Source: Planctomycetales bacterium
Lineage (GTDB): Bacteria > Planctomycetota > Phycisphaerae > SM23-33
Assembly: GCA_030612725.1 (NCBI GenBank)
Contig: JAUWNJ010000030.1
Location: 1-40,019, forward strand
Length of the DNA: 40,019 nt
Direction of reading: 5' to 3'
In this document: positions 1 through 40,019 of the stretch, piece after piece
Layout: each line of letters opens with the position of its first letter
Numbering within the stretch: the stretch's first letter is position 1
The notes under the pieces: model-generated
The model's database searches: none
What the model was told of the DNA's origin: nothing
What the model saw: only the letters and a program-made list of their open reading frames with translations
Program-made: the position numbers and the translations under genes

Positions 1-140
1 TCTGATCGCCGCGCTGCTGACGCTGACCCATCTGACGGCCAGAACGCCAACCCATCTGATCGCCGCGTTGCTGCCTGCGACCCATCTGACGGCCGCGCTG
101 TTGCCTGCGGCCCATCTGATCGCCGCGTTGCTGCCTTAAG
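1..140 (-). repeat. 30-bp coding tandem repeat (RRQQRGDQMG units)
   Basis: At least four and a half units, three of them exactly 30 bp (51-80, 81-110, 111-140), one shortened to 24 bp (27-50) and one cut by the edge. The unit length is a multiple of three, so copy number changes keep the frame of the secreted protein. Units differ by single bases, alternating GDQ and GRQ. Confidence 0.85.
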
Positions 141-490
141 CGGTCCGCTATCCTTGGTCGCTGCGGACGCATCATTCCGCTGCGTCGGGCCATCGGACGA
201 CGGAGGCCTTGCCTTGGCCGGTCCGCCATTTCTGCCTTGCCGCGTCGATGCGGCGCCGGAGCGGCAGCGTCTTTACCGCGATGTTGACGGAAGTTGCGGA
301 AAATTCGCTCGGCCAGGTCCGGGTGCTCAACCAGCCAGCGGTTGATTTCGCGGGCCCGCTGAGCGGTCTTGTTGTCCCGGTCTCGTTTGGGCCTCGCCGC
401 CTCTCGCGCCGGTTCGGCCAGAGCGGTGAGGCTCAATGCCGACACCAGGGCAAAACTCACCAAAAGCATTACAATCCTTCGTTTCTTCAT
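1..490 (-). CDS. Secreted Arg/Gln-rich repeat protein, 3' end cut by window edge
   Basis: Not recognised as a named family. The reading frame opens at an ATG (490) preceded by a good AGGAG ribosome site at about 12 bases and stays open to the window edge (163 codons visible). The first ~25 residues form a signal peptide: basic start (MKKRR), hydrophobic core, and a likely cut after ALA. A mature stretch with charged residues and a short helical-looking segment (about 55-75) follows. The visible C-terminal part is strongly basic and low in complexity, built from ten-residue units like RRQQRGDQMG. It should be exported; the repeats could bind nucleic acid or polyanionic wall or matrix material, but that is a guess. 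It is divergent from the amidohydrolase gene at 672. The true length is unknown. Confidence 0.75.
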   Translation of the reverse strand, partial: MKKRRIVMLLVSFALVSALSLTALAEPAREAARPKRDRDNKTAQRAREINRWLVEHPDLAERIFRNFRQHRGKDAAAPAPHRRGKAEMADRPRQGLRRPMARRSGMMRPQRPRIADRLRQQRGDQMGRRQQRGRQMGRRQQRGDQMGWRSGRQMGQRQQRGDQ

Positions 491-671
491 GACTGTTCTC
501 CTAAAAGGCGTCTTTTTGACGCAGTCCTTGTTAGTATAAACGTAAGCAGGTGTAGGATATTGCCGATTGCGATTTTTTTATGCCAAACGAATAAACCGGA
601 CTATAAAATATATCGTCGGATCGACCGGCAGCGGGCGGGTGTACCCCCGCAACAAATAAAGGAGACTTTCG

Positions 672-1787
672 ATGGCGACAGGAACGTTCAGCCAAAAAGT
701 AAATCGCGTTACCGATGCTCACGTTCACCTGAATGACCTTGCTTCGCTGGGCAATTTGATGGAAATACGCGAGCATCTTGGGCTGGACCGTATGAACCTT
801 GCCGGCATCGTGGACGCCCGCAGCGGTGCAGGCCACGCCCAGGGCCTCTGCGCGAAGGTTTCCGGCGGCGGGGCATTTTACTGTTTCGGCGGGCTGAACC
901 ACGCAGCCGCTATCTCCGACGGAAAGGTCTCCGCGCCGAGCCTGGCCGAACAGGTCGATAATCTCATCTCGGCAGGATGCGACGGAATCAAGTTGCTCGA
1001 GGGAAAACCGACCTCGCGCCGGAAACTGCCCTTTGCCCTGGACGGGGACTACTACGGCGAATTCTTCGCCCGCGCCGAGCAGCGCGGCGCGGCGCTGCTG
1101 TGGCACGTCGCCGACCCGGAAGAGTTCTGGGACCCGCAAAAAGCGCCCAAATGGGCCGTCGAGAATGACTGGGCTTGCGGACCTGATGATGTCCCGAAGG
1201 AACAACTCTACGCCGAGGTCGAGCAGGTGCTTCAGCGACATCCGAACCTGCGGGTGATCCTCGCGCATTTCTATTTTCTCTCCGCCGACCTGCCGAGGGC
1301 GGAGCGGTTCCTCCAGGCCCACCCCAACGTGAAGATCGACCTTGCCCCTGGCGTCGAGTTCCTGTTCAACCTTTCGCGCGATCCGGGCCGGTCGAGAGAG
1401 TTCTTCCTCGCTCATCAGGATCGCATCGTTTTCGGTACGGACATTGACAGCCGCAGCACGCCCGCCCAGGCCGCCGCCAGGGCCGACCTGGTGCGGCGAT
1501 TCCTGGAAACCGACCGGACCTTCACCATTCCCGGCGAGGCAGATGAACTGCTGGAAGCGGGCGGACAGAACGAGGTGCACGGACTGGACCTGCCGGAGGA
1601 TGCTCTCGCGAAGATATACAGCGGCAACTTCGAATCCTTCGCCGGCGCTGAACCGGCTCCGGTTAATCGCGAATCGGCCGTCGCCGAATGCCGACGACAG
1701 GCGGAAATCGCCGCGAAAATCTCCGGTACGGCTCCGGACGATACCGAAGCCGGAAAATGCGCCAGGATGCTGGAGGGGCTTGATTAA
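672..1787 (+). CDS. Amidohydrolase-2 family metal-dependent hydrolase
   Basis: A TIM-barrel hydrolase of the amidohydrolase-related (amidohydrolase-2) family, 371 residues, the usual size. Metal-binding and catalytic motifs are in order: DAHVHL near residue 16, a Lys in GIKLLEG near 110, a His in LLWHVAD near 147, a His in ILAHF near 200, and FGTDID near 255. The substrate cannot be told; relatives act as decarboxylases, lactonases or amidohydrolases on small cyclic or aromatic acids. No signal peptide, so cytoplasmic. The start has an AAAGGAG site about 8 bases upstream. A GC-rich stem (about 631-650) sits just before that ribosome site. The gene stands alone, convergent with uvrC 35 bases downstream. 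Confidence 0.85.
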   Translation: MATGTFSQKVNRVTDAHVHLNDLASLGNLMEIREHLGLDRMNLAGIVDARSGAGHAQGLCAKVSGGGAFYCFGGLNHAAAISDGKVSAPSLAEQVDNLISAGCDGIKLLEGKPTSRRKLPFALDGDYYGEFFARAEQRGAALLWHVADPEEFWDPQKAPKWAVENDWACGPDDVPKEQLYAEVEQVLQRHPNLRVILAHFYFLSADLPRAERFLQAHPNVKIDLAPGVEFLFNLSRDPGRSREFFLAHQDRIVFGTDIDSRSTPAQAAARADLVRRFLETDRTFTIPGEADELLEAGGQNEVHGLDLPEDALAKIYSGNFESFAGAEPAPVNRESAVAECRRQAEIAAKISGTAPDDTEAGKCARMLEGLD

Positions 1788-1822
1788 TCAGAAACAGACA
1801 AAGATGAATATTCTCTTATCGC

Positions 1823-3163
1823 CTATTTCCCCAGCGTCTTCTTCCTTCGCAGGATGTGGTGATACGCCTGTGCGAATCGGTGCGCCTCGTCGCGGACGCT
1901 CTGGAGCAGACGAAGAGCCGGGTCGTTTCGTTTCAGTTTTATCGCTCCCGGCCTGCCCTGGACATAGACCACCTCCTCCTTCTTCGCCAGCGACAGCAGC
2001 GTCGGTGGGGCGACGGTAAGTTGCTCCAGCGCATCGCGCGCCGCCGCCAGTTGACCTTTGCCGCCGTCGATGAGGATCACGTCGGGGAATAATTCAGCCT
2101 CCTTGCCGGCGAGTTTGTACCGTCGGGCGACGACCTCGGCGATTGCGGCGTAATCGTCCCCAGCCTCGGCCGTGCGGATTTTGTACCGACGGTATCCGCC
2201 CTTGAAAGGTTTTCCGTCGATGAAGCATACCAGCGAACCAGCCGTCTCCGAGCCGCCGAGATGGGCGATGTCAACGCCCTCGATTGTCCGCGGCGGGGCG
2301 TCAAGGCCGAGGATTTTCGCTAAGCGATCCAATCCCTCCGTCGGGTCCACGTAAAACACCTCAGGCTGGGGGTGCTCGCGGACAAGCCCTCGTTTTCGCA
2401 ACCCTTCCAGTGCGGCGAGTTGGTCCCGTAGCCTCGCCGCACGCTCGAAATCAAGCGAATCGGACGCCTGAACCATCTCCCTGGTAAGCCGACGCGAGAC
2501 TACCGCTCCCTTCGATTCCATGAACCGTCGAAGATTTCCGATGTCCCGGCGGTAATCGGCCTTGGAAATTTTGGCTGCACACGGCGCGCTGCATTGTTTG
2601 ATGGTGTGCAGGATGCAGGGGCGGAAGGCGGGGCGATTATCGTTGGCCTCGGCGATGTCCAGTTTGCACGTGCGGAAGCCGAAGACTCGCTGGAGCAGCG
2701 GGATCGCCGCACGCAGGTCCGTTACCGAAACGAATGGCCCGTAGAGTTTTACGCCTTTTGTCATCGGTTTGCGTGTGATTTCCACGCGAGGGAACGCCTC
2801 GGCTGTGCGGATTTGCAGGTACGGGTACGATTTGTCGTCTTTGAGGCGCTCGTTGAACGGCGGCTGGATGTCTTTTATCAGGCGATTTTCCCGTAGCAGG
2901 GCATCGACTTCGCTGTCGCATTCGAGAACGTCAATATCAGCCACTCGCCCAGCCACCATGCGGGCGATGTCAGGCCCGCGCGATTTCATCAGATCGGCTG
3001 CAGGTTGGAAGTAACTGCTAACGCGCGAGCGGAGCGATTTCGCCTTGCCGACGTACAGCACCCGACCAGCCGAGTCCTTAAACAGATACACCCCCGCCCC
3101 GGCCGGCAGGTCCGCAGCCTGCACCCGCAACCCCGCCATCACCTTCTCGCGTTTAGACGCCAT
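1823..3163 (-). CDS. uvrC: UvrC, excinuclease ABC subunit C, short form
   Basis: Nucleotide excision repair endonuclease that cuts the damaged strand on both sides once UvrAB has marked it. An N-terminal GIY-YIG nuclease domain is clear (GVYLFKD and YVGKAKSLRSRV, residues 24-50), followed by a Cys-containing segment (CILHTIKQCSAPC, ~175-190), a UVR domain that binds UvrB (DFERAARLRDQL, ~232-245), and the RNase H-like nuclease domain with GVDIAHLGG, LIDGGKGQL and DEAHRFA. The protein stops at 446 residues, shortly after the RNase H-like domain. The helix-hairpin-helix pair found at the end of classical ~600-residue UvrC is absent, and the stop is clean. There is no Shine-Dalgarno; a perfect TATAAT lies 7 bases upstream of the ATG. 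Confidence 0.93.
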   Translation of the reverse strand: MASKREKVMAGLRVQAADLPAGAGVYLFKDSAGRVLYVGKAKSLRSRVSSYFQPAADLMKSRGPDIARMVAGRVADIDVLECDSEVDALLRENRLIKDIQPPFNERLKDDKSYPYLQIRTAEAFPRVEITRKPMTKGVKLYGPFVSVTDLRAAIPLLQRVFGFRTCKLDIAEANDNRPAFRPCILHTIKQCSAPCAAKISKADYRRDIGNLRRFMESKGAVVSRRLTREMVQASDSLDFERAARLRDQLAALEGLRKRGLVREHPQPEVFYVDPTEGLDRLAKILGLDAPPRTIEGVDIAHLGGSETAGSLVCFIDGKPFKGGYRRYKIRTAEAGDDYAAIAEVVARRYKLAGKEAELFPDVILIDGGKGQLAAARDALEQLTVAPPTLLSLAKKEEVVYVQGRPGAIKLKRNDPALRLLQSVRDEAHRFAQAYHHILRRKKTLGK

Positions 3164-3170
3164 GGTTTGT

Positions 3171-3176
3171 ATTATA
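3171..3176 (-). promoter_or_regulatory. -10 box of uvrC, placed for a leaderless transcript
   Basis: Reading the minus strand, a perfect TATAAT ends 7 bases before the uvrC ATG, so transcription would begin at or next to the start codon. No Shine-Dalgarno is present in the gap. No convincing -35 hexamer is seen at 16-18 bases, so the assignment depends on the -10 and the spacing only. Confidence 0.4.
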
Positions 3177-3227
3177 CGAAGAGATTTGGCAGTGCGGAAT
3201 TGTATTGCTTACACAAACGTGGTAATT

Positions 3228-3255
3228 AAGCCCAGCCATTCGAATGGCTGGGCTT
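3228..3255. repeat. Perfect 28-nt palindrome between uvrC and the HDAC-like gene
   Basis: Two complementary arms of 12 bases (AAGCCCAGCCAT and its complement) around a UCGA loop. It lies between divergent genes, so it is not an end-of-gene terminator for either. It could be an operator, or a hairpin in the leader of the plus-strand gene at 3285, ending 15 bases before that gene's AAGGGG ribosome site. Confidence 0.7.
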
Positions 3256-3284
3256 CGGGTTGAATTGTATAAGGGGATATCGTT

Positions 3285-4394
3285 ATGAAAAAGCGGCGGA
3301 GGCGGGTTGTTCTGGCGGCGGTGGGTGTTGTTACGCTGGCGATTTTCGGGTGCATGTGTCCGCCGAAGTCGTTTCGGGCGGTCAAGAGGCCAAGGGCCGG
3401 CAGGGCGATGAACGATAAAGTGGCCATCGTTTATTCCAAGCATTATCAGATTAACGTCGGCGGGCTGGAGAAACTGCACCCCTTCGACATCAACAAGTAC
3501 GCGAAAATATACCTTGCCCTGAACACCGCCGGACTGCTCCGCCCCGAAGACATTTTCGTCCCCCAAGCCGTTACCAACGAGCAAATCCTGTTGGTCCATA
3601 CGCCGGGGTTTCTGGCGAGTCTGAAGGATTCAAAGACGGTTGCGAGATATCTCGAGGCCCCGATTATCGCAGCCGCTCCGGCAGGTCTCGTCGATGCAGC
3701 CGTGCTCAACGCCTTCCGATACGCCACAGGCGGGACGATCCTCGCCGGTCGGCTGGCGCTGAAGCACGGTATCGCAATCAACCTCGCCGGAGGATACCAC
3801 CACGCCAAGCCGAACGCGGGCGAAGGTTTCAATATTTATGCCGACATGGCCATCGCAATTCGCGCGCTCCAGAAGGACGGACTTATCAAGCGGGCATTAA
3901 TCGTTGATCTGGATGTTCACCAGGGTAACGGTTCTGCCATAATCTTCGCCGGCGACGATAGTGTGTTCACCTTCTCAATGCACGAAGGCGACATTTATCC
4001 GACCCCGAAGGAAAAATCGGACCTCGACGTGGAATTACCGGCGGGGACCGGCGACGAGGAATACCTCCGCCTTCTGGCAAGGCATCTGCCGAAGGTGATA
4101 AAGACCGCCAGACCCGATATAGTTTTCATCCAGGCCGGTTGCGATACGCTCGCCGGCGACCCGTTGGCGAGGTTGAAAATGACGGCTGACGGAATCGTCC
4201 GTCGGGACGCGATGGCGATTGACCGTTGCGTCAGCGAAGGCATACCTGTTGTGATGTGTCTCGGCGGAGGTTACAGCAAGAATGCCTGGAAGGTGCAGTA
4301 CGACAGCGTCCGCCGGACGATTGAGAAGTACAACCCAGCCGGCGGCAACCGCCCCCGACGTCCGACGGTAAAGGAAAAAATCTACACAAAATAA
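3285..4394 (+). CDS. Histone-deacetylase-superfamily hydrolase with lipoprotein signal
   Basis: A zinc-dependent deacetylase-fold enzyme, 369 residues, resembling HDAC11/class IV and class I proteins. The catalytic set is complete: His-His at 172-173 (GGYHHA), zinc ligands Asp210 and His212 in DLDVHQGNG, zinc ligand Asp287 in QAGCDTLAGDPLA, and the transition-state Tyr in LGGGYS. The unusual part is the N-terminus: a basic stretch (MKKRRRR), a hydrophobic helix and a lipobox-like IFGC (Cys23), which predicts a lipid-anchored exported protein. An AAGGGG site sits 9 bases upstream of this start. An internal Met at 42 (MNDKVAIVYS) begins the catalytic domain and would give a cytoplasmic form, but has no clear ribosome site. 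Substrate unknown: bacterial relatives deacetylate small acetylated amines or polyamines. Likely co-transcribed with the gene 25 bases downstream. Confidence 0.85.
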   Translation: MKKRRRRVVLAAVGVVTLAIFGCMCPPKSFRAVKRPRAGRAMNDKVAIVYSKHYQINVGGLEKLHPFDINKYAKIYLALNTAGLLRPEDIFVPQAVTNEQILLVHTPGFLASLKDSKTVARYLEAPIIAAAPAGLVDAAVLNAFRYATGGTILAGRLALKHGIAINLAGGYHHAKPNAGEGFNIYADMAIAIRALQKDGLIKRALIVDLDVHQGNGSAIIFAGDDSVFTFSMHEGDIYPTPKEKSDLDVELPAGTGDEEYLRLLARHLPKVIKTARPDIVFIQAGCDTLAGDPLARLKMTADGIVRRDAMAIDRCVSEGIPVVMCLGGGYSKNAWKVQYDSVRRTIEKYNPAGGNRPRRPTVKEKIYTK

Positions 4395-4419
4395 CCCCAC
4401 TGAAAAAGGAGTAATCCAG

Positions 4420-5496
4420 ATGGCCGGTAAGCAAAAATCCGCCAGGGCGCAAAAGTATGATTCGGATTCGATTCGGTTCATCAATCCCGCCCAGGTCGGC
4501 GGTATCGAGACGTCCGTCCTGGACGACGGAGCCGGAAAAGGCGTGCGGGTGGCGTGGGTCAACACCGGCTCGCCGTTGCGATACAAGGTTCTCATCGACC
4601 GGGGGCTGGACATTGCCGATGCGTTTTATTCGTCCCTGTCGCTGTCGTGGTTGAGTTTGACAGGCCCGACGCCGCCGAGCCGGGCGCTGGATAAGGGGCT
4701 GGACTGGTTGAGCGGTTTTTTCGGCGGGTTGGTCTGTTCCTGTGGCCCGCAGCATGTAGGCGGGCCTGAGACGGTCGATGGCGTCGAGTACGGTCTGCAC
4801 GGGACTCATTCCAACACGCCGGCGCAGATAGAGTCAATCTGCCGACCTGACCCGGCAGCCGGAATCGAGACGATGAGCATCACCGGCCTGGTGCGCACCG
4901 CACGAGTCTTCGGCCCCAACGTCGAGTTGAGGCGGACGATCAGTTCGACCCTCGGCGAACCGTCTATCAGCATCCACGACGAGTTCACCAATCGCGGAAA
5001 CACGCCGGCGAGACACTGCTGGTTGCTGCACTGCAATTTCGGCTGGCCTCTGTTGGATAAGGGCGCTCGCATGGTCTATCGAGGCGATCTCGTACCTCGC
5101 GACGACAAAGACAGCCTCAAGTGGTTCGTGAACCCTGAACGCTACAAGGTTGCCCGTTCACCGGTCGGAGCCCATTGCGGAGCCGGCGAAGTCTGCGCGT
5201 TTATCGACCCGCCGACCGACAGCGCCGGTCTCTGCCACGTCGGGATTGTTAACGAGAAACTCCCGTTGGGCGTGGAGATTACCTATCCCCGCAAGCAGTT
5301 CGGACGGTTGGCCAACTGGCAGCATTTCGGACCCAGCGGCGAATACGTAACGGCGATGGAACCGATCAGCGGCGGTATGGGGTGCGGCCTACCGGTCGGT
5401 AAACTCCCGCCCGGCAAGACAAAAACCTACGATTGCACATTCACCGTCCTGACAGACCCGAAGAATCTGAAGGCGTTTGTCCGAAAATGGGGCTGA
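4420..5496 (+). CDS. DUF4432 family (aldose-1-epimerase-like fold) protein
   Basis: 358 residues with the hallmarks of the DUF4432 family, which has the galactose-mutarotase beta-sandwich fold: the GLDIADA segment (~64-70), the block with LSGFFGGLVCSCGP (~97-110), a YGLHGTHSNTPA segment (~126-137), and later Trp/His/Glu-rich strands with LANWQHFG and TAMEPISGG. Members are presumed to bind or epimerise a sugar or sugar acid; no exact reaction is established. No signal peptide. It starts 25 bases after the HDAC-like gene with an AAGGAG site at about 10 bases, so the two form an operon. The pairing suggests carbohydrate or amino-sugar metabolism, which is an inference. Codon use is like the neighbours. 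Confidence 0.82.
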   Translation: MAGKQKSARAQKYDSDSIRFINPAQVGGIETSVLDDGAGKGVRVAWVNTGSPLRYKVLIDRGLDIADAFYSSLSLSWLSLTGPTPPSRALDKGLDWLSGFFGGLVCSCGPQHVGGPETVDGVEYGLHGTHSNTPAQIESICRPDPAAGIETMSITGLVRTARVFGPNVELRRTISSTLGEPSISIHDEFTNRGNTPARHCWLLHCNFGWPLLDKGARMVYRGDLVPRDDKDSLKWFVNPERYKVARSPVGAHCGAGEVCAFIDPPTDSAGLCHVGIVNEKLPLGVEITYPRKQFGRLANWQHFGPSGEYVTAMEPISGGMGCGLPVGKLPPGKTKTYDCTFTVLTDPKNLKAFVRKWG

Positions 5497-5547
5497 TTTG
5501 CCCGTTGGGGTGAGGTCAAAAAGAATTACATTTATTGAACTGGCCTG

Positions 5548-5576
5548 TTGCGATAATGTAGAATTCAGTGTATAAT
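5548..5576 (+). promoter_or_regulatory. Sigma70-like promoter without a downstream same-strand gene
   Basis: TTGCGA (5548-5553), 17-base spacer, perfect TATAAT (5571-5576). It points right, into a stretch with no plus-strand gene before the convergent thiE gene. Predicted start near 5583. It would drive the structured RNA candidate at 5583-5690. Confidence 0.5.
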
Positions 5577-5582
5577 ACGCGG

Positions 5583-5690
5583 GTAGTGTGAGACTATGCT
5601 GTTGAGTCTTCGGGCGGTCAGGCGTGAACCCCGGCGAGTCTCCCCCCGCTCGCCACGTGCCTGCCGCCCGCTTTATTTTAAGAAACCACG
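5583..5690 (+). ncRNA. Candidate small structured RNA
   Basis: About 100 nt between a consensus-like promoter and a T-rich end (GCTTTATTTT, about 5670-5679). The 3' half folds into one long GC-rich stem: GGGCGG pairs with CCGCCC, CAGGC with GCCTG, GTG with CAC, and the tip GGCGAG with CTCGCC around a ten-base C-rich loop. The stem and T-run resemble an intrinsic terminator, so this may be a small RNA, or simply a terminator for the HDAC/DUF4432 operon with a promoter-like match by chance. It does not carry the SRP RNA core (no GGAA tetraloop region). Not matched to a known family. Confidence 0.35.
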
Positions 5691-5693
5691 ACA

Positions 5694-5791
5694 GAATTTC
5701 ACCGCAGAGCACGCAGAGAACGCAGAGAAAAGAAACAAAAACGTTTTTTTATTTGTTCTCTGCGCTCTCTGCGTGCTCTGCGGTGAAATTC
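5694..5791. repeat. Long inverted repeat, ACCGCAGAG family (copy 1)
   Basis: Two 36-base arms (5694-5729 and 5756-5791) complementary at 35 positions, built from the ACCGCAGAG / ACGCAGAG motif, around an A/T-rich centre that is itself nearly palindromic. The right arm encodes the last residues of the ThiE protein (NFTAEHAESAENK), so the repeat has supplied a new C-terminus and stop. A second copy lies at 24674-24818. Confidence 0.85.
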
Positions 5792-6813
5792 TTTTTTATT
5801 TCCGATGCGGTTTTGGCGGGGTCGGCGGCGGCGATGACGGCTGAACAGACAGCCACCCGGCGAACACCGGCAGCGACGAGTTCGCCGACGTTCCTCGACG
5901 TAATTCCACCAATGGCGACGTGAGGTAACGAAACTTCAGCAATCACCTCTTTAAGATAGGCTACGCCGGCGACAGGTCCGGCGTCTTTTGTAGCGGTGGG
6001 GAACATCGGTCCGACGCCGATGTAATCGGCTCCGTCTGCGACGGCGGCGCGGGCCTGGGCGATATTATGCGTGGAGACCCCGACAATCGCCGGTCCTTCA
6101 CCGAGGCTTCGTCGGGCGTCGGCGACGGGCATATCATCCTGACCGAGATGTACACCGTCAGCAGCCACAATCGAGGCGATGTCCGGGCGGTCGTTGATAA
6201 TCAGCATCACACCGGTAGCCTGTGTGATCTCCCGCAACCGGCGGGCATGGGCGAGTAATTTTCGGTCGGACATTTCTTTTTCGCGGATTTGGATGCAATC
6301 GGCTCCGCCGGCGATAGCAGCCTGGGCCGTTGCGATCGGGTCTGATTTGCACAGGTGCGAAGTCAGCAGGACGTAAAGGCGGACCTTGTCGAATTTTTCG
6401 CCCACCGCCAGCCGCAGCGCAAGGCGCTGCTCCAGCGTGTATGCGTCGTATCGCATTGATTCGAATTCGCCTGCGGTTTCCGGTTTTGCGACTTTTGCGT
6501 ATTCTTCCAGTGTCCGCAGTGCTTCTGTGAGGCGTTTGCAGGCAGCGACGGCGACGGCGGCTGTGTTTGACCGGTCGGTTTCGCCGGCGGAGGTTATCAC
6601 CGTGCCCACGTCGCCGGGAGTATCGCGGCTTGCCATCAGTGCATCGGCAGGGAAACGCTCCATAGTCTCCCTCAGTCGGTTTCGCATGTGCTTTACCGAG
6701 GATGAAATGGCTGCATCGTCCAGAATGAATCGCGCGAAATCCTCAATCACCCGCATCGCTTCGCGTGCGCGATTGAAGTTGGCGTCCATGATGCGGTAAG
6801 TCTGTCTGTTCAC
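5749..6813 (-). CDS. thiE: Thiamine-phosphate synthase with N-terminal ThiD2 domain
   Basis: Joins the pyrimidine (HMP-PP) and thiazole (THZ-P) parts into thiamine phosphate in the cytoplasm. Residues ~9-130 match the ThiD2 domain fused to ThiE in several phyla (DANFNRAREAMRVIEDFARF, then RMSxxD-like helical segments). The ThiE TIM barrel follows with QIREKEMSDRKLL, IINDRPDIA, GVHLGQDDMP, GVSTHN, YIGVGPMFPT and AIGGI. The start chosen is a GTG at 6813, eight codons before DANFNR as in relatives; ATG 6789 is the alternative. A longer frame to 6978 would overlap glyA and adds nothing family-like. Gap to glyA is 56 bases. The last ~15 residues come from an intergenic repeat and are unlikely to be functional. 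Confidence 0.88.
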   Translation of the reverse strand: MNRQTYRIMDANFNRAREAMRVIEDFARFILDDAAISSSVKHMRNRLRETMERFPADALMASRDTPGDVGTVITSAGETDRSNTAAVAVAACKRLTEALRTLEEYAKVAKPETAGEFESMRYDAYTLEQRLALRLAVGEKFDKVRLYVLLTSHLCKSDPIATAQAAIAGGADCIQIREKEMSDRKLLAHARRLREITQATGVMLIINDRPDIASIVAADGVHLGQDDMPVADARRSLGEGPAIVGVSTHNIAQARAAVADGADYIGVGPMFPTATKDAGPVAGVAYLKEVIAEVSLPHVAIGGITSRNVGELVAAGVRRVAVCSAVIAAADPAKTASEIKKNFTAEHAESAENK

Positions 6814-6869
6814 GGTAATCTCTTCGAGCCTGAGCCTCAGAGCCGAAGGCCGGTATTCCGGTCTCACGG

Positions 6870-8117
6870 TTATTTCTGGTTTGGTACGGGGAACGCTTCG
6901 CACATTTTCAGAACTTCGTCGCCGATTCGGGCGATGAGGGTTTTGTCTTCGTAGTTGGTGAGGATTTGGTCGATCCACTGTCCGATTATTTTCATTTCCG
7001 GTTCTTTCGCTCCGCGCGTGGTGAGTGCGGGCGTTCCGAACCTTACGCCTGAAGTTTGCATCGGCGGACGCGGGTCGAACGGGATGACGTTCTTGTTCGC
7101 CACCAGTCTCGCCGCTGCGAGTGCGCCCGAGGCGACGTGTCCGTTGAGGTTTTCATCCCGGCTTCGCAGGTCCACGAGCATCATGTGGTTGTCTGTCCCT
7201 CCGGTAACGAGTCTCCATCCTTTTTCCATAAGAGCATCGGCCAATGCCTTGGCGTTTGCGACGACCTGTCCGGCGTAATCGGCGAATTCCGGTCTTGACG
7301 CTTCAGCGAGCGCGACGGCCTTTGCGATTATCTGGTGCATGAAGGGACCGCCCTGGAGTCCCGGAAATACGGCGGAATCCACCTTTTTCGCCCATTTGTT
7401 TTTGCACATGATAATTCCGCTTCGCGGGCCTCGGAGCGTCTTGTGCGTGGTGGTAGTTACGAAGTCGGCGTGCGGTACGGGCGATGGATGTACTCCGCCG
7501 GCGACGAGTCCGGCTATGTGGGCGATGTCGCATAGCAGGTACGCGCCGACCTCGGCTGCGATTTTTCCGAAGGCTTCGAAATCTATCGTTCGCGGATATG
7601 CCGACGCGCCGGCGATTATCATCTTCGGGCGGGACTTCAACGCCAAATCGCGCACAGCGTCCATGTCGAGCATTTCGGTGTCTTTGCTCAGTGTGTAGAA
7701 AACGGCATTGTAGTAGATTCCCGAATAATTCAGCTTCAGTCCATGCGAAAGGTGTCCGCCGTGCGAGAGGTCCATCCCCATAATCGTATCACCCGGATCG
7801 AGTGCCGCCATGTACACGGCGATGTTTGCGCTGGTTCCGCAGTGAGGCTGGACGTTGGCGTGCTCTGCCCCGAAGAGCGCCTTTGCGCGGTCGATTGCGA
7901 GTTGTTCAGCCTGGTCGGACTCATGACATCCTTGATAGTAACGACGCTGCGGATAGCCCTCGGCGTACTTGTCGGTCATCACCGATCCGGTCGCTTCGAG
8001 CACTGCCGCCGAAGCGTGGTTTTCCGACGCGATAAGTTCAAGCGTAGTGTGCTGCCTGTTACGTTCGGCCTGGAGGATACCGAAAGCCTCTGGGTCAGTA
8101 TGAGATAAATTCGTCAT
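6870..8117 (-). CDS. glyA: Serine hydroxymethyltransferase
   Basis: PLP enzyme converting serine and tetrahydrofolate to glycine and methylene-tetrahydrofolate; the main source of one-carbon units. 415 residues, the family length. Seen: LELIASEN near 27, the YAEGYPQRRYYQG block near 53, LSHGGHLSHG near 117, the aspartate of CDIAHIAGLVAGG, the PLP lysine in TTTTHKTLRGPR (~225), and GTPALTTRG near the end. The ATG at 8117 is chosen because GGAG lies 6 bases upstream; a longer frame begins at TTG 8129 with no site. It is first in the glyA-thiE unit. Confidence 0.97.
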   Translation of the reverse strand: MTNLSHTDPEAFGILQAERNRQHTTLELIASENHASAAVLEATGSVMTDKYAEGYPQRRYYQGCHESDQAEQLAIDRAKALFGAEHANVQPHCGTSANIAVYMAALDPGDTIMGMDLSHGGHLSHGLKLNYSGIYYNAVFYTLSKDTEMLDMDAVRDLALKSRPKMIIAGASAYPRTIDFEAFGKIAAEVGAYLLCDIAHIAGLVAGGVHPSPVPHADFVTTTTHKTLRGPRSGIIMCKNKWAKKVDSAVFPGLQGGPFMHQIIAKAVALAEASRPEFADYAGQVVANAKALADALMEKGWRLVTGGTDNHMMLVDLRSRDENLNGHVASGALAAARLVANKNVIPFDPRPPMQTSGVRFGTPALTTRGAKEPEMKIIGQWIDQILTNYEDKTLIARIGDEVLKMCEAFPVPNQK

Positions 8118-8163
8118 ATTTTTCTCCAATTACGGGAACCGACCGACTTTGACCGGGAAAACG

Positions 8164-8192
8164 AATATACTCCTTCTGATCATTTTACGCAA
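8164..8192 (-). promoter_or_regulatory. Promoter of the glyA-thiE unit
   Basis: On the minus strand TTGCGT (8187-8192), 17-base spacer, TATATT (8164-8169). Predicted transcript start near 8157, giving a leader of about 40 bases with the GGAG site of glyA. Confidence 0.5.
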
Positions 8193-8258
8193 GTGGCGCT
8201 GTACCTTCCGGCGGCGGGGGATTATACTCGAAGGCGATTTATTATGGAGCGTTCGCCG

Positions 8259-8771
8259 ATGAACCAGACAAGCGAGAAATCTTCCGGGCGTAAGGGCGGC
8301 AAGTCGTCGAGCGAGCGGTGGGTCAAGAGGGGCTTTTTGCTGGCGCTTCTGTTGGCGGTTGTGATTATCGGCTACATACAGTTTCGAGGCCCGCAGTTGG
8401 GTTGGTCCGACGATATTGAGCAGGCGTTGTCGTCGGCGAAGGCCGAGGGGCGATACGTCGTGGTTTTCGTCAGGTCGTTTCCCATCAGCGACACCGGAAA
8501 GTGGATGATTAGCGGGACGTTGAGAAGGGGTGCGAACAGAAGGGCGCTTGAAAAAGGCAACTTTTTGCTGGTGGAGATTCGATTGGACCGCTCTTCCGAT
8601 TGGGCGAAGAAGTACGGCGTTACGGAGACGCCGACAATGCTCCTGATAGCGCCGGACGGAGAAAAATTTCACAAGGTGGAGGGGAAAATCGGAGAACTCG
8701 ATTTTCGCAATGAGTTCCTCAAGGCCTTGACGCCAAAGGACGCGCCGTCAGCGAATTCTCCGAAGCCTTGA
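8259..8771 (+). CDS. Membrane-anchored thioredoxin-like protein without CXXC
   Basis: About 170 residues: short basic cytoplasmic tail, one membrane helix (LLALLLAVVIIGYI, ~27-40), then a thioredoxin-fold domain facing the periplasm. The fold is suggested by the strand YVVVFVRS, the pattern DWAKKYGVTETPTMLLIAPDG with the cis-proline (TP), and the C-terminal helix, as in the thioredoxin_7/DsbD-gamma group. Where the redox CXXC should be, the sequence is SFPISDTGKW, with no cysteine at all in the domain. It therefore cannot do disulfide exchange and may be a binding or chaperone-like domain. ATG 8259 has GGAG 9 bases upstream; ATG 8244 is possible too. The 3' end overlaps the convergent glycosyltransferase gene by 24 bases. 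Confidence 0.65.
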   Translation: MNQTSEKSSGRKGGKSSSERWVKRGFLLALLLAVVIIGYIQFRGPQLGWSDDIEQALSSAKAEGRYVVVFVRSFPISDTGKWMISGTLRRGANRRALEKGNFLLVEIRLDRSSDWAKKYGVTETPTMLLIAPDGEKFHKVEGKIGELDFRNEFLKALTPKDAPSANSPKP

Positions 8772-9461
8772 CGGGCGATACCTGAAAATGCACCGAATCG
8801 CCTCGATCCCGTCGGTCAGACCTATCTTTTTGCCTTCGCGAGCGGTTCGCGGTGAATAACTGATGGGCTTCTGGAAGAGACGTATGCCCAGTGCGGCGAC
8901 CTTGGCGGTAACCTCAGGCTCGAAGCCGAAGCGGTTCTGCTCCAGATGTATCCGCTCCAACACATCCCGCCGGAACATCTTGTAGCAGGTTTCCATGTCC
9001 GCCAGCGCCAGGCCTGTGGTGCGATTGCTCAACCAGGTCAGGAACCTGTTGGCCAGGTAGTTGCTCATCCTTGCGCCGTCCCTGCCTGTGGTGAATCTGC
9101 TGCCATAGACGACGTCGGCGTCCCCAGCCAGGAGCGGTTCCAGTAGCGTCGGAAGGTCGGATGGGTCGTATTCGAGGTCGGCGTCCTGTACGACGACGAA
9201 ATCCCCCGTCGCTGCGGCGAATCCGGTCCGCAAAGCAGCCCCTTTTCCGCGATTGTGAGGGTGAAATTTGATAACCACGTCGGGCCTGTCGGCTTCGAAT
9301 GCTCGCAATTGCTCCGTCGTACCGTCGGTCGAGCCGTCATCGACGAGAATAATCTCCCTTTCGGTGCCGCTTAAATTCGTGGCTTCGAGACGAGCGATAA
9401 CCTCCCGCCAGGTGTCGCGCTCGTTGCAGATTGGAACGACGATTGAAAGCGTTGTTTGCAT
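8748..9461 (-). CDS. Family 2 glycosyltransferase (polyprenyl-phosphate sugar synthase-like)
   Basis: GT-A fold glycosyltransferase, 237 residues, similar in layout to dolichol/undecaprenyl-phosphate mannose or glucose synthases. Seen in order: LSIVVPICNE at the start, VDDGSTDGT (~35), NRGKGAALRTGF (~70), the DXD-type metal site QDADLEYDP (~88), YGSRF (~115), and FGFEPEVTAKVA (~175). No membrane anchor helices follow, so it is probably a soluble or peripheral enzyme charging a lipid carrier with a sugar. ATG 9461 lies 5 bases after the ilvE stop; ATG 9479 would overlap ilvE. Probably co-transcribed with ilvE. Confidence 0.85.
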   Translation of the reverse strand: MQTTLSIVVPICNERDTWREVIARLEATNLSGTEREIILVDDGSTDGTTEQLRAFEADRPDVVIKFHPHNRGKGAALRTGFAAATGDFVVVQDADLEYDPSDLPTLLEPLLAGDADVVYGSRFTTGRDGARMSNYLANRFLTWLSNRTTGLALADMETCYKMFRRDVLERIHLEQNRFGFEPEVTAKVAALGIRLFQKPISYSPRTAREGKKIGLTDGIEAIRCIFRYRPSRLRRIR

Positions 9462-9466
9462 CCGGG

Positions 9467-10330
9467 CTATTTTCCGCATTCGGTTTGGATGAACTGACGG
9501 AAGGCTGCCAGTAGTTTTTTTGTAATCGCCCCAGCCTTGCCTGAACCGATGACCTTGCCGTCAACCTTTGTAACGGCAATGACCTCGGCGGCGGTTCCGG
9601 TGAGGAAACATTCATCGGCTGAGTAAAGTTGCTCGACGGTAACTGCCCGCTCGGACATCGGAATGTCCAGGTCGCTACAAAGGTCAATGACGACCTTCCG
9701 GGTGATACCGATGAGAATGTCCGCTTCAGTCGGCGGGGTGATAGCCGTTCCTTCGCTGACGATGAAGACGTTATCGCCGGTGGCTTCGGCTATTATCCCG
9801 TCGGCATTGAGCATAATCGCCTCGGCTGCGCCGGCATCGACTGCTTCCGCCCTTGCCATGATATTGTTGAGGTAGTTGCAACTCTTAACCGCCGGCGAAA
9901 GCATCTCCGACGAAATTCGCCGCGTTTTGGCGATGATTACATTCAGGCCGTTTTCGTACATCTCCGGCGGGTACAGGGCGATCTGGTCGGCAATGATGAT
10001 AACGCTCCCGCCGGAGCACTCAAACGGGTTCAATCCCAGCGTGCCAGGCCCTCGGGTAACTATCAGCCGGATGTACCCATCGGATATACCGTCGGCGGCG
10101 ATGGTCTCGTACATCGCATCGACGATCTCCTGCTTCGTCAGCGGGACCGGCAGTCGGATACCTTCAGCCGAGGCGAAAAGACGGTCCATGTGAGCGTCGC
10201 ATTGAAAAATCTTCCCGTTGTAGATGCGGATGCCTTCGAAGACTCCGTCGCCGTACAGCACGCCGTGATCCAAAACGGATATGGACGCCTTTTCCTTCTC
10301 CACCAGATTTCCATTTATCCAGACCTTCAT
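9467..10330 (-). CDS. ilvE: Branched-chain amino acid aminotransferase
   Basis: Class IV PLP aminotransferase, 287 residues, typical of the bacterial IlvE group; last step of leucine, isoleucine and valine synthesis. The N-terminal WINGNLV...SVLDHGVLYGDGVFEG is diagnostic. Seen also: the PLP-binding lysine in SPAVKSCNYLNN (~160), AIMLNADGIIAEATGDN (~180-195), and the Thr-rich phosphate-binding GITRK (~225) and FLTGTAAEV (~255). D-amino acid aminotransferase and aminodeoxychorismate lyase share the fold, but this pattern fits IlvE best. A weak AAGG lies 11 bases before the ATG. Confidence 0.92.
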   Translation of the reverse strand: MKVWINGNLVEKEKASISVLDHGVLYGDGVFEGIRIYNGKIFQCDAHMDRLFASAEGIRLPVPLTKQEIVDAMYETIAADGISDGYIRLIVTRGPGTLGLNPFECSGGSVIIIADQIALYPPEMYENGLNVIIAKTRRISSEMLSPAVKSCNYLNNIMARAEAVDAGAAEAIMLNADGIIAEATGDNVFIVSEGTAITPPTEADILIGITRKVVIDLCSDLDIPMSERAVTVEQLYSADECFLTGTAAEVIAVTKVDGKVIGSGKAGAITKKLLAAFRQFIQTECGK

Positions 10331-10462
10331 ATTTTTCGTAGCCTTAAAAAATCCAAGTGCCTGAGTGCCTGAATATAACCCCTCCTCTGGTTATCGTCCA
10401 GATGTATCCGGTGGATGATTTGATAACAATTTCCAATTTTCAATTTCCAATTGGAAGAGCGG

Positions 10463-10545
10463 GGTAGGCTGGGACGGAGCGAAGCGGAGTCCCACCTTTT
10501 TCGAGATTGAAGGTGGGACTCCGCTTCGCTCCGTCCCAGCCTACC
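10463..10545. repeat. Perfect 36-bp inverted repeat downstream of lolD
   Basis: Arms 10463-10498 and 10510-10545 are fully complementary (core GGTGGGACTCCGCTTCGCTC and its complement) with an 11-base loop. It is flanked on the left by a second low-complexity motif, TTTCCAATTTTCAATTTCC (about 10431-10451), and on the right by ATTGGAAATCGGAAAT. It lies between the lolD stop and the ilvE start, both minus strand, so it may act as the lolD terminator. No T-run follows in that direction, and the form is that of a dispersed repeat. Confidence 0.85.
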
Positions 10546-10569
10546 GATCGATTGGAAATCGGAAATCGG

Positions 10570-11259
10570 TTATTTCAATCGTCCATCTCGGAGGTGGATG
10601 ATGCGTGTAGCAGCGGCAGCGAGGTCCTGGTCGTGCGTTACCATTACGATGGTCTGACCGGCGTCGTTGAAAGTCTTGAGCAGTTTCATTATCTGCAGGC
10701 CTGTTTTGGAGTCGAGGTTTCCGGTAGGTTCGTCAGCCAGGAGAATTTTGGGTTTGTTAATCAACGCCCTTGCGATGGCGACCCGCTGTCGCTCTCCGCC
10801 GGAGAGTTCGCCGGGCCGATGCTTCAGGCGGTCTTTGAGTCCGAGGCGCTCCAGCAGTTCGATTGCCTGCGTTTTCGCTTGTCGTCGCTGTCCGATCCAT
10901 CCTATGGTCGAGTAGTTCACCTTCGCCGGTATCATAACGTTTTCCAATACGTTCAATTCGCCCAGTAGGTGATAAAACTGGAATATGAATCCGACGTCCT
11001 GGCAGCGGATGCGATTTCGCCGTCGGGATGAGAGTTTGGCGGCATCGTTTCCGTCCAGAATGAATTGCCCCTTGTCCGATTTATCGAGCAGGCCCAGGAT
11101 GTGCAGAAGTGTGCTCTTTCCGCTTCCCGAAGCGCCGATGACAGCCACAAATTCACCGTGCTCGACCGACAGGCTCACTCCGCGCAGCACGTGCAGATTC
11201 ACCCTGCCCATGCGGTAGGACTTGTGAAGCCCGCTGGCGTCAAGCATCCGCTTACTCAT
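10570..11259 (-). CDS. lolD: Lipoprotein-releasing ABC transporter ATPase LolD
   Basis: ATP-binding subunit, 229 residues, of the LolCDE/MacB type; powers release of lipoproteins from the inner membrane toward the outer membrane. All ABC motifs are present: Walker [10 protein letters not shown] (~42-50), Q-loop [16 protein letters not shown] (~93), signature [15 protein letters not shown] (~153), Walker [13 protein letters not shown] (~172), and the switch His in VTHDQ. The FYHLL and EPTGNLD features are those of the LolD branch. Its start overlaps the permease stop by 8 bases (ATGAGTAA), indicating translational coupling. Confidence 0.92.
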
Positions 11260-12949
11260 ATCGCAACGCCTCCACAGGCTGCATTCTACCGGCCTTTATC
11301 GCCGGTAGCAGCACCCCGATAAGGCCTGCGACAATCGCGCCGACGGCGAGCCACAGCATCGTCATCGGTTCGACCGTATTGGGAATCTTATCGAACAGGT
11401 ACACCTCCCGATCATATACGCGGACCCCGAACCAGTTGGACATCCAATCCTCTATTTCGTTGATATTTCGCACGAAGAAATATCCGCCCGTCAGCCCGAT
11501 TGCGCTTCCGAGCAAGGCCGTCGCTGCTCCGAAGCCCAGGAATATCTGCATCACACCGCCGGCAGAGCCTCCGACGGCGCGGACGACGCCGATGTCGCGT
11601 ATCTTCTGCGTTACGATCATGTGGAAAATCGCGAAGACCATCAAAACCGACACCAGCGAAATCACTCCGAACATTATCGTTACCACCGCCCGTTGCTTCT
11701 GGATTATACCGATGTACTTTGCCTGTTTTTCGCGCCAGGTCTGCGCGTCGGGGGGTATTATAATCTCGGCGAAGGACGAAAAGCTCTGGGCGAAAGACGG
11801 ATGGGCCTCCGTGAATTTCTTTATGGCGGTGTTGACTTTTTTACGCACCTTTATCAGTTCGCTGTCCGAAGCGTAAGGGGCTTTGACCTTGATTTGTATC
11901 TGCGAGCAGCGGGCGGGGGTGGCTATTTGGGTCGGGTTGTCGGCCGAATATCCCGGACCCATCTCCGTCAATTCCTGGAGCGTTTTGAACGGTACGTACA
12001 CCGTATTGGAATCGATGATGTACAGGTCGGTCCGGGCATCGTCGATAACGGTGAATGTGGCGGTGCTGGGCGTGTTTGTTATGGACAATCCCCGCCCCAG
12101 CGGAAGCAGTGTCAGAACGGCCCGCCGTCCCGGTGTTACCCGGCGGACCGTTTCGCCGTCGGGCGTGCGGAAACTCATACCGGACAAACCAAGTCCGAGA
12201 ATTATACGCTTTTCGGGCGGGCGAAAATCCCTGTCCAGTCGCTTGGCCACCTCTTCTATCTGCTCGGTAAGTTTCCGGATTGTATCGTCGTCTCGCCGGT
12301 CTGCGGGTTTAGCCTGCTCTGCCACAATCTCGCGGCGTATCGTCTCGATATCCCTCCGTCGCAACGAGACCTGAATCAGCATCTCCCGCTGTCCGGCGAC
12401 ATTGATGTCGGCAATGTACAACTTGTCCAGCAAATGCTCGTCGCGTTTATCGTCAGGCTTGGACGATTCGCGCAGGCTGATACTCTTGATAAGTTCCATG
12501 TGCTTTTCGGTGCGAGAGATAAGACGCTCAAGCGGCGGGTCGAACGATGTGTTTTTCCACCCATCCTGAACGAACATATCACGTTGGAATTGCGTTACGG
12601 CAAGCCGCTCCGGAAGTCGGATACCACAAATCTGAACGGTGTTGGTCTGGTGTCCGACACGCAACAGACCATAGGTGTAAATCACGGGCGTAGCGGCTTT
12701 GACCTCAGGCGCTTCGTCCTTGAGATAAACAATAAACTCGTCGTAAAGCCCGATACCGGAAATACTGGATGCATCCACGACAATATCGCCGCAAAGCCCG
12801 CGTGCGGCATACTCGACCTTGCTGAGAAAACCGTCGAAAATGCTCACAACAATCAGCACCATCATCACGCACAACGCCACCGCAACCACAGCCACCAAAG
12901 CCAGGTAACGACGACGAAGATACCGCAAACATAGGAATAATTTATACAT
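11252..12949 (-). CDS. LolC/LolE-type lipoprotein-releasing permease with long periplasmic insertion
   Basis: 565-residue permease of the FtsX/MacB superfamily. One membrane helix at the N-terminus (LALVAVVAVALCVMMVLIVV, ~16-35), a large periplasmic domain, and three helices at the C-terminus (~415-440, 465-490, 530-550). The end [12 protein letters not shown] is the family hallmark. The typical LolC/E is about 400-415 residues; here an extra ~130 residues (about 140-265) are charged and partly coiled-coil-like (RRRDIETIRREIVAEQAK, TIRKLTEQIEEVAKRLDR). As only one permease gene accompanies lolD, it presumably works as a homodimer, as in LolF systems. No clear Shine-Dalgarno. Confidence 0.82.
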   Translation of the reverse strand: MYKLFLCLRYLRRRYLALVAVVAVALCVMMVLIVVSIFDGFLSKVEYAARGLCGDIVVDASSISGIGLYDEFIVYLKDEAPEVKAATPVIYTYGLLRVGHQTNTVQICGIRLPERLAVTQFQRDMFVQDGWKNTSFDPPLERLISRTEKHMELIKSISLRESSKPDDKRDEHLLDKLYIADINVAGQREMLIQVSLRRRDIETIRREIVAEQAKPADRRDDDTIRKLTEQIEEVAKRLDRDFRPPEKRIILGLGLSGMSFRTPDGETVRRVTPGRRAVLTLLPLGRGLSITNTPSTATFTVIDDARTDLYIIDSNTVYVPFKTLQELTEMGPGYSADNPTQIATPARCSQIQIKVKAPYASDSELIKVRKKVNTAIKKFTEAHPSFAQSFSSFAEIIIPPDAQTWREKQAKYIGIIQKQRAVVTIMFGVISLVSVLMVFAIFHMIVTQKIRDIGVVRAVGGSAGGVMQIFLGFGAATALLGSAIGLTGGYFFVRNINEIEDWMSNWFGVRVYDREVYLFDKIPNTVEPMTMLWLAVGAIVAGLIGVLLPAIKAGRMQPVEALRYE

Positions 12950-13000
12950 GAAACTACCAAACCAATCTTGCAGGTTAAACCATCAGGTCAGCCTTCACCC

Positions 13001-13140
13001 TAAAATTTCTAATGACCAATGCCTAATGACTAATGAATGCCTAATGACCAATTCCTAACAAACCGACGGTAACCAAACCACCTTTTGGTCATTAGAAATT
13101 AGACATTACTTGGACATTGGTCATTAGAAATTAGACATTT
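13001..13140. repeat. AT-rich dispersed repeat cluster, TCTAATGACCAAT family
   Basis: Between lysS and the permease gene. The segment GGTCATTAGAAATTAGACATT occurs as an exact 21-bp direct repeat at 13087-13107 and 13119-13139, and its complement (AAATTTCTAATGACCAATG) lies at 13004-13022, so arms can fold back over the ~80-base middle. The middle also holds CCTAATGACTAATGAATG-like variants. It ends directly at the lysS stop codon. Confidence 0.75.
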
Positions 13141-14589
13141 TCATGTTTCAACCACCGGCTTGAGCATAGGGAACAGTATTACGTCCCTGATAGTCGTTCT
13201 TCCCGTCAGGAGCATTACTACGCGGTCGATTCCTATTCCCAAGCCGCCGGCTGGGGGCATTCCGTGGCGAAGGGATGTAACGAAATCATCGTCCATCACG
13301 CGCATCGTCTCGCCGTCGGCTTCGCCTGCGAGTTGCTTACGGAAGTTCGTTTCCTGAACGGCAGGGTCGTTCAACTCGGTGTACGCGTTGGCGATTTCCA
13401 TTCCGGCGATGAACAACTCGAACCGCTCCGCCAGTGTTTCGTCACCAGCCTTCCGTCGCGTCAACGGGCACAGGTCGGCGGGGTAGTCCAGCACAAACGT
13501 CGGCTGAATCAGGTGCTGCTCGACCGTGGCTTCGAATACGTCGTTGATAACGATGGCGTTGTCCTTGTTGGCCTCTTCGATGCCCAGTTCGCGGGCCTTT
13601 TCGCGCACTGCCGACGGGTCGCGCATATCCACGCCGGCGTGTTCTGCCAGCAATTCCTCATACGTCGCCCGTCGCCAGGGCGCGCAATAATCAATCTCAA
13701 CATCCCCGAACGCCAGGCTTTCAGACCCGCCGACCTGCTGGGCCGCTGTGGAAATCAACTCCTCGGTAATCTCGGCCATTACGTTGTAATCGGCGTATGC
13801 CTGATAGAGTTCGATCATCGTGAATTCCGGGTTATGCCGGCTGTCGAGACCTTCGTTGCGGAAGTTGCGGTTAATTTCGAAGACCTTTTCCATCCCTCCG
13901 ACCATGAGGCGTTTGAGGTACAGTTCCGGGCTGATTCGCAGGAACAGGTCGATATCGAGCGCGTTGTGGTGTGTAACGAAAGGTCTTGCTGCGGCACCAC
14001 CGGCCAGAGATTGCATCATCGGCGTCTCGACCTCGCTGAAACCTCTTGTGTCGAGGGTGTCGCGGATATGCTTGATAATGGCTATGCGTTTCTGCGCGAC
14101 TTCCATCGTTTCGGGATTGCTCATCAGGTCGAGGTATCGCTGACGGTAGCGGGTTTCGACATCGACCAGGCCATGGAATTTCTCCGGCATCGGAAGCAGC
14201 GATTTGCACAGCAGCGTCAACTTATCGGCGAAGATGGTAATCTCGCCGGTGCGGGTTTTGATCATTGGGCCTGAGGCTGCGACAATATCGCCCAAATCCA
14301 GAAGCCCCGCCAGCGACCAACCGGCTTCGTCGAGGGCGTTTTTCCGCAGGCATATCTGCATTGACCCGGTCTCGTCGCGGATATGCGCGAAGATGAGTTT
14401 TCCCATAGGCCTCATGAGAATCACTCTGCCGGCGGCGTCGGCTGACTGCGATTCGTCGTCTTCTTTGAACCGGGCGAGAATTTCGGCGATTGCCTCGGCC
14501 GAGTCGTACCGCCCGCCGTATGGGTCGATGCCCAGAGCGCGTATCTTTTCGAGATTCGCCAGCCTGTCCTGATAAACCTTCTCAAGCAT
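13141..14589 (-). CDS. lysS: Lysyl-tRNA synthetase, class II
   Basis: Charges tRNA-Lys. 482 residues, close to the usual 490-510. The OB-fold anticodon-binding domain (~50-140: GRVILMRPMGKLIFAHIRDETG) precedes the class II catalytic core: motif 1 with FSEVETPMM (~180), motif 2 FRNEGLDSRHNPEFTMIE (~250), and motif 3 GLGIGIDRVVMLLTG near the C-terminus. The start is ATG 14589 with only a weak AGAAAG site. A TTGACT -35-like box on the minus strand (14659-14664) with a poor -10 forms a possible promoter, overlapping an inverted repeat shared with the divergent RHH gene. Confidence 0.96.
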   Translation of the reverse strand: MLEKVYQDRLANLEKIRALGIDPYGGRYDSAEAIAEILARFKEDDESQSADAAGRVILMRPMGKLIFAHIRDETGSMQICLRKNALDEAGWSLAGLLDLGDIVAASGPMIKTRTGEITIFADKLTLLCKSLLPMPEKFHGLVDVETRYRQRYLDLMSNPETMEVAQKRIAIIKHIRDTLDTRGFSEVETPMMQSLAGGAAARPFVTHHNALDIDLFLRISPELYLKRLMVGGMEKVFEINRNFRNEGLDSRHNPEFTMIELYQAYADYNVMAEITEELISTAAQQVGGSESLAFGDVEIDYCAPWRRATYEELLAEHAGVDMRDPSAVREKARELGIEEANKDNAIVINDVFEATVEQHLIQPTFVLDYPADLCPLTRRKAGDETLAERFELFIAGMEIANAYTELNDPAVQETNFRKQLAGEADGETMRVMDDDFVTSLRHGMPPAGGLGIGIDRVVMLLTGRTTIRDVILFPMLKPVVET

Positions 14590-14655
14590 TTCGTGTGTTC
14601 TTTCTAAGTGAACTTTCTCATCGAATTACCGAGCAATCTTGCTTTACCTTCACCG

Positions 14656-14716
14656 ATAAGTCAAGCGCGGGGTGGGCGTGGAGTGGTGTTGACTTATTCG
14701 TTCCGCGCGCTACAAT
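14656..14716 (+). promoter_or_regulatory. Divergent lysS/RHH control region: promoter plus inverted TTGACTTAT operator
   Basis: Plus-strand promoter TTGACT (14689-14694), 16-base spacer, TACAAT (14711-14716), ending 7 bases before the RHH gene's ATG, so that transcript would be leaderless. The nine bases TTGACTTAT at 14689-14697 occur inverted at 14656-14664, covering the -35 boxes on both strands. A ribbon-helix-helix protein binding such a pair and controlling its own gene, and possibly lysS, is the natural reading, but unproven. Confidence 0.5.
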
Positions 14717-14723
14717 GTAATAC

Positions 14724-14939
14724 ATGAGCAACGTAACGATACGCATACCGGAAGCTTTGCGCAAGGAACTCCGTGCGTTTTGCAAACAGCAACAGCGTCC
14801 AGCCAGCGAGGTCGTGCGGGATTCACTGCGACGGTACATTGCAGCCGAGAAATTCCAGGCCCTTCGCCGCAAAACGCTGCCATTCGCTGAAGCCCAGGGG
14901 TTCCTGACAGACGAGGACGTTTTTAAGGCAGTCTCGTGA
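14724..14939 (+). CDS. Ribbon-helix-helix (CopG/Arc-type) small protein
   Basis: 71 residues. The N-terminal strand SNVTIRIPEALRKELRAFC and the helix QRPASEVVRDSLRRYIAAE form a typical ribbon-helix-helix DNA-binding domain. The C-terminal tail LPFAEAQGFLTDEDVFKAVS resembles the toxin-binding tails of antitoxins that sit upstream of PIN-domain toxins. The stop overlaps a GTG by the pattern GTGA, the usual coupling to a toxin gene, but the frame that follows is not a toxin. The ATG has no Shine-Dalgarno and lies 7 bases after a -10 box. It is therefore either an orphan antitoxin or a free-standing regulator. Confidence 0.75.
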   Translation: MSNVTIRIPEALRKELRAFCKQQQRPASEVVRDSLRRYIAAEKFQALRRKTLPFAEAQGFLTDEDVFKAVS

Positions 14940-15055
14940 AAGTCCGCAACGGTAAATCTGAATTCCAGAATTCCCAAGCCGACCAAGAAAAGCAAAATAA
15001 TAGTATTGTATCCCCTGAATTGCAAAACGAAACTGACCCTCGACGTTCGCTATAG
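14936..15055 (+). other. Short open frame in the position of a toxin gene (possible remnant)
   Basis: GTG overlapping the stop of the RHH gene opens 39 codons (begins MKVRNGKSEF) and stops at TAG 15053-15055, 11 bases before the next gene. Its first residues, MKV, are compatible with the start of a PIN toxin, but no PIN acidic motif follows. It is Gln/Asn-rich and matches nothing known to me. It may be a decayed toxin or only a leader for the next gene, whose AGGAG site overlaps its stop. Confidence 0.25.
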
Positions 15056-15066
15056 GAGACGACATC

Positions 15067-15771
15067 ATGGCAGACCCAGTTCGCAAAACTTTTATTGTTG
15101 ATTGTCCTGTATGCAAAGCAAAAGTCGCGGCTAACGAACACGGCTGCGTCAGGAGATCTGGCGGGATGGATAACGAAGGCGAATTGCACTACGGAATTAG
15201 CGTGTCCCTCGGTGTGTGCCCGAAGTGCCGATCAATACTTGTCGGAGAGTCGCAACAAATTGGGATCGAAAGTTTCGATTCCGAATTTGATGAATGGGCT
15301 GATGCAATCAGAGTCTACCCAGAGCCACCAAAGATATTCGCTAGTGAACGTATTCCGAAACTGGTCTCCGACTCCATTTCGGAGGCGGTCAAATCGTTGC
15401 AGGCAAACGCAAACGTCGCTGCCTGTGTAATGTTTGGACGAGCACTAGAAGCGATTTGTCGAGACCTGTTGGAACCCGCGCAGTCCGCCAACGCTGTCCC
15501 ACCGCCCGCCGCGCCCAAACGTCCGATAATGCTTGGAGAAGGAATCAGTATGCTGAAAGACAAAGGACTAATCGACCAACGGCTATTTGATTGGAGCCAA
15601 CAACTACACGCGTTTCGAAATATAGCGGCCCATCCCACGGACAGAACGATATCCCGCGAAGATGCAGACGATCTACGCAGTTTTGTCTATGCGATAATTG
15701 AGTACATATACGATCTCACTGACCGATACAACGAGTTCAAAGAGCGGCTGGCAAAGAAAAAGACGAAATAG
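15067..15771 (+). CDS. Zinc-ribbon DUF4145 (HEPN-like) protein
   Basis: 234 residues. The N-terminus carries a four-cysteine zinc-ribbon-like module (CPVC near 15, CPKC near 54). The C-terminal half is a DUF4145 helical domain: the segment AVKSLQANANVAACVMFGRALEAICRDLL, split by a Pro/Ala linker, then LIDQRLFDWSQQLHAFRNIAAHP. RNIAAH fits the R-x4-H motif of HEPN-type ribonucleases, to whose clan DUF4145 is assigned. DUF4145 proteins are often found near restriction and other defence genes; no such partner is present here beyond the RHH gene. AGGAG precedes the ATG by about 10 bases. Base composition is more AT-rich than the flanks, which suggests acquisition. Confidence 0.75.
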   Translation: MADPVRKTFIVDCPVCKAKVAANEHGCVRRSGGMDNEGELHYGISVSLGVCPKCRSILVGESQQIGIESFDSEFDEWADAIRVYPEPPKIFASERIPKLVSDSISEAVKSLQANANVAACVMFGRALEAICRDLLEPAQSANAVPPPAAPKRPIMLGEGISMLKDKGLIDQRLFDWSQQLHAFRNIAAHPTDRTISREDADDLRSFVYAIIEYIYDLTDRYNEFKERLAKKKTK

Positions 15772-15809
15772 GCGAACAATCACCTCCGCCTCCACCATAC
15801 GAGAAAATA

Positions 15810-15867
15810 GAAATTCCGTGTGCAGGAAACAGAACCTGCACACCCTACGGCTACGGCTGCGAATTTC
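15810..15867. terminator. Two-tier hairpin between convergent genes
   Basis: Inner stem GTGTGCAGG (15818-15826) with CCTGCACAC (15835-15843), eight-base loop; outer stem GAAATTC (15810-15816) with GAATTTC (15861-15867). It lies between the stops of the DUF4145 gene and the oxidoreductase gene. A T-run (CTACTTTTTT, 15868-15877) follows on the plus strand inside the oxidoreductase gene's last codons, so termination of the plus-strand transcript is likely. Confidence 0.6.
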
Positions 15868-15868
15868 T

Positions 15869-16906
15869 CTACTTTTTTACCTTCGTTATTTTCCCGCCGG
15901 ATTTGGCGGATTTGATTTCGGCCTCGACGATGGCGACGGCGTTGGCCGACTCGACTGGGGGGACACGGTCGGGTTTTGTTCCACCTGCGATGCAGCCAAT
16001 GAAATACTTCAGTTCCTCGGCGTAAGCGTTGGCGGTCGGAACTTGCGGGGTCTGTTTTCCACCGCCGGCAGGATAGACCGTCATCGCCGGCGACTGCCGG
16101 GAATCGAACTCCACGCTCGCCTTTTCAAACATGACCACCGCGCTCATACTGAATGGGAACTCCGGCGGAAAATCCCATCCGCCCTCGGCTACGACCATCG
16201 GTCCGCCATCATATTCATACTGCGCGACGATGTGCCCGATGCCGCCGTCTTCGTGTCTCACGCCGGTGGCGGACACCGCCGAGGGTGGCCCGAAGAGCCA
16301 CTGGAGCGTATCGACGTCATGGATGTGCAGGTCAATGGCCGCCAGTCCGCTCCGACCGGCCTGGAGCATCCACCCATCCGATGACCAGGTAGGATTCGGG
16401 CTGACCCGCCTGAGTACCGCACTGAGAACCTTTCCGTACTGTCCGGAGTCTATCATCTCTTTGATCATGACGTATTCAGGCCAGAAGCGCAGACAGTGTC
16501 CTATCATCAGCATTTTACCGGCCTTATCGGCTGCGGCGATCATCTTTCCGGCTTCGTCGTTCGTCAGGGCCATGGGCTTCTCGCAGAAGACGTGCTTACC
16601 GGCGGAAAGGGCCTTGATTGTCATCGGCGCGTGCAGGTACGTTGGAAGGCAGATGTCCACCATATCGATGTCCGGTTCGTCCAGCATCCGGTCGATATCG
16701 GTGAATGTCCTGATGCCGCTGAAGTCCATCTGATTGCCGGCGCCCGTGTCGATGTTGCCCCCGACGGCGTCGCTGCCGGGCGCCAGCCGCTCAGCGTGGG
16801 CGTCGCAAACGGCGACAACCTCGGCGGCGTCCACTTCGTCCCTGTAAGCGGCGAAATGCGTCCCGCCCATCATTCCAAGCCCGACAAGCCCAACTTTTAC
16901 TGCCAT
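15869..16906 (-). CDS. Gfo/Idh/MocA family oxidoreductase
   Basis: NAD(P)-dependent sugar or inositol dehydrogenase-like enzyme, 345 residues. Rossmann fold with GLVGLGMMGGTH (~6-17), DICLPTYLHAP (~83), and the family motif CEKPMALT (~107). The second domain has the LHIHDVDTLQWLFG segment (~195), which supplies the catalytic His/Asp pair. Substrate unknown. The start at 16906 is chosen for an AAGGGAT site 6 bases upstream; a longer frame from 16927 lacks a site. It lies 27 bases after the isomerase/epimerase gene, a common pairing in sugar catabolism in which one enzyme oxidises and the other isomerises. Confidence 0.9.
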   Translation of the reverse strand: MAVKVGLVGLGMMGGTHFAAYRDEVDAAEVVAVCDAHAERLAPGSDAVGGNIDTGAGNQMDFSGIRTFTDIDRMLDEPDIDMVDICLPTYLHAPMTIKALSAGKHVFCEKPMALTNDEAGKMIAAADKAGKMLMIGHCLRFWPEYVMIKEMIDSGQYGKVLSAVLRRVSPNPTWSSDGWMLQAGRSGLAAIDLHIHDVDTLQWLFGPPSAVSATGVRHEDGGIGHIVAQYEYDGGPMVVAEGGWDFPPEFPFSMSAVVMFEKASVEFDSRQSPAMTVYPAGGGKQTPQVPTANAYAEELKYFIGCIAGGTKPDRVPPVESANAVAIVEAEIKSAKSGGKITKVKK

Positions 16907-16933
16907 AGTATTATCCCTTTCATTCATTGGTGT

Positions 16934-17785
16934 TTATGGAAGAATTTTTTTCAATCGCCCGGCGGTTTTGCGGAGGAAGGCCATCTCGCTCTTGTCGTTC
17001 GTGCCGATGCCGACCTCTGCTGTAACCGGTCCGTTGTAGCCGAGGCTGGCCAGCATTTTCAGGCTCTCCGCCAGTGGGACGTCGCCGTCGCCGAGATTGC
17101 AAAAGCCATCGACGGTCCCGACTGCCCGCTTGAAATCTTTCACGTGCACGCGCTTGATCCTCCTGCCGAGGATTTTAATCCAGTGCTGCGGATAGCCTGA
17201 GTTCCAGATGTTGCCCACGTCGAAGTAGGACGCCACGCGCGGATTTCCGACGTCCTTGAGGAATTGCCTGAACTCCAGCGGGCTTGTGAGGAACTTGTTC
17301 CAGACGTTCTCAAGGCAGGCATAGACGCCGAGTTTGGCGGCGGTTCGCCCGACAGCCTTGCAGAATGTCAGCGCCCGCTTGTAGCAGTCGTCGTAGGGCA
17401 CGACGTCCGCATCGGGAAGAAAGAACACATCGACGTGCCCGGGAAGCACGAGCAGGTGCTTTGCGCCGAGGTCGGCGGTAACGCGCAGGCACTTTTCTGT
17501 CGTGGCCAACGCCTTGTCGCGCACGCGTTTGAAGGCGGAGGCCGGGTTGGTCTCCCAAAGAAGCCCGCTGGCGACCGATCCGATTTTTATTCCGATTTGA
17601 TTGGCTTCGTCGGCGATCTGTTTGCATTTTTTGGTTGAGGTGTTCGGAGTCAGGTCGCCCGTCGGACTTACACAAAGTTCGATACCGTCGAAACTGGCCT
17701 TCTTCGCCAGCCCCATCGCCTCGGAAACGCTGCGCTTCCCGCTCATACCGTCCTTGAATGCCCAATAACTGATCTGTGCATACAT
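16934..17785 (-). CDS. Sugar phosphate isomerase/epimerase (xylose isomerase-like TIM barrel)
   Basis: 283 residues of the AP-endonuclease-2/IolE-like family. Strand ends carry the expected metal ligands: FDGIELCVSP (~35), a Glu in YACLENVWNKF (~157), ASYFDVGN (~190), IKRVHVKDF (~215) and GPVTAEVG (~260). Family members isomerise or epimerise sugars, inosose or hydroxypyruvate; the exact substrate is not visible. GGAG lies 8 bases before the ATG. It is the first gene of a two-gene operon with the Gfo/Idh/MocA enzyme. Confidence 0.88.
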   Translation of the reverse strand: MYAQISYWAFKDGMSGKRSVSEAMGLAKKASFDGIELCVSPTGDLTPNTSTKKCKQIADEANQIGIKIGSVASGLLWETNPASAFKRVRDKALATTEKCLRVTADLGAKHLLVLPGHVDVFFLPDADVVPYDDCYKRALTFCKAVGRTAAKLGVYACLENVWNKFLTSPLEFRQFLKDVGNPRVASYFDVGNIWNSGYPQHWIKILGRRIKRVHVKDFKRAVGTVDGFCNLGDGDVPLAESLKMLASLGYNGPVTAEVGIGTNDKSEMAFLRKTAGRLKKILP

Positions 17786-18163
17786 TTTTAGTCTCCTGTA
17801 TGAAACCGGTTACTCTATCAATGGTGGTGATAGTAAGGATTGCACAGCCTCTTTGCAAACCATTACTCTGGGTGGGTAGCGTAAAGTATTGGGTGTAAGG
17901 GGGCGGAGCACTTAATTAGTCGCGTGAGTGGCATTTTTTTCTGGCAGACTGTAAAGAATCTAATAACCGGAAGTTACGGAGCAATATGGCAGGGTTTATT
18001 GCGGAATGCGGATCGTGGATTGCCCTGAGCCTGTCGAAGGGCAATCCGCAATCCGCAATCCGAAATTGGCACAAAACAGGTCTAAACGCCTCAAAAATCA
18101 TGTTGCCATACAGTGCCAGAAAATCAGGTCGCTCACTTAGTCGCACACCAATCATAATTGGGA
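17786..18163. other. Gene-free stretch upstream of the secretion locus
   Basis: No convincing gene. The left part should hold the promoter of the minus-strand isomerase operon, but no clear -35/-10 pair was found. The middle (18001-18066) holds a hairpin and heptamer repeat. A small minus-strand frame of 86 codons (18176 to 17916) has an AAGGA site, but half of it is repeat DNA and it overlaps the plus-strand promoter, so it is not called as a gene. Confidence 0.5.
18001..18066. repeat. Hairpin with CCTGTCGAAGG core plus AATCCGC heptamers
   Basis: GATTGCCCT (18018-18026) pairs with AGGGCAATC (18038-18046) around the CTGAGCCTGTCGA motif that is common as an intergenic palindrome in many genomes. 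AATCCGC is then repeated (18043-18064). The same heptamer family is found inside prepilin genes at 25765-25787, 27107-27140, 27936-28000 and 28833-28879. Confidence 0.75.
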
Positions 18164-18193
18164 TTGACGTTTTCATAGTCAGGTCCTTATAAT
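18164..18193 (+). promoter_or_regulatory. Strong sigma70-like promoter of the secretion/pilus locus
   Basis: TTGACG (18164-18169), 18-base spacer, perfect TATAAT (18188-18193). Predicted start near 18200. The first plus-strand gene downstream is the GspE ATPase at 18410. A second extended -10 (TGATATACT, 18278-18286) could serve as an additional start. Confidence 0.6.
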
Positions 18194-18199
18194 AAAGGT

Positions 18200-18409
18200 A
18201 TGAGGAGACTTACCTGAGGTTTTACCGTAATAAAGCAACCGTCCTCATTTATTCCATTATCCCGCTTTAGGTAAGTCTGATATACTTGCGTTTCGTCGGA
18301 AGCCTCATAGCGGCCGACGTTGGTATAGTCAAAGCCTCCGATAAAGTGAGTGTGAATCGGTGTGTGGTTTTGGCGCAAAAGCCCATTCAGGCGTAGCACG
18401 GGAGAAGTT
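18200..18409 (+). promoter_or_regulatory. Long structured 5' leader of the secretion locus
   Basis: About 210 bases without a gene between promoter and first ATG. AGACTTACCT (18206-18215) is complementary to AGGTAAGTCT (18269-18278), and the pairing extends inward with G-U pairs to about 15. A second stem is CGTCGG with CCGACG (about 18294-18319), a third CCGAT with ATCGG (about 18338-18360), and GGC/GCC close a small hairpin near the ribosome site. Multiple stems suggest a regulatory leader. I could not match it to a c-di-GMP, cobalamin or other known riboswitch consensus. Confidence 0.4.
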
Positions 18410-20107
18410 ATGGCCAGGAAGAAAAAGCGGCTTGGCGAGATACTTATTGAATGGGGGGTTATAACATCTGCGGGCGCGGATGAGGCGATTGCACACGCTC
18501 TCCATGAAAGATTGCGGATCGGCGAGTCGCTGGTGTCGCTTGGTCTGGCCGACGAGGAGGACGTAACCAAGGCCTTGGCGACGCAGTTTGACATGGAGTA
18601 CGTTGATCTTGAGCGTCAGAAGATAGTTCCTAATCTTCTGGAGGCAATTCCGCCGGACATTATTCGCCGGCATCTTATTCTTCCGATAAAACGTGAGGGT
18701 AATCGTCTCAAAGTTATTATTACCGACCCGCTTGACCTTGAAACGCTGGATATGCTCCGGTTCAGGATGAATGCGGAGATTGATTGCGCCCTTGCTTCGA
18801 GGACCAAGCTTCGGGATTTTATCGAACGATTCGTCGGATCGGACGTGAGTATTGATGAGACGCTCCATCAGTTAGAGGATAACACGACGTCGAATGTTGA
18901 ATCCGATGTGGACGTGGAAACCGAGGGCGCACCGGTAATTCGCCTGGTAACGATGCTGATAACCGAGGCTGTGAATCTGCGCGCCAGCGATATTCACATC
19001 GAGCCGATGTCCAACCGTATCCGTGTGCGATATCGGATCGACGGCGTCTGCCGAGAGAGGGACAACATACCCAAACGGATGCAGGGGCCGGTGATTAACC
19101 GTCTCAAAATCATGTCCGGAGTTGACCTCACCGAGAAGCGCCTTCCGACCGACGGTCGAATTACAATGATTATCGGCGGGTCGGATATTGATTTTCGCGT
19201 CAGTTTCATTCCGGGGTATCACGGTGAAAGCTGCGTATTGCGTATTCTCAGGCCTGAAAGCGCGCGTATGGGAATCGAGGCGTTGGGTTTCGAGGAGGAT
19301 GACGCGGCGCGATTTCATCGTATCATCAAGCGCCCCAATGGGATATTCCTCGTTACGGGTCCGACAGGTTCGGGTAAGACAACCACGCTGTATGCGGCAT
19401 TGAACGAGTTGAACCGTCCCGACCGAAAGATTATCACGGCAGAAGATCCTATCGAATATAACTTTACGGGGATTAATCAGTGCCAGGTCAACGAGACGAC
19501 CGGTTTGACGTTCTCCAGGATACTTCGTGCTATGTTGAGGCAGGCTCCCAATATCATTCTTGTTGGTGAAATTCGCGACCTGGAGGTTGCTGAGGTCGCA
19601 ATTCAGGCCGCTCTTACAGGACACCTGGTTTTCAGTACACTTCATACCAACGATGCACCCAGCGCATTGACCCGTCTTATTGACATCGGCGTGAAACCGT
19701 TCCTGGCGGCCAGTTCTATCCAGGCGGTAATGGCCCAGCGACTGGTCCGCGTAATATGCGAGGAATGCAGGGAAATCGACCCGAGTCCGGATATGAAACT
19801 TCTTCAGGTGCTCGGTTTCAGCGACGAGGAGTTGCACAATGCAACTGTTTATCGTGGAGCGGGTTGCGCTGCGTGCGGGGGAAGCGGATATCGAGGAAGG
19901 CTTGCTATTTTTGAACTGATGGAGATGAATAACGCCTTGGCTGAAATGGCGATAAAACGCGCCCCGTTGAGCGAAATGAGGCGAGAGGCCCGAGCATCGG
20001 GAATGAGGTCCCTCCTGGAGGATGGGCGGAGGAAGATATCCAAGGGAATAACCACGCCGGAAGAACTGATCAGGATTACACAAGTTTCGGAATTGGCAGT
20101 GGACTGA
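18410..20107 (+). CDS. gspE: GspE/PilB-family assembly ATPase (first copy)
   Basis: 565-residue hexameric ATPase that drives pseudopilus or pilus assembly from the cytoplasmic face. N-terminal MshEN/T2SSE-N domain: RLGEILIEWGVIT, then RIGESLVSLGLADEEDVTKALATQ, resembling the motif that binds c-di-GMP in MshE-type ATPases. Core motifs: ASDIHIEP (~190), Walker A GPTGSGKTTT (~317), Asp box EDPIEY, Walker B ILVGEIRD (~383), His box GHLVFSTLHTNDAPSA. The zinc knuckle CEEC...CAAC (~465-500) is complete, as in GspE/PilB and unlike PilT. ATG 18410 has GGAG 5 bases upstream; the longer frame adds an unrelated leader. Head of the locus. Confidence 0.93.
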   Translation: MARKKKRLGEILIEWGVITSAGADEAIAHALHERLRIGESLVSLGLADEEDVTKALATQFDMEYVDLERQKIVPNLLEAIPPDIIRRHLILPIKREGNRLKVIITDPLDLETLDMLRFRMNAEIDCALASRTKLRDFIERFVGSDVSIDETLHQLEDNTTSNVESDVDVETEGAPVIRLVTMLITEAVNLRASDIHIEPMSNRIRVRYRIDGVCRERDNIPKRMQGPVINRLKIMSGVDLTEKRLPTDGRITMIIGGSDIDFRVSFIPGYHGESCVLRILRPESARMGIEALGFEEDDAARFHRIIKRPNGIFLVTGPTGSGKTTTLYAALNELNRPDRKIITAEDPIEYNFTGINQCQVNETTGLTFSRILRAMLRQAPNIILVGEIRDLEVAEVAIQAALTGHLVFSTLHTNDAPSALTRLIDIGVKPFLAASSIQAVMAQRLVRVICEECREIDPSPDMKLLQVLGFSDEELHNATVYRGAGCAACGGSGYRGRLAIFELMEMNNALAEMAIKRAPLSEMRREARASGMRSLLEDGRRKISKGITTPEELIRITQVSELAVD

Positions 20108-20244
20108 GTGGTTATATATATGGATGTAACTTCTTTATTTACAACGAGAAACCGAAATTGTGCGAAATTGTCGCCTTTTTATGGGCACTGTGAGGTCCGT
20201 AGAGGCGAATAATTCAGTGCAGAAGGTCAGGAAAAGGAAAACTC

Positions 20245-21384
20245 ATGGCTACCTTGCATATTGACCGACTTTTAGAGACTTGTATCAAACGCGGTGCCAG
20301 CGACTTGCACTTGCATGTAGGGCGTGCTCCGACTCTTCGTCTTCATGGTCGTCTTCGTTCGCTTGAAACGAAGGTTCTGGAACCGGCCGATACCGTAGCG
20401 TTGATGAAGGCAATTACTCCCGAACGCGCCCAGCAGGAACTTCAGGAAGAGGGCGGGACAGATTTCGGTTTTGCCTTTGGTGATGAAGGGAGGTTCCGCG
20501 TCAGCGTTTTTCACCAGCGTGGAAATATCTCACTGGCCTTGCGGCTTATTCCCAGCAAGTTGTTCACCTTCGATGAGATAGGATTACCATCAATCGTCAA
20601 GAGTCTTTGTCGTCGTCCCAGGGGTCTTTTCCTTGTTACGGGTCCGACCGGATCGGGCAAAACCACCACGATGGCGACGATGATTGACTATATCAACCGT
20701 AATTTCGACAAGCACATAGTTACCGTTGAGGACCCGATTGAGTATTACCATTCGCACAAGAAGTCGATGATCAACCAGCGTGAGGTTGGTGTGGACGTAC
20801 CGAGTTTTTCCGAGGCATTGAGGCGTGTGTTGCGTCAGGACCCTGACGTGATCCTGGTCGGCGAGTTGCGTGACCTGGAGACGATGGAAGCGGCGATTCG
20901 TGCAGCCGAGACCGGGCACCTTGTCTTCGGGACGTTGCATACCACCAGTGCGCAGGGGACTGTAACTCGAATTTCCGAGCAGTTCCCCGTCAATCAGCAG
21001 AACCAGATCAGGATACAGTTGGCTTCTACGCTCATTGCCGTTCTTTGCCAAACGCTGATACCACGTGAGGACGTTCGCGGGCGAGTGGCTGCTTATGAGT
21101 TCATGGTTGTTACCGGTGCGGTATCCAACCTGATCCGCGAGAACAAGGTTTTCCGTATTCCTTCTACCATTCAGACGGGTAAAAAATTCGGGATGCAGTT
21201 ACTGGATGAGCACTTGTTCCGCCTGGTTTGTAAAGGAACAATTTCCGCCGAAAATGCTGTGGAACAGGCACAGAGCCCGGGACAGTTGCAGGACAAGATC
21301 GAGGGCTTCCAGAAGGGTCAAATTGCCAGACCTGAAGAGCCTGTCGATCCCGGCGCACAGGAAGATGCCGTTTTCAGGAGTTAG
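20245..21384 (+). CDS. pilT: PilT-family retraction ATPase
   Basis: 379 residues, slightly longer than typical PilT (~345-370). The compact N-terminal PAS-like domain (LLETCIKRGASDLHLHVGRAPTLRLHG) and the absence of the long MshEN domain and zinc knuckle set it apart from its GspE-type neighbours. Walker A GPTGSGKTTTMA (~133), Asp box VEDPIEYYH, Walker B DVILVGELRD (~202), His box GHLVFGTLHTTSAQGT. The AIRAAETGHLVFGTLHT segment is the PilT form. It should power pilus disassembly; its presence between two assembly ATPases argues for a dynamic pilus-like fibre rather than a plain type II secretion system. AAGGA before the ATG; 3-base gap to the next gene. Confidence 0.93.
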   Translation: MATLHIDRLLETCIKRGASDLHLHVGRAPTLRLHGRLRSLETKVLEPADTVALMKAITPERAQQELQEEGGTDFGFAFGDEGRFRVSVFHQRGNISLALRLIPSKLFTFDEIGLPSIVKSLCRRPRGLFLVTGPTGSGKTTTMATMIDYINRNFDKHIVTVEDPIEYYHSHKKSMINQREVGVDVPSFSEALRRVLRQDPDVILVGELRDLETMEAAIRAAETGHLVFGTLHTTSAQGTVTRISEQFPVNQQNQIRIQLASTLIAVLCQTLIPREDVRGRVAAYEFMVVTGAVSNLIRENKVFRIPSTIQTGKKFGMQLLDEHLFRLVCKGTISAENAVEQAQSPGQLQDKIEGFQKGQIARPEEPVDPGAQEDAVFRS

Positions 21385-21387
21385 CCA

Positions 21388-23148
21388 ATGGTCACGGAAA
21401 CGATACAACAGGATGTGAACGTTGCCGAACTTCAAGGCCGGCCTATAGGCAGGGTCATGGTGAAGATGGGCAAACTGACCCGCGAGCAGGTACACGAGGC
21501 GCTGGGTATCCAAAAAGAAAAGGGCGGGCCCATCGGTCAGATAATGATCGACATGGGTTACATTGTCCCAACCACTCTGGTTCTTGCTTTGGCTTTCCAG
21601 GCTGGGATGGAGTATGTGGACCTGGAAAAAGTCGATGTTCCCGACGATGTTATCAAGATGGTTTCCGCCCAGATGGCCAATGCCTATAAATTGATCCCTC
21701 TGGAGTACGACGATGCGGATAAGCGATTGACGGTGGCATTGGGTTCTGCGGATAATTTCCACGCTACCGACGACATGCGAACGCTGATGGGTATTGACGT
21801 CGTAGCCAAGATTACCGCCCCGGAGATGCTGGAGCGGGCATTGCACAAGTATTACGACGTCGAGCCTGAGTCCATCGGAGAATTAATCAACGAAATTGCC
21901 GGCGATGAGCAATTGACCGCGCTGGAGAATCGCGGAGAAAGCATCGACCTGGAGACCATCAGGGAAGCAGCCGATTCCAATCCCATTCGACGATTGGTCA
22001 ACATGGTGCTGCTCCAGGCGATACGCGACCGCGCCAGCGACATCCACTTCGAACCGTTCGAGAACGAGTTCAAGATTCGCTATCGTATCGACGGGTTGTT
22101 GTATGAGATGGTCCCTCCGCCCAAGTCGATTGCATTGGCAATCGCCAGTAGAATCAAAGTAATGGCCGATCTTGACATCGCCGAACGCCGCCTTCCTCAG
22201 GACGGACGAATCGAACTTGTCGTCAACGGTCAACCGGTGGATTTGCGTATCAGCGTGCTCCCGACAATGTTCGGCGAGAGCGTCGTGATGCGTGTACTGG
22301 ACCGAAGCCAGGTCAGTCTCGACCTGGAACAGGTAGGTTTCCGCGAGGACGACCTGCGGGTTTTCCGTCAATTGATAAACCGCCCCAACGGAATATGCGT
22401 CGTTACGGGTCCGACCGGTTCGGGTAAGACCACTACGCTGTACTCGGGTCTGAACGAGTTGAACGATGTCGCGGTCAAGATACTCACCACCGAAGACCCC
22501 GTCGAATATGACATTGACGGGCTGATTCAGGTGCAGATAAACGACGCTATCGGTTTGACTTTCGGGCGGTGTTTGAGGTCTTTTCTCCGACAGGACCCTG
22601 ACATTATCCTGGTCGGCGAAATCCGCGACCTCGAAACGGGCGAGATAGCGATACAGGCGTCATTGACCGGTCATATGGTCTTTTCGACGTTGCACACCAA
22701 CGACGCACCGTCTTCCATTGCTCGTCTTCTGGATTTGGGTCTGGAGCCTTATCTGATTACAGCGACGCTGGAGGGAATAGTAGGTCAGCGTCTGGTGCGT
22801 CGTATCTGTCCGAGGTGCAGGGAGGAATTCACACCTACTGAAGAGATGCTCATGGAACTGCAACTTCGTCCGGAAAACGTGGTTGGAAAGACGTTCTTCC
22901 GGGGTAACGGATGCGATTACTGTCGTGGGACCGGTTACAGCGGGCGAACGGCCATTTTTGAGATTATGTTGCTGGATGACAATATCCGCGGGTTGATTAC
23001 CAGTCGCGCCAGTACCAATGCGCTTCGTGAAGCCGCCCGTCGCCGTGGTATGCGGACGCTGCGCGAAAGCGGATTACTGTTGATATATGATGGGGTTACA
23101 ACGATCGAAGAGGTCGTTTCCCAGACGATCTATGAGGAAATGGAATAA
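21388..23148 (+). CDS. gspE: GspE/PilB-family assembly ATPase (second copy)
   Basis: 586 residues. Two MshEN-like repeats at the N-terminus (PIGRVMVKMGKLTREQVHEAL; PIGQIMIDMGYIVPTTLVLALAFQ), then ASDIHFEPF (~225), Walker A GPTGSGKTTTLY (~341), EDPVEYDIDG, Walker B IILVGEIRD (~410), GHMVFSTLHTNDAP, and a complete zinc knuckle CPRC...CDYC (~475-515). In its MshEN repeats the RLG of the first paralogue is replaced by PIG, so any nucleotide sensing may differ. PilB and GspE cannot be told apart by eye. It starts 3 bases after the pilT stop with CAGGAG upstream, so translation is probably coupled. Confidence 0.93.
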   Translation: MVTETIQQDVNVAELQGRPIGRVMVKMGKLTREQVHEALGIQKEKGGPIGQIMIDMGYIVPTTLVLALAFQAGMEYVDLEKVDVPDDVIKMVSAQMANAYKLIPLEYDDADKRLTVALGSADNFHATDDMRTLMGIDVVAKITAPEMLERALHKYYDVEPESIGELINEIAGDEQLTALENRGESIDLETIREAADSNPIRRLVNMVLLQAIRDRASDIHFEPFENEFKIRYRIDGLLYEMVPPPKSIALAIASRIKVMADLDIAERRLPQDGRIELVVNGQPVDLRISVLPTMFGESVVMRVLDRSQVSLDLEQVGFREDDLRVFRQLINRPNGICVVTGPTGSGKTTTLYSGLNELNDVAVKILTTEDPVEYDIDGLIQVQINDAIGLTFGRCLRSFLRQDPDIILVGEIRDLETGEIAIQASLTGHMVFSTLHTNDAPSSIARLLDLGLEPYLITATLEGIVGQRLVRRICPRCREEFTPTEEMLMELQLRPENVVGKTFFRGNGCDYCRGTGYSGRTAIFEIMLLDDNIRGLITSRASTNALREAARRRGMRTLRESGLLLIYDGVTTIEEVVSQTIYEEME

Positions 23149-23156
23149 GGAATTAT

Positions 23157-23333
23157 TTCAAAATCCGAAATGCGAATATCGAAATACGAAACAATATCAA
23201 ATGACTAAAATCCGAATTATCAAAACGCTTTACGATACTCGGTTAAATTTCGAGATAACTGTTTGGGACATTCGGATTTCGAGTTTTGAATTTGTTTCGG
23301 ATTTTGGATTTCGAGATTCGGATTTGAGCAAGT
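23157..23333. repeat. AT-rich imperfect inverted repeat, TCCGAAAT / ATTTCGGA family
   Basis: Left half has runs like AAATCCGAAATGCG and CGAAATACGAAAC; right half has GACATTCGGATTTCGAG and GATTTCGAGATTCGG. The halves are roughly complementary. It lies in the 251-base gap between the second ATPase gene and gspF. Similar composition recurs at 29805-29948. Confidence 0.7.
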
Positions 23334-23399
23334 AAATCGCACTTTAGTGTATGTGACTGTTTTAAACCAGTGTTTTGGGACAGTACAAGGATATAAACA

Positions 23400-24662
23400 A
23401 TGGCTACTTACCATTATGAAGCTATGAACAGTGTCGGCCAGAGCGTTAAAGGCGATGTCGATGCCGTCAGTAACGAGGAAGCGGTCTCCAAAATCCGTGG
23501 GATGGGGCACTTTCCCACGAAGGTCAAAGAGCGTTCGGGTGGTCGAAAATCGGCTTCGGCCGCCGCTGCTGCTACCGGTGTCGGGCCGGCAGCGGCGCCC
23601 AAACGTCGAACGGTGGGAAGAGTTCCCGCGAAACTGTTGACGCAGTTCGCCAGGCAACTTTCTACACTTCAGGACGCCGGATTACCGTTGCTGCGAAGCC
23701 TGAGAATCCTTGAAGAGCAGCAGAAACCGGGAATGCTCCGAATAGCCATTCGTCTTGTGGCTGAAGACGTCGAGGGAGGCGCTACGCTTTCCGAGGCAAT
23801 GGCAAAACATCCCAAAGCCTTCGATAAACTCTTTACCAACATGGTCGCCGCCGGTGAAGCCGGTGGCGTGCTCGACGTGGTCCTTCGCCGATTGGCCGAC
23901 TTTATGGAAGCGTCGCAGAAACTCAAACGAAGGATAATCGGCGCGATGGTGTATCCCGCTGTGGTTATCTCCGCTGCTATTGGGATCGTCATGGGGATTA
24001 TGATATTCATTATTCCCAAGTTCATGGACATCTTTGACCAGTTCGGTGCCGGCAATCTCCCCGCCCCTACCCTGTTGCTCATGAAAATGTCCGGCTGGCT
24101 CACGAAGGAGTGGGGATGGGCGTACATACTGGCTTTTCCGTTGGCGTTGTTCATTATTTTCAGGTTGCTTCGCATGTCCGACGGTGGGCGGTATTTTGTC
24201 GATTCACTGAAACTGAAGATTCCGGTAATGGGCAAGATATTAGCCAAAACGGCGGTGTCGCGATTTACCCGAACGCTCGGGACGCTGCTGACGGCGGGTG
24301 TGCCGATTCTTGAAGCCATTAACATTACACGCGAGACGAGCGGAAACGAGGTCTTCGCCAAGGCGCTCAAGAAGGTCCACGACGGAATCCGTGAGGGCGA
24401 CGACTTCGCCGCTCCGTTGCGACAGGCAAAGATCGTAGAACCGATGGTAGTCAATATGATAGACGTCGGCGAGGAAACAGGCGACCTGGATAAAATGCTC
24501 TCCAAAGTCGCCGACACCTACGACGAAGAGATTCAGACGATGGTGGCGGCTATGGTCTCGCTGCTGGAACCGGTGATGGTTATCACGCTGGGTGTAATCG
24601 TCGGGTTTATCGTCGTCGCTATCTTCATGCCGCTACCCAAACTTATTTCATCGGTAAAATAA
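23400..24662 (+). CDS. gspF: GspF/PilC-family inner membrane platform protein
   Basis: 420 residues, the normal size. N-terminal cytoplasmic segment (MATYHYEAMNSVGQSVKGDVDA) with an Ala-rich linker (~50-70), then two T2SSF domains: the first from LTQFARQLSTLQDAGLPLLRSL, the second from FTRTLGTLLTAGVPILEAI, each followed by the GE.GG/GE.TG turn (AAGEAGGVLD; DVGEETGDLDKML). Three membrane helices at ~180-203, ~243-260 and ~390-412. It forms the base on which the ATPases act and recruits pilin subunits. AAGGA about 10 bases upstream of the ATG. Confidence 0.95.
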   Translation: MATYHYEAMNSVGQSVKGDVDAVSNEEAVSKIRGMGHFPTKVKERSGGRKSASAAAAATGVGPAAAPKRRTVGRVPAKLLTQFARQLSTLQDAGLPLLRSLRILEEQQKPGMLRIAIRLVAEDVEGGATLSEAMAKHPKAFDKLFTNMVAAGEAGGVLDVVLRRLADFMEASQKLKRRIIGAMVYPAVVISAAIGIVMGIMIFIIPKFMDIFDQFGAGNLPAPTLLLMKMSGWLTKEWGWAYILAFPLALFIIFRLLRMSDGGRYFVDSLKLKIPVMGKILAKTAVSRFTRTLGTLLTAGVPILEAINITRETSGNEVFAKALKKVHDGIREGDDFAAPLRQAKIVEPMVVNMIDVGEETGDLDKMLSKVADTYDEEIQTMVAAMVSLLEPVMVITLGVIVGFIVVAIFMPLPKLISSVK

Positions 24663-24673
24663 AAACCATAACA

Positions 24674-24818
24674 GAATTTACCGCAGAGAACGCAGAGAAC
24701 GCAGAGGTATTAAAAGAATTGGAAGAAACAGAAAAAACGGAATTTACCGCAAAGAACAAATAAAAAAACTTTTTTGTTTCTTTTCTCTGCGTTCTTTGCG
24801 TGCTCTGCGGTGAAGTTC
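24674..24818. repeat. ACCGCAGAG-family inverted repeat (copy 2)
   Basis: Left arm 24674-24707 (tandem ACGCAGAG units), a second partial left unit near 24740-24758, an A/T-rich middle, and the right arm 24784-24818 ending GCTCTGCGGTGAAG. Same family as 5694-5791, less perfect and with an extra left unit. It lies between gspF and the first prepilin gene and gives rise to a spurious extended start for the latter. Confidence 0.85.
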
Positions 24819-24866
24819 TTTGTTGTTGTATGTTCTGATAAAAAGGCAGAAAGGTTGGTCGGAAGC

Positions 24867-25673
24867 ATGATAAGACATTCTGGGAAATTCGGGGCTACCG
24901 GCGAATGCAAAAATGCCGCCTTCACGCTCGTCGAACTGCTTGTGGTGATCAGTATAATGGCGCTACTGATAGGGATACTGCTCCCGACCCTTTCAGGCGC
25001 TCGCAAGGAAGCGGCAAATATCAAAACCGGCGCTCGCATATCCGAACTGTCCGGCGGATGCATTATGTACTACAAAACACACGGGTACTATCCAGGCCAG
25101 CAGTATTCCGGCGAATTGGGAAGCAACAGCGACAGTAAATTCACAGGTAGCCAGTGGTTGGCCAGGTCGCTCTTCAGCGACTTCAACAACTCGGCTGTCC
25201 AGGTCGACCAGAGGTATCCCTTGTCACGGTATGCTCCGGTAAAACCTGCTGATGATCTCATCGAACCCAATTACAGCGCAACCATAGATATTGATGGGAC
25301 TGGTTACAAGTTCGAGTTCGGAACAATCTCTGACCAAAACAAATCTTCCAAAACCAGAGAGGTTCTACCAATCCTGTATTATCCCGCCCGTCCGGGCGAA
25401 AGCGGGCTGGCGCAGTACCAGATGAGCGACAATTCCGATTACAAGAACGATGCCGGGGGTAACATCGTTTGGAAATGGAAAACCTCGGATGGAGTGGAAC
25501 ACAGCGGCGACGACCAGGCAGCCTTTGAGAACTACATCAAGGACCGGCGGTTTCAGAGCGACGCCAGCACGACGCCGTACAATCCCGGAGCGTTCCTGCT
25601 TATCGCCGCCGGGAGGGACCGCGTCTTCGGTACCGGCGACGATCTTCGTTACCCCACGTTCAAGAGCGATTGA
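24867..25673 (+). CDS. Prepilin-like protein 1 (type II pseudopilin family)
   Basis: 268 residues. Leader MIRHSGKFGATGECKNAA, then the processing motif FTLVELLVVISIMALLIGILLP with Glu at +5 and the long hydrophobic helix that anchors the subunit in the inner membrane and packs the fibre core. Residue -1 is Ala instead of the usual Gly. The C-terminal domain is soluble and Tyr/Asp-rich, with LLIAAGRDRVFGTGDDLRYP near the end, reminiscent of the calcium-binding loop of major pseudopilins. The start at 24867 is chosen because the longer frame begins inside an intergenic repeat. Four-base spacing to the next prepilin gene. Confidence 0.85.
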   Translation: MIRHSGKFGATGECKNAAFTLVELLVVISIMALLIGILLPTLSGARKEAANIKTGARISELSGGCIMYYKTHGYYPGQQYSGELGSNSDSKFTGSQWLARSLFSDFNNSAVQVDQRYPLSRYAPVKPADDLIEPNYSATIDIDGTGYKFEFGTISDQNKSSKTREVLPILYYPARPGESGLAQYQMSDNSDYKNDAGGNIVWKWKTSDGVEHSGDDQAAFENYIKDRRFQSDASTTPYNPGAFLLIAAGRDRVFGTGDDLRYPTFKSD

Positions 25674-25676
25674 GAA

Positions 25677-26450
25677 ATGAACACAAAGCGAGACATTTTA
25701 CGAAAATCGCACGGATTCGTTGAGAAATCCGCAATTCCTGCCTGCCTCCGGCAGGTAGGCAGGCGCAATCCACAATCCGCGATTGGTTTTACGCTTGTTG
25801 AACTATTGGTGATTGTCTCGATTATTGCGCTTCTTGTAGGGATGCTCCTGCCGACACTGAATAAATTTCGCGATGTGAGCAGGAAGGCGAAAACCCGGGC
25901 AATCATCAGCATGATTGACGGTGCGTGCCAGCAGTATTTCACCGATTTTGAGGACTATCCCCCAAGCCAGGACAACGACGACTACAACGGATGGACCGGA
26001 AGCGAGTTGATAACGTTGTTCCTGACGGGCTATGGCCCTGACAAGAACGACGACGGCATACCTGATGTTGCTAATCTGGATACCGACGACGGCGTTGACG
26101 GTTTCGGCTTCCGCCTGGAGCATCGGGGATGGGTGTATGGTCAGTACGGCGTGGAGAAACTGGACACACGCATCAACATCAGGCCTGAATTCGTCGATGC
26201 GAGGTTAGGAGAATCCGGGGGCAACCCGATACTGTACTACCGCTGGACAGGGTCGCGATACAATGCTTCGCACAATACCAACGGCCCGGGAGACGGTAGT
26301 CAAGCCATTCTGGACGAATACGTCAGGGACGCCGATGGAGGAGCGTATTACCGGACCGATTTTATCCTGATCAGCAGGGGGCTTAACGGAGATTGGGACG
26401 AAGCGGGTGGTGCAGAGAACGACGATGTTACAAACTTCTTTAATAGATAA
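25677..26450 (+). CDS. Prepilin-like protein 2, with repeat-encoded leader
   Basis: 257 residues. The processing motif G|FTLVELLVIVSIIALLVGMLLP begins at residue 38. The preceding 37 residues are long for this class, and residues ~20-36 are encoded by dispersed repeat DNA. The globular part is Asp/Gly-rich: DKNDDGIPDVANLDTDDGVDG could be a calcium-binding region. The end ILISRGLNGDWDEAGG corresponds to the C-terminal loop seen in the other prepilins here. It shares overall plan with prepilin 1, so the two are probably paralogues. Confidence 0.85.
   Translation: MNTKRDILRKSHGFVEKSAIPACLRQVGRRNPQSAIGFTLVELLVIVSIIALLVGMLLPTLNKFRDVSRKAKTRAIISMIDGACQQYFTDFEDYPPSQDNDDYNGWTGSELITLFLTGYGPDKNDDGIPDVANLDTDDGVDGFGFRLEHRGWVYGQYGVEKLDTRINIRPEFVDARLGESGGNPILYYRWTGSRYNASHNTNGPGDGSQAILDEYVRDADGGAYYRTDFILISRGLNGDWDEAGGAENDDVTNFFNR
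25737..25787 (+). repeat. Two repeat modules inside the leader of prepilin 2
   Basis: A CCTGCC / GGCAGG palindrome (25737-25763, hairpin with TCC loop) followed directly by AATCC(A/G)C heptamers (25766-25781). Together they encode residues ~20-36 of the leader and end two bases before the codon for the -1 Gly. Confidence 0.75.
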
Positions 26451-26487
26451 CCCGCCTACCTACTGAAGGTGGGCAGAGAGGTTTCCG

Positions 26488-27012
26488 ATGAAAAGCAACG
26501 CTTTACATTCCGTTCAAGGGTGGCACAGGTTTGCAACCTGTGTACGCCGCACAGGTTACAAATCTGTGCCACGGGGTTTCACGCTGGTGGAGATGCTTGT
26601 GGTGATAAGCATCATTGCCATTCTGGTTACGATTGTTGTGGGTGTTACTCATATAGTTCTCGCCAGGGCGTCAGCCGAGGAGACCAGAACCAATATGCAG
26701 GTAATCCTCCAGGCGATTGAAGCCTTTCGCGAGACCGACGAAACTAATGACTATCCACCATCGACCGCAGGAACCCCTGATGATCACAACGCCAAACTGT
26801 ACAAGGCGCTGAAAGACAATCCTGCCGCCAGGAAGATACTGGGGCCTCTTCCCGATGATGCGATTAGGGGCGACAGATTCGTGGACGGCTTTGGGATGAG
26901 GATGGATTACAGTTCCGACGGTGGCGTCGGAGGAGCACCGGTGCTTATCTCCGCCGGAGCCGACAGCGACTTCGGCACGGCACAAGACAACATTCGTTCG
27001 GATAACCAATAA
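26488..27012 (+). CDS. Prepilin-like protein 3 (GspG-like major pseudopilin)
   Basis: 174 residues, close in size and layout to GspG. G|FTLVEMLVVISIIAILVTIVV starts at residue 31, then a helical arm (RTNMQVILQAIEAFRETDE) and a small beta domain with NDYPPSTAG, LDP-like KILGPLPDDAIRGDRFVDGFG, and ISAGADSDFGTAQDNI at the end, matching the SxGxDG...DDI signature of major pseudopilins. This is the best candidate for the main fibre subunit. The leader is repeat DNA; a GTG at 26566 would give a short leader (MPRG) but has no ribosome site. GAGAGG precedes ATG 26488 by about 8 bases. Confidence 0.88.
   Translation: MKSNALHSVQGWHRFATCVRRTGYKSVPRGFTLVEMLVVISIIAILVTIVVGVTHIVLARASAEETRTNMQVILQAIEAFRETDETNDYPPSTAGTPDDHNAKLYKALKDNPAARKILGPLPDDAIRGDRFVDGFGMRMDYSSDGGVGGAPVLISAGADSDFGTAQDNIRSDNQ
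26521..26571 (+). repeat. 22-bp inverted repeat inside prepilin 3 leader
   Basis: Arms 26521-26542 and 26550-26571 (outer TGGCACAG, inner AACCTGTG) are complementary at 20 of 22 bases around a 7-base loop. The stem forms within the first 28 codons of the gene and stops two bases before the codons for RGFTLVE. In mRNA it would form a strong hairpin about 30 bases after the start codon. Confidence 0.85.
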
Positions 27013-27014
27013 CT

Positions 27015-27836
27015 ATGAAAAAGCGATCGGACAATCAGTCCACGGATTACCCGCCTTCGCCAGGCTACGGTGTGGCAAGCACAGATTACACGGATTTTGA
27101 ATCCGGGCAATCCGCAATCCGCAATCCGCAATCCACAATCAGGCCGGCGTTCACGATTATCGAATTGCTGGTGGCTATTTCCATAATATCGCTGGTGTTG
27201 ACGATCACGATGCCGGGGATAATCAAGCTGTTCACCGCCGGTACGGACCTCCAGTCGCGGAACGTCATAAGCGGGATGCTTGGCGCTGCCCGCGCCGCCG
27301 CCATCGAAAACCAGTCGTACGCGGGCGTGCACGTGCAGATCGGTACCGATGGGAAATGCTGGGCGGCGGTGATGCAATTAGACAAAGTCTCCGGTAAGTT
27401 TGTTCCCGTCAGTGGTTTCCCCCCGAAATCAATGCCGGGAGATATGGCCTTCGGGGGGATTTCATCCGATTACGTTTCGGGTAGTCATTATACAAACGAC
27501 GTCAACACTGACCGGGATGGGTTTACCACCTTCAACGTAATCTTCAGCCCGGACGGTTCACTGACCGGCCGGGTTAACGGTAACCTTCCTCAAATCGAGA
27601 CGGACGTGAAGATTTTCGGTGGGGACGGCGCTACGCCGAAGCAGAAAATATGGGAACCTTGTCTTCCTGCCGGCACCGGTCCTACTCTTGATGAGGACGG
27701 TGTTCGCGCGATAACGGCATTTCATTATAAAACGTTTAAGGTGATGCCGGACAGACAGTCCTGGCTTGAAAAGAACGGACAATTTTTGTGCATCAACCCC
27801 TATACAGGCAAACTACTGCCGGATGAGCAGGAATAA
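27015..27836 (+). CDS. Prepilin-like protein 4 (GspH-like)
   Basis: 273 residues. A|FTIIELLVAISIISLVLTITMPGI at residue 46, then ISGMLGAARAAAIENQSYAGVHVQ, the helix-strand arrangement of GspH/FimT minor pseudopilins. The 45-residue leader contains MKKRSDNQSTDY, a segment GYGVASTDY and QSAIRNPQSTI, the last encoded by AATCCGC heptamers. Residue -1 is Ala. The ATG is 2 bases after the previous stop and lacks a Shine-Dalgarno, so it likely depends on coupling. The stop overlaps the next ATG (TAATG). Confidence 0.85.
   Translation: MKKRSDNQSTDYPPSPGYGVASTDYTDFESGQSAIRNPQSTIRPAFTIIELLVAISIISLVLTITMPGIIKLFTAGTDLQSRNVISGMLGAARAAAIENQSYAGVHVQIGTDGKCWAAVMQLDKVSGKFVPVSGFPPKSMPGDMAFGGISSDYVSGSHYTNDVNTDRDGFTTFNVIFSPDGSLTGRVNGNLPQIETDVKIFGGDGATPKQKIWEPCLPAGTGPTLDEDGVRAITAFHYKTFKVMPDRQSWLEKNGQFLCINPYTGKLLPDEQE
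27107..27140 (+). repeat. AATCCGC heptamer array inside prepilin 4 leader
   Basis: Four to five copies of the 7-bp unit AATCCGC, with the last varied to AATCCAC. Read in frame as QSAIRNPQSTI, ending three codons before the processing site. Same family as 18043-18064. Confidence 0.85.
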
Positions 27837-28000
27837 TGAAAAAGCAATCGAACAATCAGTCCACGGAATACCGGAATACCGGAATACCGAAAACAGGGAC
27901 TAGGGACTTGGGACTTGGGACTTGGAAAAAAAGGAAATCCGCAATCCGCAATCCGGCTTCGCCAAAAGGCTACGCCGTGACAAGTCCACAATCCGCAATC
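27836..28000 (+). repeat. Composite of several repeat families forming prepilin 5 leader
   Basis: In order: a 37-bp near copy (34 identical) of the first 37 bases of prepilin 4; three GGAATACC units (27865-27889); three GGGACTTG-like units (27896-27925); AATCCGC heptamers (27936-27955); a GGCTTCGCC...GGCTACG(C/G)(C/T)GTG module (about 27955-27980) also found at 27053-27078; heptamers again (27983-28000). The open frame is kept through all of them. Confidence 0.8.
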
Positions 28001-28693
28001 AAACGAACGGGTTTTTCGCTGGTGGAACTGATGATGTCGCTGGGCATCTTGGTGGTGGGGCTGTCGATGGTCGCAACCGCATTCCCTACTGCCATGCTGG
28101 CGACCAAATTATCCGTCGCCGACACCTCGGCCACGATGATCTCTGAAAACGCAATCTCCATCTGCCGGGTAAGGCTCTCGCACAATACCATTAAAGGATT
28201 GGGCGGAGCCCTTTGGGACGGTACCCCGCTGATCGGCGAGGCTCACACTGGTGATTTGACCTATCCGGTCGCCCATGGCACCACCGGCGCCCATCCGGAT
28301 GATTGGGTCGAAATCCCATCGGGCAGCGGTACGTGGTTTCCGCCAATCCGTTACGGTTGGCTTCTGGCTGCCCGCCAGATGAAAAGTGTCAATTGTAATG
28401 ATTATCAACTGGTCATCGTGCCTTATCGCAAGTTCCTGCCGGGAGACGCGGCGCCTGCATTTTCGACCGTTTCCACCGACGGAAACAAGATAACGTCCGG
28501 AAACGTCAGCATCGGAGCGCCGGTGATATGCAGAGCCAATGATAACGATGGTGGTAAATATGCTTTCGTTGTTGATTCAGATGGTACTCTTTCCCGTACG
28601 ATTCCCCCCGGAGAGGCTTTGACCGTAGGCCCGGACGGGCGGAATTCACCCGCGATCGGGTGTTACGTGGTTCGCACAGCCGTGGCGCCTTAG
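27836..28693 (+). CDS. Prepilin-like protein 5 (GspI/GspV-like)
   Basis: 285 residues. G|FSLVELMMSLGILVVGLSMVATAFP at residue 60; the LGILVVGLSMVA helix and the Met-rich start recall GspI/PilV minor pseudopilins. The 59-residue leader is exceptionally long and consists almost entirely of repeat modules: a near copy of the prepilin 4 start (MKKQSNNQSTEY), GGAATACC units, GGGACTTG units, AATCCGC heptamers, a GYAVTSP module, and heptamers again. The ATG overlaps the stop of prepilin 4. The C-terminal half is beta-rich with no recognised motif. Confidence 0.85.
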   Translation: MKKQSNNQSTEYRNTGIPKTGTRDLGLGTWKKRKSAIRNPASPKGYAVTSPQSAIKRTGFSLVELMMSLGILVVGLSMVATAFPTAMLATKLSVADTSATMISENAISICRVRLSHNTIKGLGGALWDGTPLIGEAHTGDLTYPVAHGTTGAHPDDWVEIPSGSGTWFPPIRYGWLLAARQMKSVNCNDYQLVIVPYRKFLPGDAAPAFSTVSTDGNKITSGNVSIGAPVICRANDNDGGKYAFVVDSDGTLSRTIPPGEALTVGPDGRNSPAIGCYVVRTAVAP

Positions 28694-28794
28694 AACGCGA
28701 ATTAGGCGAATAAAACGAATTACGCTAATAGAAAAAGAAACAACAGAACGTAGGTAGAAAGAAACAAAAAAAGATTATCTATGAGATTTCTTTT

Positions 28795-29802
28795 ATGAAC
28801 ATGACGACAGGACATTCTGACTTTGCGCATCCGAATCCGCAATCGGTAATCCGCAATCCGCAATCCGCAATCCGCAATCTGTCTGCTGCGTTTACGCTCG
28901 TGGAACTGATGGTCTCGATGACTATCCTGACGGCTATCATTCTTGTCGTCAGCACACTGCTGACTAATGCACAGCGGGCTGTGAATCTGTCCCAGAGCAC
29001 CATTACCGCCGACGCCGATGCCCGTACGGTCGTGGAGCGGATTCGTGCAGACCTGGCCGGACTGACCACTGAAGGTTTCCTTGCAATATACACCGATACC
29101 AACGGCAGGCAGCATCTGGTCTTCACCGCCGTCGGGCCGTATAAAAGCATGATCGATTCAACCATCGCCAACGCCGCCCGGATAGACTATGGACGGACCG
29201 GAACCTCCAATAAAAACGTCCTATGGCGACGGGCGACGCTGCTAAACGCCGAAAGCGCCGCAGCCACTACCAACGACCACGAAAAAATATCCCTGGCCGA
29301 GTATAAAGTCTGGAGCCGGAAGGATTTTGACTACGCACTGTACAACGAGGTTGTCGGACCGCCGAGGCAGTATGATTGGCCTGTCGGAGGCACAGTGTGG
29401 TTCGATTGTTTCACCAATATGCCGTCGATTCCGCTTCCGCCCAACAGTCTCGCGGACCTGGAAAAGCTCTGGCCTTACCTGGCGAGACCATGCCGGAACC
29501 TGAAAATAGAATGGGCCGACGGAGAATGCGACGCCACCACCAAAATGCTCATCTGGTACAACTCGGACGCGGCGAAAAAACCTGATGATTGGAAAAATCG
29601 CGATGCCGTGTATCAGGATACCCATCCGTCCCAAGATGCCGCCGAATATAATGTGGAATTGGCCGCGGGCGGCGAGAGGTATTGTGCCCTATGGACATAC
29701 AGGAAGAAAGACAACTGGCCACTGGCGCTGCGAATAACCTTTGAACTGGGTACGGGTGAAACAGCCCAGACATACGAGGTAATCGTGGACCTGCCACGGT
29801 AA
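28795..29802 (+). CDS. Prepilin-like protein 6 (GspJ-like)
   Basis: 335 residues. A|FTLVELMVSMTILTAIILVVSTLL at residue 33, then ADADARTVVERIRADLAGL and a beta-rich domain with HLVFTAVGPYK and YNVELAAGGERYCALWTYRKK, the plan of the GspJ/PilW minor pseudopilins, which cap the fibre with GspI and GspK. The leader contains NPQSVIRNPQSAIRN from heptamer repeats. A 101-base gap to prepilin 5 holds CGAATTA-type repeats. No good Shine-Dalgarno is seen before ATG 28795. Followed by a dispersed repeat and the GspK-like gene. Confidence 0.85.
   Translation: MNMTTGHSDFAHPNPQSVIRNPQSAIRNLSAAFTLVELMVSMTILTAIILVVSTLLTNAQRAVNLSQSTITADADARTVVERIRADLAGLTTEGFLAIYTDTNGRQHLVFTAVGPYKSMIDSTIANAARIDYGRTGTSNKNVLWRRATLLNAESAAATTNDHEKISLAEYKVWSRKDFDYALYNEVVGPPRQYDWPVGGTVWFDCFTNMPSIPLPPNSLADLEKLWPYLARPCRNLKIEWADGECDATTKMLIWYNSDAAKKPDDWKNRDAVYQDTHPSQDAAEYNVELAAGGERYCALWTYRKKDNWPLALRITFELGTGETAQTYEVIVDLPR
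28833..28879 (+). repeat. AATCCGC heptamer array inside prepilin 6 leader
   Basis: About six units of AATCCGC, one altered to AATCGGT, read as NPQSVIRNPQSAIRN. The array ends five codons before the processing site. Confidence 0.85.
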
Positions 29803-29804
29803 AA

Positions 29805-29948
29805 AATCCAAATAGCAAAATATAAATTCCAAACAAATTCAAAATCACAAAGTTCAATGACAAAAGACAATTGCGACGATGACTTTTTCTGTTTGGTTAT
29901 TGTTTTTTGAGATTTGTTTGGGATTTGAGATTTGTATTTTGGATTTTA
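29805..29948. repeat. AT-rich imperfect inverted repeat before the GspK-like gene
   Basis: The left half has AAAATCCAAATAGC and AAATTCCAAACAAATTC; the right half has TTGAGATTTGTTTGGG and TTGTATTTTGGATTTT, complementary with interruptions. It fills the gap between prepilin 6 and the GspK-like gene and creates a spurious N-terminal extension of the latter. Confidence 0.7.
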
Positions 29949-29966
29949 AAGGAAGAGAGGTGTACG

Positions 29967-32603
29967 ATGGTTAAAAGAACTGATTATCATCGAAAAGGTT
30001 CTGTTATCGTAATGGTGGTGGGTCTGCTGGTGATGCTGGCGATGATTGGCACGACGTTTATCATCGTCGCCAACATGGACCGCAGAGAGTCCCGCAGCAT
30101 AGCCACTGCCGCTCCCATGAAACAGGTGGCAGGCGGAGTGCTTCAGCAGATACGCGCCAAACTCGCCGCAGACCTCCACATCGACATAGCCGGCGTAATC
30201 TACGGCTCTGCCGCCGATTACAAACAACAAGTCGATTACCCACACGAAGATTACGACAGACACCTGGCAAGTTTCGACCCTGCCGCTGGCGGGTTCTGGA
30301 AGCACCTCAGCAATATCTACAATCGTCCTGCCATTGAAGTTGAAGACATACTGGCCTGGGACCCTTTGCTGGTTGATACCGACGGGTATGGTTGGGGCGA
30401 TGCGAAATTGTATCCTTCGGGCGTTACTAACCGTGCGGGGCAAGAGTATTACGTTGCCGTCCGTATCATCGACGCCTCAGGCCTGATGAACATCAACTCC
30501 GCCTATTCGACTTCCGCCGCTGTCTCTGGGGTCGTCATGCCGGTAACCAATATCTCGCTGGAGGATCTGACCAATACAGCCACACGCGACAACGTCCATG
30601 AGGGTAATGATCGCGGAACCCCTGCCCCCGCCACCGCTGACGACATTATTGGTCGCAATGGCGGCGCCGGCAGCGGTGACAACATCGCAACGTACAATGC
30701 TCATTACGTCCAGAGACCACTCAACCCCGGGAGTAATGCCTACCGTCCGTTTGAGATGTCCGATATGCTGGCGCTGACTTGGGGCTGGAATATCCCTGAT
30801 ACCGCCTCCGGTCGGCTTTGGGAGGCATTGAAATTGGACGGTACCGGACAGTTCGACGCTGCCAAACCATATCTTACCGTTCACTCGGCCTCACGCGATT
30901 ACATCCGTCGAGCCGTCGGAATCCAGAATACGACCCACAGGGTCAATCTTAACATCGCCGGTTTCGAGGATTTATTCAATGCCTTCTATAACGCCATTCC
31001 CGAAGGCATCGTCGGATTCACTGACGACGATAACGCCCGACGAGTCGTAGCCGCTCAACTGGCAGTCAACGTCATCGACTACCGTGATGACGACGAGACG
31101 ACGTATGTGCCTACCCCTGCTTTAATGACGTCGGTGAAGCTCAGTGGCGTCAAGCTCTTCGGCATTGAACGTCAACCTTTCATCACCGAATTGTTCTACA
31201 AGGTGTACAAGGTCAGCGAGGCCCCCGACGTCTATAACCGTTATTCTGCTATCGAGTTGTTTAATCCTTATAAGACCGACATAAGTATCGTGGGTTTCAA
31301 ACTTACCGAGGGCGGAACGGAAAAGACTCCCACCGGTGGCTGGCCCGATGTAAACATTTCACCCGGCAGGCGAATTGTAATTGTTTCGGACAACGCGACC
31401 ATACCGGTTCATGCCGACGTCGAAAGGGTTCTTGTTATTCCGGGTTTGGACCTTGATAAGGGCATTATAATATATCGCTCGCGTAAAAGTGATGGAACCG
31501 GCCCCGCTAGCGACAAGGACGTTCCGCTGGGGGACGCCACAGTTAATGTGGCTGACCCAGACCTGGGTTTCTCAAGCATGGTAGTCTTTCAGAGGGATGA
31601 TGTTCCATCCCACGCCAAGTATTCCATTGACGTGACAAATTCGTTTAACGACGTGGATTATACTAATACAGATGGCGGCGGAATGACTGCCGGAAATACA
31701 AACCTCGGCAAAGCCAATGATAATTATACTTGCAAAGCAGTTACCGACGCCAAACCGACGCCCGTCTTCGTCCGCAACGGTAATCTGATTAACCTTGGCG
31801 ACGTCTCTCGAATCTTCTACGTCGGGCCGTCCAGTAGCGGTGTACCGCTGGACAAGGCCCTTGCGTTGTCGCCGACCAATGTTTCCAACGGTCGGCTGAG
31901 CACGTCTGGTGAGATTTTACTCGGCACGGACCCGCAAATTCCACCTGCCTGTATGCTCGGCGATTACATGGATGTGCTCGCGCCGGACCCGAATAACGGA
32001 AGGCCCGGTACGGTCTATGGTAGAATTAATATCAATACCGCGCCCTGGCAGGTGATTCAGCACCTTCCGGGTATCAGCACAATGACGACCGATATTGGCG
32101 GCGGGAAAATGATGCGCGAGCGCATAGCCAAGGACATCGTCGCCTACCGCGATCTGCTCAATAACGCTCTGGGCGGAACGGACTATTCTATTCTCGTGGC
32201 CCCGCGGGAAATCGCTACGGGTCTGGTTAACCTGCGGGAAGATGAAGGTTTTGCCAGTCCGGGTGAGATCGCCGTACCATTGGCGAAGATCATTACTCCC
32301 ATGCCAAGGAACATCTACGGCAACTTTGCTCCCAACTGCTACAAAATAACCGACAGCGGCACCGGCGACGACGGGCTTGATGAAATTACCGACGACCTGA
32401 GCAAGTACGAAATCTATTACTCCTGGCTTAGCAATCAAATTACTGTAAGGTCCGACGTGTACATCGCTTACATCCGCGTCCAGGTCGGTGGCGACCCCGC
32501 CCCAACCGGCCCCGTTCGCAAATACATTGCCGTCATCGACCGAAGCAACTGCACTTCAATCAACGACCTGCCCAACGAGCTGATGTTCGCAGAATTGAAG
32601 TAG
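29967..32603 (+). CDS. GspK-like large minor pseudopilin
   Basis: 878 residues, far longer than GspK of E. coli (~330). A prepilin-type start KGSVIVMVVGLLVMLAMIGTTFIIV (~10-34) lacks Glu at +5, as GspK does. VRIIDASGLMNINSAYS (~155) matches the D-x-x-x-x-NIN block of GspK, and a second YGRININTAPWQVIQHLPGI (~685) followed by helices matches the helix-hairpin-helix-like part, so the two halves of the GspK alpha-domain are separated by some 500 inserted residues. The insertion includes a lamin-tail-like segment (YSAIELFNPYKTDISIVGFKL) with a following beta-rich region. It would sit at the fibre tip. GGAAGAGAGG lies 6 bases before ATG 29967. Confidence 0.82.
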   Translation: MVKRTDYHRKGSVIVMVVGLLVMLAMIGTTFIIVANMDRRESRSIATAAPMKQVAGGVLQQIRAKLAADLHIDIAGVIYGSAADYKQQVDYPHEDYDRHLASFDPAAGGFWKHLSNIYNRPAIEVEDILAWDPLLVDTDGYGWGDAKLYPSGVTNRAGQEYYVAVRIIDASGLMNINSAYSTSAAVSGVVMPVTNISLEDLTNTATRDNVHEGNDRGTPAPATADDIIGRNGGAGSGDNIATYNAHYVQRPLNPGSNAYRPFEMSDMLALTWGWNIPDTASGRLWEALKLDGTGQFDAAKPYLTVHSASRDYIRRAVGIQNTTHRVNLNIAGFEDLFNAFYNAIPEGIVGFTDDDNARRVVAAQLAVNVIDYRDDDETTYVPTPALMTSVKLSGVKLFGIERQPFITELFYKVYKVSEAPDVYNRYSAIELFNPYKTDISIVGFKLTEGGTEKTPTGGWPDVNISPGRRIVIVSDNATIPVHADVERVLVIPGLDLDKGIIIYRSRKSDGTGPASDKDVPLGDATVNVADPDLGFSSMVVFQRDDVPSHAKYSIDVTNSFNDVDYTNTDGGGMTAGNTNLGKANDNYTCKAVTDAKPTPVFVRNGNLINLGDVSRIFYVGPSSSGVPLDKALALSPTNVSNGRLSTSGEILLGTDPQIPPACMLGDYMDVLAPDPNNGRPGTVYGRININTAPWQVIQHLPGISTMTTDIGGGKMMRERIAKDIVAYRDLLNNALGGTDYSILVAPREIATGLVNLREDEGFASPGEIAVPLAKIITPMPRNIYGNFAPNCYKITDSGTGDDGLDEITDDLSKYEIYYSWLSNQITVRSDVYIAYIRVQVGGDPAPTGPVRKYIAVIDRSNCTSINDLPNELMFAELK

Positions 32604-32607
32604 TTAC

Positions 32608-32640
32608 CAATTGCCAATTGGCAATTGATTGACCAATCAA
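32608..32640. terminator. Palindromic spacer between convergent GspK-like gene and ispG
   Basis: A perfect 20-base palindrome with CAATTGCC / GGCAATTG arms (32608-32627) followed by TTGATTG-AC-CAATCAA (32625-32640), whose right end contains the ispG stop. No T-run, so it may be a weak bidirectional terminator or simply a member of the CAATTTCCAATT repeat family seen near 10431. Confidence 0.5.
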
Positions 32641-33734
32641 TCTCTTCCTTCCAGGAGAGAGCGCACTTCCGTCACGAGTGATTCGACGATTTCCTCTTCG
32701 GCCACGGTTCGGACGTATTCCCCTTGTCGGTAGATAGCGGCTTTTCCTTTTCCGCAGCAGACGGCTGCGTCTGCGCCGGCGGCTTCGCCGGGTCCGTTGA
32801 CGATGCACCCCATTACCGCGACGATTACATGGGGCTTTACGTCAGCCAATGCGACGCTGACCTCTTGGGCCAGCGTGGCTACGTCGGCTTGAGTCCGGCC
32901 ACAGGTCGGGCAGGCGATTATCTCGGCGCCTTCGCGCGGGCGCAGGCGAAGCGATGCGAGAAGTTCCTTCGCGGCGGATACTTCAGCCACCGGGTCGCCG
33001 GCAAAACTGATGCGAACCGTGTCGCCGATTCCTTCAGCCAGCAGCGTCCCTAACGCAGCCACAGATCTCACCAGGCCGGTCGCAGCGGTTCCGGCATGGG
33101 TCAGCCCCAGATGCAACGGATAGTCGAATCGCTCGCTCAAGGCGCGATTGACCGCAATGGTTGTCATCGCGTCGTGGCTCTTGGCCGAGAGGACAAGGTC
33201 GTGAAAATTGGCTTCGATGAAGACTTCGAGGTAATCGGCGATGGTTTCGACCATTAGTTCATTGAGCGGTTTTTTGAGTTGCCGGGCCTGGTGATCGCCG
33301 TCCGTTCGGTCCATGACGGACCCTTCGTTGACGCCGACGCGGATGGGTATTCCGGCATCCCCGGCTGCGTCTATAACTTCCCGCACAGCCTGCTTCTCGG
33401 AGATATTACCCGGATTGAGGCGGATTTTATGCACACCGGCTTCGATGGATTCGAGAGCGCGCCGGAAGCGGAAATGCACGTCGGCGACTATCGGAACGGG
33501 AGCGGATGCGACGATTTCACCCAGGGCGGCGGTGTCTTCGGGAGTCGCAGCGGCGACGCGGACGATGTCGCAGCCGGCGTCGGCCAAAGCCTCTATCTGC
33601 GTCAGCGTCGCGCGAACGTCGGACGTTGGAGTGGTGGTCATCGACTGTATGCTCACCGGCGCGCCGTCGCCGATGCGAACGCCGCCGACGCTTACGCCGC
33701 GAGTTTTTTTGCGTTGGATTTCAGGAAGTTTCAT
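32637..33734 (-). CDS. ispG: 4-hydroxy-3-methylbut-2-enyl diphosphate synthase (IspG/GcpE)
   Basis: Iron-sulfur enzyme of the MEP isoprenoid pathway converting MEcPP to HMBPP. 365 residues, the two-domain bacterial form without the inserted A* domain. Seen: VRIGDGAPVSIQSMTTTPTSDV (~20-40), GCDIVRVAA, VADVHF, KIRLNPGNI, VGVNEGSV, LGLTHAG, and the cluster ligands CPTCGRTQ (~284) and GCIVNGPGEA (~318; Cys and Glu). Its ATG overlaps the stop of the HEAT-repeat gene (ATGA), so its expression should be coupled to that gene. Confidence 0.96.
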   Translation of the reverse strand: MKLPEIQRKKTRGVSVGGVRIGDGAPVSIQSMTTTPTSDVRATLTQIEALADAGCDIVRVAAATPEDTAALGEIVASAPVPIVADVHFRFRRALESIEAGVHKIRLNPGNISEKQAVREVIDAAGDAGIPIRVGVNEGSVMDRTDGDHQARQLKKPLNELMVETIADYLEVFIEANFHDLVLSAKSHDAMTTIAVNRALSERFDYPLHLGLTHAGTAATGLVRSVAALGTLLAEGIGDTVRISFAGDPVAEVSAAKELLASLRLRPREGAEIIACPTCGRTQADVATLAQEVSVALADVKPHVIVAVMGCIVNGPGEAAGADAAVCCGKGKAAIYRQGEYVRTVAEEEIVESLVTEVRSLLEGRD

Positions 33735-35638
33735 GGTTGTATTTTACCAAGGATTTTCTTTCGGTGGATAAGATAGTAATCCCGCTGGATGCGGCATTGC
33801 CAATGTCTTGTTTCCGGTGTCGCGTCCGGGTCGAAGGCGGGCATCTCCGGCACGACGGATGAATACACCCGCGACATAAGCCGTCCCGCCAGGTACGAAT
33901 CGATTCGGGCGGGATTGAACTTCGCGCCGGCGAAGACGCGGTCGAACCCTGTCGATGCGCCGGCAAGGGCCAGCGCCGTCAGAACTCTCCGCTGCCCGAA
34001 TGCCCCAGCCTCGGTCAGCGATGCGACTTTGTCGATATATTCTCGCCGATTCAGTATCAGCATTGCGCAGTGATACGAACCGGCTGTGAACTGGTCGTTC
34101 AGCCCGACGAGTCTGGATTCGATTATTTCGGCAAGGCGGTCGGCTTTGTCTGTTCCGCGTTCCAGAAGCGCCAGCAGTATCGTCGCGTTTGCTCGGACGG
34201 TTTTGTCGTAGATACCGGGTCCGAAGAATACGCCTCCGATTCGCCGGGCATCGTCCGTTTGGCTTTGGGCGAGGTTCCATGCCACGTAATCGCCGGCAAG
34301 GTAGGTTTCGGACTCACAGGCAGCCAGTAGTGCTTCGTCCGCCCGCCGCCCGGAGAGTTTGAATAATGCCGTTGCCGCAGCCGCCGACGGAACCGGCGTA
34401 TCCGAGCGTTCCGCCTCCCGCCCCAGGACGGTAATCGTTCTCGACATTAGTTCAGGGTCTTTGGCGATGATTTCACGTCGATTTGCGATGGCTTCGGATG
34501 CGAGGATCATTGCGACGGAGGTTCGCCGGTGCCAGAGTTTTTCCATCACCTCGACGAAGATGTTCGGAGGCATATCGAGTCTGGATGCGGCGTTAATAGC
34601 CGCAGCGAGCGCGATCGTATCGCCGCCGGTCAGTTTTTCTCTTCGGGAAATGAGTTTATTGATGGTCGCCTGTATGAACGGTTCAGCCTCGTGGATTTTC
34701 AGTCTCCCCGCCGCTATCAAGGCCGAAGTGGGGGGCGATTGCCCGCGCCGCTGTGAATCCTTGAGCACTTCAATAACCGCCGGCCCGACAGCGTCTTTAT
34801 CCAGCAGCGACGCGACGTGCAGCAGTTTATCCAGCAGGCTTGCCTGCCCGGCAGGTGGGGCGATCTTTCCGGTTTTGTGGGCTAACAGTATGGCCTGGGC
34901 GATTTGCGGGGCGAATCTTTTCGGCTTCAGATTCGCCAGTGCGTAAGCGGCGGCGGCCTGTTCATTGTCCGTTTGAGGTTTTTCGAGGATTTTGGCGATG
35001 GCGTCCGTGCAGGTTTTTCGCCCGGCAAGCCCTGCATCCAATGCCGCCGATGCGCGAACCTGCGGTTTGGCGTCGCCGAGCAGTTCGCCCAGCGTCTCGT
35101 CGTCGCCAAGCCGGCACGCCAGCAGGGCGGCGGCGGAGCGGATTTCGTCGGCTTTGTCATCGGCGGCGAGCCGAAGCGCCTTGCGGACGTGGACATTGTC
35201 GCGTCCGTTCAGGATGAGTTTGTGCAGAAAGACGCCCCTGACTTCGACGGACCGGTCATTATCGCCGCTGATGCAGGAGATGAATTTGACCAGGTAGAAT
35301 CTGTCGAGTTGTTCGCCTTTTCGGGCGGGCGTGCGGAATTTTCCAAGCCGGTTCAGGACATTTACCATCGCGGAAAACTGAACGTCCCCAGCCGAGTCGA
35401 GTCTGGTTTCTATCCGCTCGATGAGTTGAGGCCGATCTTCCGCGACGGAGACCGCCAGGAGAATTCCCCGCTCGCGTCGGAGCGGGTCTTCGTCGCCGAG
35501 CATGTCGATAATCTGCAAATCCCGCACAATCGGTATTGCCACCCAGGCTGCCGCTACACCCAGAATCGCCGCAGTCAGACCGGTCATAATCCGTCGCTGC
35601 CAGCGGTGCTGCCTGAAATAACTCAATATCACGCCCAT
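33731..35638 (-). CDS. Membrane-anchored HEAT/armadillo-repeat protein
   Basis: 635 residues. One N-terminal membrane helix (IMTGLTAAILGVAAAWVAIPIV, ~17-38), the rest alpha-helical repeats with HEAT-like pairs such as EIRSAAALLACRLGDDETLGELLGD and VRASAALDAGLAGR (~165-205), continuing to near 590. Probably a periplasmic protein-binding scaffold; no enzyme motif. The partner is unknown. Upstream of ATG 35638 there is no Shine-Dalgarno, but a TTGCCG-18-TACACT pair ends 8 bases before it, a possible leaderless promoter. Coupled to ispG by a 4-base overlap. The Ala/Arg content is high but codon use is like the neighbours. Confidence 0.75.
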   Translation of the reverse strand: MGVILSYFRQHRWQRRIMTGLTAAILGVAAAWVAIPIVRDLQIIDMLGDEDPLRRERGILLAVSVAEDRPQLIERIETRLDSAGDVQFSAMVNVLNRLGKFRTPARKGEQLDRFYLVKFISCISGDNDRSVEVRGVFLHKLILNGRDNVHVRKALRLAADDKADEIRSAAALLACRLGDDETLGELLGDAKPQVRASAALDAGLAGRKTCTDAIAKILEKPQTDNEQAAAAYALANLKPKRFAPQIAQAILLAHKTGKIAPPAGQASLLDKLLHVASLLDKDAVGPAVIEVLKDSQRRGQSPPTSALIAAGRLKIHEAEPFIQATINKLISRREKLTGGDTIALAAAINAASRLDMPPNIFVEVMEKLWHRRTSVAMILASEAIANRREIIAKDPELMSRTITVLGREAERSDTPVPSAAAATALFKLSGRRADEALLAACESETYLAGDYVAWNLAQSQTDDARRIGGVFFGPGIYDKTVRANATILLALLERGTDKADRLAEIIESRLVGLNDQFTAGSYHCAMLILNRREYIDKVASLTEAGAFGQRRVLTALALAGASTGFDRVFAGAKFNPARIDSYLAGRLMSRVYSSVVPEMPAFDPDATPETRHWQCRIQRDYYLIHRKKILGKIQP

Positions 35639-35715
35639 ATTTTATGAGTGTATGTCCGCCCGCCCGCATCCGGCAAGGGTAATCATAGCCGGAGGCTGTG
35701 GCCATGCAGGTGCTG

Positions 35716-37656
35716 TCAATCGTCAAAGCGAATTCCCATAAGTTCCGACCATCGTATCAGGTTCACCATCCTCCAGATATGCCGGTCGAACCGTCTGCGC
35801 CCTTCGGCTACCGCCTGCCATTCCTTTTGGGCTTCCTGAAAGTTCAGTGGACTCACCGCCGATGCCGCGTCGCTCCGAAAGATACTGTCGGCCCATGGTT
35901 TCAGGGCGGTCAACCAGTTCTTTTCGGGCGTCTCGAAACCTATTTTATCCTTACGCTCCAGAATTTCTTCCGGGACGATTCCGTGCATTGCTCGCCGGAA
36001 AAGCAACTTCCCCGTCCCGTCCGGACCGATGTGATATTCCTCGGGCAGGGACAGGCAAAACTCCGCCAGTTCCGGCGTCAGAAACGGGACACGACTCTCG
36101 ACGGAAAAGGCCATGGAATTCCGGTCTTCATATCGAAGGAGTTTCGGGACGCTGGTCCGGGTCAGCGTCTCAAACATCTGCTCCCTGAGCGCATCGCGCC
36201 GGCGGCATTGGCGGGGAAACTCGGGTAAAACCGACCGCCGGCGGAACCATTCGCCGTCAAGCCATTGCGGCACGAGGTTTTGACCGATTAACCTTAAGGC
36301 GGGGGCTTTCAATTTGTCGGGTAGCATGAATGCGCCCGTATAGCACAGTATCCATAATCCCCCAGCCGGTCCCGGCAACCTCATCGCCCGTGCGAGCAGA
36401 CGTGCTGCGGAAATTAATCGCCCCTGCCTCAAGAGAGAAGTTACGCGAGCGCCCACGAAATACCTGTATCCGCCCAGGATTTCGTCGGCTCCCTGCCCGT
36501 CCAGCATGACCTTTATCCCGGCATCGTGCGCAAGACGAAATACACGATACTGCGCATACATGCTCGTTGTGCTTACAGGCTCACTTTGTGCGCCGATCAT
36601 GTCGTCAAGGTCTCCGACCAGTTCTTCCGGACTGATCCTGACTTTATGCGAATGAGCGCCCGCCTGATCGGCGATAAGATCGACCCATTTTTCCTCGTTA
36701 ATCGCATTGTCCGAAGCAATGTAACTGAAGGTGCTGATTTGCAGGTCGGCTCCCTGGATGTGTCGCATGGCCATGACAATGGATGAAGAGTCGATCCCGC
36801 CGGACAATGCCGCGCCGACGGAAACATCGCTGCGAAGATGAATTTGAACGTTCCGGAGAAAAAGTTCTCGCAACCTTTCAGCCGCTGCATCAAACGACAG
36901 GTCCGCCCGCCGGGACGTGTCCATTCGCCAATAGCAAACCTGCTCCGGCTCGGAATGCGAATCGACGGGAATCTCAATGTAATGCGCCGAACGGAGTTGG
37001 TGAATGTCGGTCAGGAGGGTCTGGTCGCCGTAATCGGTCATGCCGAAACGAAGATACTCGTACAGACGAGAGGGATTCGCCCGACGAGCGACGTCTCGAA
37101 TCTCCAAAAGGGATTTCAACTCGCTGGAAAAAGCGAAAAATCGCTCGCAACTGACATAGTACAGGGGTTTTATCCCGAAAAAGTCGCGCACCAGCAACAA
37201 CTTGCGATCTTTGGTATCCAGAATGACGGCAGCGAACATTCCAACCAGGCGCCCGATTGCCTTATGCCCCCAATGCGCCCACGCCGACAACAGCACCTCG
37301 GTATCACTTCGACTCCGAAAGCGGACGCCCTTTGCTTCGAGTTCTTCCCGCAGTTCGAGGTAGTTGTAGATTTCTCCGTTGAAGACGATGTGATATCGTC
37401 CGTCGGGCGTGCTCATAGGCTGAGCGCCCGCCCGGGTAACGTCGAGAATGGACAATCGCCGGTGCGCAAACCCGACTGAACAGCCCCCCGGCAACTCGTC
37501 GATGTTTCGAGAAACCTTCACCGGTTTATTCGGCGACCACGAAAGAAAACCAAGGTTGTCAGGCCCCCGATGCGCCAGGCAATCGCTCATTCGCGCAAGC
37601 GTCTTCGAGTTCACGCAGGTTCCGTCGAAACGTATAATTCCGGCAATTCCGCACAT
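35716..37656 (-). CDS. Asparagine synthase-type glutamine amidotransferase (copy 1)
   Basis: 646 residues from MCGIAGII, so the catalytic Cys2 of the class II glutaminase domain is exposed after Met removal. The glutaminase half has AHRGPDN, FAHRRLSILD, FNGEIYNY and SDTEVLL; the synthetase half has the ATP loop LSGGIDSSSIV (~285) and later LDGQGADEILGGY and YEDRNSMAFSVESRVPFL. Family members make asparagine or amidate sugars and peptides; in polysaccharide clusters they are thought to amidate a sugar acid. A longer frame starting at 37785 overlaps copy 2 and would block Cys2, so it is rejected. Thirty-four bases after copy 2, no Shine-Dalgarno. Confidence 0.9.
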   Translation of the reverse strand: MCGIAGIIRFDGTCVNSKTLARMSDCLAHRGPDNLGFLSWSPNKPVKVSRNIDELPGGCSVGFAHRRLSILDVTRAGAQPMSTPDGRYHIVFNGEIYNYLELREELEAKGVRFRSRSDTEVLLSAWAHWGHKAIGRLVGMFAAVILDTKDRKLLLVRDFFGIKPLYYVSCERFFAFSSELKSLLEIRDVARRANPSRLYEYLRFGMTDYGDQTLLTDIHQLRSAHYIEIPVDSHSEPEQVCYWRMDTSRRADLSFDAAAERLRELFLRNVQIHLRSDVSVGAALSGGIDSSSIVMAMRHIQGADLQISTFSYIASDNAINEEKWVDLIADQAGAHSHKVRISPEELVGDLDDMIGAQSEPVSTTSMYAQYRVFRLAHDAGIKVMLDGQGADEILGGYRYFVGARVTSLLRQGRLISAARLLARAMRLPGPAGGLWILCYTGAFMLPDKLKAPALRLIGQNLVPQWLDGEWFRRRSVLPEFPRQCRRRDALREQMFETLTRTSVPKLLRYEDRNSMAFSVESRVPFLTPELAEFCLSLPEEYHIGPDGTGKLLFRRAMHGIVPEEILERKDKIGFETPEKNWLTALKPWADSIFRSDAASAVSPLNFQEAQKEWQAVAEGRRRFDRHIWRMVNLIRWSELMGIRFDD

Positions 37657-37690
37657 GATAATCTGGTTTTTCGCCGCCCGTTTTGCGAAT

Positions 37691-39592
37691 TCAGTTTCCC
37701 GGGGTCTTGTCGATAAACTGCCTGAACCACAATTCCAGAGACAATGCTCCCCACAATGATCGTCCGAAGGGTTGCTCCGAGTCAATTGCCGACGACAACG
37801 CCCGCGTATCGAAAAGCCCCCTTTCCCTGCAACGTTTGCTCAATACGATGTCCGTAACGAAATCACGCAGGTCTTTCTTCAACCACTGCGCCAATGGGAC
37901 GGGAAAGCCCATTTTGTCTTTCCGGTTCAATACGTCCTGCGGGACGAGGTTTCCCACCGCCTTGCGGAACATGTATTTCAATTGACCGTTTTTAAACTTG
38001 GTAACGGGGGATATTGAGGCCATTAGTTCGACGAGACGGTGGTCGAGCAGCGGCACCCGCGACTCCAGCCCCCACGCCATGCTCGTACGATCCTCGACGT
38101 GGAGCAACGATTGAAGATGTCCCTTCAGGTCGAAGCAGAAAATGCGGTTAATTTTCGCAGCCGCCCCGTGACTGTCGAAGATCGCCTTGAATTGCTCGAA
38201 GGTCCGCTCCGGATCGGAAGGGAAGTCGTCGCTGAGAAATTTCTGGTTATCGCAGAAACGGTCAACCAGTCGGAAATATCGTCTTGCCGGGTCCTCGAAA
38301 AGTCCTTCCCGCCAGAAATTTTTCAGCATAGGCACGTAGTTTTCCAGGCTGGGAAGGCTGGGAACAATGGTTTCCAGCGTGGCGACGTACTTCGCCCGGT
38401 GGGCTGTATTCTCGATAGCGCCCCTGATGCACTCTTCGAGATATGCAACGAGGTATCGTGCATATCCGATGAACAGTTCGTCTCCGCCCTGCCCGCCGAG
38501 GACGACCTTTACATGCTCGCTAGCCAGTTTAGAAACCCAGTATTGAGGGAAGACGCCCGGGCCTGCAGCCGGTTCGTCCATGAAGTAGGTGATTTTTTCG
38601 ATTGACTGGGCGAAATCGTCGCAGTTGAGATAGGTTTCCAGATATTCCGTATTGTTGGATTGCGAAACCATCTTTGCGTAGCGTGTTTCGTCGAATTCGT
38701 TACCTTCGTGAAACGCGCCTGTAAAAGTTTTCAACGGGATATCATCGCCCAGCAGCAATCTTGCCAGGCAAACCACCGCCGACGAATCCAATCCGCCCGA
38801 AAGGTGCGTTCCGAGCGGTACATCCGCCCGAAGCCGAAGGCGGACGGAATCCTCCAGAATCCGGCTCAACTTGTCCACGAAGTAGGATTCATCATGCTCG
38901 GCGTCGATTTCGAAATTAATGTCCCAATACTTGGTGATTTCCGGTGATTTTCCCGCCTTGAGGATCATGTTGTGTCCGGGCTGTAACTTTCGGACACCCT
39001 CAAACAACGTATGGTCGTCGAGGCAGAACTGGTAGGTAAGATACTGTCTCAGCCCGTCTTCGCCGGCACGAGGCTCAACCGCGTCGGTTGACAGAATGGC
39101 CTTGATTTCCGAGGCAAACGTCAGCGATTCTCCGTTCCATGCGTAATAGAACGGTTTGATGCCCACTCGGTCCCTGCTGCAGAAGAGCGTCCGGTTCCCT
39201 GCGTCCCACAGGGCGAAAGCCCACATGCCGTTGAAACGTTTCACACATTCGGTTCCCCATTGCTCGTAGGCGTGAACGATCACTTCGGTGTCCGAGTGCG
39301 TTCGGAACCGATGCCCGCTCTGACGAAGTTGCCTGGCGATGTCCTGGTAGTTGTAGATACAGCCATTGAATGTTACCCATATCGTTTCGTCTTCGTTGGC
39401 TAGCGGTTGATGACCTAATTCCGGGTCGATAATGGACAGGCGTTTGTGTCCTAACCCGCACTCACCGCCCGGAGATATCCAGACACCTTCGTCGTCGGGT
39501 CCGCGATGCGCCAGGGTGTGTAGCATCTCCGCAAGCGTCTCGTCCATCGCTCCTGAAAAATTTTTACCGTAAATACCGGCTATTCCACACAT
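37691..39592 (-). CDS. asnB: Asparagine synthase-type glutamine amidotransferase (copy 2)
   Basis: 633 residues. MCGIAGIYG with Cys2, AHRGPDDEG, LGHKRLSIID, FNGCIYNYQ and SDTEVIVH form the glutaminase domain; LSGGLDSSAVV (~262), LGGQGGDELFIGY and EDRTSMAWGLESRVPLLDH the synthetase domain. The protein is clearly homologous to copy 1 but diverged, so the pair is not a recent duplication. This copy has the layout of AsnB proteins found in exopolysaccharide loci. GAGAGG lies 7 bases before the ATG. It follows a glycosyltransferase gene at the window edge with a 147-base gap. Confidence 0.92.
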   Translation of the reverse strand: MCGIAGIYGKNFSGAMDETLAEMLHTLAHRGPDDEGVWISPGGECGLGHKRLSIIDPELGHQPLANEDETIWVTFNGCIYNYQDIARQLRQSGHRFRTHSDTEVIVHAYEQWGTECVKRFNGMWAFALWDAGNRTLFCSRDRVGIKPFYYAWNGESLTFASEIKAILSTDAVEPRAGEDGLRQYLTYQFCLDDHTLFEGVRKLQPGHNMILKAGKSPEITKYWDINFEIDAEHDESYFVDKLSRILEDSVRLRLRADVPLGTHLSGGLDSSAVVCLARLLLGDDIPLKTFTGAFHEGNEFDETRYAKMVSQSNNTEYLETYLNCDDFAQSIEKITYFMDEPAAGPGVFPQYWVSKLASEHVKVVLGGQGGDELFIGYARYLVAYLEECIRGAIENTAHRAKYVATLETIVPSLPSLENYVPMLKNFWREGLFEDPARRYFRLVDRFCDNQKFLSDDFPSDPERTFEQFKAIFDSHGAAAKINRIFCFDLKGHLQSLLHVEDRTSMAWGLESRVPLLDHRLVELMASISPVTKFKNGQLKYMFRKAVGNLVPQDVLNRKDKMGFPVPLAQWLKKDLRDFVTDIVLSKRCRERGLFDTRALSSAIDSEQPFGRSLWGALSLELWFRQFIDKTPGN

Positions 39593-39739
39593 CAGATTGC
39601 CTCTCGATTAATTGAGATGAAGGAACAAGTTTTACTTCGCGTCTTCCAGAGGTTTCGTGCATTGAAAGCCCTTGTCCCGATAGTCTAAATCATCGCCGGT
39701 GGCACGGTAAAGATAATATCGTGATGCCGGTCTTTACCG

Positions 39740-40019
39740 CTACTGAATCCGGTTATAAATGGCGGTAATTTTCTTTTCTTCTTTCGTCCAGTTGTACTCG
39801 CCGGCCTGCTCCAGAAGCCTTTGGCGAAACCGCCCCGGGCCGCCCAGCGAGGTATCGAACATCTCACGTATGGCATGAGCGTATTGCTCCGGTGTTTCGA
39901 GTTTGGCGACGACGCCGAAATTCTCCCCGCCGACAACCTTTTTCAGAAACGGCAAATCGTTGACGATCAGGGGAAGCCCCGCCTGGATAAACTCGAAAAG
40001 TTTGTTCGGCGAACAATAA
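39740..40019 (-). CDS. Family 4 glycosyltransferase, C-terminal end only
   Basis: The frame is open from the window edge to a TAG at 39740-39742 and encodes about 92 residues. It begins with SPNKLFEFIQAGLPLIVND, the segment following the donor-binding site of GT-B group 1 (GT4) enzymes, then FGVVAKLETPEQYAHAIREM and a helical tail typical of the family end. The start lies outside the window. Its position upstream of two amidotransferase genes on the same strand points to a surface polysaccharide cluster continuing to the right. Confidence 0.85.
   Translation of the reverse strand, partial: YCSPNKLFEFIQAGLPLIVNDLPFLKKVVGGENFGVVAKLETPEQYAHAIREMFDTSLGGPGRFRQRLLEQAGEYNWTKEEKKITAIYNRIQ

Follow-up and report, generated by a model that had tools for sequence, protein, structure and literature searches.

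In this planctomycete family, the leaders of prepilins are probably permissive, cytoplasmic, cleaved peptides that accumulate dispersed repeats as in-frame insertions. The window, i.e. the whole 40,019-nucleotide stretch of Planctomycetales bacterium DNA that was analysed (contig JAUWNJ010000030.1), carries an operon with six prepilin genes, A to F; the leaders of B to F are written mostly in dispersed repeats and that of A contains none. As aligned among four species, the repeats fall between a start and a predicted processing motif that are both conserved, turn over from species to species, keep the reading frame and are read in a hydrophilic-coding sense. In the predicted leaders the repeats are at least as dense as between genes, and ~40 to 70 times as dense as in the remaining coding DNA. 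The leaders would offer selfish or junk DNA a natural place to park within genes in an uncultured planctomycete group.

The prepilin operon

Judged from sequence, genes A to F are prepilins of a T2SS/type-IV-like operon. All six encode an F[TS]x[VI]E motif and a hydrophobic helix following Gly/Ala at position -1, three T2SSE genes and one T2SSF gene are found in the operon, and prepilin peptidase is encoded elsewhere in the genome (A24 peptidase gives two matches per genome in all four genomes, here away from the operon). The genes are as follows, with leader length counted up to the residue preceding the motif:

18362-24662, + strand: upstream assembly genes of the operon, far over the cut-off for Pfam PF00437 and PF00482
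18362-20107, + strand: T2SSE ATPase, operon assembly gene (Pfam)
20245-21384, + strand: PilT-like T2SSE, operon assembly gene (Pfam)
21388-23148, + strand: T2SSE ATPase, operon assembly gene (Pfam)
23400-24662, + strand: T2SSF, operon assembly gene (Pfam)
24867-25673, + strand: prepilin A, 18-aa leader, here without repeats; N_methyl PF07963, E=2.9e-6
25677-26450, + strand: prepilin B, 37-aa leader MNTKRDILRKSHGFVEKSAIPACLRQVGRRNPQSAIG, then FTLVELL; orthologues in three congeners
26488-27012, + strand: prepilin C, 30-aa leader; PF07963, E=3.5e-8
27015-27836, + strand: prepilin D, 45-aa leader; PF07963, E=1.2e-4
27836-28693, + strand: prepilin E, 59-aa leader; TIGR02532 over cut-off
28795-29802, + strand: prepilin F, 32-aa leader; PF07963, E=3.7e-5
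29967-32603, + strand: GspK-like large minor pseudopilin, ordinary repeat-free leader; matched in 41 of 60 relatives

Prepilin B falls under the Pfam cut-off, yet is GspG-like and N_methyl-like. The start of C is preceded by a conserved AGAGG and its start region is kept in four species; the ATG of E overlaps the stop of D (TAATG), and the E orthologues share the same MKKQSNNQ start; the start of F (MN.TTGHS) is kept in congeners. An AlphaFold prediction of precursor E with four orthologues is uninformative on leader disorder, at a pLDDT of 34. The GspK-like gene served as the marker for locating orthologous operons.

The repeats of the five leaders are:

25737-25784, + strand: leader B, CCTGCC..GGCAGG palindrome and AATCC[AG]C units (AATCCAC/AATCCGC)
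26520-26572, + strand: leader C, inserted CACAGGTT double palindrome/hairpin, its inverted repeat 91% complementary
27092-27140, + strand: leader D, CACGGATT-type repeat and heptamer array (heptamers 27106-27140)
27864-28000, + strand: leader E composite of GGAATACC x3, GGGACTTG x3-4, heptamers, GGCTTCGCCAAAAGGCTACG and again heptamers
28831-28879, + strand: leader F, heptamer array

Leader D also holds a CTTCGCCAGGCTACG-type repeat. The first-pass annotation had put five of the six leaders at 30-59 residues and had named repeats in them that end shortly before the motif; the measured lengths and positions agree, the repeats of B to F ending 1-4 codons before F[TS]x[VI]E. That the repeats are in frame is likewise true, but for the heptamer the frame by itself is weak evidence because its unit has no stop in six frames, and the real evidence is the comparative frame test.

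Comparison with congeners

Each of the six genes has counterparts in three congeneric genomes that begin at an ATG whose flanking DNA is conserved. With the window this makes 24 leaders from four related species, hence not independent cases, and every one of them is in frame, at lengths of 11-103 aa. At least 16 distinct changes in leader length are seen, every one a multiple of three, for which the probability without frame constraint is (1/3)^16 = 2e-8. The mature pilins are 56-96% identical between species and the family and number of leader repeats differ, as the first-pass annotation had predicted for leaders that are the hot spot. Gene C offers an empty site: in the congener G003 (locus L087) the leader is MKRSTLHSVRG, directly followed by FTLVEM, with no CACAGGTT insert. 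Orthologues of prepilin A have repeat leaders of 42 aa in G002 and 88 aa in G001. The landing-site reading is well supported by this combination of the same genes and starts, species-specific repeats, a conserved mature part and a kept frame, and the pattern recurs in another genus, there with a different repeat family.

The final leader residue is Gly or Ala in 24 of 24 cases, with the motif beginning with M in one; hydropathy is negative in all 24 and net charge in none. These are the features required of a type III signal peptide, a hydrophilic, non-negative leader ending in Gly/Ala (PMC10191384).

Translation of the repeat-bearing leaders is very probable. Starts situated near FTLVEL, which would leave the repeats untranslated, are excluded for many leaders by the absence of any ATG, GTG or TTG past the repeats: such codons are missing between repeats and motif in leaders B and F of the window, and likewise past the repeats in B, D and E of locus L085, E and F of L086 and B of L087.

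Density and spread of the repeats

The heptamer 18-mer AATCCGCAATCCGCAATC has 62 copies in the 3.16-Mb home genome, its reversed control none. In an 836-kb sample of stretches from this genome, with coding sequences called by a simple codon model in place of curated annotation, the share of bp taken up by repeats is 16.3% in leaders, 8.3% between genes and 0.24% in other CDS. Of the repeat bp in the sample 7666/9711 are intergenic; these are dispersed repeats in many copies, chiefly intergenic. In G024, of a second genus, where the pilin locus was left out when defining the repeats, the cover is 12.6% in leaders, 9.8% in intergenic DNA and 0.33% in CDS. At least 20 repeat bp occur in 5/20 leaders, against 8/663 starts of other genes (Fisher p = 1.4e-5), and the enrichment persists without this operon (2/14 leaders versus the same 8/663, p = 0.016). 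Orientation in the hydrophilic-coding sense is 9:0 in leaders versus 16:17 in co-directional intergenic DNA (p = 0.006), and 26:5 across all CDS (p = 0.004).

Repeat leaders are also found beyond the operon, at C50:24577, C59:103636 and partly C63:11814, as well as at C130:640 of G003, the orthologues of which are repeat-free. Permissiveness is not uniform, however, since most other prepilins of the same genomes keep leaders of 5-20 aa.

The same repeats lie in frame inside other real genes, those for TrpA, QueC, LeuS, ProS and ObgE. The TrpA heptamer insert is missing in G003 and has another insert in its place in G002; gene C and TrpA are both conserved genes with in-frame insertions and repeat-free orthologues. 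In solved relatives the TrpA and QueC segments are missing or poorly matched. The claim that the repeats are otherwise outside genes thus holds within the window but not genome-wide, and exclusivity to leaders was rejected on these in-frame copies. Nor does the remaining coding DNA carry them as often: though present in other real genes, they are ~68-fold denser in leaders here and 38-fold in the second genome. Leaders are therefore the hot spot of a wider phenomenon like that of the Rickettsia palindromic elements (RPEs).

Origin of the leader repeats

The repeats would reach all DNA at similar rates through some copying process, and selection would purge most insertions within genes. The inserts that survive in leaders would be those that keep the frame, lack stops, are hydrophilic and leave Gly/Ala-F[TS]xxE intact, hydrophilicity presumably being needed since the leader must stay cytoplasmic. 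Prepilin peptidase would cut off the extra residues and so leave the pilus unaffected; the motif, together with a peptidase encoded in the genome, predicts this processing. Some leaders apparently took modules from each other or from one common dispersed element.

That leader segments spread chiefly via recombination between prepilin genes, as exchangeable modules, is unlikely. Such exchange, raised in the first-pass annotation, does fit the 21-nt ATACCTAWGGCACAGGTCCGC of G032 (a 4.2-Mb genome), four of whose five copies fall in the leaders of three genes from a single operon, the remaining copy lying elsewhere. It also fits leaders A and D of one operon in G001, which share 189 nt at 87%, past a ~150-nt dispersed element whose other copies mostly match at 83% or less, and the 68 identical nt common to leader E of the window and the G002 leader A. 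But copies of the E composite and of the G001 element occur by the dozen elsewhere in the genomes, many of them intergenic, so that a common dispersed source explains most of the sharing. Somewhat less likely still is that leaders are a dedicated reservoir, with repeats swapped between one operon's leaders as modules and sets of long leaders private to each species tuning prepilin targeting or processing.

It is improbable that the leaders are former intergenic spacers, in which tight packing moved starts to the preceding stop and spacer repeats became translated. Starts do abut or overlap the preceding stop (overlapping at D/E, 2-3 nt away at A/B and C/D), and leader repeat density equals intergenic density. 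However, the gene C insertion is flanked on both sides by conserved residues belonging to an ordinary 11-aa leader, F has a repeat leader despite a spacer of ~100 nt, and the start flanks conserved in four species imply that repeats changed after the start was set.

The proposal that the repeats form mRNA structures that set subunit translation or stability, i.e. stoichiometry, is very improbable and finds no support in fold z-scores that vary from gene to gene. Strong folding is computed for leader C in three species (z -3.1, -6.1 and -3.4) and D of G001 and G003 has large palindromic elements, but z is -0.1 to +1 for A, D and F of the window and about zero for several others, the C hairpin is missing in G003, and orthologues of a given gene do not keep a common structure. 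The leaders match no Rfam family, and a conserved RNA element among them was rejected on this blank result together with the variable z-scores.

That the repeats are untranslated 5' DNA, kept open only by an AATCCGC unit that lacks stops in all six frames, with the actual starts near the motif, is scarcely credible even though the longest-ORF rule stretched several other genes through upstream repeats, and was rejected on the missing downstream starts and the multiple-of-three test, the codons conserved at both leader ends and the orientation bias also standing against it.

Implications if leaders are permissive

Insertion into permissive leaders would provide a clean natural experiment on selfish repeats entering coding DNA, with intergenic-level repeat density in a leader predicted to be cleaved versus almost none in the mature protein a few codons on. 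Prepilin leaders apparently can be very long and near-free in sequence if they are hydrophilic with a Gly/Ala end, which bears on substrate recognition by prepilin peptidase; long repeat leaders also bear on automatic start-site calling. In-frame repeat insertion of the Rickettsia type is now extended to an uncultured planctomycete lineage, housekeeping enzymes (TrpA, QueC, LeuS, ProS) included.

Relation to known systems

RPEs in protein-coding genes were described by Ogata et al. (2000, 2002; reviewed in PMC10969869 and PMC2229807), and a Gmk product carrying an RPE is reported to be translated and active (PMC2229807). Like RPEs, the repeats here are small, dispersed and in frame in conserved genes, with an open frame throughout. 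Unlike RPEs, which are ~100-150-bp palindromes with terminal inverted repeats and a conserved peptide, they are mainly 7-8-nt unit arrays of mixed families; only some inserts (leader C; A and D of G001) are palindromic, and by description the repeats are set apart from RPEs proper. The passages of the RPE literature consulted describe no leader or signal-peptide hot spot, whereas leaders are the hot spot here.

ERIC, Correia/NEMIS and YPAL/RU-2 MITEs are intergenic repeats also found in frame within genes (PMC2229807), and a Yersinia element forms part of the predicted signal peptide of YPO1552. That element creates a putative new exported protein, whereas the repeats here repeatedly lengthen an existing leader, predicted to be cleaved, in orthologues. 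No report of the repeat strings or of repeat-built prepilin leaders was found in the open-licence literature searched.

Type IV prepilin leaders, including those of the long T4b type, are hydrophilic and variable in length, end in Gly/Ala and are cleaved by the peptidase on the cytoplasmic side (PMC10191384). The leaders described here resemble them in hydrophilicity, variable length and Gly/Ala before the hydrophobic helix, with cleavage predicted, but differ in being up to 59 aa long in the window and up to 103 aa long in a congener, the extra length consisting of species-variable dispersed repeats.

Reading frame and starts of the leaders

The home genome (3.16 Mb in 65 contigs, the window being contig C34) carries an operon for three T2SSE ATPases, T2SSF, prepilins A-F and a GspK-like protein, and one of these prepilins retrieved three genomes of the same genus, all "Planctomycetales bacterium": CSMAG_432 (G002), CSMAG_1454 (G001) and CSMAG_3057 (G003). 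Leaders A-F in the window have 18, 37, 30, 45, 59 and 32 residues before the FTLVEL-type motif; the repeat families lie where the first-pass annotation placed them, and the repeats end 1-4 codons before the motif. Because the heptamer unit AATCCGC is stop-free in all six frames, an open frame comes cheaply to it within one genome, and a between-species test is therefore required.

Leader lengths (nt) in the window, G002, G001 and G003
A: 54, 126, 264, 66
B: 111, 153, 162, 108
C: 90, 90, 90, 33
D: 135, 54, 285, 309
E: 177, 123, 78, 159
F: 96, 168, 138, 126

Every length is a multiple of three and no leader contains a stop; at least 16 changes of length must have occurred, with a chance of 2e-8 that all stay in frame at one third each. 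All six genes have ATG starts with flanks conserved in the four species, e.g. TTCAAGAG..ATTGAGAA-ATG for B and GATTTCTTT-ATGAAC for F. Many leaders lack any ATG, GTG or TTG in the stretch from the repeats to the motif, and residues are kept between species at both leader ends, for example MKKQSNNQ...SAIK..G in E. These features exclude, as far as sequence allows, the main objection to the annotation, that true starts lie near the motif and the repeats are untranslated; we strongly infer that the leaders are translated.

Turnover between species

The expectation that leader repeats would differ in family, number and presence among relatives was borne out, the mature pilins of the congeners being 56-96% identical. 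Gene C is the clearest case: its leader in G003 is the repeat-free MKRSTLHSVRG followed by FTLVEM, and the other three species carry a CACAGGTT double palindrome at the exact site left empty there. Gene A is repeat-free in the window and has long repeat leaders in its G002 and G001 orthologues.

In G002 a second, paralogous pilin locus (C196, L141) likewise builds its leaders from repeats (MLGKNKIRNLQSAIRNPQSAIG for A', 90 aa for B'). The spacer upstream of the GspK-like gene (window 29803-29966; G003 locus L087 5720-5880) is an A/T-rich inverted repeat common to the window and G003; in G001 and G002 other sequence stands in its place. The short gap ahead of prepilin C (window 26451-26475, compared with loci L085 and L132) contains a CCCGCCTACC...GGTGGGC repeat, longer in G003 and missing from G001 and G002; the AGAGG/GGAGG preceding the ATG is retained. 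The motif is doubled in prepilins L007 (home C63:11814-11960) and L137 (G003 C52), e.g. MKKSRKAFTLVELPFDRLRTIRKCKGKAFTLVELLVV; since a similar G002 gene, L104, has one motif, the cleavage site may have received an insertion of a repeat plus a duplicated motif.

Density, orientation and peptide properties

In 836 kb sampled from the home genome, repeats make up 16.3% of leader bp, 8.3% of intergenic bp and 0.24% of bp in other CDS. Repeats are carried by 5/20 leaders vs 8/663 starts of other genes (p = 1.4e-5), and with the window operon left out by 2/14 leaders vs the same 8/663 (p = 0.016); the contrast is conservative, since several of those eight probably reflect wrong start calls that run through repeats lying upstream. 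G024, of another genus, has operon leaders with CTACCGG-type and other repeats; the CTACCGG-type unit is dispersed through its genome (107 matches; control 0), and when repeats are defined with the pilin contig left out, they cover 12.6% of leaders, 9.8% of intergenic DNA and 0.33% of CDS. A further relative, G032, uses a third repertoire in its leaders. Several other genera of the family have ordinary leaders, so that the habit is patchy.

Sense-direction repeats encode hydrophilic peptides (SAIRNPQ, GTRDLGL, NQSTSQPV), and the reversed heptamer encodes IADCGLR. Sense outnumbers antisense 26 to 5 in genes (p = 0.004) and 9 to 0 in leaders (p = 0.006), against 16 to 17 in co-directional intergenic DNA. 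All 24 leaders of A-F in the four species are hydrophilic with Gly/Ala at the end, none net negative; type III signal peptides require just these properties (PMC10191384). The A24 peptidase has two matches in each of the four genomes. The best explanation of the repeat leaders is that they are hydrophilic, permissive peptides that are cleaved off; we infer both their processing and the neutrality of the inserts.

The suggestion that repeats move between prepilin genes as exchangeable modules is partly supported: in G032, four of the five copies of a 21-nt module fall in the leaders of a single operon, and in G001 the sequence common to leaders A and D exceeds the dispersed element present in both, but the composite of window leader E has many related copies elsewhere in the genomes. 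A palindromic MITE-like element of ~150 nt lies in frame in those two G001 leaders (C370, L132) and has some 45 matches in G001 and 12 in each of G002 and the home genome, G000. The proposal that mRNA structure sets subunit stoichiometry found no support, as folding is strong only for C (three species) and D (two species), through elements that differ, and is weaker or close to random in other leaders, and an Rfam search gave zero family matches.

Repeats inside other genes

The repeats are not exclusive to prepilin leaders; the following and a few other genes carry them in frame.

Housekeeping enzymes with a heptamer, GGGACT or other repeat in frame inside the gene
L216: QueC, identity confirmed against solved structures
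L212: TrpA, insert species-variable, identity confirmed against solved structures
G000 C31:163094-166288: LeuS, named from recognisable sequence
G000 C58:16014-17786: ProS, named from recognisable sequence
G000 C43:83726-85495: ObgE-CoaX fusion, named from recognisable sequence

TrpA lacks the insert in G003 and carries another one at that position in G002; in alignments with relatives of solved structure, the repeat segments of TrpA and QueC face a gap or residues that match poorly. Two paralogous 720-770-aa proteins (home C57:50750-52909 and C5:53045-55363) both contain an antisense heptamer array, VLDCGLRIADCGF, in the corresponding internal position, and this insert may therefore be older than their duplication.

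The phenomenon is real, reproducible and wider than first thought, and prepilin leaders are hot spots for in-frame repeat insertion. The in-frame repeats inside other genes resemble, in another lineage, the Rickettsia palindromic elements (RPE; PMC10969869, PMC2229807).
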